The notes under the pieces: generated by a model | What the model saw: only the letters and a program-made list of their open reading frames with translations | What the model was told of the DNA's origin: nothing | Database searches by the model: none | Position numbers and translations under genes: made by a program | Shown here: positions 1 to 64,000 of the stretch, one piece after another | How positions within the stretch are numbered: the stretch's first letter is position 1 | Layout: each line of letters opens with the position of its first letter | Assembly: GCF_012927165.1 (NCBI RefSeq) | Contig: NZ_JABBGA010000012.1 | Coordinates: forward strand, 62,001-126,000 | Direction of reading: 5' to 3' | Source: Zoogloea dura | GTDB lineage: Bacteria; Pseudomonadota; Gammaproteobacteria; Burkholderiales; Rhodocyclaceae | DNA length: 64,000 nucleotides

Positions 1-147
1 GAAGCACTCGGCGCGGCCTGGAGCCAGCGCGGTGCAAATGCAGACGAGAGTGGGGGACGAATCCCTGACGCCCTGGCGGAAATCCTGGCAGACACGACCC
101 GTGCACTGCTGTCCCGCCTCTATCCCGGAATACGCCTTCCCATGTGA
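1..147 (+). CDS. C-terminal fragment of an unidentified protein
   Basis: The first 48 codons of the window read open in frame 1 and stop at TGA 145-147. The peptide looks like a real C-terminus: an acidic and alanine-rich stretch, then an amphipathic helix (residues about 24-40, rich in Ala, Leu and Ile) and a short tail ending LPM. I cannot assign a family from 48 residues. It converges with pilY1, leaving only 66 bases between the two stop codons, and no clear terminator is visible there. The coding call rests on frame and composition alone. Confidence 0.4.
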   Translation, partial: EALGAAWSQRGANADESGGRIPDALAEILADTTRALLSRLYPGIRLPM

Positions 148-213
148 TGCCTCCAAACCTGGTGACGGCGTGCCCGAAAGAAGCAGTCGGCAGGCTTGCG
201 GCAGGCGCCCCGC

Positions 214-3200
214 TTATTCGTCGCGGATGATTCTCCAATTCACAACCCGTGGATTGCCGGCTTCCGCCACCGCACTACCATACATCCTCGAGACGCCCTT
301 CACGTCGGTTCCAAGTATCCGGATCGAGGAACCAACCCGCACCAGCGTCGTATCCGCCAGGCCGGCATCCTTGACCTCGATCCATCTGCTTCTCGTTGCC
401 AGTCCATCGACGAGCGTGCGCAGGACGCTCTGGCCGTTTCCATAATGGACGGCATAGACCCTCGCGGTGCCACTGGCATTGCAGGGGTCATCGTTGAGGA
501 TGGACCCGACCCAGTTCAGGACTCCATCATTGGCCTGGAGGCTGAGCACGACTCTCTCTGTGACCGGAGCCTTGCCATCGCCAGGGAGGTAGTTTCCGGT
601 GAGGTCGGTATACCATCCCATCGGCTTGTCGCTTTGCAGCGTTGCGCCTCCGATCAGATCTGTCACCGGACTCATCACCGCACGCCTGACCGGGAAGGAC
701 ACGCCATCAGGCAGCGGCAACTGATGGGACTCACCGCCATAGGCACGGCTCTTGGTTCCATCCCTCACGGCATAGAGCGTATGTTGCTGAGAATTGGCCA
801 GGTCTTCGGGTGCCAGCAAGCGGCCGGTCCCGACAAACACGTAGCGCTTAAGATCTTCTGCCGAGTATTCGATCTTGGGCGCCACGGTCACGGGCTGCCG
901 GGTGTCCCCGACAAGGAACTCGGCCAGCTTTACAACCGGGGGCGAATCCTGGTCACCGCTGGTGAAATCAAAGCGCCATAGATTCCCGTCGAGATCACCC
1001 CCATAGACGTAGTCGAGGGTGTAATCCTGGTAGCTCGGGGTGTAGCCCTCGACCTGCGCCAGCCCCGAGGGAGACGCGGCAGTTCCGCCAGACGTGTAAA
1101 GCGGACGCTCAGTGAGGAGCGCACCGGTACGGGCATTGAGCACGAACAAGGCCCCCCGGCCCGGGTGAGTTCCCCGGGTGTTGTTGTAACCCCCGGTGAC
1201 GATCACCACCCATCCCCAGCGCCGCGTTTTGGCGATCAGGGGGCGTCCAAAGCTGAAGCCCATGTCCGGGTGGGTAAACTCCCACAGGACTCGCTTTGCG
1301 ATGTCCGACTCAGTAGCCGACGAGGCAATGTCGGTCACATCCATCGCAACGAAGCTGCGCCCCCCCTTGCCCTGTCCGACCACCATGAGTGAACGCCAAT
1401 CGGCAGACAGACCGGGTGAAAAGGAGTCGAGTTTGCCGCCTGTTCTGGCGAGATCGACGTCACGGACCTCGGGCGTCGCGTTCATATAATAACGGTGGGC
1501 GTAGGTCTTGCGGGCAAGGGCCTGAATACCACTGATATCGGGGCTGCCATCCGGCCCCTCAAACACCGAATAAGGGATCAGCGCGAAAAGCTCATTTCCT
1601 CCGCTGCCCCCATCGGTGGCATCGAACGCATGAAGCATGCCGTCGTTCGCACCCACCATCACCAGGGGAGTCCGCTTTGCATTGTCAGCCACAAAGCTCG
1701 AATAACCCGGGTTATAGGTATCCGAGTAAGTCGCAGACGGTTTGCCGAGATACACCGCCCGGGAATCAACAATATCCCCAAGGACACTCTTTCTCTGCCG
1801 ATAGCGCTTCTGTACTGTTTCCGTAGTTTCGTTGCTCCTGTCGCCTCGGAGGTAATTCAGGACGGCCTCCCCATCTGCCGGATCTCCCGCCGGAGCTGCA
1901 ACCCCCCGGCTGAGATTCAGTTGCTGGGCGGCGCCAAGGCTCGACCAGCGGAATGCGGCACCAACGAGGTCGCCGGGCAGGGGGTCGAGCTTTGCCTTGT
2001 CTCGCGGGGCAAGCGTGACAATCCGGCGGGAATCGCTGCCGACGGCACCAAGCCGCTCCGCCGCGCTCCACAAGGACGTAAGCACGGGCTGGTCGAGATC
2101 CACCTTGTCGACCCGGGACGCCACCACATCACCGGACCACATCGCAGCATCGTAGCTGCCCTGATAGGTGTTGGCCCCGCCGCTGGTGGCACTGACCTGC
2201 ACGTTTGAGAGCGCAGCCCCTGCTCCCGCCCCGGCACCTGCCGCGATACTCTGGAATGCTCCGGCCAGCCCCTCCCGCATGGAGTCGGGATCACCCGCCG
2301 TGTAGTAGTTCATGGGCAGGTCATAGGAATTGCCCGGCCAGCGGTTGCCGTCCTTGCGGCCAACGGCCTTCCAGGCATCCTTGCCATCCTCGAAGAACTT
2401 GGCCTTGTCCGGCGCCTTGGTATAGCCGCCGTATTTGGCGGTAAGCCAGTACTGGTTCTTGTGGTTGTACCCCGACTCCATGACGTCCATCCAATAGGTA
2501 CTAACGGTCTGGATACCCGGGATGTCCGGGCGGATATCCGATGAGTGGGCAAAATATGCGATGCCCGCCATCAGGTAACTGCCATTCGAAATGACCTGGG
2601 AGCTGAGAGAGCTAAAGCCTTCAAGGGCACCGACGGCATCCGTCCAGTCCTTGGCCGTCTTGCCCGCCATGTCGTAATCCACGTCTGACGGGGTCGCATG
2701 GTTGTGGGGATACGGACTGCCCCCGGCCCCCATGCCAGACAGCTCAAAATCGTAATTGGAGTTGGTGTCACCAATACCGATAACGTAGTTGCGCTTGCAT
2801 GACAGCGCTCCCTTGCCGGGATATCTGGCGTCTACGGCGGGGTCATCCCAGCGGGAGAAAACCGGGAATCCATCATAAACCACCGGATCGGACGCGGCGG
2901 GAGGCAGGTAGGATGTCGTCGGAGCCTTGTGGCGCAGGTACTTGATCACCTCTGCATACAGCTCGCTTACCGGGTCATAGTGCTTGTATGCGCGTGACCG
3001 GGAACCGAACTTGTTCAGGTAGTTGATGGTGCCGCTGTCATCGATGGCCTTGCCTGCGTCCTTCAGTCCGTAGGGATCCAGCTTGAAAGCCCCGGTTTCC
3101 GATATCTCGCTGGCCACCGACTGAACCGGTGACCGCAACACCCCACCATCCTTGTATTCGTTGGCCGTGCCGCCCGGTCCATCCAGCACCCCCCCATAGC

Positions 3201-4035
3201 CCAATTGAAGGTAGCCGAAGGCACCAAAGTACATCTTGTCCTTGTAACGCTGAATGAGACCCACCGGCTTATATACGGTCAAGGTTCCCGTCGGGTCCTG
3301 GTAAGCCTGGCAGAAGGCCTCGAGCGGACGCCCCCGCGCATCATCGCGGCACACCTCGACACTCACGGTCATCACCGAACACGTACTGGCCGGTGTGCAG
3401 AAGCTCACCCCGAAGCCCATCCCCCCATTCCTGATGATGACGGATTGCCCGGTGTAGCCGCTGCCGAGACCTGTGTAGGACGAAAGGTGTTCGGCCGCCA
3501 GGTTCCGATCGGGAAAGTTAACGCTCAGATACGAGCCCTGTGCTGATGCATAGGCCCGTTGCAGGACGGTACGCCCCAGCGGGGAGGCCGACACCCCGGT
3601 AAAGGCGGCCGGCTCGTCGACAACTCGGTTCCCCCCGGTCAACACCCAGCGGAAGGTATCGACCCCCTGCATGGTCGCCCAGTTCATGAAGTTGCCACTC
3701 CATTCACCGGAGCAGCCATAGCCCTTGTCAGCGCTGGTCAGCCTTCCACTGGGCACGAAAACCGGGTCGCTGTAGGCATAGCATTTTCGAGGATCGAAAT
3801 AGCCGAGGTATTCGGTGCGGCCCGAGGTATCAAACACGTCGCCCTGGTGAGCCCGTGTGATCGCTGTAGGGAACTCGACGGACAAGGCGAGCATGACATT
3901 GGGCGGCACGTCCGCCACGATCACCGGCTGATCGGCGAGAGGTGTCTGCACGCCCAGGGCGGACCCGCCCAGCCAGCCCTGCGCCAGCACCAGCGCGGCT
4001 ATGTGAAGCGGCTTGAACATGCTCATGATCTTCAC
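214..4035 (-). CDS. pilY1: PilY1/PilC-type type IV pilus tip-associated adhesin
   Basis: About 1273 residues. It begins with a signal peptide (VKIMSMFKPLHIAALVLAQ, then a Gly/Ala-rich cleavage region), so it is exported to the periplasm and outer face. The C-terminal half carries the PilY1 beta-propeller signatures ANDGMLHAFD, GKGGRSFVAMDVTD and DYVYGGDLDGNLWRFD. Family members promote pilus extension and adhesion and sit at the pilus tip. I chose GTG 4035 as the start because AGAAGAGG lies 8 bases upstream. ATG 4026 is an alternative, and the open frame upstream to 4275 is overlap with pilX. It is the last gene of the fimT-pilV-pilW-pilX-pilY1 operon, 40 bases after pilX. The N-terminal half is poorly conserved in this family, and I see no clear MIDAS (DxSxS) motif there. 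Confidence 0.9.
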   Translation of the reverse strand: MKIMSMFKPLHIAALVLAQGWLGGSALGVQTPLADQPVIVADVPPNVMLALSVEFPTAITRAHQGDVFDTSGRTEYLGYFDPRKCYAYSDPVFVPSGRLTSADKGYGCSGEWSGNFMNWATMQGVDTFRWVLTGGNRVVDEPAAFTGVSASPLGRTVLQRAYASAQGSYLSVNFPDRNLAAEHLSSYTGLGSGYTGQSVIIRNGGMGFGVSFCTPASTCSVMTVSVEVCRDDARGRPLEAFCQAYQDPTGTLTVYKPVGLIQRYKDKMYFGAFGYLQLGYGGVLDGPGGTANEYKDGGVLRSPVQSVASEISETGAFKLDPYGLKDAGKAIDDSGTINYLNKFGSRSRAYKHYDPVSELYAEVIKYLRHKAPTTSYLPPAASDPVVYDGFPVFSRWDDPAVDARYPGKGALSCKRNYVIGIGDTNSNYDFELSGMGAGGSPYPHNHATPSDVDYDMAGKTAKDWTDAVGALEGFSSLSSQVISNGSYLMAGIAYFAHSSDIRPDIPGIQTVSTYWMDVMESGYNHKNQYWLTAKYGGYTKAPDKAKFFEDGKDAWKAVGRKDGNRWPGNSYDLPMNYYTAGDPDSMREGLAGAFQSIAAGAGAGAGAALSNVQVSATSGGANTYQGSYDAAMWSGDVVASRVDKVDLDQPVLTSLWSAAERLGAVGSDSRRIVTLAPRDKAKLDPLPGDLVGAAFRWSSLGAAQQLNLSRGVAAPAGDPADGEAVLNYLRGDRSNETTETVQKRYRQRKSVLGDIVDSRAVYLGKPSATYSDTYNPGYSSFVADNAKRTPLVMVGANDGMLHAFDATDGGSGGNELFALIPYSVFEGPDGSPDISGIQALARKTYAHRYYMNATPEVRDVDLARTGGKLDSFSPGLSADWRSLMVVGQGKGGRSFVAMDVTDIASSATESDIAKRVLWEFTHPDMGFSFGRPLIAKTRRWGWVVIVTGGYNNTRGTHPGRGALFVLNARTGALLTERPLYTSGGTAASPSGLAQVEGYTPSYQDYTLDYVYGGDLDGNLWRFDFTSGDQDSPPVVKLAEFLVGDTRQPVTVAPKIEYSAEDLKRYVFVGTGRLLAPEDLANSQQHTLYAVRDGTKSRAYGGESHQLPLPDGVSFPVRRAVMSPVTDLIGGATLQSDKPMGWYTDLTGNYLPGDGKAPVTERVVLSLQANDGVLNWVGSILNDDPCNASGTARVYAVHYGNGQSVLRTLVDGLATRSRWIEVKDAGLADTTLVRVGSSIRILGTDVKGVSRMYGSAVAEAGNPRVVNWRIIRDE

Positions 4036-4075
4036 TTGTGATACCTCTTCTGATGGCCTTTCAAGACGACATGCA

Positions 4076-4732
4076 TCACGGGAGGCGCGTGGTGACGGTA
4101 GCCTGGACATAGGTCTGGGTATTTCGGACCCCATCACTACGGATCGTGACCCGGTACAGCGGCAAGGAGATCGAGCCGGGCTTGTCCTGCCGATAGGACC
4201 CACCACGCTCGAACTTGTCGGACACCGAGCATTTCTTCTCATCGGAAGGGCCGAAGTCAGTGCACATGCGCTCAATCAGGAAGCGCACCTCGTTGCCTGC
4301 CGCGAGGGTGCCATCCACCCCGTTGGGCCGGATGGAGCTGAATTTCGCGTCAAAGGCGAACTTGTCCTTGAGGATCAGGGGGATACCATCACCATCGGTT
4401 TCGAGCAGGCGGGGCGAGAAGTTCATGGCCAGCCATTTCGCGGCCACTCCGCTGCAGGCCGCGTCACCCGGTACGCAATCCGCCACATCGAGATTGGTGA
4501 AATCGGCCATCTTCATTACGGCAAACGCGGCGTTCAAGCCGACGCTGGCACGGTTCACCGAGTCCCGTTTGAAGGCCAGGTTGCCGGACAGCAGGGCCGA
4601 GGTATCCACAGCCCTGAACATCGACACTCCCCCCAGCATCATGATGACAAGAACGATCAGGACCACGGCCAGCACGGTGCCACGGGAGCGGGTACGCCCT
4701 GTCAGGCAAGAGGGTTTGTGGGCTGCACGCAT
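4076..4732 (-). CDS. pilX: Minor pilin PilX
   Basis: A 218-residue protein with a type III (prepilin) leader: basic residues ending RSRG, then a 19-residue hydrophobic helix (TVLAVVLIVLVIMMLGG). There is no Glu at mature position 5, which is usual for PilX-type minor pilins and unlike PilV/PilW/FimT next to it. PilX is inserted in the inner membrane, processed by PilD and incorporated near the pilus tip with PilV, PilW and PilY1. AGGGG lies 6 bases before the ATG. It starts 9 bases after pilW stops and ends 40 bases before pilY1 starts, so translation is probably coupled. The globular domain is variable and supports the call only through length and position. Confidence 0.85.
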   Translation of the reverse strand: MRAAHKPSCLTGRTRSRGTVLAVVLIVLVIMMLGGVSMFRAVDTSALLSGNLAFKRDSVNRASVGLNAAFAVMKMADFTNLDVADCVPGDAACSGVAAKWLAMNFSPRLLETDGDGIPLILKDKFAFDAKFSSIRPNGVDGTLAAGNEVRFLIERMCTDFGPSDEKKCSVSDKFERGGSYRQDKPGSISLPLYRVTIRSDGVRNTQTYVQATVTTRLP

Positions 4733-4741
4733 GAACGGCCC

Positions 4742-5974
4742 CTAGGACTTGGGAGTGGACTTCATATTGCGCAGGGGAATGACCCAGTCGAACACCTGGT
4801 AAGCGTAGCGCTGCTCGTCGACGGACAAGTCCCTCACCACCCTCCGCGTACCGGACAGGTCATCAAACAGTGTGATCCGAGTGAGCCGGGCCTCGCTACT
4901 GACGACCTGAGCGGAGCGCACCACCAGACCTACCCGGATCGCCTTGATCTGATCGATCTTCTGCTCGGTGGCCTCCTTGCCATTCATCAGCTCCGCCAGG
5001 GTCCACCCCGCCTCGCCAGGGGACACCCACTGATCGATGACATTGTCGTTGGCCGAGCCGCCAATGCCATTGTCGAGGCCATAGCGTGCCTTCACGAGCA
5101 CGATGTTCTCGCCAAATGACTGCAGACTACGTCGTTGCAACAGGTCGTGCTCGACGAGCTCGGCGTAGGCGTTGACCGTAACCAGCGAGAAAACAGGGGC
5201 CGCCTCGCGGCCAAGGTGGAAAACGGACGAGACCCCACCCACGACGGCCAGGGCGCCATAGGAGGTGGACTCCATGTTGAGCGGAATTGCAGTGTAGGCA
5301 GCCGCGCTTGCAGACTGGGCTATCGAGGGCATGACCCGCAGGCCCAGCGTTGCATCCACCAGTGCAGCTCCTCCACCCGCCCCCGCAGCCGCCTGCACGA
5401 CCTGGCAGTCGGCGGGATCCCCGGCCACGTCCTGGGGAACCGCCAGAAAGAGGTCATCAACCTTGTCGGACGGCTTGAGCAGGCCCACTCCGTTCGGGTT
5501 GCTGACAGTCAGGACCCGGCCATTCGAATCGAAGGGAATATCGCGGTTCCCTGATCCGGAATTGGCAGAGATGACAAGCAGGACATCGGCGCCATCACCA
5601 CCGTCCAGGACCCCCACCGGCATGACCCGCAGCACGCCCGGGAAACGGGCGAATGGCTCGGGCAGGGTCGGTACAGGGAGAAGCGCAACACCATTGCGCG
5701 TGGCCATCACCCTGCATCCCCAGATGTGGCGCCCTTGGACAAGACCTGCGCCCGCATCCTCGATGAGCATGTTGAGCCGTGCCCCGACCAGGGCCGTAGT
5801 CTGAGTTGCGTCCGCCGAGCCATTCACATTGCGACGAAAATTCTCACTTGCGCTGAAGGAACGCATCACCACCAGTGAAGCGATGAGGCCGATGATCAGC
5901 CCGACCATGACCTCGACCAGACTGACGCCAGCCTGGTCGCACCGGGCGGTCTTCAAGCAAGATCCCGTACGCAT
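4742..5974 (-). CDS. pilW: Minor pilin PilW
   Basis: About 410 residues from ATG 5974, two bases after the pilV stop. The N-terminus has a basic leader and a prepilin helix (AGVSLVEVMVGLIIGLIAS) with Glu at mature position 5, followed by the segment SLVVMRSFSASENFRRN common in PilW. It is large for a minor pilin but normal for PilW, which has a long variable globular domain. It is expected in the inner membrane, cleaved by PilD, and part of the initiation complex at the pilus tip together with PilV, PilX and PilY1. The frame continues open upstream to 6058, but that stretch lies inside pilV and starts with no leader, so I excluded it. Confidence 0.87.
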   Translation of the reverse strand: MRTGSCLKTARCDQAGVSLVEVMVGLIIGLIASLVVMRSFSASENFRRNVNGSADATQTTALVGARLNMLIEDAGAGLVQGRHIWGCRVMATRNGVALLPVPTLPEPFARFPGVLRVMPVGVLDGGDGADVLLVISANSGSGNRDIPFDSNGRVLTVSNPNGVGLLKPSDKVDDLFLAVPQDVAGDPADCQVVQAAAGAGGGAALVDATLGLRVMPSIAQSASAAAYTAIPLNMESTSYGALAVVGGVSSVFHLGREAAPVFSLVTVNAYAELVEHDLLQRRSLQSFGENIVLVKARYGLDNGIGGSANDNVIDQWVSPGEAGWTLAELMNGKEATEQKIDQIKAIRVGLVVRSAQVVSSEARLTRITLFDDLSGTRRVVRDLSVDEQRYAYQVFDWVIPLRNMKSTPKS

Positions 5975-5976
5975 GG

Positions 5977-6411
5977 CTAGAAAAGCAGCGCCCTGGTTTC
6001 GTAGACGCCGGTCGTCTCCACGGCCTGGGCAGCTCCCTTCGCTCCCGGCGCGGTCCACTCGATGCGCAGGCTGACCAGCAGGGTGGTCGGAGTGGCAGAG
6101 GGACTGAAGCTCGGAATGACCCTGGCGGCGGGCAGTCGACTGGCCCCCACCACCCGATCGTCGAGCCAGGCCAGGAATTTCGGCCCCTGGGGACCGAAAT
6201 CCGACTGGACCCGGCTGACCTCGGAAGCACTCATCCTGGCCAGCAGTTCATCTGCCAGCATTGCCGCCTCGGTCCGGAAGCGGCTGTCTGCCATGATCTT
6301 GAAGGACGCCGCCTGAAAGCTGATCATCCCCAGCAGGCCGAGCGAGAAAATCAGCAAAGCCACCAGGGCTTCAAGAAGCACATAGCCTGAGTCTCTGACA
6401 TCTTTCTTCAT
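5977..6411 (-). CDS. pilV: Minor pilin PilV
   Basis: A 144-residue protein with the prepilin N-terminus SGYVLLEALVALLIFSLGLL, carrying Glu at mature position 5 and a short basic leader (MKKDVRD). The following QAASFKIMADSRFRTEAAMLADELLARM is typical of PilV, where the helix runs into the globular domain. Role: minor pilin of the type IV pilus tip complex, anchored in the inner membrane before assembly. It lies 13 bases after fimT and 2 bases before pilW in a tight operon. Confidence 0.87.
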   Translation of the reverse strand: MKKDVRDSGYVLLEALVALLIFSLGLLGMISFQAASFKIMADSRFRTEAAMLADELLARMSASEVSRVQSDFGPQGPKFLAWLDDRVVGASRLPAARVIPSFSPSATPTTLLVSLRIEWTAPGAKGAAQAVETTGVYETRALLF

Positions 6412-6424
6412 GATTCGGAGTCTT

Positions 6425-7069
6425 TCAGGGCTTGGGACACTGGCTGGACGACACCCGGGGAAGACAGGCGGAAGGATGGCCGACCGGCAACGATGGATCG
6501 CAGGACTTTACGGCGCCGCCTGGCGTGACAAATACACATACGGCCCTATCGGTCCCTGCCCGTGACACCCGGTAGAACTGACTGGAGGAAATCGCCGCAC
6601 CATCGGCATCGCTGACCCGGCCCATTCCATTGAACAGCAGGTTGGCCGGGCCCTCGAGCGTGACATCCTCTGAGACTTCCTTCATGGCAAGGCTGGCCAC
6701 ATGGCTGACGGCCGTCTCGGCACTGGCACGGGTACGTGCGGCCCAGTTGGCGCCGTCTGCCGAAGGCCGGAGCGCAGCGACACCCGAGATCGTGGGGATG
6801 TCATTGGTCAGCAGGAACTCCACGCGCAAATTGCGACGGATCGCTTCGGTCGTGGCCTGCCGCAGGCCGTTCTGGAGGCTCTCGGCCACTGTGCTGACCG
6901 AGCTGCGGCGGATCCAGTCTGACATTTGCGGAATGCCGATTGCCATCAGGATGCCCAGAACAAGCAACGCAACCATGAGTTCCAGCAGGGTCGATCCCTG
7001 CTGGTTGATTACGTGAGCACACGGGGAATCTGCGGCAGACCGGTTCGACTGCGCCGAGAATTCGTTCAT
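6425..7069 (-). CDS. fimT: FimT/GspH-type minor pilin
   Basis: A 214-residue prepilin-like protein. After a 24-residue hydrophilic leader comes the processing site QQG followed by STLLELMVALLVLGILMAIG, with Glu at mature position 5. The rest fits the GspH/FimT fold (YRVSRAGTDRAVCVFVTPGG, then Cys-containing tail). FimT proteins are minor pilins, and in some bacteria FimT is the DNA-binding pilin used in natural transformation. It is the first gene of the minor-pilin operon. Upstream on the minus strand is an AT-rich region (7070-7130) that could hold its promoter. Confidence 0.85.
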   Translation of the reverse strand: MNEFSAQSNRSAADSPCAHVINQQGSTLLELMVALLVLGILMAIGIPQMSDWIRRSSVSTVAESLQNGLRQATTEAIRRNLRVEFLLTNDIPTISGVAALRPSADGANWAARTRASAETAVSHVASLAMKEVSEDVTLEGPANLLFNGMGRVSDADGAAISSSQFYRVSRAGTDRAVCVFVTPGGAVKSCDPSLPVGHPSACLPRVSSSQCPKP

Positions 7070-7099
7070 CAGTGAAGATTAATTCAGAACGACCAAAAA

Positions 7100-7114
7100 A
7101 ATGCTTATGGCATT
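7100..7114 (-). terminator. Weak hairpin followed by a U-run between the isomerase gene and fimT
   Basis: On the minus strand the stem AATGC-CATAA-GCATT is followed directly by seven T residues (7093-7100 region). The stem is short and AT-rich, so it is a weak intrinsic terminator candidate for the gene ending at 7265, located just ahead of the pilin operon. Confidence 0.35.
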
Positions 7115-7264
7115 AATTTTAACAAATGGTCAGCACTCTCAGATGACGCATCCCAAGCCGTAAGCTCTACGCACCAGCAAGCTTCGAGGCGGGTCAGAGC
7201 CTCCCCGAAAAGGCGGGGCAGGCACCTCCCCTGGACCTCTTTTCTGCCTGTATCCCAGCACTCC

Positions 7265-7894
7265 TCACAGCCGGCTGATGCCGGGACGGACCTGGCGAGC
7301 AGCCTGCATGGCCGATGATTCCAGCGCGGGATCGCCAGCCAGCCAGGCCTCCAGCATGGGCAGGGAATCAACCCCCCAGAAAAGCCGATCACCGGCAAGC
7401 ACCGTCGGTACGCCGAAGACCCCTGCCGCCACCGCTTCCTCGGTGTTGTGACGCAGCGCCAGCTTGACCGCCGCCGCCTCGATCCGGGCGTCGGGCTCGG
7501 CCACCCCAAGCGCCACCGTGAGCGCCCGCCAGATACGCGGATCATCCGGGTCGGCGCCCTCCCGGTAGAGACTGTCGAACACCGCCGAGGCCACCACCCG
7601 GGAACTGCCAAGCGCAATGATCAGGCGCAGGTAGCGGATCGGATTGAAGGGATGGACCGGCGGCATGCGGAACGGGATGTCATGACGCTGGGCCAGCCAG
7701 GTGCACAGTTCGTAGGTGTATTGGCGTTTGCGGGGGATCTCGGCCGGTCCCTTGTTGTCGTGAGCCTTGAGCAGGCCGGCAAAGAGCACGGGCTTCAGCG
7801 TGATCTCCAGCGGCAGGGATGCCCGGCGCAGCAGGACATCCATGATGTAGGCGTATGGCGAGACCACATCGAAATACAGGGTGGCGGGGGTCAT
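7265..7894 (-). CDS. DsbA-fold 2-hydroxychromene-2-carboxylate isomerase-like protein
   Basis: A 209-residue thioredoxin-fold protein. The N-terminus LYFDVVSPYAYIMDVLLRR has the SPY motif of the HCCA isomerase/kappa GST branch in place of a CxxC, so it is not a disulfide oxidoreductase. The C-terminal segment AVAAGVFGVPTVLAGDRLFWG contains the cis-proline motif (GVPT) and the F/W-G-D family ending. Characterised relatives isomerise 2-hydroxychromene-2-carboxylate in naphthalene catabolism using glutathione. In this setting the true substrate is unknown. The start at 7894 is supported by AAGGAG 8 bases upstream. It stands alone, divergent from the guanidine operon. Confidence 0.8.
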   Translation of the reverse strand: MTPATLYFDVVSPYAYIMDVLLRRASLPLEITLKPVLFAGLLKAHDNKGPAEIPRKRQYTYELCTWLAQRHDIPFRMPPVHPFNPIRYLRLIIALGSSRVVASAVFDSLYREGADPDDPRIWRALTVALGVAEPDARIEAAAVKLALRHNTEEAVAAGVFGVPTVLAGDRLFWGVDSLPMLEAWLAGDPALESSAMQAARQVRPGISRL

Positions 7895-8153
7895 GACACA
7901 GTCTCCTTGGGTGTCAGCCACGTGGTGGGCTGCTCTTCTATTTTTTGCGTCGCGGGGGAAAGATACCCGAAATGGGCACATCAGAACATCGATCCATGCT
8001 TCCCTGCACGCACAAGCCTGGTGCATGCAGGCTGCCCGATGCACCGGATTCACTCCCGGGGCATCCCGTCCGGCATCGGGCTCACGCACATACGCGGTCG
8101 CCTGGATCCTCCAAACCATTGAAATGAATAGTCTAAAAAGCCACTGAAGGCAT
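7895..8153. promoter_or_regulatory. Divergent intergenic region with NtrC-like half-sites
   Basis: This is the upstream part of a 525-base gene-free region. It contains TGCAC (8005-8009), TGGTGCA (8019-8025) and TGCACCG (8040-8046). These match halves of the NtrC enhancer consensus TGCACCA/TGGTGCA, though the spacings are not those of the perfect dyad. They sit 110-150 bases upstream of the sigma-54 element, the usual distance for enhancer sites. The short open frames here have no ribosome binding sites and I do not accept them as genes. Confidence 0.4.
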
Positions 8154-8170
8154 CTGGCATGCCGCGTGCT
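8154..8170 (+). promoter_or_regulatory. Putative sigma-54 promoter of the guanidine operon
   Basis: TGGCAT (8155-8160), five bases, then GTGC (8166-8169) followed by T. The GG and GC dinucleotides are separated by exactly 10 bases, as sigma-54 requires, and the site matches the consensus YTGGCACG-N4-TTGCW at most positions. Transcription would start near 8181, just before the riboswitch. NtrC/sigma-54 control would make the operon respond to nitrogen limitation, which suits a gene set that ends in ammonia release. Confidence 0.6.
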
Positions 8171-8211
8171 AAATCGTCTGTCGAGAGGGGCGAAAAGCGT
8201 CACATCGCATT

Positions 8212-8380
8212 CGCTTCTTCGAAGGGTGGCTAGGGTTCCGATCCTGTCTAGGATGTGCATGCATGTCCGCAGGATGTCTGGTCCGAGAGCTGCCGGCCAT
8301 GAAGCGCCGGGTTCAGGATTGCCGGCGTGACGTGGCTCCACGGAGGGATAAAAGCCCGGGAGGATCGCTTTGACGAAGCG
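8212..8380 (+). ncRNA. Guanidine-I (ykkC) riboswitch
   Basis: The conserved blocks of the ykkC/guanidine-I aptamer are all present and in order: GGCTAGGGTTCCG (8228-8240), TCTGGTCCGAGAGC (8277-8290), and ACGGAGGGATAAAAGCCC (about 8340-8357) followed by GGGAGG. The class binds free guanidinium and turns on downstream genes. CGCTTC (8212-8217) can pair with GAAGCG (8375-8380). The latter can instead form a small hairpin with CGCTT at 8366-8370, which suggests a switch. No U-run follows, so the mechanism is not a simple intrinsic terminator. It immediately precedes the guanidine importer and degradation genes. Confidence 0.93.
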
Positions 8381-8419
8381 CCCTCTCGCCCATTTATCCG
8401 ATCCGACAGGGAGCCCGTC

Positions 8420-9478
8420 ATGCACCACCTCGATCACCGCCTTGCCCGCCCGTCCCTCCTCCGCGGCACGCAGCCTCCGTCTTCCCCCCTCGCCTCCATG
8501 CTCCAGCGCCTGCGCACCGGTCTTGCCGTGCTGGGCCTCGGCACTGCCCTGCTCGCCACTTCAGCGCCGGCCCTGGCCGAAGTGAAGGTCGGCGTCTCCG
8601 ACTGGCCGGGCTGGGTGGCCTGGTACGTGGCCGAGCAGAAGGGCTTCTTCAAGAAGCACAAGGCCGACGTGAAACTGGTGTGGTTCGCCAACTACACGGA
8701 TTCGATCTCCGCCCTGTCCTCCGGCCAGCTCGACGCCAATTCCCAGACCTGGTCCGACACCATGGGCCCGCTGGCCAAGGGCCTGCCGCTCAAGGCGATC
8801 CTGGTGAACGACAACTCCGCCGGCAACGACGCGCTGATGGTCAGCGGCAAGATAAAGGGCTTTGCCGAGCTCAAGGGCAAGAGCATCGCCCTTGAGGAGT
8901 TCAGCATCTCCCACTTCGTGCTGGCCACCGCCCTGGCCAGGAACGGCATGAGTCAGAAGGACGTGAAGGTGGTGAACCTGTCCGCTGGCGACGCCGCCGC
9001 GGCCTTCCTGTCGGGCCGGGTGGATGCCGCTGTGGTGTGGAACCCCTGGGTGGCCCAGATCGAGAAGAGCGGCAAGGGCAAGGCCTTGTTCACCTCGAAG
9101 GACATGCCGGGCCTCATTCCCGACCTTCTGGTGGCCCAGGACAAGGCCATCAAGGCCAAGCGCAAGGATCTGGTCGGCATGATCCGGGCCTGGTTCGATA
9201 CCGAGAAGTTCATCCGCGACAACCCGGACGAAGCGGCGAAGATCATGGCCAAGGTGGTGGGCATGAAGCCGGACGAGTACAAGGTCTTCCTGCCCGGCAC
9301 CCGCTTCTTCGACGCCGCCGCCAACCAGGCCGCACTGACCCCGGCCGACCCGAAATCCCTGCAGGCGGTGGCTCCGACGATCTCCAGCTTCCTGCTCGAC
9401 AAGAAGCTGATCGACGGCAAGCCTGACGCAGCCAAGGGCATCGACGCATCCCTGCTCGCCGAAGCCCTCGGCAAGTGA
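8420..9478 (+). CDS. ABC transporter substrate-binding protein (guanidine/urea-carboxylase-associated, NrtA/TauA type)
   Basis: About 352 residues. After a basic N-terminal stretch there is a signal sequence (LRTGLAVLGLGTALLATSA, then PALA-E), so the protein is periplasmic. The mature part, with VGVSDWPGWVAWYVAEQKG and repeated D/A-rich binding-lobe motifs, belongs to the NMT1/TauA-like family that binds small organic cations or anions. In operons with the carboxylase and DUF1989 genes this component is the presumed guanidine importer receptor. Start ATG 8420 has AGGGAG 7 bases upstream. ATG 8498, directly before the signal sequence, is an alternative. The frame extends further upstream, but that part lies in the riboswitch. 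The permease gene follows after 7 bases. Confidence 0.88.
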   Translation: MHHLDHRLARPSLLRGTQPPSSPLASMLQRLRTGLAVLGLGTALLATSAPALAEVKVGVSDWPGWVAWYVAEQKGFFKKHKADVKLVWFANYTDSISALSSGQLDANSQTWSDTMGPLAKGLPLKAILVNDNSAGNDALMVSGKIKGFAELKGKSIALEEFSISHFVLATALARNGMSQKDVKVVNLSAGDAAAAFLSGRVDAAVVWNPWVAQIEKSGKGKALFTSKDMPGLIPDLLVAQDKAIKAKRKDLVGMIRAWFDTEKFIRDNPDEAAKIMAKVVGMKPDEYKVFLPGTRFFDAAANQAALTPADPKSLQAVAPTISSFLLDKKLIDGKPDAAKGIDASLLAEALGK

Positions 9479-9485
9479 GGCCGTG

Positions 9486-10304
9486 ATGAGTGCAAGCAAG
9501 CGCTCGGGCGGCGCGAGCCCCCTGTGGCAGATCCGCACGGCCATCGACCCTCGCCACTACTGGGTGCTGGCCCTGTGCGGGCTGGTCGCCCCGCTGCTCG
9601 GATGGAGTATCGCCAGCAGCCTGGACGGGGTGGACAAGGTCTTCCTGCCCGGCCCGGCCGACGTGCTGGCCCGCATGTGGACTTGGGCCAGCGAGGACGG
9701 CCTGCCTGCTGACGTGGCCATCAGCACCTGGCGGGTGGTGGCCGGCTGGGCGCTGTCGGCGGCGATCGCCCTGCCTCTCGGGCTGTTCATCGGCAGCTAC
9801 CGCTCGGTGCAGGCCCTGCTGGAGCCGCTCACCGACTTCATCCGCTACATGCCGGCGGTGGCCTTCATTCCACTGGTGATGCTGTGGGTCGGCATCGAGG
9901 AAGGCTCCAAGATCGCCATCATCTTCATCGGCACCTTCTTCCAGATGGTCCTGATGGTGGCGGAGGACGTACGCCGGGTGCCCCTGGCCCAGATCGAGGC
10001 GGCCCAGACCATGGGTGCCTCCCGTGGCGAGATCCTCGAGAAGGTCATCGTGCCGTCCGCCAAGCCGGCCCTGCTCGACACCCTGCGGGTGACCATGGGC
10101 TGGGCCTGGACCTACCTGGTGGTGGCCGAGCTGGTGGCGGCCAACTCGGGGCTGGGCTACGCCGTGCTCAAGGCCCAGCGCTTCCTGCAGACCGACAAGA
10201 TCTTCGCCGGCATCCTGCTGATCGGCCTGATCGGGCTGGTCATCGACCAGGGTTTCCGCCTCGCCCACCGCAAGGCCTTCCCCTACCTGGCCGGGAGACA
10301 CTGA
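9486..10304 (+). CDS. ABC transporter permease (presumed guanidine importer)
   Basis: A 272-residue inner-membrane protein of the SsuC/TauC/NrtB family. It has about six hydrophobic segments and the EAA-loop sequence AAQTMGASRGEILEKVIVPS, which contacts the ATPase. It forms the channel for the substrate delivered by the upstream binding protein. I take ATG 9486, with GAGG 5 bases before it; GTG 9483 is also possible. It begins 7 bases after the binding-protein stop, and its own TGA overlaps the ATG of the ATPase gene (TGATG at 10302-10306), a sign of translational coupling. Confidence 0.88.
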   Translation: MSASKRSGGASPLWQIRTAIDPRHYWVLALCGLVAPLLGWSIASSLDGVDKVFLPGPADVLARMWTWASEDGLPADVAISTWRVVAGWALSAAIALPLGLFIGSYRSVQALLEPLTDFIRYMPAVAFIPLVMLWVGIEEGSKIAIIFIGTFFQMVLMVAEDVRRVPLAQIEAAQTMGASRGEILEKVIVPSAKPALLDTLRVTMGWAWTYLVVAELVAANSGLGYAVLKAQRFLQTDKIFAGILLIGLIGLVIDQGFRLAHRKAFPYLAGRH

Positions 10305-11149
10305 TGACCGCCAGCATTGAAATCCGGGACGCCTTCAAGACCTTCGGCCACGGCCCGCGGGCCATCCAGGCCCTGGAGAAGGCCAGCCTGGACATCCGCC
10401 CCAATGAGTTCGTCACCTTCGTGGGTGCCTCGGGCTGCGGCAAGTCCACCCTGCTGCGCATGATCGGCGGGCTGGAGAGCCTCACCAGCGGCAGCATCAC
10501 CGTGAATGGACAGCCCATCGCCGGCCCCGGGGTGGACCGGGCCATGGTGTTCCAGCACTACAGCCTCTACCCCTGGCTCACGGTGGCCGACAACATCCGC
10601 TTCTGCCGCCAGCTCAAGGCCCACACCCGCGACCGGACCTCCGCCGACGTGGAAAAGGCCTCCGGCCGGGCCGACGCGCTGATCCGCCTGATGGGCCTCA
10701 GCCACGTCGCCCACGCCTACCCGAACCAGCTGTCGGGCGGCATGCAGCAGCGGGTGGCGATCGCCCGGGCGCTGATGAGCCGGCCGCCGATCCTGCTGAT
10801 GGACGAGCCCTTCGGGGCCCTCGACGCGCAGACCCGCGAGGTCATGCACGACCTGATCCGCCACGTGCATCGCATCGAGGGCAGCACCATCGTCTTCGTC
10901 ACCCACGACGTGGAAGAGGCGATCTACCTGGGCCAGCGCATCGTGCTGATGGCCCCCCGCCCCGGCCGCATCGACACCCTCTACGACGTGCCCCTCCCCG
11001 CCGAACGGCACCAGGACATGAAGCTCGCCCCCGAGTTTCTCGGCCTCAAGCGCGAGATCCTGGACCGCATTCGCGAAACATCCGGCATGAAGACCGACCT
11101 GGAACAACTCGCGCGCTTGTCCGCCGAAGCTGCCGAACTGGAGGCCTGA
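10304..11149 (+). CDS. ABC transporter ATP-binding protein (presumed guanidine importer)
   Basis: A 281-residue NrtD/SsuB-type ATPase with complete motifs: Walker A GASGCGKST, Q-loop MVFQHYS, signature LSGGMQQR, Walker B ILLMDEP, D-loop GALDA and switch His in VTHDVEEA. It powers the importer formed with the two preceding gene products at the cytoplasmic membrane face. The true start is ATG 10304, overlapping the permease stop; the open frame upstream to 9884 is a shadow inside the permease gene. A C-terminal tail of about 40 residues is helical and acidic. Confidence 0.9.
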   Translation: MTASIEIRDAFKTFGHGPRAIQALEKASLDIRPNEFVTFVGASGCGKSTLLRMIGGLESLTSGSITVNGQPIAGPGVDRAMVFQHYSLYPWLTVADNIRFCRQLKAHTRDRTSADVEKASGRADALIRLMGLSHVAHAYPNQLSGGMQQRVAIARALMSRPPILLMDEPFGALDAQTREVMHDLIRHVHRIEGSTIVFVTHDVEEAIYLGQRIVLMAPRPGRIDTLYDVPLPAERHQDMKLAPEFLGLKREILDRIRETSGMKTDLEQLARLSAEAAELEA

Positions 11150-11154
11150 ACCCC

Positions 11155-11943
11155 ATGAACACCCTGCTCACCCCCACCGACGCGGTGGATATCGACACCC
11201 GCTGGCAGCAACTCGCCCCCGACCTGCCCGCCGACAAGGTGCTGTTCTCCGACGTCATCCCCGGCGGCTGTCACTGGTCTTGGATGCTGCCCCGCGGCGT
11301 CACCCTGCGCCTGGTCGCCCAGGGCGCCGGCGCCAACCTGTCGCTGGTGCTCTACAACGCCCGTCAGAAGCTCGAGCGCTACAACATGCCCGACTCCCTC
11401 AAGGCCCAGCACACCGCCCACTACAGCCGCGGCCACGTGTTGATGAGCGACATGGGCTGCGCCATGGCCTCGATCACCGCAGACAGCCTGGGCTGGCACG
11501 ACCCCCTCGGCATGCTGCTCGACACCCCCCGCCTGCACGACAAGTACGGCGAGCACAGCTACCAGCAGTACCGCAACGGCATGTACCGGGCCGGCCGCGA
11601 CGGCCTGCTGATCGAGATCGGCAAGTACGGCCTGACCCGCCGCGACCTGGTCGCGCCGGTCAATTTCTTCAGCAAGGTCAGCGTGGACGAGGAAGGCCGC
11701 TTCCGCTTCCACGAAGGCCACGCCAGGGCTGGCGACCACCTCGACCTGCGCCTCGACATGGACGTGATCGTCGCCGTATCCACCGCCCCCCACCCCCTCG
11801 ACCCGCGCCCCGACTACGCGCCGGCCGCGGTGGGCATCACCGCCTGGCGCTCAGGCCCGGCAGCGGAGGATGACTACTGCCGAGCCTTCCGCCCGGAGTG
11901 CGCCCGCGCCCTGCACAACACCGACATGCACTACCTGGCCTGA
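11155..11943 (+). CDS. DUF1989 protein, carboxyguanidine deiminase subunit (urea carboxylase-associated protein)
   Basis: A 262-residue DUF1989 protein, the longer of two paralogues encoded back to back. Conserved stretches include GWHDPLGMLLDT, QQYRNGMYRAGRDGLL and APVNFFSKVSVDEEGRF. Proteins of this family beside guanidine carboxylase are now known to form the two-subunit carboxyguanidine deiminase (CgdAB), which converts carboxyguanidine to allophanate with release of ammonia. They were earlier called urea carboxylase-associated proteins. GGAGG lies 10 bases before the ATG. It starts 5 bases after the ATPase gene. Which of the two genes is cgdA and which is cgdB I cannot say with certainty. 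Confidence 0.85.
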   Translation: MNTLLTPTDAVDIDTRWQQLAPDLPADKVLFSDVIPGGCHWSWMLPRGVTLRLVAQGAGANLSLVLYNARQKLERYNMPDSLKAQHTAHYSRGHVLMSDMGCAMASITADSLGWHDPLGMLLDTPRLHDKYGEHSYQQYRNGMYRAGRDGLLIEIGKYGLTRRDLVAPVNFFSKVSVDEEGRFRFHEGHARAGDHLDLRLDMDVIVAVSTAPHPLDPRPDYAPAAVGITAWRSGPAAEDDYCRAFRPECARALHNTDMHYLA

Positions 11944-11953
11944 GGAGACGCCC

Positions 11954-12607
11954 ATGACCGCCACCGCCATCCGCCTCCAGGAAAGCCCCCTCGACCCTGC
12001 CGACGCCGTGCACAGCGCCATCCTGCCCGCCGGTGAGCCCTGGCTGCACGAAGTGAGGCAGGGCCAGACCCTGCGCATCGTGGACCTGGAAGGCAACCAG
12101 GCCGCCGACATCATCTTCTATAACCGCCACGACACCGACGAGCATTACAGCGTCACCGACACCATCCTGCACCAGGGCGGCATCTACCTCACCACCGGCT
12201 CGGTGCTGATGAGCAGCGAAGGCCGGCCGATGCTCACCATCGTGGCCGACACCTGCGGCCGCCACGACACCCTCGGCGGGGCCTGCGCCGCCGAGAGCAA
12301 TACGGTGCGCTACGCCCTGCACAAGAAGTTCATGCACAGCTGCCGGGACAACTACCTGCTCGCCATCCAGCACTCCGACTCGGGCCTGAGCAAGGCCGAC
12401 CTGGTGCCCAACGTCAATTTCTTCATGAACGTGCCGGTCACCGCCGACGGCCAGCTCAAGTTCGACGACGGCGTCTCCGGCCCCGGCAAGTACGTCGAGC
12501 TGCGCGCCGAGATGGACCTGTGGGTGCTCGTCTCCAACTGCCCCCAGCTCAACAACCCCTGCAACGCCTACAACCCGACGCCGGTCCAGTTCCTCATCTG
12601 GAGCTGA
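11954..12607 (+). CDS. DUF1989 protein, second carboxyguanidine deiminase subunit
   Basis: A 217-residue paralogue of the preceding protein. Shared family features are the opening [21 protein letters not shown], the [20 protein letters not shown] segment with Cys and His residues, and [18 protein letters not shown]. It would act with the upstream DUF1989 protein as carboxyguanidine deiminase in the cytoplasm. Start ATG 11954 lies 10 bases after the previous stop, with GAGGAG upstream. The longer open frame beginning at 11870 overlaps the upstream gene and was rejected. It is followed by 164 bases that hold the guanidine-II candidate and then the carboxylase. Confidence 0.85.
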
Positions 12608-12701
12608 CGGCCCCCAAGGGGGCACAGGACAACCTGGGGCGGCCCGGCGTTTTCCTGCAGCTCACCAGCAGCACCAAAACCAACCGGCACGCGCCGGCCC
12701 C

Positions 12702-12748
12702 CCCGGGACGACCCGGGCGGACAGGAAAGATAAGGCGGGACGACCCGC
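12702..12748 (+). ncRNA. Candidate guanidine-II (mini-ykkC) riboswitch inside the operon
   Basis: Two adjacent GC-rich hairpins each carry an ACGA tetraloop: CCCGGG-ACGA-CCCGGG at 12702-12717 and GCGGG-ACGA-CCCGC at 12735-12748. A purine-rich linker of about 17 bases joins them. Paired stem-loops with ACGR loops joined by a short linker are the defining architecture of guanidine-II. The element ends 23 bases before the ATG of the guanidine carboxylase and well downstream of the operon leader riboswitch. Loop sequence, stems and gene context all agree. A covariance-model score would settle it. Confidence 0.75.
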
Positions 12749-12771
12749 TGCCCTTTTCGCGAGACATCACC

Positions 12772-15700
12772 ATGTTCAGCAAAGTCCTCATCGCCAACCG
12801 GGGCGCCATCGCCTGCCGGGTGATCCGCACACTCAAGAAGCTCGGCATCGCCTCGGTGGCGGTCTATTCCGAGGCCGACGCCAACTCGCTGCATGTCAGC
12901 CTGGCCGATGAAGCCGTGTGCATCGGCCAGGCCCCCGCCGCCGAGAGCTACCTGAAGGCCGAGACCATCCTCGAGGCGGCCCGCGCCACCGGCGCCCAGG
13001 GCATCCACCCGGGCTACGGCTTCCTCTCCGAGAACCCGGACTTCTCCGCTGCCTGCGAGGCCGCCGGCATCGCCTTCATCGGCCCCACCCGGGCCCAGAT
13101 GCTCGCCTTCGGCCTCAAGCACACCGCCCGCGAGCTGGCCGAGAAGGCCGGCGTGCCCCTGCTGCCCGGCAGCGGCCTGCTCGACGACGTGGCCCATGCC
13201 CGCCGCGAGGCCGCCCGCATCGGCTACCCAGTGATGCTCAAGAGCACCGCCGGCGGCGGCGGCATCGGCATGCGCCTGATCGCCTCCGACACCGAGCTGG
13301 ACGAGGCCTACGCCTCGGTGGACCGCCTGGCCCGCGCCAACTTCAAGGAAGCCGGCATCTACCTGGAAAAGTACGTCACCGCCGCCCGCCACATCGAGGT
13401 GCAGGTCTTCGGCGACGGCCAGGGCAAGGTGCTGGCCCTGGGCGAACGGGATTGCTCGGTGCAGCGCCGCAACCAGAAGGTCATAGAGGAAACCCCTGCG
13501 CCGGGCCTGTCCGCCGAACAACGGACCAGCCTCGCCGCCACCGCCGTGCGCCTGATGGAATCCATCGCCTACCGCTCCGCCGGCACGGTGGAGTTCGTGA
13601 TGGACGCCGACAGCGGCGCCTTCTACTTCCTGGAGGTGAACACCCGCCTGCAGGTGGAGCACGGCGTCACCGAAGAAGTCACCGGCGTGGACCTGGTGGA
13701 ATGGATGGTGCTGCTCGCCTCCGGCGATCTGGTCCTGCCCGCCGCCGCCCCGGCGCCCCGCGGCGCCTCGATCCAGGTGCGCCTGTACGCCGAGGACCCG
13801 GCCCGCAACTTCCAGCCCTCCTCCGGCCTGCTCACCGAGGTCAGCTTTCCGCCCGGCGTGCGTGTCGAAACCGCCGTCACCACCGGCTCGGAAGTGCCGC
13901 CCTACTACGACCCGATGGTGGCCAAGCTGATCGTCCATGCGGACACCCGCGAAGCCGCCACCGACGCCCTGATCGCCGCCCTGGACGCCAGCCGGGTGTA
14001 CGGCATCGAGACCAACCGGGCCTACCTGCGCCAGATCCTCGACGGCGAGGTGTTCCGCGGCGGACGCCAGACCACCCGCTACCTCAACAGCTTCAACTAC
14101 CGCCCCAGCACCTTCGAGGTGCTGGAAGCCGGCGTGCAGACCTCGGTGCAGGACTGGCCCGGCCGAACCGGCTACTGGGACGTCGGCGTGCCGCCCTCCG
14201 GCCCGATGGACGACCTGTCCCTGCGGGCCGCCAACCGCCTGGTCGGCAACCCGGAAGGCGCCGCCGGCCTCGAATGCACCATGACCGGGCCGACCCTGCG
14301 TTTCAACTGCGATGCGGTGATCGCCCTCACCGGCGCCCCCACCGCTGCGACCCTGGACGGCGAGCCCCTGGCCTTCTGGCAGGCCCATGCCATCAAGGCC
14401 GGTGCGGTGCTGAAGATCGGCGCGGTGAAGGATGCCGGCTGCCGCAGCTACCTGGCGGTGGCCGGCGGCATCGACGTACCCGACTACCTGGGCAGCAAGT
14501 CCACCTTCACCCTCGGCCAGTTCGGCGGCCATGCCGGCCGCTGCCTGCGCCTGGGTGACGTGCTGGCGATCCATCCCGGCGCCACACTGCCACCGCCCCT
14601 CGCCCTGCAGCCGCCGGCCTACGCCCACCACTGGGAAGTGGCGGTGCTCTACGGCCCCCACGGCGCACCGGACTTCTTCACCGATCCGGACATCGCCAGC
14701 TTTTTCGCCACCGACTGGGAGATCCACTACAACTCCAGCCGCACCGGCGTGCGCCTGATCGGGCCCAAGCCCGAGTGGGCGCGGACTGACGGCGGCGAGG
14801 CTGGCCTGCACCCCTCCAACATCCACGACAACGCCTACGCCATCGGCGCCATCGACTTCACCGGCGACATGCCGGTCATCCTCGGCCCCGACGGCCCCAG
14901 CCTGGGCGGCTTCGTCTGCCCGGCGGTGGTCATCCAGGCCGACCTGTGGAAGCTCGGCCAGCTGCGCCCGGGCGACAGCCTGCGCTTCGTGCCGGTGAGC
15001 GCCGCCACTGCGGCCCGGCGCCTGGCCGAGACCGACCTCGCCCTGACCACCCCGGTCATCGCCGAGCCCGGCACCGTCACCACCCCGGTGCTGGCCGAGC
15101 TGCCCGCCGCCGGCGAGCGCCCCCGGGTGGTCTACCGCCAGGCCGGCGACGCTTACCTGCTGGTCGAGTACGGCCCCCTGGTCCTCGACCTGGAGCTGCG
15201 CTTCCGTGTGCATGCCCTGATGGACTGGCTCAAGGCCCACCCCCAGGCAGGCATCATCGACCTGACCCCGGGCATCCGCTCCCTGCAGCTGCACTTCGAC
15301 GCCCGCCGCACCGACCGCGCCGCGCTGCTGGCCGTGCTGATCGCCGCCGAGGACGCCCTGCCCGCCATCGACGACATGGAGGTGCCGAGCCGCACCGTGT
15401 ACCTGCCCCTCTCGTGGGACGACCCGGCGACAAAGCTGGCCATCGACAAGTACATGCAGTCGGTGCGCAAGGACGCCCCCTGGTGCCCCTCCAACATCGA
15501 GTTCATCCGCCGCATCAACGGCCTGGATTCCATCGACGAGGTCTATCGCACCGTCTTCGAGGCCAGCTACCTGGTCCTCGGCCTGGGTGACGTCTACCTC
15601 GGCGCTCCCGTCGCCACCCCCATGGACCCGCGCCACCGCCTGGTCACCACCAAGTACAACCCGGCCCGCACCTGGACGCCGGAGAACGCGGTGGGCATCG

Positions 15701-16356
15701 GCGGTGCCTACATGTGCGTGTACGGTATGGAAGGCCCCGGCGGCTACCAGTTCGTCGGCCGCACGGTACAGATGTGGAACCGCTGGAACCATGGCAGCCG
15801 CGGCACCGAGCAGTTCGACAAGCCCTGGCTGCTGCGCTTCTTCGACCAGGTGCGCTTTGTGCCGGTGAGCGAGGACGAGTTGCTGCAACTGCGCAAGGAC
15901 TTCGCCGCCGGCCGCGCCCGCCTGCGCATCGAGGACGGCGTCTTCCGCCTCGCCGACTACCGCCGCTACCTGGCCGACAACGCCACGCCGATCGCCGCCT
16001 TCAAGGCCCGCCAGCAGACCGCCTTCGAAGCCGAGCGCGAGCGCTGGAAGGCCGCCGGCCAGGCCGAGTACATCAGCGAGGCCGACATCGCCGCGGCCGC
16101 CGCCGACACCGAGCTGGACCTGCCGGAAGGCGCCCGCCTGGTGGCCAGCCACATTCCCGGCAACATCTGGAAGGTGCTGGTCGAGCCCGGCCAGCCGGTG
16201 AAGGCCGGCGACCCGCTGGTGATCGTCGAATCCATGAAGATGGAATTCACCGTTACCGCCCCCGAAGACGGCGAGATCCTGCAACTCCTCTGCCGCGAAG
16301 CCACCCCCGTCGCCGCCGGCCAGGACCTGCTGATCCTGCACTGCGCCACCCACTGA
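12772..16356 (+). CDS. Biotin-dependent guanidine/urea carboxylase
   Basis: About 1194 residues. Order of domains: biotin carboxylase ([22 protein letters not shown]-grasp with AGGGGIGMR, roughly 1-450), a KipA/KipI-like carboxyltransferase region ([18 protein letters not shown] near 470 to about 1000), a linker, and a biotinyl domain with ESMKMEF, where Lys1156 would carry biotin. The family was annotated as urea carboxylase, but members linked to DUF1989 genes and guanidine riboswitches prefer guanidine and make carboxyguanidine. I infer guanidine from context; the specificity residue in the carboxyltransferase site was not placed here. The ATG has only a weak upstream GAGA. Allophanate hydrolase follows after 14 bases as a separate protein, unlike fused fungal urea amidolyase. 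Confidence 0.9.
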
Positions 16357-16370
16357 ACGGAGAGACGACC

Positions 16371-18167
16371 ATGCTGCCCACCCGCCTAGACCTCGCCACC
16401 CTGGCCGCGGCCTACCGCCAGGGCCTCAAGCCCAGCACCCTGTTCGCCCATCTGCATGCCCTGGCCCGCGCGGATGAACACCTGGCCTGGATCAGCCTGC
16501 TGCCGGAGGGCGAGCTGCTGGCCCGTGCCCGCGCCCTGGACGAGCAGGATCCGGCCAGCCTGCCGCTCTACGGTGTGCCCTTCGCCATCAAGGACAACAT
16601 CGACCTGGCCGGCCTGCCCACCACCGCCGGCTGCCCGGACTTCGCCTACGCGCCGGCAGCCGATGCCAAGGTGGTGGCCCGGCTGATCGCCGCTGGTGCC
16701 ATTCCCCTCGGCAAGACCAACCTGGACCAGTTCGCCACCGGCCTCAACGGCACCCGCAGCCCCTACGGCGCCTGCCGCAATGCCATCAACCCGGCCTACA
16801 TCTCCGGCGGCTCCAGCTCGGGCTCGGCCGTGGTGGTGGCCGCCGGGCAGGTGAGCTTCTCCCTTGGCACCGACACCGCCGGCTCGGGCCGTGTGCCGGC
16901 CGCCTTCAACAACCTGGTCGGCCTCAAGCCGACCTGCGGCCTGCTCTCCTCCAGCGGCCTGGTGCCTGCCTGCCGGAGCATCGACACTATCTCGATCTTC
17001 ACCCTCAGCGCCGCCGATGCGGCCGCGGTGTTCGCCGTCGCCCGCGGCTTTGACGAGGCCGATGCCTACAGCCGCCCGGCGGAAACCCACGGCCGGCGCT
17101 TCCCAGCTGGCGAGCCCTTCCGCTTCGGCGTACCACGCCCGGAGCAGCTGGCCTTCTTCGGCGACCCGCACAACCCGGCGCTGTTCGAGGCCGCGGTGGC
17201 CCGCCTGGCCGCCCTCGGCGGCACCCCGGTGGTACTGGACTTCAGCCCCTTCCTGGACACCGCCCGCCTGCTCTACGGCGGCCCGTGGGTGGCCGAGCGC
17301 TATCACGCCATCAAGGACTTCATCGAGCGTCAGCCGGACTCCGTCTTCCCGGTCACCCGCGAGATCACCCTCGGCGGCGCCCGGGCCAGCGCCGTGGAGG
17401 CCTTTGATGCCCAGTACCGCCTCAAGGCCCTGAAGCGCCGCTGCGATGCCGTGTGGCAGGACGTGGATCTGATCCTCACCCCCACCGCCGGTCACCACCC
17501 CACCATTGCCGCGGTGGAGGCCGACCCGATCCGCATCAACACGGAGCTGGGCTACTACACCAACTTCATGAACCTGCTGGATTACTCGGCGGTGGCCGTA
17601 CCGGCCGCCATCCGCGCGGACGGCCTGCCCTTCGGCATCACCCTGTTCGCCCCGGCCCACCAGGACATTCCGCTGCTCGAGCTGTCCGCCCGCTGGCAGG
17701 CCGACACCCGGCTCTCCCCGGGCGCCACCGGCCAGGTCCTGCCTGATGTTCCGTTCATTCCCGAGCCCGCCGCCAGCGGCATGGTCCGGGTGGCGGTGTG
17801 CGGCGCCCATCTGTCCGGTCTGCCCCTCAACTGGCAGCTCACCCAGCGGGGCGCCCGGCTGATCGGGGCCGTACGCTCGGCACCGGAATACCGCTTCTAC
17901 GCCCTGGCCGGGGGCCCGCCCCTGCGGCCCGGCATGGTCCGCGTCGCGGAAGGCGGCGGCAGTGTGGACATGGAAGTCTGGGAATTGCCAGCCCGCCACT
18001 TCGGCAGCTTCGTGGCCGGCATTCCGGCGCCGCTGGGCATCGGCAAGGTCAAGCTGGAAGACGGCAGCCAGGTGTGTGGCTTCATCTGCGAGAGCGGCGG
18101 GCTGGCCGGTGCCGAGGACATCACCCCCCTGGGCAGTTGGCGTACCTGGCTGGCCAGACACGCCTGA
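16371..18167 (+). CDS. atzF: Allophanate hydrolase
   Basis: A 598-residue amidase-signature enzyme that splits allophanate into ammonia and CO2. The catalytic Ser-cisSer-Lys triad is visible: Lys74 in GVPFAIKDNID, the Ser cluster in SGGSSSGSA (148-150), and nucleophile Ser172 in GTDTAGSGR. Residues from about 465 form the extra C-terminal domain of allophanate hydrolases (VAVCGAHLSGLPLNWQL to GSWRTWLARHA), so it is full length. CGGAGAGACGACC lies before the ATG. It is the last gene of the guanidine operon and gives the ammonia that justifies nitrogen control. Confidence 0.93.
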   Translation: MLPTRLDLATLAAAYRQGLKPSTLFAHLHALARADEHLAWISLLPEGELLARARALDEQDPASLPLYGVPFAIKDNIDLAGLPTTAGCPDFAYAPAADAKVVARLIAAGAIPLGKTNLDQFATGLNGTRSPYGACRNAINPAYISGGSSSGSAVVVAAGQVSFSLGTDTAGSGRVPAAFNNLVGLKPTCGLLSSSGLVPACRSIDTISIFTLSAADAAAVFAVARGFDEADAYSRPAETHGRRFPAGEPFRFGVPRPEQLAFFGDPHNPALFEAAVARLAALGGTPVVLDFSPFLDTARLLYGGPWVAERYHAIKDFIERQPDSVFPVTREITLGGARASAVEAFDAQYRLKALKRRCDAVWQDVDLILTPTAGHHPTIAAVEADPIRINTELGYYTNFMNLLDYSAVAVPAAIRADGLPFGITLFAPAHQDIPLLELSARWQADTRLSPGATGQVLPDVPFIPEPAASGMVRVAVCGAHLSGLPLNWQLTQRGARLIGAVRSAPEYRFYALAGGPPLRPGMVRVAEGGGSVDMEVWELPARHFGSFVAGIPAPLGIGKVKLEDGSQVCGFICESGGLAGAEDITPLGSWRTWLARHA

Positions 18168-18220
18168 AAAACCCTCGCTTGATTCAATTTAAATATCCTT
18201 TAAGCATTCCTTAAGCTTCA

Positions 18221-18255
18221 GGCGGGACGATCAGGGATCACCCGAACGTCCCGCC
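18221..18255. repeat. Inverted repeat between atzF and the cytochrome c peroxidase gene
   Basis: GGCGGGACG (18221-18229) pairs perfectly with CGTCCCGCC (18247-18255) around a 17-base loop. No U-run follows on either strand. It could stabilise the 3' end of the guanidine mRNA or be an operator or leader hairpin for the next gene. An AT-rich stretch at 18180-18216 directly upstream may be the promoter of the peroxidase gene. Confidence 0.5.
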
Positions 18256-18308
18256 CCCGCCCCCGTCGGGTACGTGCCGGGTGCCCTTCCCCGTCATCAG
18301 GAGCACCC

Positions 18309-19313
18309 ATGTCCTTCAAGCTCAAGACCGTCATTCTCATCACCGCCTGTGCCTTCACCCCGGTAGCTGCCACCCTGGCGGCAGGCAACGGCGAACCGAT
18401 ACAACCCATCCCCGCCGTCCGGGTCAGCAACCCCGCAGCAGTGGAACTGGGCAAGATGCTGTTCTTCGATCCCCGCCTGTCGAAGTCCGGCTTCATCTCC
18501 TGCAATTCCTGCCACAACCTGTCGATGGGCGGCAGCGACAACCTGAAGTCATCCATCGGCCACGGCTGGCAGAAGGGCCCGATCAACGCCCCCACCGTGC
18601 TCAATGCGCGCTTCAACCTGGCCCAGTTCTGGGACGGCCGCGCCGCCGACCTCAAAGCCCAGGCCGGTGGCCCCATCGCCAACCCGGGCGAGATGGCCTA
18701 CAGCCATGAACTGGCGGTCAATACCGTGAAGACCATCCCGGGTTACCGCAGCGCCTTCCGCAAGGCCTTCGGCAGCGACGAGGTGAACATCGACCGCCTG
18801 ACCCAGGCCATCGCCAGCTTCGAGGAAACCCTGGTAACGCCCGACTCCCGTTTCGACCGCTGGCTGAAGGGTGACAAGAAGGCCCTGAGCAGCGAGGAGC
18901 TGGCCGGCTACATGCTGTTCAAGGACAGCGGCTGCGTGGCCTGCCACAACGGTCCGGCGGTGGGCGGCAACTCCTACCAGAGGATGGGCGTGGTGGAGGC
19001 CTACAAGGCCAGCAGCCCCGCCGAAGGCCGCGTCGCCGTCACCGGCAAGGACGCGGACCGCTTCAACTTCAAGGTGCCCACCCTGCGCAACGTGGAGCTG
19101 ACCTACCCCTACTTCCACGACGGCGCCGCCAACACCCTGACGGAGGCCGTGGACACCATGGGCCGGGTGCAGCTTGGCCGCAAGTTCAGCGCCGACGAGA
19201 ACGCCCGCATCGTGGCCTTCCTGAAGACCCTCACCGGCAAGCAACCCAGCTTCGCGATGCCCACCCTGCCGCCCTCGGCAGACGCCACGCCGCGTCCGCA
19301 GCCTTTCAACTGA
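18309..19313 (+). CDS. Di-haem cytochrome c peroxidase (CcpA/MauG family)
   Basis: A 334-residue protein with a signal peptide (TVILITACAFTPVAATLAAG), so it is periplasmic. Two c-type haem sites are present: CNSCH (Cys65, Cys68, His69) and CVACH (Cys209, Cys212, His213). The segment RAADLKAQAGGPIANPGEMA and the ending TEAVDTMGRVQLG are standard for bacterial di-haem peroxidases, which reduce hydrogen peroxide with electrons from cytochrome c. AGGAGC lies 4 bases before the ATG. It stands alone on the plus strand and is not obviously linked to the guanidine operon. MauG-type function is less likely without methylamine genes nearby. Confidence 0.9.
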   Translation: MSFKLKTVILITACAFTPVAATLAAGNGEPIQPIPAVRVSNPAAVELGKMLFFDPRLSKSGFISCNSCHNLSMGGSDNLKSSIGHGWQKGPINAPTVLNARFNLAQFWDGRAADLKAQAGGPIANPGEMAYSHELAVNTVKTIPGYRSAFRKAFGSDEVNIDRLTQAIASFEETLVTPDSRFDRWLKGDKKALSSEELAGYMLFKDSGCVACHNGPAVGGNSYQRMGVVEAYKASSPAEGRVAVTGKDADRFNFKVPTLRNVELTYPYFHDGAANTLTEAVDTMGRVQLGRKFSADENARIVAFLKTLTGKQPSFAMPTLPPSADATPRPQPFN

Positions 19314-19330
19314 GCGTCCTTACCGACAAA

Positions 19331-19421
19331 AAAATACGGCCGTCACGCATGTGACGGCCGTTAAAAAACCGGAGCAACCCCGCCGGGAGAGGGAGGAAAC
19401 GGGGGGGTTGGAAGCTCCAGG
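19331..19421 (-). terminator. Terminator hairpins downstream of the ferredoxin gene
   Basis: An 11-bp perfect stem ACGGCCGTCAC (19336-19346) / GTGACGGCCGT (19351-19361) with loop GCAT is followed on the minus strand by a run of T (19328-19335). Nearer the gene, GGAGC and AACCCC pair across 19372-19420 and also precede TTTTTT. The U-runs lie on the minus-strand side, so these terminate the ferredoxin transcript and at the same time separate it from the converging peroxidase gene. Confidence 0.8.
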
Positions 19422-19480
19422 TTGCGGACGGATATTCGGTTGATCGGCCCCACTCCACGCGGGGTCGGCGGGCCAGACGA

Positions 19481-19840
19481 TCAGGCTGGTCTGGCTTCGG
19501 TTATGTCGGTGGTGGCCGGCCGGGGCGGGCAGTTTCGCTCTATGGCCTTGCACATCTTGCCCACCACGGTGAGGCTCATCTCGCCACGGGGATAGACCCG
19601 GCAGGCCAGGACCACACCCTGGGCTTCCTCCTCGGCGCTGATGCAGGCGCGGCTCATCTTGCGGGCCTCGAAGGGGCCTGCATCGATATGTACCTTGCAC
19701 ACTCCGCAACCGCCACCGCGGCAGCCCACCGGAATGCCCTTGCGGCCAAGCTGCTCCATGCCGTGGAGCAGGCTCAGGTCCGACGCGCAGGAATAGTCTT
19801 CCCCGCTGTTCTCGATATGGATCCGGTACTTCTCGCCCAC
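19481..19840 (-). CDS. XylT/DmpQ-like 2Fe-2S ferredoxin (catechol 2,3-dioxygenase reactivation type)
   Basis: A 119-residue plant-type ferredoxin. The cluster ligands are Cys40, Cys45, Cys48 (PVGCRGGGCGVCKV) and Cys80 (VLACRVYP). The CRGGGCGVC form and the tail with GEMSLTVVGKM match the chloroplast-type ferredoxins of meta-cleavage operons, which re-reduce the inactivated iron of catechol 2,3-dioxygenase. Start GTG 19840 is fixed by AAGGAGGAG 5 bases upstream; longer frames upstream are rejected. No dioxygenase or phenol hydroxylase gene lies in the window, so it is an orphan here, divergent from a DmpR-like regulator that may control it. Confidence 0.85.
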   Translation of the reverse strand: MGEKYRIHIENSGEDYSCASDLSLLHGMEQLGRKGIPVGCRGGGCGVCKVHIDAGPFEARKMSRACISAEEEAQGVVLACRVYPRGEMSLTVVGKMCKAIERNCPPRPATTDITEARPA

Positions 19841-20107
19841 GCTCTCTCCTCCTTGGTCGCTGTTCCGGACCGCGGTCGCTGCATGGCGATTTCCTGTCGG
19901 TCCGACTCGTCTGTTTTCTCGAGATTTTGTATTATTATCGCTAATGGCAGCATTATGCAAGCTTATGGGAAAACTTCAAGCGAGCATGCCGCCGATCAGC
20001 CCCCCTGACAGCCCTGCATGGTATAAGGCGATGCCCCACTCCGCCGCGGCCCTCCGGGCCGTTCAGACCATCTACTATCGAGCGACCGGGGCAACGGAGG
20101 AGAAGAC

Positions 20108-21770
<1,663 letters not shown>

Positions 21771-21796
<26 letters not shown>

Positions 21797-24187
21797 TCGC
21801 ACCGGTGGGCAGCGCAGCCGCCCACCGCGCCTCGACCCTTTCGGCAGGCTCGGGACGACCGAACAGGTAGCCCTGCAGGAATTCGCAACCGGCCTCCCGC
21901 AGCAGTCCGGCCTGGACCTCGGTTTCCACCCCTTCCGCGACGACCCTCAGGTCGAGGGTGCGGGCCAGCACCAGCACCGTACGGATGATCGCCATGCCAT
22001 GCTCGTCCAGCTCGGCCTCCTGCACGAAGCTGCGATCGATCTTCAACACATCGATGGGCAAGCGGCGCAGATAGGCCAGGCTGGAATAGCCCGTCCCGAA
22101 GTCGTCGATGGCCACCGTCACGCCCAGCGCCTTGACCGCCTGCAAGGCCCGCGCGGCCTCGTCCGGCTGGTTCATCAGGACGCTCTCGGTAAGTTCGATC
22201 TCGATCAGCTCCGGCGGAATGCCGGCCTCCACGCAGGCCTGCCGGATCTCCCCGGCCAGGTCGCCCTCGACCAGCTGACGCGCCGACACGTTCACCGCCA
22301 CACGTTGCCAGCCGTAGCCCGCCACCTGCCAGGCCGCGATCTGGCGGGCCGCCTCGGCGAGGCTCCAGCGCCCGAGCTGGCCGATCAGGCCGCTCTCTTC
22401 CGCCACCGGGATGAAGCTGGCCGGCGAAACATGCCCGCGCTGCGGGTTGAACCAGCGCATCAACGCCTCGTAACCCACCACCTCACCGGACAGGGCCGCC
22501 GTCTTGGGCTGGTAGTGGAGGCTCAGCTCGCCCTGGCGCAGTGCCTGGCGCAGGGCGGTTTCCAGCTCCAGGCGGATCACCGCCGACTGAGACATTCCGG
22601 CTTCGAAGAAGCGGTACATCCCCCGCCCGCCGGCCTTGGCCGCATACATGGCAAGGTCGGCATTGCGCATCAGGGTAGCCGGATCCTGGCCGTCGCGGGG
22701 ATAGATGGCCACCCCCAGCGAGGTCCCCACGTTGAGCCGATGGGACAGCACCGTCACCGGCTGGCTGATGCTCTCGATCAGCTTGCCCATCAGCGCCTCG
22801 TAATGCCCTTGGTCACGCAGGCCGCGGACCAGCACCACGAATTCGTCGCCACCGAGCCGGGCCACCGTGTCGCACTGGCGCAGCTGGCCCTTGATGCGCG
22901 CGGCAACCTCCTTGAGCAGCAGATCACCCACGTCATGGCCAAGACCATCGTTGATGGCCTTGAACTGGTCCAGATCGAGAAACATCAGGCCGAGCTGCTG
23001 GCGCTCCCGCCGGGCCGTTTCGATCCCGTGGCGCAGGCGATCTTCCAGCAGGAAGCGGTTGGGCAGGCCGGTGAGCGCGTCGTGGAAGGCCAGGAAGCGG
23101 ATCCGCTCGTCCTTCTCGTGGGACTCGGTGATGTCGTTGATCACGAACACATAGTGGCTGACCCGGCCGTCCGCTCCGGGCACCGCGTCGATCGAGCGGC
23201 GCTCCAGGAAGAGGCCGCCATCGGCCCGGCGGCTCCACACCTCCCCGTCCCATCGCCCGGCATCCCGCGCAGAGGCCCACATGAGTTGATAGAACTCCGG
23301 CTCGTGCCGGTCGGACTCGAGCTGGCTGGCTGGCCCAGCATCTGCTCCGCCGCGTATCCGGTGATCTCGCTGAAGGCCGGATTGACCTCCACTACCCGCC
23401 CCTCCGCATCCGTCACCATCAAGCCTGCTGCGATATGCTCGATCGCCACGGAGGCGAGGCGGATGCGCTCGGTGCGCTCCGCCACCAGCCGCTCTAGGCC
23501 GAGGTTCTGGGCCCGCATCGCGTCCCGGGTGGCGACCAGGTCCCGGTTCAGGTCCTCCACCAGCTTCTGCTGCTGGCGGGCCTCGTCGAGCAGGCTCAGG
23601 TTGTCGAACAGGCGGGTCTGGGCGGTCACCAGGCTGTCCCTGGCGCGGGAATGGGAGAACAGCATGATGGCCAAGTAGGCCAGGCCCAGCAGGCTGAGCA
23701 TGAGCCCGTGCGAATGCGATCCAAACAGCAGGATGACACTCGACAGCAACTGGCAGGCAATGTAGAAACGGGCCGGCCACTTGAACGCCGCAAGCATCGA
23801 CGCCGCCCCGCTCGCCAGCCCCGCCTGCACCATCAGCAGTACCAGCATCTCGTCGGCGTCCGCGGTCGGCAGCAACTGCCAGGGCAGCATGAACCACAGG
23901 ACCGCCATGAGCATCATCGGCAGGCTGTACAGCCGCTCGGCGAACACCACCGAACGCCCTTCCCGCAGGCGCGGTGCATTCCAGATGGTCCACATCCGGA
24001 ACACGGTGATCGTCAACATGGCCGCCAGCCAGCGTGGATCGATATGGCTGCCAGCGACAATGCTGTGAAACCAGGTCACCCCCAGCACACCGACCGCATT
24101 CAGCAGGACACCCCCGCGCCCCTGGTCAAAGGCGTGGTCAATGAGCGCGCGGCGCAAGGCCAGGTCGCGGGTGGAAGAACTCTCCAT
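21771..24187 (-). pseudogene. Membrane PAS-GGDEF-EAL protein, frameshifted at a GCTG repeat
   Basis: The gene is read in two frames. From ATG 24187 the first frame gives six or so membrane segments, a coiled coil and the start of a PAS domain (VVEVNPAFSEITGYAAEQML). It then loses sense at 23333-23321. The second frame resumes the PAS domain (LESDRHEPEFYQLMW), then GGDEF (LGGDEFVVL), EAL (GYEALMRWF) and DDFGTGYSSLAYLRR, all intact. The break falls on three tandem GCTG units (23321-23332). One further unit would restore MLGQPASQLESDRHEPEFY in one frame. It is a cyclic-di-GMP turnover protein in family terms. It may be off-phase, degraded, or a sequencing error. Confidence 0.8.
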
Positions 24188-24432
24188 GGGGTGAAAACCG
24201 GTGAGCGGAATCGGTGATGCGTGGGGGGGAGGCTCGGAAAAGCGCTTGCCGCCTTGCGCTTCGCCACAAGCGGTGAATTTTCATTACTGCTTGGATCATA
24301 ATTGGGAGCCGCAGGCCAGGCAATCGCGGCCATCGGGCTGCGCGGGAGTGCATATGCGTTCCTTTGCTCCAGGGCAGAGACGCTTTCAGTATCGTTGGGC
24401 ATCATTCAGGAAACCGGACAGGAGAACGATCG

Positions 24433-26436
24433 ATGAGCCAGAACCGCCAGCAACTCGTCCGCCCCCAGGGCCGCAATACAGGCAAGGTCGTCAGTGCCGC
24501 AGACGCCGTGAAACTGATCCGCTCGGGAGACACGGTGGCCACCACCGGCTTCGTTGGCATCGGCTTCCCCGAGAACATCGCCATCGCTCTCGAACAGCGT
24601 TTCCTGGAAACCCGCGAGCAGGACCCGGAAGGCCGCGGCAAGCCCGAAGGCCTGACCCTCGTCTATGGCGCCGGCCAGGGCGACGGCAAGGACCGGGGGC
24701 TCAATCACCTGGGCCACGAGGGCCTGGTCAGACGGGTCATCGGCGGCCACTGGGGCCTGGTGCCGCGCCTGCAGGAGCTGGCCGTGTCCAACCGCATCGA
24801 GGGCTACAACCTACCCCAGGGCGTGATCACCCACCTGTACCGGGACATCGCCGCCGGCAAGCCGGGCACCCTGACCCGGGTCGGCCTCGGCACCTTCGTT
24901 GACCCCCGCCACGGCGGCGGCAAGGTCAACAGCCGCACCACCGCCGACCTGGTCCGGGTGATGGAGATCGACGGTGAGGAATACCTGTTCTACAAGGCCT
25001 TCCCGATCAGTGTCGGAATCATCCGCGGCACCACCGCCGACCAGGACGGCAACATCACGATGGAGAAGGAAGCCCTGACCCTGGAAGCCCAGGCCATCGC
25101 CATGGCGGCCCGCAACAGTGGCGGCATCGTCATCGCCCAGGTCGAGCGCATCGCCGAATCCGGCTCCCTGAACCCCCGGCAGGTCAAGATCCCCGGCATT
25201 CTGGTGGACTGCGTCGTGGTGGCCGAGCGGCCCGAATGGCACATGCAGACCTTCCTGGAGCAGTACAACCCGGCCTTCTCCGGTGAGATCCGGGTGCCGG
25301 TCACCTCCATCGAACCGATGGAGATGAGCGAGCGCAAGATCATCGCCCGCCGCGCAGCCATGGAGCTGACGCCCAACGCCGTGGTCAACCTCGGTATCGG
25401 GATGCCCGAGGGCGTGGCCGCCGTCGCTGCCGAGGAGCGGGTCATCGATCTCCTGACCCTGACCGCCGAGCCCGGCGTGATCGGCGGCATCCCGCAAGGC
25501 GGGCTGAATTTCGGCGCAGCCATCAACACCGCGGCCATCGTGGACCAGCCCAGTCAGTTCGACTTCTACGACGGAGGCGGGCTCGACATCGCCTTCCTGG
25601 GCCTGGCCCAGGCCGACGAACAGGGCAACCTCAACGTTTCCAAGTTCGGGCCCAAGCTCACCGGCGCCGGCGGCTTCATCAACATCAGCCAGAACGCCAA
25701 GAAGGTCGTCTTCGTGGGCACCTTCACCGCTGGCGGGCTGGAGATCGGCCTGGAAGACGGCCACTTGAAGATCCTGGTGGAAGGCAAGGCCGTCAAGTTC
25801 GTCAAGGAAGTGGAGCACCGCACCTTCAGCGGCCAGGAGGCCTTGCGCCGCCGCCAGCCGGTGCTCTATGTCACCGAACGCTGCGTCTTCGAGCTGACCC
25901 CCGGCGGGGTCGAGCTGATTGAGGTGGCGCCTGGCATCGACATCGAGCAAGACATCCTGGCCCACATGGAATTCAGACCGCTGATCCGTGCCACGCCGCG
26001 CCTGATGGACCCGCGCATCTTCGGCGGCGAGCCGATGGGACTGCGCAACAGCATTGTCGCCACACCGCTCGAATCCCGATTCCATTTCGATATGGAACAG
26101 AACATTTTCTTCATCGACTTCGAGAACATGCGGCTGCGCAGCATGGAGGACATCGAGCGCATCCGCAGCCTCATCGAACAACTGCTGGCCCCCCTTGGAC
26201 GCAAGGTGCCGGCAGTGGTCAACTACCACGGCTTCGACATCCAGGACGATCTGATCGACCCTTACGCGAACATGATCAAGGGTCTGATGGAGCAGTACTA
26301 CAGCCACGTCACCCGCTATGCCACCAACACCTTCCTGCGTGCCCGGCTCGGCGAGGCCCTGGTCGCCCGGCACCTCTCACCGAGCCTTTTCGACTCGGCA
26401 GAGGAGGCGCGTGCCGGCCTGGGAAAGGCCCAGTAA
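24433..26436 (+). CDS. Class I CoA-transferase (YdiF/propionate CoA-transferase type) with C-terminal extension
   Basis: A 667-residue fused alpha-beta CoA-transferase. The alpha part has [19 protein letters not shown] and the beta part [16 protein letters not shown]. The catalytic glutamate is in [15 protein letters not shown]. It moves CoA between acyl-CoA and a free acid such as acetate, propionate or acetoacetate. About 530 residues match the usual length. The last 135 (from about [13 protein letters not shown] to the end) are an extra helical domain I cannot name. AGGAG lies 8 bases before ATG 24433; the open frame from 24364 is not preferred. The next gene encodes a phasin, so a link to polyhydroxyalkanoate or acetoacetate metabolism is reasonable. 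Confidence 0.85.
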
Positions 26437-26455
26437 GAGGTCTGCGTACAACACC

Positions 26456-26473
26456 TGTTGCTGCAGTGCAACA
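26456..26473. promoter_or_regulatory. Inverted repeat upstream of the phasin gene, possible PhaR operator
   Basis: TGTTGC (26456-26461) and GCAACA (26468-26473) flank TGCAGT. PhaR, the repressor of phasin genes, binds TGC-rich dyads of this kind in several bacteria. The site lies about 140 bases before phaP, in the only promoter region available to it. The match is suggestive, not diagnostic. Confidence 0.4.
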
Positions 26474-26614
26474 TAAATTCTTCGAAGTCTCGTTTTTTTG
26501 ATCCACGCCCCTTGTCGGTGCATGGGCCTGTGATATTGTCGTTGGCAGGAGGCGACCAGAAGACATCGATCTGGGTCTCTGACTGTTCAACAAACATATA
26601 CGTGGAGAAAAATT

Positions 26615-27118
26615 ATGGCGACCAAGCAAGAACAGCAATTCAACGAGATCCAGAAGAAAAACCTCGAAGCCGCCATGCGTCTGGCCCAGCTTTCCATCGA
26701 AAACTCCCAGCGCATCATGGAGCTGCAGGTTGGCACCGCCAAGTCCCTGTTCGAAGAAGGCGTGGCCAATGCCAAGGCCCTGTCTTCCGTCAAGGACCCC
26801 GGTGAAGCCCTGAACCTGCGCACCTCCTACGCCCAGAGCACCACCGAGAAGATGCTGGCCTGTGCCCGCGAAATCGCCGAGATCACCTCCAAGACCCAGG
26901 CCGAAGTCGGCAAGATGGTCAGCGAGCAGCTGACCGGCGGCGGCCAGGACATGTTCGAGTCCCTGCAGAAGATGTTCAAGGGCATGCCGATCGGCGACAA
27001 CAACGCCCTGGGTTCGATCCAGAGCGCCATGGACACCGCCCGTGCCGCCTACGAGCAGATGACCAAGGCCTCCACCGAAGCCTTCCAGGCCTTCACCAAG
27101 ATGACCCCGAAGAAGTAA
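26615..27118 (+). CDS. phaP: Phasin, polyhydroxyalkanoate granule protein
   Basis: A 167-residue, strongly helical, Ala/Gln/Lys-rich protein of the betaproteobacterial phasin family. Typical segments are NLEAAMRLAQLSIENSQRIMELQ, KDPGEALNLRTSYAQST and a C-terminal FQAFTKMTPKK. There are no membrane segments. Phasins coat PHA granules in the cytoplasm and limit their coalescence. Synthesis normally depends on PHA through PhaR. GGAG lies 8 bases before the ATG, and a strong terminator follows 24 bases after the stop, so it is monocistronic. Confidence 0.92.
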   Translation: MATKQEQQFNEIQKKNLEAAMRLAQLSIENSQRIMELQVGTAKSLFEEGVANAKALSSVKDPGEALNLRTSYAQSTTEKMLACAREIAEITSKTQAEVGKMVSEQLTGGGQDMFESLQKMFKGMPIGDNNALGSIQSAMDTARAAYEQMTKASTEAFQAFTKMTPKK

Positions 27119-27141
27119 TCCGGCGCATCCTGCAGCACACC

Positions 27142-27170
27142 AACGGCACCTTCGGGTGCCGTTTGTTTTT
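27142..27170 (+). terminator. Intrinsic terminator of phaP
   Basis: AACGGCACC-TTCG-GGTGCCGTT (27142-27163), a 9-bp stem closed by a UUCG tetraloop, followed by TGTTTTT. It ends the plus-strand phasin transcript. Confidence 0.93.
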
Positions 27171-27187
27171 ACAGCGTCCCCTGCCTG

Positions 27188-27223
27188 CCAAAAAAAACCC
27201 TCCGGCTCGACGCTCGGAGGGTT
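27188..27223 (-). terminator. Intrinsic terminator of the pst operon
   Basis: On the minus strand AACCCTCCG pairs with CGGAGGGTT (27223-27215 with 27204-27196), followed by a run of T at 27190-27195. It lies 45 bases after the pstB stop and ends the pstSCAB transcript, back to back with the phaP terminator. Confidence 0.9.
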
Positions 27224-27268
27224 CGCAACGCAACGCAATGCTTGCCGGGGCCTTCCCCGGCGGACACA

Positions 27269-28051
27269 TCAACCGAAACGGCCGGTGATGTAGTCCTCGG
27301 TTTCCTTCTTCTTGGGACGCAGGAAGACTTCATCGGTGATGCCGTACTCCACCACTTCGCCCAAGTACATGTAGGCGGTGTAATGGGACACGCGGGCTGC
27401 CTGCTGCATGTTGTGAGTCACGATCAGGATCGTCACGCGGTCGCGCAGCTGGGTCACCAGCTCCTCGATGTTGGCGGTGGCGATCGGGTCGAGGGCCGAG
27501 GTCGGCTCGTCGAACAGCAGCAGCTCGGGGTCGGTGGCCAGGCAGCGGGCAATGCACAGCCGCTGCTGCTGACCGCCGGAGAGCGCGGTGGCCGGCTGGT
27601 TCAGGCGGTCCTTCACCTCGTTCCACAGGGAGGCGCCACGCAGCGCGTCCTCGATCTTGTCGTCCAGCATGGAGCGGCTCTTCTCGCCGCGCACGCGCAG
27701 GCCGTAGGCCACGTTCTCGTAGATCGACTTGGGGAAAGGGTTGGGCTTCTGGAAGACCATGCCGACCCGCATGCGCACCTCGATCGGATCGACACGGGTG
27801 TCGAGGATGTTGGTGTTGTCCGGGTTGAGGACGATCTCGCCCTGGTAACGGTTGCCCGGGTAGAGATCGTGCATGCGGTTGAAGCTGCGCAGCAGGGTGG
27901 ACTTGCCACAGCCGGACGGGCCGATCAGCGCAGTGACATGCTTTTCGATAACCGGAAGATTGATCGACTTAAGGGCATGGAAGCTGCCGTAGTAGAAATT
28001 GAAATCCCGGGTGAAAGCCTTGACGGGGAGATTCTGCTCGGTTGTGCTCAT
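27269..28051 (-). CDS. pstB: Phosphate ABC transporter ATP-binding protein PstB
   Basis: A 260-residue ATPase with Walker [11 protein letters not shown]-loop [10 protein letters not shown] (the PstB-specific form), signature LSGGQQQR and Walker B LLLFDEP. It drives high-affinity phosphate uptake with PstS, PstC and PstA. Start ATG 28051 has GAGAG upstream; a TTG at 28072 in the same frame is less likely. It is the last gene of pstSCAB. phoU, often next, is not present here. Confidence 0.95.
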
Positions 28052-28102
28052 GGGTACTCTCGATAGCCTCAATGGAAGATATGGCGTAGCGTCAGGGCCG
28101 GC

Positions 28103-29026
28103 TTACCAGGAAATGCTCTTGCGCAGGCGGTAGCGGAGCCAGATGGCGATGGCGTTCATCATGAGGGTCATCAGGACCAGGATCAGGCCGGCTGCCGCGG
28201 CATTCTGCTGGAAGGCCTCCTCGGGACGGGAAGTCCAGTTGAACATCTGGATCGGCATCACGGTGAAGCCCGAGAACAGCCACTCGAAGTTGAGGAAGGG
28301 CGCCGTGTCGGTGATCGGCGACGGCGGCAGGAAGGCGATGAAGGTCAGTGCGCCGATGGTGATGATGGGCGCGGTCTCGCCGATGGCGCGGGACATGCCG
28401 ATGATCACGCCGGTCATGATGCCCGGGGTGGCGTAAGGCACCAGGTGATCGCTGACGACCTGCCACTGGGTGGCACCGACACCGTAGGCACCCTCACGGA
28501 TGTGGATGGGGATGGCGCGCAGGGCCTCCCGGGTGGATACGATCACCACCGGCAGGATCAGCAGGCCGAGGGTCAGGCCGGCGGTGAGGATGCTCTGACC
28601 GAAGCCGAAGGTATATACGAACACCCCCAGGGCCAGCAGGCCATACACGATGGACGGCACACCGGCCAGGTTGGTGACGTTGATCTCGATGAGATCGGTC
28701 ATCCAGTTCTTGGGGGCGTACTCCTCAAGGTAGACACCGGCGGCGATGCCCAGCGGAATCGCCGACAGGGCGGTGACCAGCATCACCAGCAGGGAGCCCA
28801 CCCAGGCGGACAGGATGCCCGCGTTGGCGGCGCGGCGCGACGGGAAGTTGCTGAAGAAGTCCGGATTGATGCGCTCCCAGCCATTGGCGAGCATCTCGCC
28901 GAACAGGGTGACGAAAGCCATCACGCCGACCATCAGGGCCAGGAAGCCGGCCAGGGCGAAGATCAGGTCGGCCCGCTTGTTGGTCTTGATGACGCTGCGG
29001 ATCTGATCGAGTTCGTTTGCCTTCAT
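28103..29026 (-). CDS. pstA: Phosphate ABC transporter permease PstA
   Basis: A 307-residue inner-membrane permease. It has six predicted membrane segments and the PstA motifs SIVYGLLALGVF, REALRAIPIHIREGAYGVGATQWQ (EAA loop) and SRAIGETAPIITIGALTF. It pairs with PstC to form the phosphate channel. The gene starts 12 bases after pstC ends, and pstB follows after 51 bases. Confidence 0.94.
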   Translation of the reverse strand: MKANELDQIRSVIKTNKRADLIFALAGFLALMVGVMAFVTLFGEMLANGWERINPDFFSNFPSRRAANAGILSAWVGSLLVMLVTALSAIPLGIAAGVYLEEYAPKNWMTDLIEINVTNLAGVPSIVYGLLALGVFVYTFGFGQSILTAGLTLGLLILPVVIVSTREALRAIPIHIREGAYGVGATQWQVVSDHLVPYATPGIMTGVIIGMSRAIGETAPIITIGALTFIAFLPPSPITDTAPFLNFEWLFSGFTVMPIQMFNWTSRPEEAFQQNAAAAGLILVLMTLMMNAIAIWLRYRLRKSISW

Positions 29027-29038
29027 GGATAACTCCGA

Positions 29039-29998
29039 TTAGTAGGCTTCGCGGTAACGGCGACGGATGACATGACCCAGGATATTGAACAGCAGGGTCA
29101 TCAGCATGAGGCTCAGGCCGGCGGCGAAGATCGACTGGTAGCCGATGGAACCGTGGGGCAGATCGCCCAGGGCCACCTGCACGATGTAGGCGGAGATGGT
29201 CTGTGCCGGCTCGGTCGGGTCCATCGTGAAGTTGGGCTGCATGCCCGCCGCCACGGCCACGATCATGGTCTCGCCCACTGCCCGGGAGATGCCCAGGATG
29301 TAAGCCGACAGCACGCCCGACAAGGCCGCCGGGATCACCACCCGGATGGCTGTCTGAAAGCGGGTGCTGCCCATGCCATAGGCGCCCTCGCGCAGGCTCA
29401 TCGGCACGGCGCGCATGGCATCCTCGGTCAGGGAACTGATATAGGGAACGATCGCGATGCCCATCACCAGGCCGGCGGAGAGCATCGAGAAGCCCGGCAG
29501 ATCCGGGTAGATGGCCTGCAGCACCGGGGTCACCACGGTCAGCGCGAAGTAGCCATAGACGATGGTCGGAATGCCGCCGAGCAGTTCGAGAAAGGGCTTG
29601 ACGATCTCGCGCACACGGGCCGACGCGAACTCCGAGAGATACGCGGCGATGACGGTGCCCAGGGGAATCGCCACCACCAGGGCCACCAGCGAGGTGGTGA
29701 TGGTCCCCATCAGCAGCGGCAGGATGCCGTAGCGGGGCTCGGAGAACAGCGGCGTCCACATCGTGTCGGTGAGGAAGTCGCTGAAGGGAACGTGTTCAAA
29801 GAAGTTCAGGGACTCGGAGACGAGCACCCACACGATGCCCAGCGTGGTCAGTACCGACACCAGGGCAGCGCCAAAAAGAATGGATTCGATCGCGCGCTCC
29901 CGGATGTTCCGCTGGACATTGCGGGCCAGCCGGTCACTCACGACGGTTGTTGCTGGAATACTGTTCATTGCGGGCGACAGTGCATGGGTCGAATTCAC
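29039..29998 (-). CDS. pstC: Phosphate ABC transporter permease PstC
   Basis: A 319-residue permease with PstC motifs GILPLLMGTITTSLVALVVA, GIPTIVYGYFALTVVTP, AVPMSLREGAYGMGSTRFQT and ISRAVGETMIVAVAAG. The start is GTG 29998, supported by GGAG 7 bases upstream; an internal ATG 10 codons later is weaker. It is the second gene of the pst operon, separated from pstS by 66 bases containing a hairpin that may lower its expression relative to pstS. Confidence 0.94.
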   Translation of the reverse strand: MNSTHALSPAMNSIPATTVVSDRLARNVQRNIRERAIESILFGAALVSVLTTLGIVWVLVSESLNFFEHVPFSDFLTDTMWTPLFSEPRYGILPLLMGTITTSLVALVVAIPLGTVIAAYLSEFASARVREIVKPFLELLGGIPTIVYGYFALTVVTPVLQAIYPDLPGFSMLSAGLVMGIAIVPYISSLTEDAMRAVPMSLREGAYGMGSTRFQTAIRVVIPAALSGVLSAYILGISRAVGETMIVAVAAGMQPNFTMDPTEPAQTISAYIVQVALGDLPHGSIGYQSIFAAGLSLMLMTLLFNILGHVIRRRYREAY

Positions 29999-30017
29999 GA
30001 GCCTACTCCAAAGTAGA

Positions 30018-30046
30018 ACCCCCCGCTGGCAAGCGCCACCGGGGGT
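30018..30046 (-). other. Hairpin between pstS and pstC
   Basis: ACCCCC (30018-30023) pairs with GGGGGT (30041-30046), and TGG/CCA pair inside. No U-run follows on the minus strand, so it is more likely an mRNA-stabilising or attenuating stem that keeps PstS in excess over the membrane subunits than a full terminator. Confidence 0.6.
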
Positions 30047-30064
30047 CGATGGCCGGAGCCCCGA

Positions 30065-31051
<987 letters not shown>

Positions 31052-31145
31052 GAGCATCTCCATGGGGAATGGTTGGCGAATCATTGGTGATCTGCCGCAC
31101 CGCAACAGAATCGGACAAACCGGAAGTTACACACACCAAGTTTCA

Positions 31146-31202
31146 GTTTCGTTACAAGTCATCAAAACTTCGCCGACGGCAGCCCTTCATCAAACCTTCA
31201 TC
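31146..31202. promoter_or_regulatory. PHO-box-like repeats between pstS and the PhoX gene
   Basis: CTTCATC-AAAC-CTTCATC (31185-31202) is a perfect 7-4-7 direct repeat, the layout of the PhoB binding site (CTGTCAT-AWAW-CTGTCAT). Upstream, AGTCATC-AAAA-CTTCGCC (31157-31174) and GTTTCGT (31146-31152) continue the 11-base period. Both flanking operons are of the phosphate-starvation type, which makes PhoB control of both likely. Confidence 0.65.
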
Positions 31203-31256
31203 TCCGCGAGTCACGATGCCGGGGCTAATTTGTCCCCCTTTTGGAGAACCGCAAGA

Positions 31257-33434
31257 ATGTCCCAGCTGCCCGGCACCACCCCCGAAACCTCCCTGATGAA
31301 CGACGGTGAAGTCGCCAATCCGTCCGCCAACACCCACATCCAGGACATCATCGACGTTCGCCTGAGCCGTCGTGGCGTTCTCAAGGGCGGCATCGCGGCC
31401 ACCACCACGGCCCTCTTCGGCAGCCTCGGCATGGCCGCCTGCGGCGGCAGCGGCAGCTCGCGCCACGGCGTACCGGCCCTCGGCTTCGAGGCCGTCGCCA
31501 AGAACCTCAACGACAAGGTCACCGTGCCGGCCGGCTACGAAGTCAGCATCCTGCACGCCCTCGGCGACCCGCTGAGCAGCACCGACGCCGCCTGGGCCGA
31601 CAACGGCAGCGAGAGCGCCGAGTCCTACAACCGCCGCGTCGGCGACGGCCACGACGGCATGCACTACTTCGGCCTGTCCGACAGCGGCGCCTTCGACGCC
31701 AAGCGCTCCGACAAGGGCCTGCTGTGCGTCAACCACGAATACGTGGTCGGCCCCAACGCCCTGCACCCCAACGGCCGCACCGCCGGCAGCGCCCGCGTGG
31801 CCTCCGAGGTGGAGAAGGAAATCTACGCCCACGGCGTCAGCATCAGCGAGATCCGCCGCGGCAGCACCGGCACCGCCCTCAGCGTCACCAAGGGCTCCAG
31901 CTTCAACCGCCGCATCACCTCCGCCACCCCGATGGCCTTCAGCGGCCCGGCCAAGGGCAACGCCATCCTGCGCACCAAGTTCTCGCCGGACGGCACCACC
32001 ACCCGCGGCACCAACAACAACTGCGGCAACGGCTACACCCCCTGGGGCACCTACCTCACCTGTGAAGAAAACTTCACCAACGTGATCAGCCGCGCCGCCG
32101 GCGACAACGACCTGCGCAGCGCCAAGGAAATCGTCGCCCTCAACCGCTACGGCATGACCCAGGGCCGCAAGAGCCCCTACCTGTGGGACACCGCCGGCAG
32201 CGACGACCTGTTCGTGCGCTGGAGCGCCTCCGTCACCGGCGCCAGCGCCGCCGAAGACTACCGCAACGTCTTCAACACCTTCGGCTGGATCGTCGAGATC
32301 GATCCCTTCGCCCCCACCTCCACCCCGCTCAAGCACACCGCCCTCGGCCGCTTCGCCCACGAAGGCTGCTGGCCCTGCACCGCCGTGGCGGGCAAGCCGG
32401 TGGTCTTCTACATGGGTGACGACAACCGCAACGACTACATCTACAAGTTCGTCTCCAAGGCCCTGTGGGACGCCGCCGACGTGGGCAAGGGCCACACCGC
32501 CGGCATCAAGTACATGAGCGAGGGCACCCTCTACGTCGCCAAGTTCAACGCCGACGGCAGCGGCACCTGGGTCGAGCTGACCCACGGCAAGAACGGCCTC
32601 ACCGCCGGCAACGCCACCTACGCCTTCGCCGATCAGGCCGACGTGGTCACCCACGCCCGTCTGGCCGGTGACGTGGTGGGCGCCACCAAGATGGACCGCC
32701 CGGAATGGGGCGCCGTCAACCCGATCAACGGCGAGGTCTACATGACCCTCACCAACAACAGCAACCGGGTCTCCCCCAGCGCCACCCCCACCGGCAGCCA
32801 GCTCAAGCCGGACACCGCCAACCCGCGCTACTACGAAGACATCAAGGGCACCAGCACTTCCCAGAAGGGCAACCCCAACGGCCACATCATCCGCTGGCGC
32901 GAAGCCGGCAATGAGCCCGCCGCCACCACCTTCACCTGGGACATCTACCTGTTCGGCGCCGAAGCCGGCGCTGCTGCGAACGTCAATCTGTCCGGCCTGA
33001 CCGCGGTGAACGACTTCTCCAGCCCGGACGGCCTGTGGTTCGACCAGAACGGCATGCTGTGGATCCAGACCGACGACGGCGCCTACACCGACGTCACCAA
33101 CTGCATGATGCTGGCCGCCATCCCCGGCAAGGTCGGCGACGGCTCGGCCGTCACCGCCGCCGGCGGCACCCCCACCATCAAGGGCGCCAACGCCACCGAC
33201 GCCACCGTGCGCCGCTTCCTGGTCGGCCCGAAGGAGTGCGAGATCACCGGTGTGGCCATGACCCCGGACCGCAAGACCCTGTTCATCAACGTCCAGCACC
33301 CGGGCGAAGATGGCAGCATCGCCTCCCCCAAGAGCGCCTGGCCCGCCAGCCAGACCGACGCCAGCTCCACCAAGCGTCCGCGCTCCGCCACCGTGGTGAT
33401 CACCCGCAGCAACGGCGGCGAGATCGCGGTGTAA
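31257..33434 (+). CDS. phoX: PhoX-type alkaline phosphatase (DUF839), Tat-exported
   Basis: A 725-residue protein. A twin-arginine signal, LSRRGVLKGGIAATTTALFG, at about residues 36-55 sends it folded across the inner membrane; AACGG after it may be a lipoprotein-like site. The DUF839 body shows conserved motifs such as GLLCVNHEYV, GYTPWGTYLTCEENFTN, GRFAHEGCWP, VVFYMGDDNRNDYIYKFVS and SSPDGLWFDQNGMLWIQTDDG. Characterised PhoX enzymes use calcium and iron to hydrolyse phosphomonoesters under phosphate starvation. Start ATG 31257 has GGAG 10 bases upstream. It is divergent from pstS. Some DUF839 proteins have unknown activity, so the enzyme name rests on family and context. Confidence 0.88.
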   Translation: MSQLPGTTPETSLMNDGEVANPSANTHIQDIIDVRLSRRGVLKGGIAATTTALFGSLGMAACGGSGSSRHGVPALGFEAVAKNLNDKVTVPAGYEVSILHALGDPLSSTDAAWADNGSESAESYNRRVGDGHDGMHYFGLSDSGAFDAKRSDKGLLCVNHEYVVGPNALHPNGRTAGSARVASEVEKEIYAHGVSISEIRRGSTGTALSVTKGSSFNRRITSATPMAFSGPAKGNAILRTKFSPDGTTTRGTNNNCGNGYTPWGTYLTCEENFTNVISRAAGDNDLRSAKEIVALNRYGMTQGRKSPYLWDTAGSDDLFVRWSASVTGASAAEDYRNVFNTFGWIVEIDPFAPTSTPLKHTALGRFAHEGCWPCTAVAGKPVVFYMGDDNRNDYIYKFVSKALWDAADVGKGHTAGIKYMSEGTLYVAKFNADGSGTWVELTHGKNGLTAGNATYAFADQADVVTHARLAGDVVGATKMDRPEWGAVNPINGEVYMTLTNNSNRVSPSATPTGSQLKPDTANPRYYEDIKGTSTSQKGNPNGHIIRWREAGNEPAATTFTWDIYLFGAEAGAAANVNLSGLTAVNDFSSPDGLWFDQNGMLWIQTDDGAYTDVTNCMMLAAIPGKVGDGSAVTAAGGTPTIKGANATDATVRRFLVGPKECEITGVAMTPDRKTLFINVQHPGEDGSIASPKSAWPASQTDASSTKRPRSATVVITRSNGGEIAV

Positions 33435-33474
33435 CACCCGCCTCAACCAGCCCTCAGATCTGTCAGTCCCTTTT

Positions 33475-33504
33475 CGGCCTCCCCTCGGGGAGGCCGTCTT
33501 TTTT
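33475..33504 (+). terminator. Intrinsic terminator of the PhoX gene
   Basis: CGGCCTCCC-CTCG-GGGAGGCCG (33475-33496), a 9-bp GC-rich stem, followed by TCTTTTTT. It lies 41 bases after the stop. Confidence 0.93.
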
Positions 33505-33527
33505 GCACCGAGCCAACCGAGGGCCAT

Positions 33528-33590
33528 CCCGAGGCATCGTCGCACGCTCCCGTGGCATCGGCGGGTTCTCCCGCGGCATCGGCCTGCTCG
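33528..33590. repeat. Three 21-bp direct repeats
   Basis: CCCGAGGCATCG, CCCGTGGCATCG and CCCGCGGCATCG begin at 33528, 33549 and 33570, exactly 21 bases apart. In either strand they read as a heptad (SRGI-x3 on plus, MPR-x4 on minus), but there is no start or ribosome binding site that supports a gene. The 33435-33757 region is otherwise gene-free: it holds the PhoX terminator, these repeats, a perfect hairpin (33630-33660) and the porin terminator. Confidence 0.6.
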
Positions 33591-33629
33591 TTTGCGCCTT
33601 TATTGGGCGGTTTTCCGTTGTTTTGGGCT

Positions 33630-33660
33630 GAATTGGCCGGGATTTCGCCCCGGCCAATTC
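33630..33660. repeat. Perfect 12-bp hairpin in the phoX-porin gap
   Basis: GAATTGGCCGGG (33630-33641) is exactly complementary to CCCGGCCAATTC (33649-33660) with a 7-base loop. Neither strand has a U-run after it, so it is not a standard intrinsic terminator. It may be an extragenic palindrome. Confidence 0.6.
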
Positions 33661-33704
33661 AAGGTGGAAGAGCGGAAAGCCGACCAGCAAAGGCAACCCC
33701 AATG

Positions 33705-33728
33705 AAAAGGGCGGCCCGCAGGCCGCCC
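33705..33728 (-). terminator. Intrinsic terminator of the porin gene
   Basis: On the minus strand GGGCGGCC-TGCG-GGCCGCCC is followed by TTTTCATT. It lies 29 bases after the porin stop codon. Confidence 0.85.
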
Positions 33729-33757
33729 CCTCATGCTGCAATCTTCCGATCAGTGGA

Positions 33758-34921
33758 TCAGAAGGTGTGGCGCAGGCCCAGGGAGATACCCTGAACGGTG
33801 GCGCCCACGGTGCTGGCACCGCCCGGCAGGCTGCCGGTGTTCACGCCGGCGGCATTCACGCCGAAGTCGTAGGAGGCCGCCTTGTCGTTGTTGATCATGG
33901 CGTAGGTGGCCTTCAGGCTGGTGCGCTTGGACAGGCTGTGCAGCACGCCCACCTCGAACAGCTTGGCGCCGGAGTCATCCTGGCTGGTGCCATTGCGCTT
34001 CACGTCGCGGGCCACGTAAACCTGGCCGAGCAGCTTGGTGGCCGGGGTCACGTCGAAGGTGGCACCAAAGCCATACACGGCCTGGGTGAACTTGGCACCG
34101 CCAAAGTCGTCGGCGCGGGCCAGATCGAAGATCGCGCGGACAGTCGCCGGGCCGAAGTTGTAGCTACCGCCCACGCGCAGGTCGGCCACCTTGGTGTCGG
34201 CCGCATTGCCCAGGGACACGGCGTTGTAGGTCACCGCCGCCATCACCGGGCCGCCGGAGTACTTCACACCCACGTCGTAGCCGGTGGTGTTGGCGGAGCT
34301 CAGGCCGTGCAGGGACTTGTTCTCATTGGCCACATAGGCCAGCGTGGCATTGACACCGGCGAAGGTCGGGGACACATAGGCCACGGCGTTCTTCCAGCGG
34401 TTGTCGAAGATCGACTGGCAGCTGCTGGAACGGGCGCAGGTGGAGCCGCCGGCGTAGTCGCCGGTGGCGCTGGTGGAACCCAGCAGGCGGTTGCCCAGCT
34501 TGCCGAGGATGCCGGCGTTGGCGCCGATGCCGGTGGCACCCGGGTTCACGTCCAGGGCGGTGCCCAGGGCGCGGGTCGGGCCGGTCAGGGTGCCCAGCAC
34601 GACGGTACCGAAACCACCGCTGAGGCCGACGAAGCTGTCGCGGTTGGTGCTCAGGGTGCCGGCGCTGTCGAAGCTCACGCCGCTTTCAAACTGGAACAGG
34701 GCGGTCAGGCCGTTGCCCAGGTTCTCGCTGCCCTTGAAACCCAGGTAGGAGGAGTTGGTGGACACGCGGTTGGTGTTGCCAAGTTCATTCTTGGCATCGC
34801 CACCGATCTTCACCATGTCGAAGGACGCATCTGCAACACCATAGACGGTCACGTTGGACTGGGCGAAAACGCCGGTGGATGCGAGGCCGGCAACTGCCAG
34901 GGCGATCAGTTTCTTTTGCAT
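33758..34921 (-). CDS. Outer-membrane porin, betaproteobacterial Gram-negative porin family
   Basis: A 387-residue protein. The signal peptide MQKKLIALAVAGLASTGVFA is followed by QSNVTVYGVADASFD, the classical first strand of neisserial/rhodocyclacean trimeric porins. The chain is rich in alternating beta-strand pattern and contains SSYLGFKGSENLGNGLTALF and FVGLSGGFGTVVLG. It ends in the aromatic C-terminus LGLRHTF needed for outer-membrane insertion. The extracellular loop with STCARSSSCQSIFDN has two cysteines that may form a disulfide. GGAG lies 6 bases before ATG 34921. It is a general diffusion porin; substrate selectivity is not evident. It is monocistronic with its own terminator. Confidence 0.92.
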   Translation of the reverse strand: MQKKLIALAVAGLASTGVFAQSNVTVYGVADASFDMVKIGGDAKNELGNTNRVSTNSSYLGFKGSENLGNGLTALFQFESGVSFDSAGTLSTNRDSFVGLSGGFGTVVLGTLTGPTRALGTALDVNPGATGIGANAGILGKLGNRLLGSTSATGDYAGGSTCARSSSCQSIFDNRWKNAVAYVSPTFAGVNATLAYVANENKSLHGLSSANTTGYDVGVKYSGGPVMAAVTYNAVSLGNAADTKVADLRVGGSYNFGPATVRAIFDLARADDFGGAKFTQAVYGFGATFDVTPATKLLGQVYVARDVKRNGTSQDDSGAKLFEVGVLHSLSKRTSLKATYAMINNDKAASYDFGVNAAGVNTGSLPGGASTVGATVQGISLGLRHTF

Positions 34922-35147
34922 CAGGTTCTCCATTTGATTGAGGTCAGGCGCGTGCCGCAGCGTCACGGTCAGCCTGTTCTGCCTGCCGGACCGCCGCAAT
35001 GGCAAGGACATTGCAGCGCAGCAAAGAGCAGACCGCGGCGGAGCATATCGCCCGGATATTTCAGCCTTGTTGCGTTGTGCCCAAGACTGTCCGCCGCACA
35101 TCAAATAAGAGAAGACGAGGCGCCGGGGCCCTGCCCCGGGCCACGGA

Positions 35148-35834
35148 TCACATCCCGAGGGAGTCGAGAAAGGCGTCGGTCTCCGAGCGGGTGTCCCCGG
35201 CCGGCGCCGCCTCAGGCTGCTGGCCGGCCTGGTCGAACAGATCCTCCGGGTTGACACTGTCCTGGGTATCAAAGTCGAAGAGCTTGATGAACTCGGTGCG
35301 GTCCACCGCCAGCTCGAGGTAGAAGACGTTGCCGGCGCCGGTGTAGAAGGTCACCCGGCGAGCCTCCGGCTGGTCCATGTGGGTGTCCACGCTGAGCATG
35401 ACCTGCTTGTTCAGCGCCAGCATCTTGGGCTGGTTCTGCGTGATGTGGGTCTGGAACTCCTGGCGTACCTGGCCGGTGAAGTCGCCGACGATCTGGTTCA
35501 TCAGCTCGCCCATCACGTTGGAGACCTCGTCGGAAGTGTGGGAGCGGGCCAGCTCATCGCGCGCCATGCCCATGCTCAGCATGTAGCTGGCGTACAGCTC
35601 CATCGCCGCCTGCGACGAGAAGTTGATGATGACCAAGCCGGAGAAACCTCCGTCGAACAGCACAAAACAGCCGATGTCGGGCTTGAGGCAAGTCTTGGTG
35701 ATGCGCTGGACCATCGCGGAGTACTGGATCTTGCTGGCGGTGGCTGCGGTCAGCACCTTGCTGACCGAATTGCACAGGCTGACCAGCAGATCCTCGGTAC
35801 CGCAGACGACGGTGTTCTTGTCTTGGAAGCTCAT
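35148..35834 (-). CDS. DUF3334 protein, CheX/CheC-like fold
   Basis: A 228-residue cytoplasmic protein. I recognise the DUF3334 pattern: SVSKVLTAATASKIQYSAMV, DIGCFVLFDGGFSGLVIINF, and EVSNVMGELMNQIVGDFTGQ. The last resembles the E-x3-N signature of CheC/CheX/FliY phosphatases, so a role in chemotaxis or signalling is possible, but the function is not established. The C-terminal 35 residues (after VNPEDLFDQAG) are acidic and disordered and end in DAFLDSLGM. Start ATG 35834 is chosen over 35891 because the extra N-terminal residues lack family similarity; neither has a good ribosome binding site. It is a single gene between the porin and the TRAP operon. Confidence 0.7.
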   Translation of the reverse strand: MSFQDKNTVVCGTEDLLVSLCNSVSKVLTAATASKIQYSAMVQRITKTCLKPDIGCFVLFDGGFSGLVIINFSSQAAMELYASYMLSMGMARDELARSHTSDEVSNVMGELMNQIVGDFTGQVRQEFQTHITQNQPKMLALNKQVMLSVDTHMDQPEARRVTFYTGAGNVFYLELAVDRTEFIKLFDFDTQDSVNPEDLFDQAGQQPEAAPAGDTRSETDAFLDSLGM

Positions 35835-36056
35835 GATTGAAGACTCGCTCGGCAATGTACGGATAAGGGACAAAAAGCGGGGAGAACCCACCGGTGGTTT
35901 GACGGCCCGGAAGGCGCCGGCTTGAGGGCCGGATCAAAATCCTTCGTCATCCGGCCCGGCCGTGCCAGGGGCACCCGACTTAACTGGGGCGCAACATTCG
36001 CCCCCTATGCTGCTGCACCATTCCGTCTCCCCGCCTGCATGGGCACCCCTGCTGCC

Positions 36057-36956
36057 ATGGCGCTCCGCTCAGCGACCTCCCCGCTCCGCCCCCTCCTCCT
36101 CGCCCCCCTGCTTGCGCTCTGCCTGGCGGCCTGCTCCCCGCAGCAGCTGGTGCTGCGCAATCTGGCCGACCAGCTGGCCACCCAGGGCGGCGCCAGCGAG
36201 GACGACCCGGAGCTGGCCCGCGACGCCGCGGCCTTCTACCTGAAACTGTCCGAGGCGGTGCTGCGCGACCTGCCCGATCATGCCGGGCTGGCCGCCGCCA
36301 CCGCCGGCGGCTTCACCCAGTATGCCTACGCCTTCGTCGCCTTCGAGGCCGACCGCCTGGACAGCCGCGACGCGCGCGCCGCCCAGCGCCTGCGCGAACG
36401 CGCGGCACGCCTCTACCGGCGCGGCCGCGACCACGCCCTGGCTGCCCTCGATGCCCGCCACCCCGGCTTTGCCCGCGCCCTGCGCCAGGGCCCGCAACCG
36501 CGCCTGGCCGCCGACGAGCTGCCCCTCGCCTACTGGGGCGCAGCAGCGTGGGGCGCCGCGATCTCCCTGTCGAAGGACGACCCCGACGCGGTGGCCGACC
36601 TGCCGCTGGCCCGGCGCCTCGCCGAGCTGGCCTGGCAGACCGACCCGGCCTTTGGCGGCGGTGATCTGGCCGGCCTGATGGGCAGCTTCGAGGCGGCCCG
36701 CCCCGGCGGCAGCCCGACCCGCGCCCTGGCATATTTCGACGAGGCCATCCGCCTGTCCGGCGGACGCAGCGCCGGCGCCCTGGTCGCCAAGGCCGAGGGC
36801 ATCGCCCAGCCGGCCGGCGACAAGGAAGCCTTCCTGGCCCTGCTGCGCCAGGCCGAAAGCATCAAGGATGCCCCCGGCAGCCCGCGCGCCCTCGCAAACG
36901 AGGTGATGCGCCGCCGCGCCCGCTGGCTGATCGACAACGCCGACGACCTGTTCTGA
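36057..36956 (+). CDS. TRAP transporter-associated lipoprotein TatT
   Basis: About 299 residues. The N-terminus is a lipoprotein signal (RPLLLAPLLALCLAAC, Cys26), so it is anchored to a membrane on the periplasmic side. The rest is helical and Ala-rich with TPR-like repeats (AGLAAATAGGFTQYAYAFVA, SPTRALAYFDEAIRLSGG). This is the TatT (T component) family that accompanies TRAP transporters and is thought to hand ligand to the DctP-type receptor. The next genes are DctP and DctQM, which supports it. ATG 36039 is an alternative start; neither has a clear ribosome binding site. Confidence 0.75.
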   Translation: MALRSATSPLRPLLLAPLLALCLAACSPQQLVLRNLADQLATQGGASEDDPELARDAAAFYLKLSEAVLRDLPDHAGLAAATAGGFTQYAYAFVAFEADRLDSRDARAAQRLRERAARLYRRGRDHALAALDARHPGFARALRQGPQPRLAADELPLAYWGAAAWGAAISLSKDDPDAVADLPLARRLAELAWQTDPAFGGGDLAGLMGSFEAARPGGSPTRALAYFDEAIRLSGGRSAGALVAKAEGIAQPAGDKEAFLALLRQAESIKDAPGSPRALANEVMRRRARWLIDNADDLF

Positions 36957-37003
36957 GCCCGCCCCATCCTCTTGTTGTCTCCTCCCGCCTCCAGAAAGAC
37001 GCC

Positions 37004-38017
37004 ATGATCTCCATCGGCCGTATCACCGCCCTCGCCACCCTCACCCTCGCCCTGCTCGCCAGCGCCCCGGCCTTTGCCGCCGGCCAGCTGCGCATCGGCA
37101 CCCTGGCGCCCAAGAACTCCCTCTACCACCGCCAGCTGATGGAGGTTGGCGAGGCCTGGCGCAGCGCCGAGGGTGAAGGCGCCAAATACCTCATCTACCC
37201 GGATGGCAGCCAGGGCGGCGAGACCGACATGGCCCGCCGCATGCGCATCGGCCAGCTGCAGGGCGCCCTGCTGTCGGTGGTCGGCCTGCGCGAGATCGAG
37301 CCCTCCATTGCCGCCCTGCAGAACATGCCCCTGCTCTTCCGCAGCTGGGAGGAGGTGGATTACGTGCGCGAGAAGATGCGCCCGGTGATGGAAAAGAAGT
37401 TCCTCGACAAGGGCTTCGTGGTGCTCGCCTGGGGCGACGCCGGCTGGGTGCGCTTCTTCTCGAAGGAGGCCGCCCAGCGCCCCGACGACTACCGCCGGAT
37501 GAAGTTCTTCGCCTGGGCCGGCGAATCCGAGCAGCAGGAGATCATGAAGAGCCTGGGCTACACCCCGGTGCCCCTGGAGACCAGCGACATCCTGCCCTCA
37601 ATCCAGACCGGCATGATCAACGCCGTGCCGGCCACGCCTTACTTCGCCCTGGCCAGCCAGGTCTATGACACCGCCCCACACATGCTCGACATCAACTGGG
37701 CCCCCATCGTCGGCGCCCTCGTCGTCACCAAGAAGAGCTGGGACGCGATGAGCCCGGCCGCCCGCGAAGCCTTGCGGGTGGCCGGCGAGAAGGCCGGCCT
37801 GCAGATGCGCACCAAGGCCCGCCAGGAAGTGGATGAAGCTGTCGAGGCCATGAAGAAACGCGGCCTGCAGGTGCACCGCCCGACCCCCGATCAGATGAAG
37901 GAATGGAACGACCTGGCCGACAAGCTCTACCCGCGCATCCGCGGCCGCATGGTGCCCGCCGAGACCTTCGACGAAGTCTTCGCCCTGCTCAAGGCCTACC
38001 GCGCCGGCAAGCGCTGA
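37004..38017 (+). CDS. TRAP transporter substrate-binding protein (DctP family)
   Basis: A 337-residue periplasmic receptor. The signal peptide (ITALATLTLALLASAPAFAA) is followed by LRIGTLAPKNSLYHRQLMEV. It has the family core DILPSIQTGMINAVPATPYF and FFAWAGESEQQEIMKSLGY, where an organic acid carboxylate is normally bound by a conserved Arg; the exact ligand cannot be told. It belongs with the TatT lipoprotein upstream (47 bases) and the fused permease downstream (43 bases). Confidence 0.85.
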   Translation: MISIGRITALATLTLALLASAPAFAAGQLRIGTLAPKNSLYHRQLMEVGEAWRSAEGEGAKYLIYPDGSQGGETDMARRMRIGQLQGALLSVVGLREIEPSIAALQNMPLLFRSWEEVDYVREKMRPVMEKKFLDKGFVVLAWGDAGWVRFFSKEAAQRPDDYRRMKFFAWAGESEQQEIMKSLGYTPVPLETSDILPSIQTGMINAVPATPYFALASQVYDTAPHMLDINWAPIVGALVVTKKSWDAMSPAAREALRVAGEKAGLQMRTKARQEVDEAVEAMKKRGLQVHRPTPDQMKEWNDLADKLYPRIRGRMVPAETFDEVFALLKAYRAGKR

Positions 38018-38060
38018 GCCGCCCCGCCCTCCACCCGCCGTGCTCCCCGCCCGAGACCCC

Positions 38061-39875
38061 ATGCGCCGCCTGACCGCCTTTGACGAAGCCATCGCCTCCA
38101 CCGCGCTGGCCCTGATGACCCTGATCCCGCTGGTGGAGATCGCTCTGCGCCCACTGCACGGCAAGGGCATCGACAACGCCCCCCTGCTGGTCCAGCACCT
38201 GGGCCTGGTGCTGGCGATGTTCGGCGCGGTGCTGGCGGAAAGAGGCGGTCACCTGACGACCCTCGGCAGCGGCCTGGCGAACGCCAGGCAGCCGGCCCTG
38301 CGCCATGCCGCGCACTACCTGGCCAAGGGCGGCTCCGCGCTGCTGGCCGGCATGCTGGCCGCCGCCAGCTGGGCCTTCGTGGCCAGCGAGCTGGGCGCCG
38401 GGCGGGAGCTGGCCTACGGGCTGCCGGTGTGGACGGTGCAGGCGCTGATGCCGGCCGGCTTCCTGATCCTGGGTGTCAAGCTGGGCAGCCGCTGCACACC
38501 CCGCCCCATGCTGCGGCACCTGCTCGGCGCGGCCCTCGCCGGGGCCGGCTTCCTGTTCGCCCATCACTTCGACGGCGCCAGCCTGCCGCTGGCACCGCTG
38601 GCGCTCTTCCTGCTGGCGGTGCTGCTGGCCGGCGCGCCGATCTTCGCGGTGCTGGGCGGCCTGGCCCTGGCGCTGTTCTGGTCGGAGGGCCAGCCGATTG
38701 CGTCGGTCCCGCTGTCGCACTACCAGATCACGGTGAATCCCTCGCTGCCTGCGCTGCCCCTGTTCACCCTGGCCGGCCTGGTCTTTGCCCGCAGCGGCGC
38801 GGCCGGGCGGCTGGGGCGGCTGTTCACCGCCTGCTTCGGCGGCGGGCCTTTCGGCACGGTGGTGGCGGCGGCCCTGCTGTGCTCCTGCTTCACCGCCTTC
38901 ACCGGCGGCAGCGGCGTCACCATCCTGGCCCTGGGCGGCCTGCTGCTGCCCCTGCTGACCCAGGCCGGCGTGCCGGAACGCAAGGGCATCAGCCTGGTGA
39001 CCAGCGCCAGCGCCCTGGGCGTGCTGCTGGCCCCCTCGGTGCCGCTGATCATGTACGCGATCATCGCCCGGGTGCCGATCAACACCATGTTCCTGGCCGG
39101 CGTGGTGCCGGCCCTGGTGATGGTGGCATCGCTGCTGGCTGTGGGCGGCTACCTCGGCCGCAAATCGGTGCCGCAGCCGGGCACCGCCAGCATCCCCCGC
39201 GCCAGCCTGGCGGCCACTCTGGCGGCGGCCTGGGCTGCGCGCTGGGAGATCCTGGCGCCGCTGGTCGCCATCGGCTCGCTGGTCAGCGGCCTGGCGACCC
39301 CCACCGAGAGCGCCGCGCTGACCGCCGCCTATGCCATCCTCACCCAGGCCCTGGCGCACCGGGAGCTGGACTGGGCAACCCTGCGCCGCTGCCTGGCGGA
39401 TTGCGCCCAGGTGATCGGCGGGGTGATGCTGATCCTCGGCATGGCGCTGGGGCTGACCAACTACCTGGTGGATGCGGGCATCCCGGATGCGGCGGTGGAA
39501 TGGGTGCAGGCCGCCCTGCCCAACAAGTTCGCCTTCCTGGTGGCGCTGAACGTCTTCCTGTTCCTGGCCGGCGCGCTGATGGAGATCTATGCGGCCATCG
39601 TGGTGCTGGTGCCCCTGCTGCTGCCGGTGGCGATCAGCTACGGGATCGACCCGGTGCATTTCGGGGTGATCTTCCTGGCGGTGATGGAGATGGGTTTCCT
39701 GTGCCCGCCGGCGGGCATGAACATCTTCTTTGCCTCGGCGATGTTCGCGCGGCCAATCCGGGAGATCGCGGTGTCGGTGCTGCCGGCGCTGCTGGCGATC
39801 TTCCTGGGCGCGCTGGTGATCTCGTGGGTGCCACAGCTGGCCACCGCCCTGCCGGCGTGGGCAGGGCTGCACTGA
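38061..39875 (+). CDS. Fused TRAP transporter permease (DctQ-DctM)
   Basis: A 604-residue inner-membrane protein. The first 170 residues are a DctQ-like small subunit with four membrane segments (AFDEAIASTALALMTLIPLVE at the start). The rest is a DctM-like large subunit with about 12 segments, including GAPIFAVLGGLALAL, TGGSGVTILALGGLLLPLL, GLATPTESAALTAAYA and ELGAG-type turns. It takes the substrate from the DctP protein using a sodium gradient. Fusion of Q and M occurs in part of the TRAP family and in TatT-linked systems. ATG 38061 is preferred over a GTG at 38040; the upstream CGAGA is a weak ribosome binding site. Confidence 0.87.
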   Translation: MRRLTAFDEAIASTALALMTLIPLVEIALRPLHGKGIDNAPLLVQHLGLVLAMFGAVLAERGGHLTTLGSGLANARQPALRHAAHYLAKGGSALLAGMLAAASWAFVASELGAGRELAYGLPVWTVQALMPAGFLILGVKLGSRCTPRPMLRHLLGAALAGAGFLFAHHFDGASLPLAPLALFLLAVLLAGAPIFAVLGGLALALFWSEGQPIASVPLSHYQITVNPSLPALPLFTLAGLVFARSGAAGRLGRLFTACFGGGPFGTVVAAALLCSCFTAFTGGSGVTILALGGLLLPLLTQAGVPERKGISLVTSASALGVLLAPSVPLIMYAIIARVPINTMFLAGVVPALVMVASLLAVGGYLGRKSVPQPGTASIPRASLAATLAAAWAARWEILAPLVAIGSLVSGLATPTESAALTAAYAILTQALAHRELDWATLRRCLADCAQVIGGVMLILGMALGLTNYLVDAGIPDAAVEWVQAALPNKFAFLVALNVFLFLAGALMEIYAAIVVLVPLLLPVAISYGIDPVHFGVIFLAVMEMGFLCPPAGMNIFFASAMFARPIREIAVSVLPALLAIFLGALVISWVPQLATALPAWAGLH

Positions 39876-39911
39876 ACGGGGCTGCCCAGGTCGGCCCGGC
39901 CGGCCTGGTGC

Positions 39912-40376
39912 TCAGGCCTCCCAGCGCGACGCCGCCGAGTCGTCGGACTCGCGGGCATCGACCCAGCGCCCGCCTTCCGGCGTGTCTTCCTTCTTCCAGA
40001 AGGGGGCGCGGGTCTTGAGGTAGTCCATGATGAACTCGCAGGCGGCGAAGGCATCGCCCCGGTGGGCACTGGCGACACCGACGAAGACGATGCGCTCACC
40101 CGGCAGCAGGCGCCCGTAGCGGTGGATCACGCGCACGCCGAGCAGGCTCCAGCGCGACTCCGCCTCGACGATGATGGCCTCCAGGGATTTCTCGGTCATG
40201 CCCGGGTAGTGCTCCAGGGTCATGGCGGTGACCTCGCTGCCCTCCCCGCTCAGCTTGTCGGCCCGCACCAGGCCGAGGAAGGTGGCCACCGCGCCGACAT
40301 CGCCGCGGCCGGCGGACAGGGCCGCGGTCTCGGCGGCCATGTCGAAGTCGGCTTCCTGGACGCTCACCTGGCTCAT
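39912..40376 (-). CDS. moaE: Molybdopterin synthase large subunit MoaE
   Basis: A 154-residue cytoplasmic protein. Characteristic motifs are GAVATFLGLVRADK, LEHYPGMTEKSLEAI, VIHRYGRLLPGERIVFVGVA and DYLKTRAPFWKKE, with the catalytic lysines in the last. With thiocarboxylated MoaD it converts cyclic pyranopterin monophosphate to molybdopterin. GGAGG lies 6 bases before ATG 40376, inside the end of moaD, whose stop is 2 bases upstream, so the two subunits are translationally coupled. The C-terminus continues about 15 acidic residues beyond the family core. Confidence 0.93.
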   Translation of the reverse strand: MSQVSVQEADFDMAAETAALSAGRGDVGAVATFLGLVRADKLSGEGSEVTAMTLEHYPGMTEKSLEAIIVEAESRWSLLGVRVIHRYGRLLPGERIVFVGVASAHRGDAFAACEFIMDYLKTRAPFWKKEDTPEGGRWVDARESDDSAASRWEA

Positions 40377-40378
40377 CG

Positions 40379-40633
40379 TCAACCTCCGGTCACGGGGGGA
40401 AAGAAGGCGATCTCGTCGCGGTCGCGCACGACCGATTCGGGGCCGACCATTTCCTGGTTGATCGCCGCGCGCACGTTGCGCCCTTCCTGCAGCGCCTCCC
40501 AGGCACCGCCCCGCTTGGCCAGGTGGCCACGCAGCGCGCCAACGGTGTCGATGGTGTCCGGCAGGGTCAGGGTCTCATGGGAATAACCAAGGGTTTCGCG
40601 CAGGCTGGCGAAGTAAAGGACTTTGATGCTCAT
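40379..40633 (-). CDS. moaD: Molybdopterin synthase small subunit MoaD
   Basis: An 84-residue ubiquitin-like sulfur carrier. It starts MSIKVLYFASLRETLGYSHE and ends with the essential Gly-Gly (PPVTGG), which becomes a thiocarboxylate. Start ATG 40633 gives the normal family length and has GGAG 8 bases upstream. Upstream the frame stays open through three repeat units, each with its own GGAG and ATG (40696 and 40759), so forms of 105 and 126 residues with a 21- or 42-residue N-terminal extension are possible. Partner: MoaE, encoded next. Confidence 0.9.
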   Translation of the reverse strand: MSIKVLYFASLRETLGYSHETLTLPDTIDTVGALRGHLAKRGGAWEALQEGRNVRAAINQEMVGPESVVRDRDEIAFFPPVTGG

Positions 40634-40884
40634 CGGTATATCTCCGCCCTTACGGGCTGCGATGCGAGCACCTTCGGGCGGCCGTGCGGTGCTCATAGGT
40701 ATATCTCCGCCCTTACGGGCTGCGATGCGAGCACCTTCGGGCGGCCGTGCGGTGCTCATAGGTATATCTCCGCCCTCACGGGCTGCGATGCGAGCGCCTT
40801 CGGGCGGCCGCTCAGCGCTTGTAATCTTATCTCCGCCCTAGCGGGCTGCGATGCGAGCGCCTTCGGGCGGCCGCTCAGCGCTCA
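40628..40884 (-). repeat. Four 63-bp tandem repeats carrying ribosome binding site and start codon
   Basis: Units begin at 40628, 40691, 40754 and 40817, with a fifth partial unit at 40880 that contains the moeA stop codon. Units 1 and 2 differ by one base; 3 and 4 are more diverged, and unit 4 has an in-frame TAG. The length is 21 codons, so units 1-3 stay in frame with moaD and encode MSTARPPEGARIAARKGGD-type segments. Each unit holds GGGCGGAGATATACC-(T/G)-ATG. A stem is conserved with compensatory change: GAGCACC/GGTGCTC in units 1-2 and GAGCGCT/GGCGCTC in units 3-4. The array fills the whole moeA-moaD gap. Confidence 0.95.
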
Positions 40885-42105
40885 TTGCAACAGTTCGGAA
40901 TAAGGGATGAAGGACACCCGGTCACCCGCGCGGATGGCGTGTTCCGGGGGGTTGTCCACCAGGCCGTCGGCCCACACGGTGGAGGTCAGCACGCCGGGCC
41001 CCTGGTTGGCGTAGAGCAGCACCCGGCCATCGGGCCCGAGGCGGGCCCGCAGGAACTCGCGGCGCTTGTCGGGACGCGGCCAGTCGAAGCCGGCTTCCAA
41101 CGGCAGCGCACGGGGCAGGCATTCGGCCACGCCCTGGGCCCGCAGCACGAAGGGCCGGACCAGCATGATGAAGGTCACGAAGCTGGACACCGGGTTGCCG
41201 GGCAGGCCGATGAAGGCCGCACCCGGGCCGCCCGCCGGGTCGTTGATACGCCCGAAGGCAACCGGCTTGCCGGGCTTCATGGCGATCAGCCAGGAGTCGA
41301 GGCGCCCTTCGGCGGTGACGGCCGGCTTGATGTGATCCTCCTCGCCCATCGACACACCGCCGCTGGTGACGATCAGGTCGTTGCTGGCTGCGGCCGTGCG
41401 CAGGGCCTGGCGGGTGGCCTCGAGGCTGTCGGGCACGATGCCGAGATCGTTGACCTGGCAGCCGAGCGCCTCCAGCAGGCCGCGCAGCACGTAGCGGTTG
41501 GAGTTGTAGATGGCCCCCGGCGGCAGCGGCTCGCCGGGCATCACCAGCTCGTCGCCGGTGGAGAACAGGGCCACCCGCAGACGCCGGTAAACCGGCAGCG
41601 TGGCGCAGCCCACCGAGGCGGCGAGGCCGAGCATCTGCGGGTTGAGGCGCAGCCCGGCGGCGAGCACCGTGGCGCCCCGGGCGATGTCCTCGCCCGCCTG
41701 GCGGATCCACTCGCCGGGCTTGGGCAGGTGATTGACGATGACGAAGTCGCCGTCGGGGCTGCACAGCTCCTGCATGACCACCGCGTCGGCGCCATGGGGG
41801 ATCGGTGCCCCGGTGAAGATGCGTGCCGCAGTGCCCGCCTCCAGGGTGTGCCCGACGCTGCCCGCGGGGATGCGCTGGGCCACCCGCAGGCGGGTGCCAG
41901 GGGCCGGCAGGTCGGCCGTGCGGACGGCGTAGCCATCCATGTGGGAATTGTCGAGGGGCGGCACGTCCAGCCCGGACACCTGGTCCGCAGCCAGCACCCG
42001 CCCGAGGGCCTCGGCCGTGGGCACGGCCTCGATCGCGGCAAGCGGCTCGGCCGCGGCGAGCAGCGCGGCACGGACCTCTTCGAAGGGACGCAGGGTTTGC
42101 TTCAT
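40882..42105 (-). CDS. moeA: Molybdopterin molybdenumtransferase MoeA
   Basis: A 407-residue enzyme that inserts molybdate into adenylated molybdopterin. Motifs: PPLDNSHMDGYAVR (domain I/II), GTAARIFTGAPIPHGADAVV, LFSTGDELV, TSGGVSMGEEDHIKP and FIGLPGNPVSSFVTF. The start ATG overlaps the mobB stop by 4 bases (ATGA). Its stop lies in the first copy of the 63-bp repeats that separate it from moaD. It is part of mobB-moeA-moaD-moaE. Confidence 0.94.
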   Translation of the reverse strand: MKQTLRPFEEVRAALLAAAEPLAAIEAVPTAEALGRVLAADQVSGLDVPPLDNSHMDGYAVRTADLPAPGTRLRVAQRIPAGSVGHTLEAGTAARIFTGAPIPHGADAVVMQELCSPDGDFVIVNHLPKPGEWIRQAGEDIARGATVLAAGLRLNPQMLGLAASVGCATLPVYRRLRVALFSTGDELVMPGEPLPPGAIYNSNRYVLRGLLEALGCQVNDLGIVPDSLEATRQALRTAAASNDLIVTSGGVSMGEEDHIKPAVTAEGRLDSWLIAMKPGKPVAFGRINDPAGGPGAAFIGLPGNPVSSFVTFIMLVRPFVLRAQGVAECLPRALPLEAGFDWPRPDKRREFLRARLGPDGRVLLYANQGPGVLTSTVWADGLVDNPPEHAIRAGDRVSFIPYSELLQ

Positions 42106-42599
42106 GAGAGCCCTTGATGTTGAAGGATGAATTCGGCCACAGCAGCCGGCTCATTGAGATTGAGACAGGTCAAGGGAAGGGATAGATCCCCATCGGTGGC
42201 GACGGCCACGATGGCCGGATTGTCGGCATACATCAGCGGCCGCCCGTGATCCGGGCGATGCACTTCGATCTTCGGCAGGCGGACCGACTTGAAGCCCTCG
42301 ACCAGCACCAGGTCGCAGGGCGACAGCAGGCCGAGCTGGGCCTCGAGGGAGGGCTCGGCCTCGCCGCGCATCTCGTGCATGAGCACCCAGCGCTCATCGG
42401 AGATGAGCAGCACCTCCCCCGCCCCGGCCTCGCGGTGGCGCCACGAGTCCTTGCCCGGCTTGTCCACGTCGAAGCCGTGGTGGGCATGCTTGATCACCGA
42501 GACCCGCAGGCCCCGGCGGGTGATCTCGGGGATCACCTTCTCGATCAGCGTCGTCTTGCCCGAACCGGACCAGCCGGCGAAACCAAAAACCTTCTTCAC
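42102..42599 (-). CDS. mobB: Molybdopterin-guanine dinucleotide biosynthesis adapter MobB
   Basis: A 165-residue GTP-binding protein. It begins VKKVFGFAGWSGSGKTTLIE, with the P-loop GWSGSGKT at residues 9-16, and has IKHAHHGFDVDKPGKDSWRH and LVLVEGFKSVRLPKIEVHR, all diagnostic for MobB. It assists MobA in forming molybdopterin guanine dinucleotide. I use GTG 42599, which gives the family N-terminus; ATG 42635 is an alternative. No strong ribosome binding site is seen. It is the first gene of the Moco operon. Confidence 0.9.
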   Translation of the reverse strand: MKKVFGFAGWSGSGKTTLIEKVIPEITRRGLRVSVIKHAHHGFDVDKPGKDSWRHREAGAGEVLLISDERWVLMHEMRGEAEPSLEAQLGLLSPCDLVLVEGFKSVRLPKIEVHRPDHGRPLMYADNPAIVAVATDGDLSLPLTCLNLNEPAAVAEFILQHQGLS

Positions 42600-42735
42600 G
42601 GCTGCAGACCTGCAGGCGAGGTGGGCGGGGAGCATCGACGAGGCATGGAGATTCACCAATCCGGCGGCGGTAACTGACAGGCCGCGGATTGTAGCAAGCC
42701 CCGGGGACGAAAGGCCCCCGGAGCGTAGCCCTGGG

Positions 42736-44796
42736 CTAGACCTTGACCATCGACAGCTGGCGCCGCAGCACATCGGCCACCGCGGCCAGCTGCCGGGACG
42801 AGTCGGCAATGGTGTTGACCGCCGCCGCGCTCTCCTCGGACATCTGGGCGATCTGCTCGACGTTGCGCGAGATGGACTCCGCCGCCGAGGACTGCTCCCG
42901 TGTCGCCAGCTCGATCTCACCGACGAGGTCGAGGCTGTGGCGGGTTGAGCCGAGGATGGATATGAGCGCCTGCTGCGCGGAGCGGGCCAGATCCACACCG
43001 TTGCGGACCTGGACGTCGCCGGTCTGCACCGCACTGACGGCATGGCGGGTCTCCTCCTTCAGCGCCATGATGATGCCGCTGATCTGTCCGGTGGCGCCGG
43101 TGGTGCGCTCGGCCAGCTTGCGTACTTCATCGGCAACCACCGCGAAGCCGCGTCCCTGCTCGCCGGCCCGGGCCGCCTCGATGGCGGCGTTGAGCGCCAG
43201 CAGATTGGTCTGGTCGGCGATCTCCTTGATCACCACGGCGATGCTGCCGATCTCCTCGGAGGAGTGCACCAGCTTGCCCATGGTCTGGATCGTCGCGCTG
43301 ACCGTCTCGGCAAGCTTGGCAACCTCGTCGGCCGCCTGCCCGGCGGTCTTGCGGCCACGCTCGGCCTCCTCGCTGCCCTGGCGAGCCACCTGCGCCGCCG
43401 TTCCCACATTTTCAGCCACCTCGTTGATGGCCACGGTGACCTGCTCCACCGCCGCGGCGGTCGAAGAAGCGGCCTCGCTGGAGCGGGCCGCGCCATCCGC
43501 CACCTGCTGGCTCGACCCGGCAAGCTGGCCGGACTGTTCGAGCACCTGGCGCGACGCGGCCTGCACGCCCAGCATGATCGCCTGGATGTTCGCCATCATC
43601 GCGTTGTAGGCCGACGCAATACGGCCGATCTCGTCCCCCCGCGAGACCGAAGAGATACGCCGCAGGTCACCGTCCTGCTCGGTGGCCGTCATGGTCCGGC
43701 ACAGGGAGTCGAGATCACGCCCCAGCCGCTGCAGGGCCATGAAGATCAACGTCAGTGCCACCATCACCAGCAGGACCAGGGCGCCCGCAGTCCACAGATT
43801 GCGGTGCTGCAAGCCTTCGTTGTCGGCTATCACCTGTGAGCCGACCTGCTGCTGGATCCCGATCAACTGGCCTAGCAGCGGCTCGATGGGCGCATAGTCC
43901 TTGCCCAGTGCCGACGCTTCAGCCTGGATCGCCGGCACGTTGCCGGCCTGGATCTGGGCGCCGACACGCTCGAGCCGATTGTCGAACTGCTCGAGCAGGG
44001 GAGTGAGCTCGCGGATGAGCTTCGATTCATCCGCCACCAGGGTGGTTGCGATGTACGCCTGCCAGTTGTCCTTCAACTGCTTGCGATCCTTCTCGAAGCG
44101 GGCCTGCCCCGCCTGCCCCCCGGCCGCCATCAGCTGCAGGTCGAGCATGGCGCTCCTCACCTGCGCCAATTGGTGCGTGGGGATCAGGCGATCGGCGTAG
44201 AGACCTTTCAGGGAGGACGTGGCGGTATCGGAGTCGAGCAGCAGCTTGCCGATCAACACAGCCTGCAACAGCACGAGGGCCAGCAGGACCAGACGGGCTC
44301 GGGCGGCAAAAGACAAACGCGCAAGCGCCCCGGCCCAGCCCTTGCGGAGCACCCGGCCGTCCGCCACGGTCAGGCTGCCCTTACCGGCGGCATTCCGGAT
44401 CCTGGCGTAGTCGCCCTCCAGCTTGCGCGTGACCTTGGGGTCGGGGCAGCGACGTACGGACTGATAACCGACCACCTTGCCGTCCTCGCGCACCGGGGAG
44501 ACGAAGGCATGAACCCAGTAATAACCGCCGTCCTTGCGCCGGTTCTTGACGAAACCGTTCCAGGTACGATTGTCCTTTAGCGCGACCCACAGGTCGCCGA
44601 ATGCCTCTGCGGGCATGTCCGGATGGCGGACCAGGTTGTGGGGCTGGCCGATCAGCTCATCGCGGGAGAAGCCCGAGATGGCGGCGAAGTCGTCGTTGAC
44701 CTCAACGATCCGCCCTTTCAGATCGGTGCGGCTATACAGAAAGCTCCCTTCGGGAACCCGTGTCTCGATACCTGTCGTCGGCTGATTGATACGCAT
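42736..44796 (-). CDS. Aer-like methyl-accepting chemotaxis protein (PAS, TM, HAMP, MCP)
   Basis: A 686-residue receptor. The N-terminal PAS domain (about 15-120: [43 protein letters not shown]) is of the Aer type that binds FAD and senses redox state. A membrane segment at about 167-186, a 180-residue helical region, a second membrane segment ([19 protein letters not shown]), HAMP and the MCP signalling hairpin follow, with the conserved tip [35 protein letters not shown]. Unlike E. coli Aer, it has a sizeable region between two membrane helices, so it may also sense a periplasmic signal. AGGGGG lies 8 bases before the ATG. Confidence 0.9.
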
Positions 44797-44960
44797 CTGT
44801 GCATCCCCCTTTGAACCGTGATGAAACAGGGCGCTGAGGCCCCGTCATGGCCTTCGCGCATGGGTCTTCGCCCGGTAAGGGGATATCGGATGAATTGCGG
44901 AAAGCTCCAGAGGACTTGAGACGGTTCGTATGGGTGTTTCTGCTCAAGGGGGGCGTGCGA

Positions 44961-46916
44961 TCAACCTGCGGTCTTGGGGGCGGGCAGGCGCTCGAGAAAC
45001 TCGACCACCTCGGCCTCGGCCTTGCTCCGCCGCATCGGCGGCAGGCTCTGCCAGACCCGCTTGCCATAGGGCTTGCTGAGCATGCGCGGATCGCAGATGG
45101 CGAGCACGCCGCGATCACGCTCGGTGCGGATCAGGCGCCCTGCCCCCTGCTTGACGTTGATGACCGCCCGCGGAAGCTGGTACTCCATGAAGGGGCTGCG
45201 ACCGGACTTCTGCATGTACTCGATGCGAGCGGCCAGCACCGGGTCGTCGGGTGGCGCGAAAGGCAGCTTGTCGATGACCACCACCGACAGCGCATCGCCC
45301 GGCACGTCGACCCCTTCCCAGAAGCTCTGGCTGGCCACCAGGATGGCGTTGCCGAGACGACGGAAACGGTCGAGGAGCTCGGTGCGCGAGCCCTCCCCCT
45401 GGATCAGCAGGGGCAGCTTGAGCTTCTCGCGCTCCAGCTTCTCGCCGATCAGTTCATGGATGCGCCGCATCGCCTTGAGGGAGGTGCACAGCACGAAGGT
45501 GCGCCCCTGGGCGGCGCGGATCAGCGGAAAGGCCACGTCGGCCACCGCGTCCGGGTACTCCGGGCTGTTGGGTTCGGGCATGCCCTGGGGCGCATACAGG
45601 ATGGCCTGCTGGGGGTAGTCGAAGGGGCTGCCCCACACCGCGGTGTCGATCGGCGGCTCGACCCAGTGCAGACCGAGCTCCCGGCAGTAATGGCCGAAAT
45701 CCCGCCCCACGGCGAGGGTCGCCGAGGTGAAGATCCAGGCCCGCGGATGGCCGTCCATCTGGCGCTTGAAGATGGCGGCGATGGACAAGGGCGTGGCATG
45801 CAGGGCCAGCGACTGGCTGAAGACCTCCACCCAGCGCACCCAGTCGGCGCCCTCCGGGTTCTGCCAGCGGGCCAGGATCTGCTGCAGCTCCTGGGTGCGG
45901 CGCAGGCAGTTGGCCAGGCCTTCGGAGCGCTCCGCCTGGGTCTCGAGCAGGGCGCAGAAGGCCGCAAGTTCGGCATCGAGCGCTTCGACGCCTTCGTGGA
46001 AGGGTTTGTTGTCTTCCATCTGGGCGAAGCCGAAGCGGGCGTTCTCGGCGTTCACCGACAGGCGCAGGTCGCGCGCAGCCTTCTCAAGCTTGCGGGTAAG
46101 CTCGATCAGGTCCAGGCAGTCACGCGCGCCAGCCACCGTCTCGGAGCGGGTGTCGCGGGCCAGCTCCAGCAGCTGGGAGGTGGACACGCTCTCGCCGAAG
46201 AACAGGCTGGCGGTTTCCGGCAACTGGTGGGCTTCGTCGAAGATGACGGCATTGCAGGAAGGCAGCAACTCGCCCATGCCCTCGTCGCGCAACATCACGT
46301 CGGCGAAGAAGAGGTGGTGATTGACCACCACCACGTCGGCATCCATGGCGGTACGGCGGGCGGCGGCGACGAAGCACTCCTTGATGTTCGGGCATTCCTG
46401 CCCCAGGCAGTTGTCCCGGGACGAAGTGGCAAACTGCCAGGCCGCGGCGTCTTCCGGCACTTCGGGGCACTCCGCCTTGTCGCCGCTCTGGGTGATCTCC
46501 ATGAAGCGCCCGATGGCCCGCAGGTGGGCGGCATCTTCCGGCGTGGTGAAGCGGCCATCCACCAGGTTGCGGGCCAGGTGGTAATGGCAGACATAGTTGG
46601 AACGCCCCTTCAGCAACGCCACCGCCACCGGCACCTTGAGCGCGCCACGGATGGTGGGCAGGTCGCGGTTGTACAACTGATCCTGCAGGGTCTTGGTACC
46701 GGTGGAGATGATCACCTTGCCGCCGCCCAGCAAGGCAGGCACCAGGTAGGCGTAGGTCTTGCCGGTGCCGGTACCCGCCTCGGCCACCAGCACCCCGTTT
46801 TCCTTTAGGGTATGGGCGATGTGCTCCGCCATCTCGACCTGCTGCACGCGGGGCGAGAAACCGGGAATGGCGGCGGCCAGGGGGCCGTCCGGGGCGAAGG
46901 CTTTTTCGACGTTCAT
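44961..46916 (-). CDS. DinG/YoaA-family ATP-dependent DNA helicase
   Basis: A 651-residue XPD-like superfamily 2 helicase. Walker A AEAGTGTGKT (residues 47-54) and the DEAH box (227-230, VIFDEAHQ) are present. Four cysteines, Cys110, Cys170, Cys175 and Cys181, are placed as the 4Fe-4S ligands of this family. Motif VI is QGAGRLIRTERDRG. Relatives unwind 5'-overhang DNA and R-loops or assist the replication clamp loader. The length and N-terminus fit YoaA better than DinG. The ribosome binding site is poor. It is a single gene between the chemoreceptor and zapE. Confidence 0.88.
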   Translation of the reverse strand: MNVEKAFAPDGPLAAAIPGFSPRVQQVEMAEHIAHTLKENGVLVAEAGTGTGKTYAYLVPALLGGGKVIISTGTKTLQDQLYNRDLPTIRGALKVPVAVALLKGRSNYVCHYHLARNLVDGRFTTPEDAAHLRAIGRFMEITQSGDKAECPEVPEDAAAWQFATSSRDNCLGQECPNIKECFVAAARRTAMDADVVVVNHHLFFADVMLRDEGMGELLPSCNAVIFDEAHQLPETASLFFGESVSTSQLLELARDTRSETVAGARDCLDLIELTRKLEKAARDLRLSVNAENARFGFAQMEDNKPFHEGVEALDAELAAFCALLETQAERSEGLANCLRRTQELQQILARWQNPEGADWVRWVEVFSQSLALHATPLSIAAIFKRQMDGHPRAWIFTSATLAVGRDFGHYCRELGLHWVEPPIDTAVWGSPFDYPQQAILYAPQGMPEPNSPEYPDAVADVAFPLIRAAQGRTFVLCTSLKAMRRIHELIGEKLEREKLKLPLLIQGEGSRTELLDRFRRLGNAILVASQSFWEGVDVPGDALSVVVIDKLPFAPPDDPVLAARIEYMQKSGRSPFMEYQLPRAVINVKQGAGRLIRTERDRGVLAICDPRMLSKPYGKRVWQSLPPMRRSKAEAEVVEFLERLPAPKTAG

Positions 46917-47011
46917 GACAAATGGAATGATAGCGCCAGAGTGCTCAGGCGATGGAAACGGCCTGCAGCAGGCCCCCGCGCATGCCGGCTCGCCACGCCG
47001 GCACGGACGTG

Positions 47012-48124
47012 TCAGGCCACCCGGTGGGCTTCGGCCAGGTAGTCGCGAGAGCGCATCTCGATCAGGCGGCTGACGGTACGGTGAAATTCACTCGCCTGGC
47101 GGCCTTCAAGATAGAGGTCATAGGCCTGGCATTCGGCGCTGACCAGCAGTTTGACCCGGTGGTCGTAAAGCACGTCGATGAGCCAGGTGAAGCGCCGCGC
47201 CTCGGAGGCCATGGCCGCACTCATCTTGGGCACCCGGGAGAGGATCAGGGTGTGGTGCTCGCGGGCGATCTCGAGGTAGTCGTTCTGGGAGCGGTTGCCG
47301 CCGCACAGGGTGTCGAAATCGAACCAGATCACCCCGGCGGCCCGGCGCACCACCTTGAGCTTGCGTTCCAGCACTTCGATCTCGCCGAGCTCGCCCTTGG
47401 TACCGGCGATCTTCTCGAAATCGCTGGCCAGGTGCTTGTCGGCGGCATCGTCCCCCGGGACCAGGAAGGCATCCATCTGCTCCAGGGTGCGCAGGCGGTA
47501 GTCGGTGCCGTGATCGACCTCCACCACATCGAAACGACGCTTGATCATGTCGATGGTGGGCAGGAAGTTGATGCGCTGCAGGCCGTTGGGATAGAGGCCA
47601 TCCGGCGGATAGTTGGAGGTCATCACGAAGATCGTGCCGCGGGCGAACAGGGCATCCAGCAGCCGGCCCAGGATCATCGCGTCGGCGATGTCGGACACAT
47701 GGAACTCGTCGAAGCACAGCAGGCGGGTCTGGCGGGCGATCCGGTCGGCCACCTTCTGCAGGGGATCGGGTTCGTTGTTCAGGTTCTTGAGGTCGTTCTG
47801 GACTTCCTGCATGAAGGCATGGAAGTGCACCCGGCGCTTGCGCTGGTAGGGCACCGAATCGTAGAAACAGTCCATCAGGAAGCTCTTGCCACGCCCTACC
47901 CCGCCCCAGAAATAGACGCTGCGGGGTTGCTTGGGACGGGACAGCAGCTTGCGGATGGTGCCGCGACGGGCCGCCTTGAAGGCCACCAGATCGGAGTAGA
48001 GGCCTTGCAGACGCTGGGCTGCGGCGCGCTGGGCAGGGTCAGACTTGAAGCCACGCGCCTTGAGGGTCGCTTCGTAGGCGTCGAGCATGCCGTGCTCGGC
48101 AACCTTGAGGATTCGGTGGGGCAT
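47012..48124 (-). CDS. zapE: Cell division ATPase ZapE (AFG1 family)
   Basis: A 370-residue AAA-type ATPase. Walker A is GGVGRGKS (74-81) and Walker B LLCFDEFHV; other family motifs are FHAFMQEVQNDL, MTSNYPPDGLYPNGLQRINF and FTWLIDVLYDHRVKL. ZapE binds FtsZ and affects Z-ring dynamics; the mitochondrial homologue Afg1 handles respiratory-chain proteins. In betaproteobacteria it commonly follows lpdA, as here, which may reflect the link with respiratory enzymes. The start at 48124 gives the usual length; no good ribosome binding site is visible. Confidence 0.92.
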   Translation of the reverse strand: MPHRILKVAEHGMLDAYEATLKARGFKSDPAQRAAAQRLQGLYSDLVAFKAARRGTIRKLLSRPKQPRSVYFWGGVGRGKSFLMDCFYDSVPYQRKRRVHFHAFMQEVQNDLKNLNNEPDPLQKVADRIARQTRLLCFDEFHVSDIADAMILGRLLDALFARGTIFVMTSNYPPDGLYPNGLQRINFLPTIDMIKRRFDVVEVDHGTDYRLRTLEQMDAFLVPGDDAADKHLASDFEKIAGTKGELGEIEVLERKLKVVRRAAGVIWFDFDTLCGGNRSQNDYLEIAREHHTLILSRVPKMSAAMASEARRFTWLIDVLYDHRVKLLVSAECQAYDLYLEGRQASEFHRTVSRLIEMRSRDYLAEAHRVA

Positions 48125-48162
48125 CTTCGTGAAATGTTCTTATGGGTGCTGAGGATGGAAAC

Positions 48163-48225
48163 GGGGGTGGTGAGGCATTTTACGCCTGACCACCCCCGGC
48201 TGACGCAGAGGCCGGAGAACCGGCC
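48163..48225 (-). terminator. Tandem hairpins downstream of lpdA
   Basis: GGGGGTGGT (48163-48171) pairs with ACCACCCCC (48189-48197), with AGGC/GCCT pairing inside. GGCCGG-AGAA-CCGGCC (48210-48225) forms a second stem. Both lie between the lpdA stop and zapE. The T-content after the first stem on the minus strand is low (GTTTCC), so termination may be partial. Confidence 0.6.
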
Positions 48226-48233
48226 CCTGACGA

Positions 48234-49655
48234 TCAGAAGTGCAGCGGACGCTTGTCCACCGCCAGCGCAGCTTCGTGCACCACTTCCGACAGGGTCGGG
48301 TGGGCATGGCAGATGCGGGCGAGGTCTTCCGACGCGCCGGCGAACTCCATGGTCACCACCGCCTCGCCGATCAGCTCGGAAGCGTTCGAACCAATGATGT
48401 GCACGCCGAGGATACGGTCGGTGTTGGCATCGGCGATCATCTTGACGAAGCCTGCCGGGGTACCGGCGCCCAGGGCACGGCCGTTGGCCATGAAGGGGAT
48501 CTTGCCAACCTTGTAGGCGGCGCCTTCGGCCTTGAGCTGCTGCTCGGTCTTGCCCACCCAGGCGATTTCCGGGGAGGTGTAGATGACCCAGGGGATGGTG
48601 TCGAAGTTGGTGTGGCCCTTCTGGCCCGCCAGGGTCTCGGCCACCGCAACGCCTTCTTCCATGGCCTTGTGGGCCAGCATGGGGCCGCGCACCACGTCGC
48701 CCACCGCCCAGACGCCGGGCAGGTTGGTCTGGTTGTGGCCGTCCACGTCGATGAAGCCGCGCTCGTCAATCTTGAGACCGACCGCTTCGGCGTTCAGGCC
48801 GGCGGTGTTGGGTACGCGGCCGACGGAGACGATCAGGCGGTCGAATTCGACCTTCTGGGCGCCATCCTTGGTTTCGTACTCGACGGTGACGGACTTCTTG
48901 CCGACGGTGACCTTGCCGACCTTGACGGACAGCTTGATGTCCAGGCCTTGCTTGGTGAACAGCTTGAGGGCTTCCTTGGCCAGATCCTGGTCGGCAGCGC
49001 CGAGGAAGCTGTCCATGGCTTCGAGAATGGTGACTTCGGCGCCCAGGCGCTTCCACACGGAGCCCATTTCCAGGCCGATCACGCCGGAGCCGATCAGGCC
49101 GAGGCGCTTGGGCACGGAGTCGATGTCCAGCGCGCCGATGTTGTCGCACACCAGCTTGTTGTCCACGGGGATGCCGGGCAGGTGGCGGGCGGTGGAGCCG
49201 GTGGCCACGATCACGTTCTTGGCCTCGACGACCTCTTCACCGACCTTGACCTGCCAGCCGCCATCAGTCTTGCCGACGAAGGAACCATGGCCGGCCAGGA
49301 AGGTGACCTTGTTCTTCTTGAACAGACCCTTGATGCCGCTGGTGAGCTGCTCGACGATCTTGGACTTGCGGCCGATCATCTTGGCCACGTCGATCTTCGG
49401 GGTGCCGACGGAGATGCCCTGCTCTTCGAAGGCGTGACCGGCTTCCTCGAACAGGTGGGAGGTGTGCAGCAGGGCCTTGGACGGGATGCAGCCCACGTTC
49501 AGGCAGGTGCCGCCCAGGCGGGGCTCGCCCTTCGGGTCGGCGTAGGGGTTGGATTCGGCGCAGGCCGTGTTGAAACCGAGTTGCGCGGCGCGGATCGCGG
49601 CCACGTAGCCACCGGGACCACCGCCGATGACCAGCACGTCAAATTGCTTCGCCAT
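48234..49655 (-). CDS. lpdA: Dihydrolipoyl dehydrogenase (E3)
   Basis: A 473-residue flavoenzyme. FAD site [17 protein letters not shown], redox disulfide Cys51-Cys56 in [16 protein letters not shown] site [17 protein letters not shown], and the C-terminal catalytic His-Glu in [15 protein letters not shown]. It reoxidises the lipoyl groups of 2-oxoglutarate dehydrogenase and passes electrons to NAD. AAGGA lies upstream of the ATG. It is the third gene of odhA-odhB-lpdA, after a 79-base gap that contains a hairpin. Confidence 0.95.
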
Positions 49656-49683
49656 TTATCGTTTCCTTGTGCGGATGTAAACG

Positions 49684-49722
49684 AGGCACTGCAGCAACCC
49701 TTGCGGGCTGCGGCAGTGCCTT
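49684..49722 (-). other. Hairpin between odhB and lpdA
   Basis: AGGCACTGC and GCAGTGCCT form a 9-bp outer stem, with further pairing inside (CCC/GGG, GCA/TGC). No strong U-run follows on the minus strand. It could be a partial attenuator or processing site that sets E3 level relative to E1 and E2. Confidence 0.55.
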
Positions 49723-49734
49723 CGACAGGTGGGA

Positions 49735-50919
49735 TCAGACGTCCAGAATCAGACGGGCCGGATCTTCCAGGGCTTCCTTCATGGTCACCAGACCGAGGAC
49801 GGCTTCGCGGCCGTCGATGATGCGGTGATCGTAGGACATGGCCAGATAGTTGATCGGGCGCACCACGACCTGACCATTCTCGACCACGGCGCGGTCCTTG
49901 GTGGCATGGATGCCGAGGATCGCGGACTGGGGCGGGTTGATGATCGGGGTGGACATCATGGAACCGAACACGCCGCCGTTGGAGATGGAGAAGGTGCCGC
50001 CGGTGAGCTCTTCGATGGAGAGCTTGCCGTCCTTGGCCTTCTGGCCGAACTCGGCAATCTTCTTCTCGATGTCGGCGATGGACATGTTGTCCACGTCGCG
50101 CAGGATGGGCACCACCAGGCCACGGGGGGAGCCGACAGCGATGCCGATGTCGATGTAGCCGTGGTAGACGATGTCATTGCCATCGACCGAGGCGTTGAGG
50201 ATCGGGTACTTCTTGAGGGCAGCCACGGCAGCCTTCACGAAGAAGCCCATGAAGCCCAGGCGCACGCCGTGAGCCTTCTCGAACTTGTCGCCGTACTGCT
50301 TGCGCAGGGCCATCACCGGCGCCATGTTCACTTCGTTGAACGTGGTCAGGATGGCGTTTTCGTTCTTGGACTGGATCAGGCGCTCGGCGATGCGGGCACG
50401 CAGACGGGTCATCGGAACGCGCTGCTCGGTACGGTCACCGGCGGCGATCGCCACGGCCGGTGCGGCAGCAGCAGCGGCAGCCTTGGGCTGGGCAGCGACG
50501 GCATCTTCCTTGGTGACACGGCCACCACGGCCGGAACCGGCCACGTCGCCGGCAGCAATGCCCTTCTCGTCCAGGATCTTGCGGGCGGACGGGCTGGCGC
50601 CACTGACGGCAGCAGCCGGCGCAGCAGCAGCGGGCGCGGCGGCCGGAGCGGCAGCAGCCGGGGCTCCTGCGGCGGCCTTGGCTTCGGTGTCGATGGTGGC
50701 GATGACTTCGCCGGAGGTCACGGAATCGCCGCCGTTCTTGACGAGCTTGACCAGCACACCGTCGGCCGGGGCCGGGGTCTCGAGCACGACCTTGTCGGTC
50801 TCGATGTCGATCAGGTTTTCGTCACGGGACACGGAGTCGCCTTCCTTCTTGTGCCAACTCACCAGGGTGGCTTCGGAAACGGACTCGGACAGTTGCGGCA
50901 CTTTGACTTCGATCAGCAT
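49735..50919 (-). CDS. odhB: Dihydrolipoyllysine succinyltransferase (E2 of 2-oxoglutarate dehydrogenase)
   Basis: A 394-residue core enzyme. One lipoyl domain with Lys43 in [13 protein letters not shown], an Ala/Pro-rich linker (about 85-108), the E3-binding domain [20 protein letters not shown], and the catalytic domain ending in [15 protein letters not shown], where His and Asp are catalytic. It transfers succinyl groups to CoA. GGGAG lies 5 bases before the ATG. It starts 39 bases after odhA. Also called sucB. Confidence 0.95.
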
Positions 50920-50958
50920 GTTTTCTCCCTCTTTTTCAGTTCGGCATGGACATGGGCA

Positions 50959-53784
50959 TCAGGCTTTGATTTCGCCGAACGCATTTTCGATAACAGCCTT
51001 CTGTTGCGCGTTGTGCTTGGCGTAGTAGCCGACAGCCGGGGACGCGGCAGCGGGACGGGCCACGAGCAGGAACTTGTGCGTGTCGCCCAGCGCGCTGTCG
51101 AGGTGATGGCGGGAGGCGAGCCAGTACCAGACACCCTGGTTGCGCGGCTCTTCCTGGCACCACACGACTTCCTTGGCGTTCGGGTACTTGTTGACCTCGG
51201 CGGCAAAGGCCTCGGCCGGGAACGGATAGAGCTGCTCCAGGCGGACGATGGCGATGTCGTCGATGTTGTTGGCACGACGGTGGGCCAGCAGCTCGTAATA
51301 GATCTTGCCGGAGCAGATCACGACGCGCTTGACCTTCTTGGCGTCCAGTTCGTCCACTTCGCCGATGACGGTCTGGAAGGTGCCCTTGGACAGGTCGTCC
51401 AGGGACGAGATCGCATCCTTGTGGCGCAGCAGGGACTTCGGCGTGATGATCACCAGCGGCTTGCGAATCTTGCGCAGGGCCTGGCGACGCAGCAGGTGGA
51501 AGATCTGCGACGGGCCGGAGGGAATGCACACTTCCATGTTCATCTCGGCGCACAGCTGCATGTAACGCTCGATGCGGGCGGAAGAGTGCTCGGGGCCCTG
51601 ACCTTCGTAGCCGTGCGGCAGCATCATCACGAGACCGCACTGACGGCCCCACTTGGCCTCACCGGAGCTGATGAACTGGTCCATCACCACCTGGGCGCCG
51701 TTGGCGAAGTCGCCGAACTGGGCTTCCCAGATCACGAGCTGGTTCGGCTCGGCGGTGGCGTAGCCGTATTCGAAGGCCAGCACGGCTTCTTCGGACAGCA
51801 CGGAGTCGTAGCAGTAGAACGGGCCCTGACCCTCACGGATATTCTGCAGCGGGTAGAAGGTGCCGTCGTGCCACTGGTCACGGTTCTGGTCGTGCAGCGC
51901 AGCGTGGCGGTGGAAGAAGGTGCCACGGCCCACGTCCTCACCGGAGATGCGCACGCCATAGCCCTGCACCAGCAGGCTGGCGTAGGCCAGGTTCTCGGCC
52001 ATGCCCCAGTCGAAGGGCAGCTTGCCGTCGCCCATCGCCTTGCGGTCGTCGATGATCTTCTGCACGCGGGGGTGCAGGGTGAAGCCATCCGGCGTGGTGG
52101 TCAGCGACTTGGCCAGGCGCTTGAGTTCGGCCATCGGCACCTTGGTGTCGCACTTGTCGGTGTACTTCTTGCCGACGTACGGACCCCAGTCCTGGGCGAA
52201 CTGGCGCTTGAAGTCGGACAGCACGGGGTTGGACAGCAGCTCGCCCTTGTCCAGCGCGGCACGGTAGTCCTTGATGAACTGCTCGGGCTCGTCGGCCTTG
52301 ACCACGCCCAGCTGGGACAGCTTGTCCGCGTACAGCTTGCGGGTGCCCGGGTGCTTGGCGATCTTCTTGTACATCAGCGGCTGGGTCACCATCGGCTCGT
52401 CGGCCTCGTTGTGGCCGAGCTTGCGGTAGCAGACGATGTCGACAACCACGTCCTTCTTGAACTCCTGGCGATACTCCACGGCCAGGCCCATGACGAAGGC
52501 CACGGCCTCCGGATCATCGCCATTCACGTGGAAGATCGGTGCCTCACCCATCTTGAAGATGTCGGTGCAGTACAGGGAGGAACGGTAGTCGCGGGGATCG
52601 GAGGTGGTGAAGCCGATCTGGTTGTTCACCACGATGTGGATCGTGCCGCCCGTGCCGTAGCCGCGGGTCTGCGCGAAATTGAGCATTTCCTGGTTCACGC
52701 CCTGGCCGGCAACCGCCGCATCACCGTGGATGATCACGGGGATGATCTCGGCCTTGCCGTTCGCACCGCGACGGGTCTGGCGGGCATACACGGAGCCCTC
52801 GACCACGGGGTTGACGATTTCCAGATGGGACGGGTTGAAGGCCAGGGTCAGGTGCACCGGGCCGCCAGCGGTCATGACGTCGCTGGAGAAGCCCATGTGG
52901 TATTTCACGTCGCCTGCCGACAGGTCGGACGCCGCCTTGCCTTCGAATTCGGAGAACAGCATGCTCGGCGACTTGCCGAGGGTATTGACCAGCACGTTCA
53001 GGCGGCCACGGTGGGCCATGCCGATGACGATCTCCTGGACGCCCTTGCTGCCGGCCACGCGGATCAGCTCGTCCATCGCCACGATGGTGCTTTCGCCACC
53101 TTCGAGGGAGAAGCGCTTCTGGCCGACATACTTGGTATGCAGGTAGCGCTCCATGGTCTCGGCAGCCGTCAGGCGCTCGAGGATGCGACGCTGGTGATCG
53201 GGCTGGAACACCGGGCGGCCCTTGGTGGGCTCGAGGCGCGCCTGAATCCAGCGCTTCTCGCCGATGTCGGTCATGTACATGTACTCGGCGCCGATGGAGC
53301 CGCAGTAAGTCTGACGCACCGCATCGAGGATCTCGCGCAGGGTGGCGTGATCACCGGGCAGACCGTGGAAGGAGCCCGTATTGAAGCTCTGGTTCAGATC
53401 GGCTTCGGTGAAGCCGTAGTGGGACAGCTCCAGCTCGTGGATCTCGGGGCGCTCGGTGCGCTTGAGCGGATCCAGCTGTGCCCAGCGGGTGCCCAGGAAG
53501 CGGTGCGCATTGATGAGCTGCAGCACGCCGACCTGCTTCTGGTCGGTGCCAGCCGACACCACGGTACGCACAGCGCCGCGCTTGGCCATGTCGGCAAACG
53601 CGTTGATGATCGGGTAATGCGCCACGTCGGGGCCCTTGCCCGGGACGTTTTGCAGGGAGTCGAAATAGCTCCGCCATTCTTCCGAGACGGAGTCGGGATT
53701 GTCGAGATAGTTCTCGTAGAGTTCCTCGATGAACGGCGCATTGCTGCCGAACAACTGGGAGCTTTCAAACAGCTGTTTCATCAT
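50959..53784 (-). CDS. odhA: 2-oxoglutarate dehydrogenase E1 component
   Basis: A 941-residue thiamine-diphosphate enzyme that decarboxylates 2-oxoglutarate. Motifs: N-terminal LFGSNAPFIEELYENYLDNP, EIVIGMAHRGRLNVLVN, HGDAAVAGQGVNQEMLNF, GFTTSDPRDYRSSLYCTDI (with the cofactor loop) and VCIPSGPSQIFHLLRRQ. It works with OdhB and LpdA in the TCA cycle. Two ATG codons stand in tandem at 53784 and 53781, with AGGTGG upstream. A 161-base leader separates it from gltA, so it may have its own promoter. Also called sucA. Confidence 0.95.
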   Translation of the reverse strand: MMKQLFESSQLFGSNAPFIEELYENYLDNPDSVSEEWRSYFDSLQNVPGKGPDVAHYPIINAFADMAKRGAVRTVVSAGTDQKQVGVLQLINAHRFLGTRWAQLDPLKRTERPEIHELELSHYGFTEADLNQSFNTGSFHGLPGDHATLREILDAVRQTYCGSIGAEYMYMTDIGEKRWIQARLEPTKGRPVFQPDHQRRILERLTAAETMERYLHTKYVGQKRFSLEGGESTIVAMDELIRVAGSKGVQEIVIGMAHRGRLNVLVNTLGKSPSMLFSEFEGKAASDLSAGDVKYHMGFSSDVMTAGGPVHLTLAFNPSHLEIVNPVVEGSVYARQTRRGANGKAEIIPVIIHGDAAVAGQGVNQEMLNFAQTRGYGTGGTIHIVVNNQIGFTTSDPRDYRSSLYCTDIFKMGEAPIFHVNGDDPEAVAFVMGLAVEYRQEFKKDVVVDIVCYRKLGHNEADEPMVTQPLMYKKIAKHPGTRKLYADKLSQLGVVKADEPEQFIKDYRAALDKGELLSNPVLSDFKRQFAQDWGPYVGKKYTDKCDTKVPMAELKRLAKSLTTTPDGFTLHPRVQKIIDDRKAMGDGKLPFDWGMAENLAYASLLVQGYGVRISGEDVGRGTFFHRHAALHDQNRDQWHDGTFYPLQNIREGQGPFYCYDSVLSEEAVLAFEYGYATAEPNQLVIWEAQFGDFANGAQVVMDQFISSGEAKWGRQCGLVMMLPHGYEGQGPEHSSARIERYMQLCAEMNMEVCIPSGPSQIFHLLRRQALRKIRKPLVIITPKSLLRHKDAISSLDDLSKGTFQTVIGEVDELDAKKVKRVVICSGKIYYELLAHRRANNIDDIAIVRLEQLYPFPAEAFAAEVNKYPNAKEVVWCQEEPRNQGVWYWLASRHHLDSALGDTHKFLLVARPAAASPAVGYYAKHNAQQKAVIENAFGEIKA

Positions 53785-53875
53785 GGGCGACCACCTGGCT
53801 TATATCTTGTCTTATTGGATGTGCTTGCTGCGGTGGGGAGAAATCCCAGACAACAGATTCTTCCGGATAAACGAA

Positions 53876-53906
53876 GCGGGATGGCCAAAGACGTCGACCA
53901 TCCCGC
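53876..53906 (-). terminator. Hairpin downstream of gltA
   Basis: GCGGGATGG (53876-53884) pairs perfectly with CCATCCCGC (53898-53906) around a 13-base loop. The minus strand continues TTCGTTTATCC, a weak U-rich tail. It is probably a partial terminator between gltA and odhA. Confidence 0.6.
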
Positions 53907-53945
53907 ATTCGCTTCTCCTGTTTCCCCCTCCCCCTCCGGGCAATA

Positions 53946-55241
53946 TTAGGCGCGCTGGGCCAGCGGTACGACGTCGCGGCGGGCGGCGCCGATGTACAGC
54001 TGACGGGGACGACCGATCTTGTATTCCGGATCGGTGATCATCTCTTCCCACTGGGTCATCCAGCCCACGGTGCGCGCCAGGGCGAAGATGCAGGTGAACA
54101 TGTCGGTCGGGATGCCGAGGGCCTTCTGCACGATGCCGGAGTAGAAGTCCACGTTCGGGTAGAGCTTTTTCTCGACGAAGTACTGGTCTTCCAGGGCGAT
54201 CTTCTCGAGTTCCATGGCCAGCTTGAAGAGCCGGTCGTTCTCGAGGCCGAGTTCGGACAGCACGTCGTAGCAGACCTTGCGCATCAGCTTGGCACGCGGG
54301 TCGAAGTTCTTGTAGACGCGGTGACCGAAGCCCATCAGCTTGAAGCTGTCGTTCTTGTCCTTGGCGCGGTTGATGTACTCACCCACGCGGGACACGTCAC
54401 CGATCTCTTCCAGCATGTTCAGGCAGGCTTCGTTCGCGCCGCCGTGAGCCGGGCCCCACAGGCAGGCGATGCCGGCAGCGATACAGGCAAACGGGTTGGC
54501 GCCGGAAGAACCGGCCAGACGCACGGTGGAGGTGGAAGCGTTCTGCTCGTGATCGGCGTGCAGCGTGAAGATCACGTCCAGGGCGCGGACCAGCACCGGG
54601 TTCGGCACGTACTTTTCGCACGGGTTGCCAAACATCATGCGCATGAAGTTCGCGGTGTAGTCCAGCTCGTTGTCCGGGTACATGAACGGCATGCCGGTGT
54701 TGTACTTGTACGCCATCGCCACGATGGTCGGCATCTTGGCCACGAGGCGGTTGAAGCTGACATTGCGGTGCTCGGCGTCGGCGAAGTCCATCGCGTCGTG
54801 GTAGAAGGCGGACAGGGCGCCGACCACGCCGGTCATGACGGCCATCGGGTGGGCGTCGCGACGGAAGCCGGAGTAAAACTTGGAGAGCTGCTCGTGAACC
54901 ATCGTGTGACGCTTGATGGTGCTTTCGAAGTCGGTCTTCTGGGTGGCGTTGGGCAGCTCGCCATTCTTCAGCAGATAGGTGACTTCGAGGAAGTTGCAGT
55001 TCTCGGCGAGTTGCTCGATCGGGTAGCCGCGGTACAGCAGCTCACCCTTGTCACCGTCGATATAGGTGACCTTGGACTGGCAGCTGGCGGTAGACAGGAA
55101 ACCGGAGTCGTAAGTGAACAAACCGGTCTTGCCCCCGAGGGAGCGAATGTCGATCACATCGTTGCCGTGCGTCCCCGACATGATCGGAAACTCGACGGAC
55201 TTGCCATCTACGTTCAGTGCAGCAGTGCGTTGCGTGGTCAT
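53946..55241 (-). CDS. gltA: Citrate synthase, type II
   Basis: A 431-residue enzyme. The NADH-sensitive proteobacterial type is indicated by length and by the N-terminal beta-rich domain. The catalytic residues lie in [13 protein letters not shown] (His), [15 protein letters not shown] (His) and [12 protein letters not shown] (Asp); [14 protein letters not shown] binds substrate. It condenses acetyl-CoA with oxaloacetate. AAGGGA stands before the ATG. It lies 60 bases after sdhE and ahead of odhA in the TCA block. Confidence 0.96.
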
Positions 55242-55301
55242 GTTTTGGTCCCTTTTCCCTGTTGAAACTCCAGCTCCCTAGCGGTCGGGCTGCCCGGCCT
55301 G

Positions 55302-55538
55302 TCAGCGTTCCCGCAGCAGCTCAACCATTTCCTTCCAGCTGTCCTTGGCAACCGGCTGGCTGCCGTTGACCATGGCCCAGAGGTCATGGTCTTCGACAAC
55401 CAGCAGGTCATCCAGAGCAGCCAGTTGATCGTCGGTCAGACGATCAAAGTGCCGTTCGAGGAAACGCGCGAACACCAGATCGAGCTCGAGAAGAGCCCGA
55501 CGGCACTGCCAGCGCACGCGTCCCCTGTTCAGCGTCAT
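55302..55538 (-). CDS. sdhE: FAD assembly factor SdhE (CptB/YgfY family)
   Basis: A 78-residue protein that promotes covalent flavinylation of SdhA. It has the expected helical bundle: CRRALLELDLVFARFLERHF, LTDDQLAALDDLLVVEDHDL and the ending WKEMVELLRER. The family RGxxE motif reads R-A-L-L-E (Arg14 to Glu18), so the usual Gly is Ala. Its ATG overlaps the sdhB stop by 4 bases, so it is coupled to sdhB. The longer open frame upstream lies within sdhB and is rejected. Confidence 0.88.
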   Translation of the reverse strand: MTLNRGRVRWQCRRALLELDLVFARFLERHFDRLTDDQLAALDDLLVVEDHDLWAMVNGSQPVAKDSWKEMVELLRER

Positions 55539-56248
55539 ACGGCGCGACGAACCATCATGTCCTTGATCTTGCCGATGGCCTTGGTCGGGTTGAGACCCTT
55601 CGGGCAGACATCGACGCAGTTCATGATCGAGTGACAGCGGAACAGACGGTACGGATCTTCCAGATTGTCCAGACGCTCGCTGGTCGCCTGGTCGCGGGTG
55701 TCCGCGAGGAAGCGGTAAGCGGCGAGCAGGCCGGCCGGACCGACAAACTTGTCCGGGTTCCACCAGAACGACGGGCAGCTGGTGGAGCAGCAGGCGCACA
55801 GGATGCACTCGTAAAGGCCGTTCAACTCTTCGCGGTCTTCCGGGCTCTGCAGGCGCTCACGTTCCGGCGCCGGGTCGTTGTTGACCAGGTAAGGCTTGAT
55901 CGAGTGGTACTGCTTGAAGAACTGGGTCATGTCGACGATCACGTCGCGGATGACCGGCAGGCCGGGCAGCGGACGGATGGTGATCGGCTCGGCCAGATTC
56001 TCCATGGCGGTCAGGCAGGCCAGCCCGTTCTTGCCGTTGATGTTCATGGCGTCGGAGCCACACACACCTTCACGGCAGGAGCGGCGGAAGGACAGGGTGT
56101 CGTCCTTGGCCTTGAGGCGCACCAGCGCATCCAGCAGCTTCTTGTCGGACTCTTCGAGCTCGACGGAGATGTCCTGCATGTAGGGCTTGTCGTCCCTGTC
56201 CGGATCGTAGCGGTAAATCTTGAACTGTACGGTTCGCTTGCTGCTCAT
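55535..56248 (-). CDS. sdhB: Succinate dehydrogenase iron-sulfur subunit
   Basis: A 237-residue protein with three cluster sites: CREGVCGSDAMNINGKNGLA-C for 2Fe-2S, CILCACCSTSCPS for 4Fe-4S, and CHSIMNCVDVCPKGLNP for 3Fe-4S. It passes electrons from SdhA flavin to ubiquinone at the inner membrane. GGAG lies 8 bases before the ATG. It follows sdhA by 19 bases and overlaps sdhE. Confidence 0.96.
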   Translation of the reverse strand: MSSKRTVQFKIYRYDPDRDDKPYMQDISVELEESDKKLLDALVRLKAKDDTLSFRRSCREGVCGSDAMNINGKNGLACLTAMENLAEPITIRPLPGLPVIRDVIVDMTQFFKQYHSIKPYLVNNDPAPERERLQSPEDREELNGLYECILCACCSTSCPSFWWNPDKFVGPAGLLAAYRFLADTRDQATSERLDNLEDPYRLFRCHSIMNCVDVCPKGLNPTKAIGKIKDMMVRRAV

Positions 56249-56267
56249 GTTCTATTCTCCGGAACGC

Positions 56268-58061
56268 TCAGTAGGTACGCTTGGCGAGCGCGATCGGCTC
56301 GACTTCGGGGGACAGCGGCTGCAGGTTGACCGGCTTGTAGTCAAGACGGTTGCCTTCGCTGTACCACAGCGTGTGCTTGAGCCAGTTCTTGTCGTCGCGC
56401 CCGTTGGGGGTCTCGGCGCAGTCGATCGCGTCGTCGCGCACGTGGGCACCACGGGACTCCTTGCGGGCCTCGGCGGAGATCATGGTGGCCTTGGCCACTT
56501 CGATCAGGTTGTCGAGTTCCAGGGCCTCGGTGCGGGCGGTGTTCCAGACCTTGGACTTGTCCTTGATCTGGGTAGTCTTGGCACGCTCCGCCACCTGGAG
56601 GATCTTGGTGACGCCTTCCTTGAGGATGTCCGCAAAACGGAACACACCGGCGTGCTTCTGCATGGTGCGCTGCATATCAAGGCGCACTTCATGCACGTCT
56701 TCGCCGTTGGTCTGGGTTTCCAGACGGGCGATACGGGCCAGCGACACGTCGGCGGCGTTGTCGGGCAGCGGCTTGAGGGTGAGCTGACCGGACTTGAAGT
56801 CGTTCACCACGGTCTCGCCGGCAGCCTTGCCGAACACCAGCAGGTCGAGCAGCGAGTTGGTGCCGAGGCGGTTGGCGCCGTGCACGGAGGCGCAGGCACA
56901 TTCGCCGGCGGCGTAGAAGCCCGCCACGGGAACGTTCGGGTTGCCATCCTTCGGCACCACGACCTGGCCCTTGTAGTTGGTCGGAATACCGCCCATCTGG
57001 TAGTGGCAGGTCGGCACGACCGGGATCGGCGCCTTGATCGGGTCCACCCCAGCGAACTGGATCGAGATCTCGCGGATGCCCGGCAGACGCTTGTTGATGG
57101 TCTCGGGCGACAGGTGGGTGATGTCGAGCAGGACGTGGTCCTTCTCGGAACCGCAACCACGGCCTTCGTTGATCTCGGTCACCATGGAGCGGGACACCAC
57201 GTCGCGGGAGGCCAGATCCTTCAGGTTGGGCGCATAACGCTCCATGAAGCGCTCGCCGGAGGCATTGCGGAGAATGCCGCCCTCGCCGCGCACACCTTCG
57301 GTGATCAGCACACCTGCGCCGGCCACGCCGGTCGGGTGGAACTGCCAGAACTCCATGTCTTCCAGCGGAATACCGGCACGGGCCGCCATGCCCACACCGT
57401 CACCGGTGTTGATAAAGGCATTGGTGGAGCTGTAGTAGATACGGCCGGCACCGCCGGTCGCGAAAATGGTGGCTTTGGCGTGGAAGATCGAGACCTCGCC
57501 GGTCTCCATTTCCATCGCGGTCACGCCGAGCACGTCACCGTCCGTATTGCGGATCAGGTCCATGGCCATCCACTCCACAAAGAACTGGGTGTTGGCGCGG
57601 ACGTTGCGCTGGTACAGGGCGTGCAGCATGGCATGGCCGGTACGGTCGGCGGCCGCACAGGAGCGGGACACCGGAGTCTGACCGTAATTCTGGGAGTGAC
57701 CACCGAACGGGCGCTGGTAGATCTTGCCGTTGTCGGTACGGTCGAAGGGCATGCCGTAGTGCTCGAGCTCGACGACGACCTCATTGGCCTTCTTGACCAT
57801 GAACTCGATTGCGTCCTGGTCGCCCAGCCAGTCCGACCCCTTGACGGTGTCGTACATGTGCCAGTGCCAGTTGTCCTCGGTGGAGTTGCCCAGCGAGGCC
57901 GCCACACCGCCCTGCGCCGCCACAGTGTGGGAGCGGGTCGGGAACACCTTGGTCAGGACCGCGGTCTTGAGACCGGCTTCGGAAAGCTGCAGGGCCGCCC
58001 GCAGGCCAGCGCCGCCGGCGCCGACGATTACCGCATCAAAGGTATGCTTAGCGACTTTCAC
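56268..58061 (-). CDS. sdhA: Succinate dehydrogenase flavoprotein subunit
   Basis: A 597-residue flavoprotein. FAD-binding VGAGGAGLRAALQLSEAGL, the covalent-FAD histidine in RSHTVAAQGGVAASLGN, HPTGVAGAGVLITEGVRGEGG and catalytic Arg/His region SVHGANRLGTNSLLDLLV are all intact. It oxidises succinate to fumarate. The start is GTG 58061, directly after the sdhD stop, fixed by GGAGG 6 bases upstream. Confidence 0.96.
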   Translation of the reverse strand: MKVAKHTFDAVIVGAGGAGLRAALQLSEAGLKTAVLTKVFPTRSHTVAAQGGVAASLGNSTEDNWHWHMYDTVKGSDWLGDQDAIEFMVKKANEVVVELEHYGMPFDRTDNGKIYQRPFGGHSQNYGQTPVSRSCAAADRTGHAMLHALYQRNVRANTQFFVEWMAMDLIRNTDGDVLGVTAMEMETGEVSIFHAKATIFATGGAGRIYYSSTNAFINTGDGVGMAARAGIPLEDMEFWQFHPTGVAGAGVLITEGVRGEGGILRNASGERFMERYAPNLKDLASRDVVSRSMVTEINEGRGCGSEKDHVLLDITHLSPETINKRLPGIREISIQFAGVDPIKAPIPVVPTCHYQMGGIPTNYKGQVVVPKDGNPNVPVAGFYAAGECACASVHGANRLGTNSLLDLLVFGKAAGETVVNDFKSGQLTLKPLPDNAADVSLARIARLETQTNGEDVHEVRLDMQRTMQKHAGVFRFADILKEGVTKILQVAERAKTTQIKDKSKVWNTARTEALELDNLIEVAKATMISAEARKESRGAHVRDDAIDCAETPNGRDDKNWLKHTLWYSEGNRLDYKPVNLQPLSPEVEPIALAKRTY

Positions 58062-58409
58062 TTACAGCCTCCAGAGAATCTGAGCAGCCCAGCCGGCATA
58101 GCCGATGAGCAGAAGGGCGACGACCGAGTGCAGGGTCAGACGGATGCCGACCGGCTTGATGTAGTCCATGAAGATGTCCCGCACGCCAATCCAGGCATGG
58201 AAGAACAGGGACATGAAGAACAGGAAGGTCGCAAACTTCATGAAGCCGCCGCTGAAGACACCACGCCAGCTCTCGAAGGAGCCATCCGGCATGGACAGGG
58301 CGTAAGCAGCAAAAACGAGGGTATACAGGGCCATCACAACGGCAGTGACGCGCTGGGCGAGCCAGTCGCGGAAACCGTAGTGGGCGCCGACGATGACGGG
58401 CTTTACCAT
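58062..58409 (-). CDS. sdhD: Succinate dehydrogenase membrane anchor SdhD
   Basis: A 115-residue protein with three membrane helices. The segment FFHAWIGVRDIFMDYIKP holds the haem-ligand His and quinone-site residues of this family. Its ATG overlaps the sdhC stop by 7 bases. With SdhC it anchors SdhAB and binds haem b. Confidence 0.93.
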   Translation of the reverse strand: MVKPVIVGAHYGFRDWLAQRVTAVVMALYTLVFAAYALSMPDGSFESWRGVFSGGFMKFATFLFFMSLFFHAWIGVRDIFMDYIKPVGIRLTLHSVVALLLIGYAGWAAQILWRL

Positions 58410-58792
58410 AGTTTGGCCACCAGAAGGGCAGTGAGGGTGAGGCTGACGATCAGCACGAGACGGGCGCTCTTGACGGCGGATTCCTTATCGACACCGACGT
58501 GAACGTCCAGCAGCAGAAAGCGGATGCCCGCACAGAAATGATGCAGGTAAGCCCACAGCAGGCCCACGAGCAGCAGCTTCACAAAGATGTTGCCGACGAA
58601 CTCGCGGAAGACCGCATAGGACTCAGGTGAGCCGACGCTCGCACCAAACAGGGCCAGCAGAACCGGCAGCATCAGGAACAGACCGGAACCGCTCACCCGG
58701 TGCAGGATCGAGACCTTTCCGGGCAACGGAAGCCTGATCTCGTTCAGCGCCAGATGCTTCGGGCGCTGTTTCTTCAAAGTCACCTCTGTCAT
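58403..58792 (-). CDS. sdhC: Succinate dehydrogenase cytochrome b556 subunit SdhC
   Basis: A 129-residue protein with three membrane helices. It has KHLALNEIRLPLPGKVSILH with RVSG following, the SdhC signature, and the haem-binding histidine in LHHFCAGIRFLLLDVHVG. Start ATG 58792 has AGAGGGA upstream; the open frame extends 16 codons further but lacks support. It is the first gene of the TCA block, with a 118-base leader carrying a hairpin. Confidence 0.93.
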   Translation of the reverse strand: MTEVTLKKQRPKHLALNEIRLPLPGKVSILHRVSGSGLFLMLPVLLALFGASVGSPESYAVFREFVGNIFVKLLLVGLLWAYLHHFCAGIRFLLLDVHVGVDKESAVKSARLVLIVSLTLTALLVAKLW

Positions 58793-58811
58793 AGATTTTC
58801 CCTCTAGCAAT

Positions 58812-58910
58812 TGCGGCCAAATAGGCCGCACTTTTCCCACACGACAAAATTATAAGTATATACCCTTACCGACTACTGACAGGCCGGGCCCTCCTGCCAA
58901 CTTTAAAACC
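58812..58910 (-). promoter_or_regulatory. sdhC leader: promoter candidate and 7-bp hairpin
   Basis: Going towards sdhC on the minus strand there is GGGTATATAC and TATAAT (about 58867-58848), a likely -10 region that includes the palindrome GTATATAC. Then TGCGGCC-TATTT-GGCCGCA (58830-58812), a perfect 7-bp stem, stands 19 bases before the ATG, near enough to affect ribosome access or mRNA stability. No good -35 is seen, which would suit an activated promoter. Confidence 0.5.
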
Positions 58911-59639
58911 TCAATTCAATTCATTGAGATAGTAGTGCTCGGCAGTCGAATAAAGCCCCCGCCGCCACTCCACTGGCTTATCGCCATAGGTATAGGTCAC
59001 CCGCTCCACGGACAGCAATGGGGTGCCTTCAGGAACGCCAAGGGTTTCACTGGTCATGCGATCGGCAGCCACTGCTCGGATCCGCTCTTCTGCGCGAATC
59101 ATGCGAACCCCGAAACGGGTTTCAAAAAGGCTGTAGAGGGAGCCGTGGCCGCTCTGCAGGACTTCCATGGTCAGCCCATGGAAGATCTCCCCCGGCAGAT
59201 AGATCTCGTCGATCACCACGGGCTTGCCTGAAAACTTGAGAAGACGACGCAGAATGGTCACCGGCGCGCCGAGCTCGATGCCCAACATGCGCGCCGCCTC
59301 ATTGCCGGCCTTGGCCTTCCAGCAATCAAGCGGTACGCTCTGGGGATGCGCCAGATCGCCATCCATGGGCACCAGACGCAGAAACCTGAAGAGCGCCCGC
59401 GGGTCATTATGGGATGCCACATAGGTTCCCTTGCCCTGCTTGCGGACCAGCAGATTTTCAGCAGCCATCTCATCGATGGCCTTACGGACGGTACCCTGGC
59501 TTACATTGAAGCGCAGCGCGAGTTCCTGTTCACTGGGAATGGCCTGGCCGGGCCGCCATTCGGCGGACTCCAGGGCATTCAGCATCAGATTCTTGATCTG
59601 ACGGTACAGGGGACTGAAGGTGGGCGATTCGGGTCGCAT
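58911..59639 (-). CDS. GntR-family transcriptional regulator (HutC subfamily)
   Basis: A 242-residue regulator. The winged HTH (about 10-78: LYRQIKNLMLNALESAEWRP, IPSEQELALRFNVSQGTVRK) is followed by a UTRA effector domain (VTILRRLLKFSGKPVVIDEI, ending YSTAEHYYLNELN). HutC-type proteins bind small carboxylates or similar effectors. It lies between the sdh operon and divergent mdh, so it most likely senses a TCA-cycle acid and controls these genes. Start ATG 59639 lacks a clear ribosome binding site. Confidence 0.88.
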   Translation of the reverse strand: MRPESPTFSPLYRQIKNLMLNALESAEWRPGQAIPSEQELALRFNVSQGTVRKAIDEMAAENLLVRKQGKGTYVASHNDPRALFRFLRLVPMDGDLAHPQSVPLDCWKAKAGNEAARMLGIELGAPVTILRRLLKFSGKPVVIDEIYLPGEIFHGLTMEVLQSGHGSLYSLFETRFGVRMIRAEERIRAVAADRMTSETLGVPEGTPLLSVERVTYTYGDKPVEWRRGLYSTAEHYYLNELN

Positions 59640-59686
59640 CGGTCTATTGAATCACACTTTTCCAGACCAGTCTATGGGATGTCTTT

Positions 59687-59702
59687 TGTCTTATATAAGA
59701 CA
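59687..59702. promoter_or_regulatory. 16-bp palindromic operator in the GntR-mdh intergenic region
   Basis: TGTCTTATATAAGACA is a perfect palindrome and contains the GT-N-TA-N-AC style core of GntR/HutC operators. It lies 48 bases before the regulator gene and upstream of the mdh -35, so it could serve both autoregulation and mdh control. Confidence 0.65.
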
Positions 59703-59715
59703 TATAACATGGAAA

Positions 59716-59744
59716 TTGACACCCCCCGGAAATCGTCCTACGAT
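59716..59744 (+). promoter_or_regulatory. Sigma-70 promoter of mdh
   Basis: TTGACA (59716-59721), 17 bases, TACGAT (59739-59744). The -35 is perfect, the spacing ideal and the -10 matches in four of six positions. Transcription would start near 59751, giving a leader of about 110 bases. Confidence 0.65.
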
Positions 59745-59863
59745 TCGGCTGTTGACCGATCAGACATTGATCCCAGCAACGAATCCTATCGCGGCGGCGT
59801 GAAGGCGGCGCGAGACAGCAGCAACGAGTCGATAACACTTCTTTCTGAGAGGGAGTCTCAATA

Positions 59864-60856
59864 ATGGCAAAAGCCCCCGTTCGTGTCGCAGTAACCGGCG
59901 CTGCCGGCCAGATCGGCTACAGCCTCCTGTTCCGCATCGCCAGTGGCGAAATGCTGGGCAAGGACCAGCCCGTCATCCTTCAACTGCTCGATCTCCCCCA
60001 GGCCCAGAAGGCCGTCAAGGGCGTGATGATGGAGCTGGAAGACTGTGCCTTCCCGCTGCTGGCCGGCATGATCGCCACCGACGACCCCAATGTCGCCTTC
60101 AAGGACGCCCAGGTCTGCCTGCTGGTCGGTGCCCGCCCCCGCGGCCCCGGCATGGAGCGCAAGGACCTGCTGACCGAAAACGCCAAGATCTTCACCGTGC
60201 AGGGTGCCGCCATCGGCCAGCATGCTGCTCCGGACGTCAAGGTGCTGGTGGTTGGCAACCCCTGCAACACCAACGCCTACATCGCCAAGGAAATCGCCGT
60301 CAAGTACGGCCGCGTCAGCGCCAAGAACTTCACCGGCATGCTGCGCCTTGACCACAACCGCGCCCTGTCCCAGCTTGCTGGCAAGACCGGCCGTGAAGTG
60401 TCCAGCCTGAAGAACCTGGTCGTCTGGGGCAACCACTCCCCCACGATGTATGCCGACTACCGCTTCACCACCTCCAACGGCGACAAGGTGCCGGCGCTGG
60501 TGAACGACGAAGCCTGGAACCGCGACGTGTTCCTGCCGACCGTCGGCAAGCGTGGCGCCGCCATCATCGAAGCCCGCGGCCTGTCCTCCGCCGCTTCCGC
60601 TGCCAATGCCGCCATCGACCACATCCGTGACTGGGTGCTGGGCTCCAATGGCGAATGGGTCACCATGGGCATCCCGTCCGACGGTTCCTACGGCATCCCC
60701 GAAGGCATCATCTACGGCTTCCCGGTCACCACCGAAAACGGCGAGTACAAGATCGTCCAGGGCCTGGAGATCGATCAGTTCTCCCGCGAGCGCATGACCC
60801 ACACGCTCAACGAGCTGCTCGAAGAGCGCGACGGCGTGAAAGACCTGCTGGCCTGA
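59864..60856 (+). CDS. mdh: Malate dehydrogenase
   Basis: A 330-residue NAD enzyme of the betaproteobacterial/cytosolic type. NAD site [38 protein letters not shown] (substrate Arg residues), [13 protein letters not shown], and catalytic His in [16 protein letters not shown]. It oxidises malate to oxaloacetate for citrate synthase. GGGAG lies 8 bases before the ATG. It is divergent from the GntR gene and closed by a strong terminator. Confidence 0.96.
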
Positions 60857-60886
60857 TCAAACGGGGCGTCAGCCTCATCGATCCAG

Positions 60887-60917
60887 CGCGGGGGCGGAAA
60901 CGCCCCCGCGTTTTTTT
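60887..60917 (+). terminator. Intrinsic terminator of mdh
   Basis: CGCGGGGGCG-GAAA-CGCCCCCGCG (60887-60910), a 10-bp stem with a GNRA loop, then seven T residues. Confidence 0.95.
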
Positions 60918-60971
60918 ATGCCGCCCTTTTTGTTACCCTCGCACGACTCTTCACTTCAGCCCATCCGCACC

Positions 60972-61964
60972 ATGCCCTCCCTGCCGCACCCCGAAAGCGT
61001 ACTGTTCCAGGGCGAGAAGCCCTTCCCCATCCTGCCCGCCGTTGACCATTACGCCGGCAGCGAGAAGCTGATGTGCAAGGCCCTTGCCGTCCAGCACGAA
61101 CTGGGCCCCGTCTTCGACATCACCTGCGACTGCGAGGACGGCGCCCGTGCTGGCGCCGAGGCGGAACATGCCGCGATGGCCGCCGCCGTGGTCATGTCCG
61201 GCGACAACCGCTTCGGCCGTGTCGGCGCCCGCATCCACGACATCACCCACACACACTGGGAGCAGGATGTGGACATCCTGGTCAGCCAGGCCGGCCAGCG
61301 GCTTGCCTTCCTCACTATCCCCAAGCCGCGCAGCGCAGCCGACGTCGTGCGCCAGATCGAAGCCATCCGCAGCGCCGAGCAAAAACACAGCATCGAGCGG
61401 CAGATCCCGGTGCACGTGCTCATCGAGACCCACGGCGCCCTGCGGGATGCCTGGGAGATCGCCGCCCTTGACCGCGTCGAATCCCTGGATTTCGGGCTGA
61501 TGGACTTCGTCAGCGGCCATCACGGCGCCATACCGGGGTCGGCAATGCGCAGCCCCGGCCAGTTCGAACATCCGCTGGTGGTCCGTGCCAAGTGCGACAT
61601 TGCTGCCGCAGCGCTGGCCAATGGCGTCGTGCCATCCCACAACGTGACCACGGAACTCAAGGACATCGACTACATCCGCCGGGACGCCGAACGGGCCCGC
61701 CGGGAGTTCGGCTATCTGCGCATGTGGAGCATCCACCCCAACCAGATCGTGCCGATAGTCGAGGCCATGCGCCCCGACTTTTCGGAGGTCGAAGACGCCT
61801 CAAGCATCCTGATTGCAGCCCAGGACGCCCATTGGGGCCCGATCCAGCATGCCGGAAAGCTGCACGACCGGGCCTCCTACCGTTATTACTGGGAGCTGCT
61901 CAAACGCGCCTCGACCACCGGCATGTCAGTACCGGACGACGCGCGGGCGCGATTCTTCGGATAG
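60972..61964 (+). CDS. CitE/HpcH-HpaI-family lyase
   Basis: A 330-residue TIM-barrel protein of the citrate lyase beta-subunit/malyl-CoA lyase superfamily. The acidic metal-site region is FDITCDCEDGARAGAEAEH; others are VHVLIETHGALRDAWEIAAL (metal Glu), LDFGLMDFVSGHHGAIPG and RMWSIHPNQIVPIVEAM. There is no citDF nearby, so it is not classical citrate lyase. A CoA-thioester lyase such as for malyl- or citramalyl-CoA is possible but unproven. Start ATG 60972 is 55 bases after the mdh terminator; the frame is open a further 18 codons upstream without support. Confidence 0.8.
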   Translation: MPSLPHPESVLFQGEKPFPILPAVDHYAGSEKLMCKALAVQHELGPVFDITCDCEDGARAGAEAEHAAMAAAVVMSGDNRFGRVGARIHDITHTHWEQDVDILVSQAGQRLAFLTIPKPRSAADVVRQIEAIRSAEQKHSIERQIPVHVLIETHGALRDAWEIAALDRVESLDFGLMDFVSGHHGAIPGSAMRSPGQFEHPLVVRAKCDIAAAALANGVVPSHNVTTELKDIDYIRRDAERARREFGYLRMWSIHPNQIVPIVEAMRPDFSEVEDASSILIAAQDAHWGPIQHAGKLHDRASYRYYWELLKRASTTGMSVPDDARARFFG

Positions 61965-61965
61965 C

Positions 61966-61998
61966 CCAAAAAAAACCGGGAGACAGCTCCCGGTTTTT
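61966..61998. terminator. Bidirectional intrinsic terminator
   Basis: AAACCGGGAG (61973-61982) pairs with CTCCCGGTTT (61987-61996) around a 4-base loop, with A-run on the left and T-run on the right. It ends the CitE-like gene on plus and the flavoprotein gene on minus. Confidence 0.93.
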
Positions 61999-62015
61999 CA
62001 TTGCAGTCCAGACAA

Positions 62016-63260
62016 TCACTCCGGCAGCGCGACCTTGTTGTCCGTACTGAACTGGTAATCACGAAACACATGCTCCGCCGACAGGATCTGGTAATTCCCG
62101 TCTTCGTTCCGACGCGAGGTGTCCTTCAGGCGATAGGTGTAATGCCCGCAGGTCCACAGATCGAAATTGCGCATGTGGGTACACATGCAGGTCTTCTCCA
62201 TCACGATGATCTTCTTCTCACCGGGATGCAGGGCAACCTGCTTGTTGTATGCGTCGATGTACGAACAGTTTCCGGTGCTGTCAAGCAGATAACCATAGGC
62301 CTCGCAATTGGGGCGAATACCCGAGCCGATCGCCGGGCTGCCGGTCAACATCCGCATCGGATAGCCGGTGGGCGAAATCTGGTTGACGACGATCTCCTCC
62401 TCGCTGGCCTTGAAATAATGCTGCTGCACATTCTCGGGCAGACCGCACTCATGGGTCACGGTGAAGCGGGTGGCCACCTGCACGGCGCTGGCACCATGCT
62501 CCAGGAAAGACACCGCATCACTGCCCGTGAAGATGCCGCCCGCCGCAATCAGCGGGATGTCGAGCTTCTCGGCCATCAGCCAGGCGCGGATCTCGGCGAC
62601 GATGGTGGCCAGGTCGTACTTGGCCCAGTCCATGCCGAAACCCAGGTGCCCCCCCGCCAGCGGACCTTCGACCACCACATAGTCGGGCAGCCGGTTGGTG
62701 CGTGAGCTCTTGCGCAGGAAGAGCTGCAGCGCGCGCAGGGACGACACGATGATGCCCAGCTTGGCATCGCGGAAGCGGGGATGATCCTCGATCAGGGCAA
62801 AGGAGCCCAGATGCAGGCCGGCCGCCAGGGTGATGCCGTCAGCCCCCGCATCCAGCGCCGAGGCGAGCCTCACGCGGAGGGTTTCCTTCGGCGCATTCAT
62901 GGTCAGCTTCTCCATGCAGTTGACGAAGATCATGCCCGGGCCACGCTTGGCCTCCATGGTCTTGCCCACATGCAGCCGGGTCGCCTCGGCAAGCTGGCCC
63001 AGGTCGAACTGCACCATCGACTTGTCGGAGTTCGCAACGTTGTACTTGTACTGCTTGAGCTTATCCTTCACGAACTTGGTGTTGAAGCGACGATCGGCAA
63101 CCGTCTTGACCATCGCATCCGAGATATGACCGATCCCGCCGAGCCGGGCAGCCTCCAGTGCCAGATCTGCGGTGGAGATGTCCACCCCCATGCCGCCGAT
63201 GACGATGGGCACCAGTTCCTGCTTGCCGAAATTCAGACGAAAATCATCAACTCGTTTCAT
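62016..63260 (-). CDS. NPD-family FMN-dependent protein (nitronate monooxygenase-like)
   Basis: A 414-residue TIM-barrel flavoprotein. Family motifs include PIVIGGMGVDISTADLALEA at the N-terminus, GPLAGGHLGFGMDW, IPLIAAGGIFTGSDAVSFLEHGA and VQVATRFTVTHECG. The last 90 residues carry several cysteines (NCSYIDAYN, CMCTHMRNFDLWTCGHY), more than in ordinary nitronate monooxygenases, which suggests a metal or disulfide site. The substrate is unknown. Start ATG 63260 has GGGG upstream (AAGGGGTTTC before ATG). It is a single gene. Confidence 0.75.
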   Translation of the reverse strand: MKRVDDFRLNFGKQELVPIVIGGMGVDISTADLALEAARLGGIGHISDAMVKTVADRRFNTKFVKDKLKQYKYNVANSDKSMVQFDLGQLAEATRLHVGKTMEAKRGPGMIFVNCMEKLTMNAPKETLRVRLASALDAGADGITLAAGLHLGSFALIEDHPRFRDAKLGIIVSSLRALQLFLRKSSRTNRLPDYVVVEGPLAGGHLGFGMDWAKYDLATIVAEIRAWLMAEKLDIPLIAAGGIFTGSDAVSFLEHGASAVQVATRFTVTHECGLPENVQQHYFKASEEEIVVNQISPTGYPMRMLTGSPAIGSGIRPNCEAYGYLLDSTGNCSYIDAYNKQVALHPGEKKIIVMEKTCMCTHMRNFDLWTCGHYTYRLKDTSRRNEDGNYQILSAEHVFRDYQFSTDNKVALPE

Positions 63261-63523
63261 GAAACCCCTTCCAGACAGACGTGAAGAGTCGTGGCACCCA
63301 CAGGCTACCAGTGACAGAACACAGTATTATCTCATCGCCCCACCCTGTATGCAGTGGGTTAGATCAAGTAAAAACGCCGTAAGTTGCCAAAAGCCACCAG
63401 AATCATTCAGCCATCCGTCCGACGGGCGGCATCGCCGGAGCGTCGAAAATTTGATACTTTCCGATCCGAGGAGAAAGTCACGAACTCGGCTAAAATAGTG
63501 CTTCCCATATCGCCCTCCGCCTG

Positions 63524-64000
63524 ATGTCCGAATCCACGCCCCCCGCTCAAGAATGCGCTGTACTGTTTGCCGACCTCGTCGGCAGCACGCAGCTGTACCA
63601 GCGCGTGGGAGACTCCAGCGCCTTCGAGGTCGTGGACCGCAGCATCCGCGCCATGCGCATCGCGGTCGAGACCAAGCGCGGACGCGTGGTCAAGCATACT
63701 GGCGACGGCCTGATGGCCGTATTCCGCGAGGCGGACAGCGCCGCCGACGCCACCCTGGCCATCCACCTGGCAATAAAGGAACTCCCCTCCCCGCCCGAGC
63801 AGCGTCTCGCCGTGCGCATCGGCTTCCACTTTGGCGGCGTGGTGGCGAGCGGTACAGACGTCTTCGGCGACACGGTCAATTTCGCGGCGCGCCTGGCCGA
63901 ACTCGCCTCACCGGGCAAGGCCATCACCTCATCCGAAACCGCCCGGCGGCTTGGCCCGGAATGGCGCTCGGTGCTGCACAGCCTGCCCCCCCGCGTGATC
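63524..64000 (+). CDS. Class III adenylate cyclase, N-terminal part
   Basis: The frame is open from ATG 63524 to the window edge (159 codons). The cyclase catalytic domain starts at once: metal Asp17 in LFADLVGST, Lys57 (adenine-specifying) and metal Asp61 in VVKHTGDGLMAVF, then Asp112 in TDVFGD, Asn119 and Arg123 in VNFAARL, which stabilise the transition state. All residues needed for ATP cyclisation to cAMP are present. The remainder, perhaps a regulatory domain, lies outside the window. Confidence 0.88.
   Translation, partial: MSESTPPAQECAVLFADLVGSTQLYQRVGDSSAFEVVDRSIRAMRIAVETKRGRVVKHTGDGLMAVFREADSAADATLAIHLAIKELPSPPEQRLAVRIGFHFGGVVASGTDVFGDTVNFAARLAELASPGKAITSSETARRLGPEWRSVLHSLPPRVI

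Follow-up and report, generated by a model that had tools for sequence, protein, structure and literature searches.

A Guanidine-II riboswitch before the carboxylase gene of a guanidine-assimilation operon headed by a Guanidine-I riboswitch in Zoogloea dura

Guanidine-assimilation operons that carry riboswitches of two different guanidine classes have been described in several bacteria. In Vreelandella boliviensis, a Guanidine-I (Gd-I) riboswitch stands before the operon and a Guanidine-II (Gd-II) riboswitch between cgdB and gca; according to the text of that report, both RNAs were in-line probed, the Gd-II changed in a guanidine-dependent way, the KD for guanidine was 44 µM for Gd-I and 93 µM for Gd-II, and joint control by the two switches was named as a subject for further studies (PMC12508155). 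In Raoultella terrigena, Erwinia rhapontici and Klebsiella michiganensis, the importer and deiminase genes are described with Gd-I, and the downstream carboxylase and allophanate hydrolase genes with Gd-II (PMC12186494); the same review has Gd-I usually acting on transcription. The hallmark of Gd-II is a pair of G+C-rich hairpins with ACGR tetraloops, which guanidinium binding is reported to bring into a kissing interaction (PMC5486947), and the linker between the hairpins ranges from 7 to 40 nt (PMC7544219). The Gd-II riboswitch of Pseudomonas aeruginosa is described as responding to guanidine with raised ribosome initiation, and as being broken into the ON state when a putative P0 helix is mutated (PMC9561414). 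An alternative proposal has the linker masking the ribosome site, and in the same source the E. coli aptamer with ACGA in both loops is the tightest binder among four loop combinations, at 59 µM (PMC9300104). In its text, a 2022 review of tandem riboswitches lists no guanidine class as occurring in tandem (PMC9481103), a negative that is taken here to refer to arrays preceding a single gene.

The window, which is the whole 64-kb stretch of Zoogloea dura DNA that was analysed, contains a guanidine-assimilation operon with all of its parts on the + strand. At its head is a Gd-I (ykkC) aptamer at 8219-8364 (RF00442, 81.5 bits against a gathering threshold of 63, E 5.9e-13), the only match of its family in the genome at E <=0.001. 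It is followed by three ABC importer genes, encoding a substrate-binding protein of the NMT1/SsuA family (8420-9478; TIGR01728 above cut-off, PF09084), a permease (9483-10304; PF00528) and an ATPase (10304-11149; PF00005), and by the two carboxyguanidine deiminase subunit genes of the DUF1989 type, cgdA (UAAP1, 11155-11943; TIGR03425, 334.8 bits against a cut-off of 206, and PF09347) and cgdB (UAAP2, 11954-12607; TIGR03424, 348.1 bits, cut-off 285). The guanidine carboxylase gene gca, whose annotated family is urea carboxylase, lies at 12772-16356 (TIGR02712, 1880 bits, cut-off 1304), and 14 nt beyond it an atzF-type allophanate hydrolase gene at 16371-18167 (TIGR02713, 831 bits, cut-off 511) ends the operon. 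Adjacent genes overlap or stand no more than 14 nt apart except for a gap of 164 nt between cgdB and gca, which is the site of the Gd-II element. The closest named carboxylase, among the best 80 of at least 587 loci, is 94% identical and comes from a Zoogloea assembly. In an alignment with the urea amidolyase chain 5i8i, Asp695 of the gca product falls opposite Asn1330, which is presumed here to be the residue position that decides between the two substrates. At the deciding position, guanidine carboxylases are described as having Asp and urea carboxylases Asn (PMC12186494). Because the Z. dura enzyme has Asp695 and is encoded together with cgdA and cgdB, guanidine is its likely substrate as judged from sequence. 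After the operon, at 18309-19313, there is a gene resembling MauG-type di-haem peroxidases, with matches below the curated cut-offs.

A preliminary description had drawn attention to two GC-stem hairpins with ACGA loops, joined by about 17 bases directly before the carboxylase gene, and had read them as a second guanidine riboswitch, of class II. The hairpins are P1 (CCCGGG-ACGA-CCCGGG, 12702-12717, loop 12708-12711) and P2 (GCGGG-ACGA-CCCGC, 12735-12748, loop 12740-12743), with stems made of G and C only and a linker of exactly 17 nt (12718-12734), which falls within the published range; both hairpins rest on the RF01068 alignment and on covariation. The end of P2 is 23 nt from the gca ATG at 12772, and this leader (12749-12771), the presumed expression platform, holds only a weak Shine-Dalgarno-like GAGA at 12761-12764, with a best anti-Shine-Dalgarno duplex of -3.0 kcal/mol. 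The covariance check that the description had called for bears out its class assignment, as the Rfam cmscan of the 64-kb window places RF01068 at 12700-12748 with 42.6 bits against a cut-off of 32 (E 4e-5). Across the window exactly two Rfam matches reach their gathering thresholds, the Gd-I and the Gd-II, and a whole-genome search, in which scoring covered 150 of the 1713 candidates from a first look, yielded no Gd-II match at E <=0.001 besides the element itself (E 8.6e-7). The distance of some 4.5 kb that had been given between the two riboswitches is right from start to start; from the end of Gd-I to the start of Gd-II it is 4,336 nt. When 200-nt leaders from 76 related loci were shuffled by mononucleotide, two-hairpin elements with ACGN loops arose by chance in 3 of 3800 shuffles. 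Judged by sequence, what lies at 12700-12748 is a true Gd-II (mini-ykkC) riboswitch within a guanidine-assimilation operon and a predicted sensor of guanidinium.

The aptamer itself shows no differences from mini-ykkC RF01068, having two G+C-rich hairpins of the ACGR type, a linker of ordinary length and a position close to a guanidine gene's ribosome site. The operon resembles that of V. boliviensis in its head Gd-I, three ABC importer genes, cgdA and cgdB, Gd-II before gca, and allophanate hydrolase gene, a likeness that rests on the text description of that operon, its exact gene order being given in a figure. Unlike the V. boliviensis operon as described, it has no mgdH or mgdL separating gca from atzF, and whereas the V. 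boliviensis RNAs have been probed biochemically those of Z. dura are known from sequence. The same two-class layout is also that of Raoultella, Erwinia and Klebsiella, by description, and these are enterobacteria. Like tandem riboswitches, the pair in Z. dura consists of two switches for the same ligand in one operon; unlike them, the two are 4.3 kb apart and each stands before different genes. Since the layout has been published (PMC12508155; PMC12186494), the locus is not of a new kind, and the novelty implied by the preliminary description falls away: the locus confirms and extends known cases.

In the preferred reading, which is given a probability of roughly 0.87, the element is a genuine Gd-II riboswitch in which both ACGA loops would bind guanidinium and then kiss each other, and the kissing would open the ribosome site on the carboxylase mRNA, the head Gd-I having gated the whole message first. 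The carboxylase and the allophanate hydrolase would thereby be set apart from the importer and the deiminase. Guanidine binding, kissing loops, the ON direction and the translational level are all carried over from published relatives, by analogy with which the internal Gd-II is most likely a translational ON switch; a working copy in Z. dura, a single mRNA running through both switches and separate setting of the two gene groups are further inferences. The sequence analysis itself establishes what the element is and where it lies, together with its conservation, covariation and gene context.

Folding energy models, which do not represent kissing loops, found no structure that masks the gca ribosome site. 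For the window, the fold predicted in the absence of ligand already includes P1 and P2, and the start region is paired whether or not the two hairpins are forced. Predicted accessibility of the Shine-Dalgarno region, free and with P1 and P2 forced, was 0.19 and 0.19 for the window and on average 0.43 and 0.42 for 35 sequences, so that simple unmasking by the forced hairpins shows no average change. The P0 masking helix proposed for P. aeruginosa was not found here either, and pairing of the 5′ flank with the Shine-Dalgarno region exceeded shuffled complementarity at p <0.05 in none of 43 sequences. A clamp between linker and leader fared little better as a general platform, with 1 of 43 at the same level. 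Such a clamp could form in the window between GGAAAG (12724-12729) and CUUUUC (12753-12758), and likewise in L003, a close relative. Folding used 35 of 39 sequences and the complementarity tests 43 of 47, with L037, L047 and L048 left out for their long leaders and L055 for a rejected stem. Because the folding tools do not include kissing loops, the negative masking tests do not disprove masking.

The two-class layout, which the preliminary description had suggested looking for in related genomes, recurs there. Among 249 genomes of the family set searched with the Gd-I and Gd-II models under stricter filters, which make the counts lower bounds, at least 12 have Gd-I and at least 49 have Gd-II; in 9 of the 12 Gd-I genomes a Gd-II lies 4.2-5.1 kb downstream on the same strand. 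In the class set of 369 genomes, counted by RNA positions, there are 29 with Gd-I and 27 with Gd-II, and 11 of the 29 Gd-I genomes are tandem, spread over 10 differently labelled families. Over both sets, the same-strand distance from Gd-I to the downstream Gd-II is 3.3-5.1 kb. Matches that miss the Rfam cut-off but have E <=1e-3, among them that of G522, are included in the tandem and locus counts. Tandem genomes are a minority of those with Gd-II (9 of 49 in the family set, 11 of 27 in the class set), and the nine genomes of the window's genus, its own included, divide into three tandem, three with Gd-II and no Gd-I, and three with neither. Gene context was compared in the eight other tandem genomes of the family set: each of them has its Gd-II in the interval from cgdB to gca and carries cgdA and the importer genes on the upstream side, and the hydrolase was matched in five of the eight stretches; G006 has Gd-I and the genes without Gd-II, and there cgdB and gca overlap or adjoin. 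Among 80 named carboxylase loci, Rfam finds both classes in 23 (E <=1e-3), to which a structure-based look adds 3. Further elements were seen at some of these loci: L007 (6193-6237) and L009 (6117-6163) each have another Gd-II, upstream of the operon and on the strand opposite to it, and L009 has an additional + strand Gd-I near 1780-1898.

The presence of the element follows the spacing of the genes that flank it. The carboxylase loci compared, the best 80 of at least 587, are weighted towards close relatives; the cgdB-gca gap was measured in 76, since L016, L050, L053 and L059 lack enough upstream sequence. Of the 54 loci whose gap is 60 nt or longer, 52 have a two-hairpin element with ACGN loops; of the 22 whose gap is 36 nt or less, none has one (Fisher p 4e-17, uncorrected for relatedness, with the class limits set after the data had shown two groups). 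The two long-gap exceptions, L038 and L057, have imperfect hairpin pairs that were rejected by the element test. Gd-I upstream occurs together with the element in 33 of the 76 loci, Gd-I only in 22, the element only in 19 and neither in 2; the Gd-I calls of L058 and L066 were confirmed by Rfam on the loci, and among the 21 loci counted as lacking Gd-I the contig is too short upstream in some (L061, L040, L014 and L015). The pattern implies that the carboxylase gene is either placed for coupling to cgdB or given a Gd-II-type element of its own. A tentative account, judged rather doubtful, goes beyond this and has Gd-II replacing translational coupling and the head Gd-I also acting on translation, so that on one mRNA each of two sensors would gate its own cistrons. 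Loci with gaps of at most 36 nt and no Gd-II would then be coupled to cgdB, those with gaps of 60 nt or more would make a fresh start under a Gd-II-type element, the importer's Shine-Dalgarno would be paired by the Gd-I aptamer arm GGCUCC, and the two sensors would differ in ligand range.

The head of the operon bears on this account in both directions. No terminator-like site was recognised in 7950-8450 or in the leaders of two relatives. The predicted fold of 8327-8420 pairs the importer Shine-Dalgarno GGAGCC with the Gd-I arm GGCUCC, and pairing of this arm with the Shine-Dalgarno recurs in 7 of 7 leaders, all from close relatives, one of them with GGAGUC. This modelled pairing suggests that the head Gd-I may act on translation at least in part; it is a lead and not proof, because the seven leaders are close relatives. 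In L006, a possible GGGAGG/CCUCUC stem is followed by the sequence GCCCTTTTTG, an arrangement that falls outside the terminator scanner's spacing rule, so that there may still be a terminator at this point, which counts against a translational head switch.

In contrast to the single message of the preferred reading, carboxylase and allophanate hydrolase might be made from a separate transcript, with a promoter of their own in the 164-nt gap and the Gd-II as an ordinary leader riboswitch. The gap is the operon's only long one, and a scan of 12400-12900 gave three terminator-like sites, counting both strands, where shuffles gave 0.5; one of the three, at 12634-12647, is on the + strand. This + strand stretch, however, belongs to a small repeat of the genome that L003 and L125 lack in their gaps, and no sigma-70-like site was found in 12400-12900, a weak test as the shuffles also gave none. 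Moreover, in 25 of the 54 long-gap loci the gap is merely 63-76 nt and is almost filled by the Gd-II element. A separate transcript is therefore regarded as unlikely. As candidates for signals in the gap itself, there is no promoter-like site, and the one terminator-like stem on the + strand is weak and lies within the repeat. The repeat, G+C-rich and at 12606-12653 between cgdB and Gd-II, has five further partial matches in the genome at 82-88% identity, and it is found also in L006 and L124.

A rival to the preferred reading on the side of the ligand would make a related compound, for example methylguanidine, the main natural signal of the Gd-II. The V. boliviensis Gd-II is reported to bind methylguanidine at 83 µM and guanidine at 93 µM, and its Gd-I not to bind methylguanidine in the tested range (PMC12508155). 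In the operon as described there, however, mgdH and mgdL, for demethylation, stand between gca and the hydrolase gene, where Z. dura has 14 nt, and this alternative is accordingly thought quite improbable.

Covariation in the hairpins was measured on 47 aligned Gd-II elements preceding gca, which form 43 distinct alignment rows. Paired cells make up 94.3% in the 43 distinct sequences against 74.7% in shuffles, and cells with both sides changed number 111 against 34.9; none of 500 shuffles was as high in either measure, and none attained the observed value for pair types. Changes on both sides were seen at 10 of the 13 base pairs, a count that 10 of 500 shuffles reach. The covariation score of 0.517 was attained by none of 500 shuffles (0.167), a control that does not preserve the relatedness among rows, and it compares with 0.065-0.150 in the slid control, which does. 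By stem, pairing is 99.1% in inner P1 and 99.5% in P2, and 77% of cells in the three outer P1 pairs. The ACG core of the loops is invariant in the 47 sequences while the stems change in a compensatory way, and the ACGA loops, whose loss in close relatives would have spoken against the preliminary description, are retained in both hairpins of L003, L006, L124 and L125. Of the 52 two-hairpin elements at carboxylase loci, 40 have ACGR in each loop, and the Rfam element of L042 has ACGA in both. The absence of a recognisable expression platform might suggest a relic or a chance pair of hairpins without regulatory function, but the invariant loop core, the compensatory stem changes and an element presence that follows the gene gap make this very improbable.

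The other 12 of the 52 Gd-II-like elements, which lie no more than about 60 nt before the carboxylase, have ACGC or ACGU in one hairpin and never in both (L010, L011, L014, L015, L017-L021, L029, L058 and L064). Rfam places one of them above its cut-off (L011) and two below (L014 and L064), and leaves nine unmatched; they are possibly weaker or altered sensors. A literature search found no description of these loop variants, the consensus figure of PMC12335538 lying outside its scope. Five loci, of Methylotenera and others like it (L035, L036, L040, L041 and L043) have a P1 stem with an internal loop, keep ACGR and are unmatched by Rfam.

It is plausible, as the preliminary description proposed, that two sensors let the importer and deiminase be set separately from the carboxylase and hydrolase. 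It is unusual for an operon to have two different RNA sensors of a single metabolite, each standing before different genes, and the recurrence of this layout, together with the link between gene gap and Gd-II, makes it a good model for why a second gate persists. Candidate reasons for such a gate are the cost of a biotin carboxylase, a sharper threshold and a wider ligand range.
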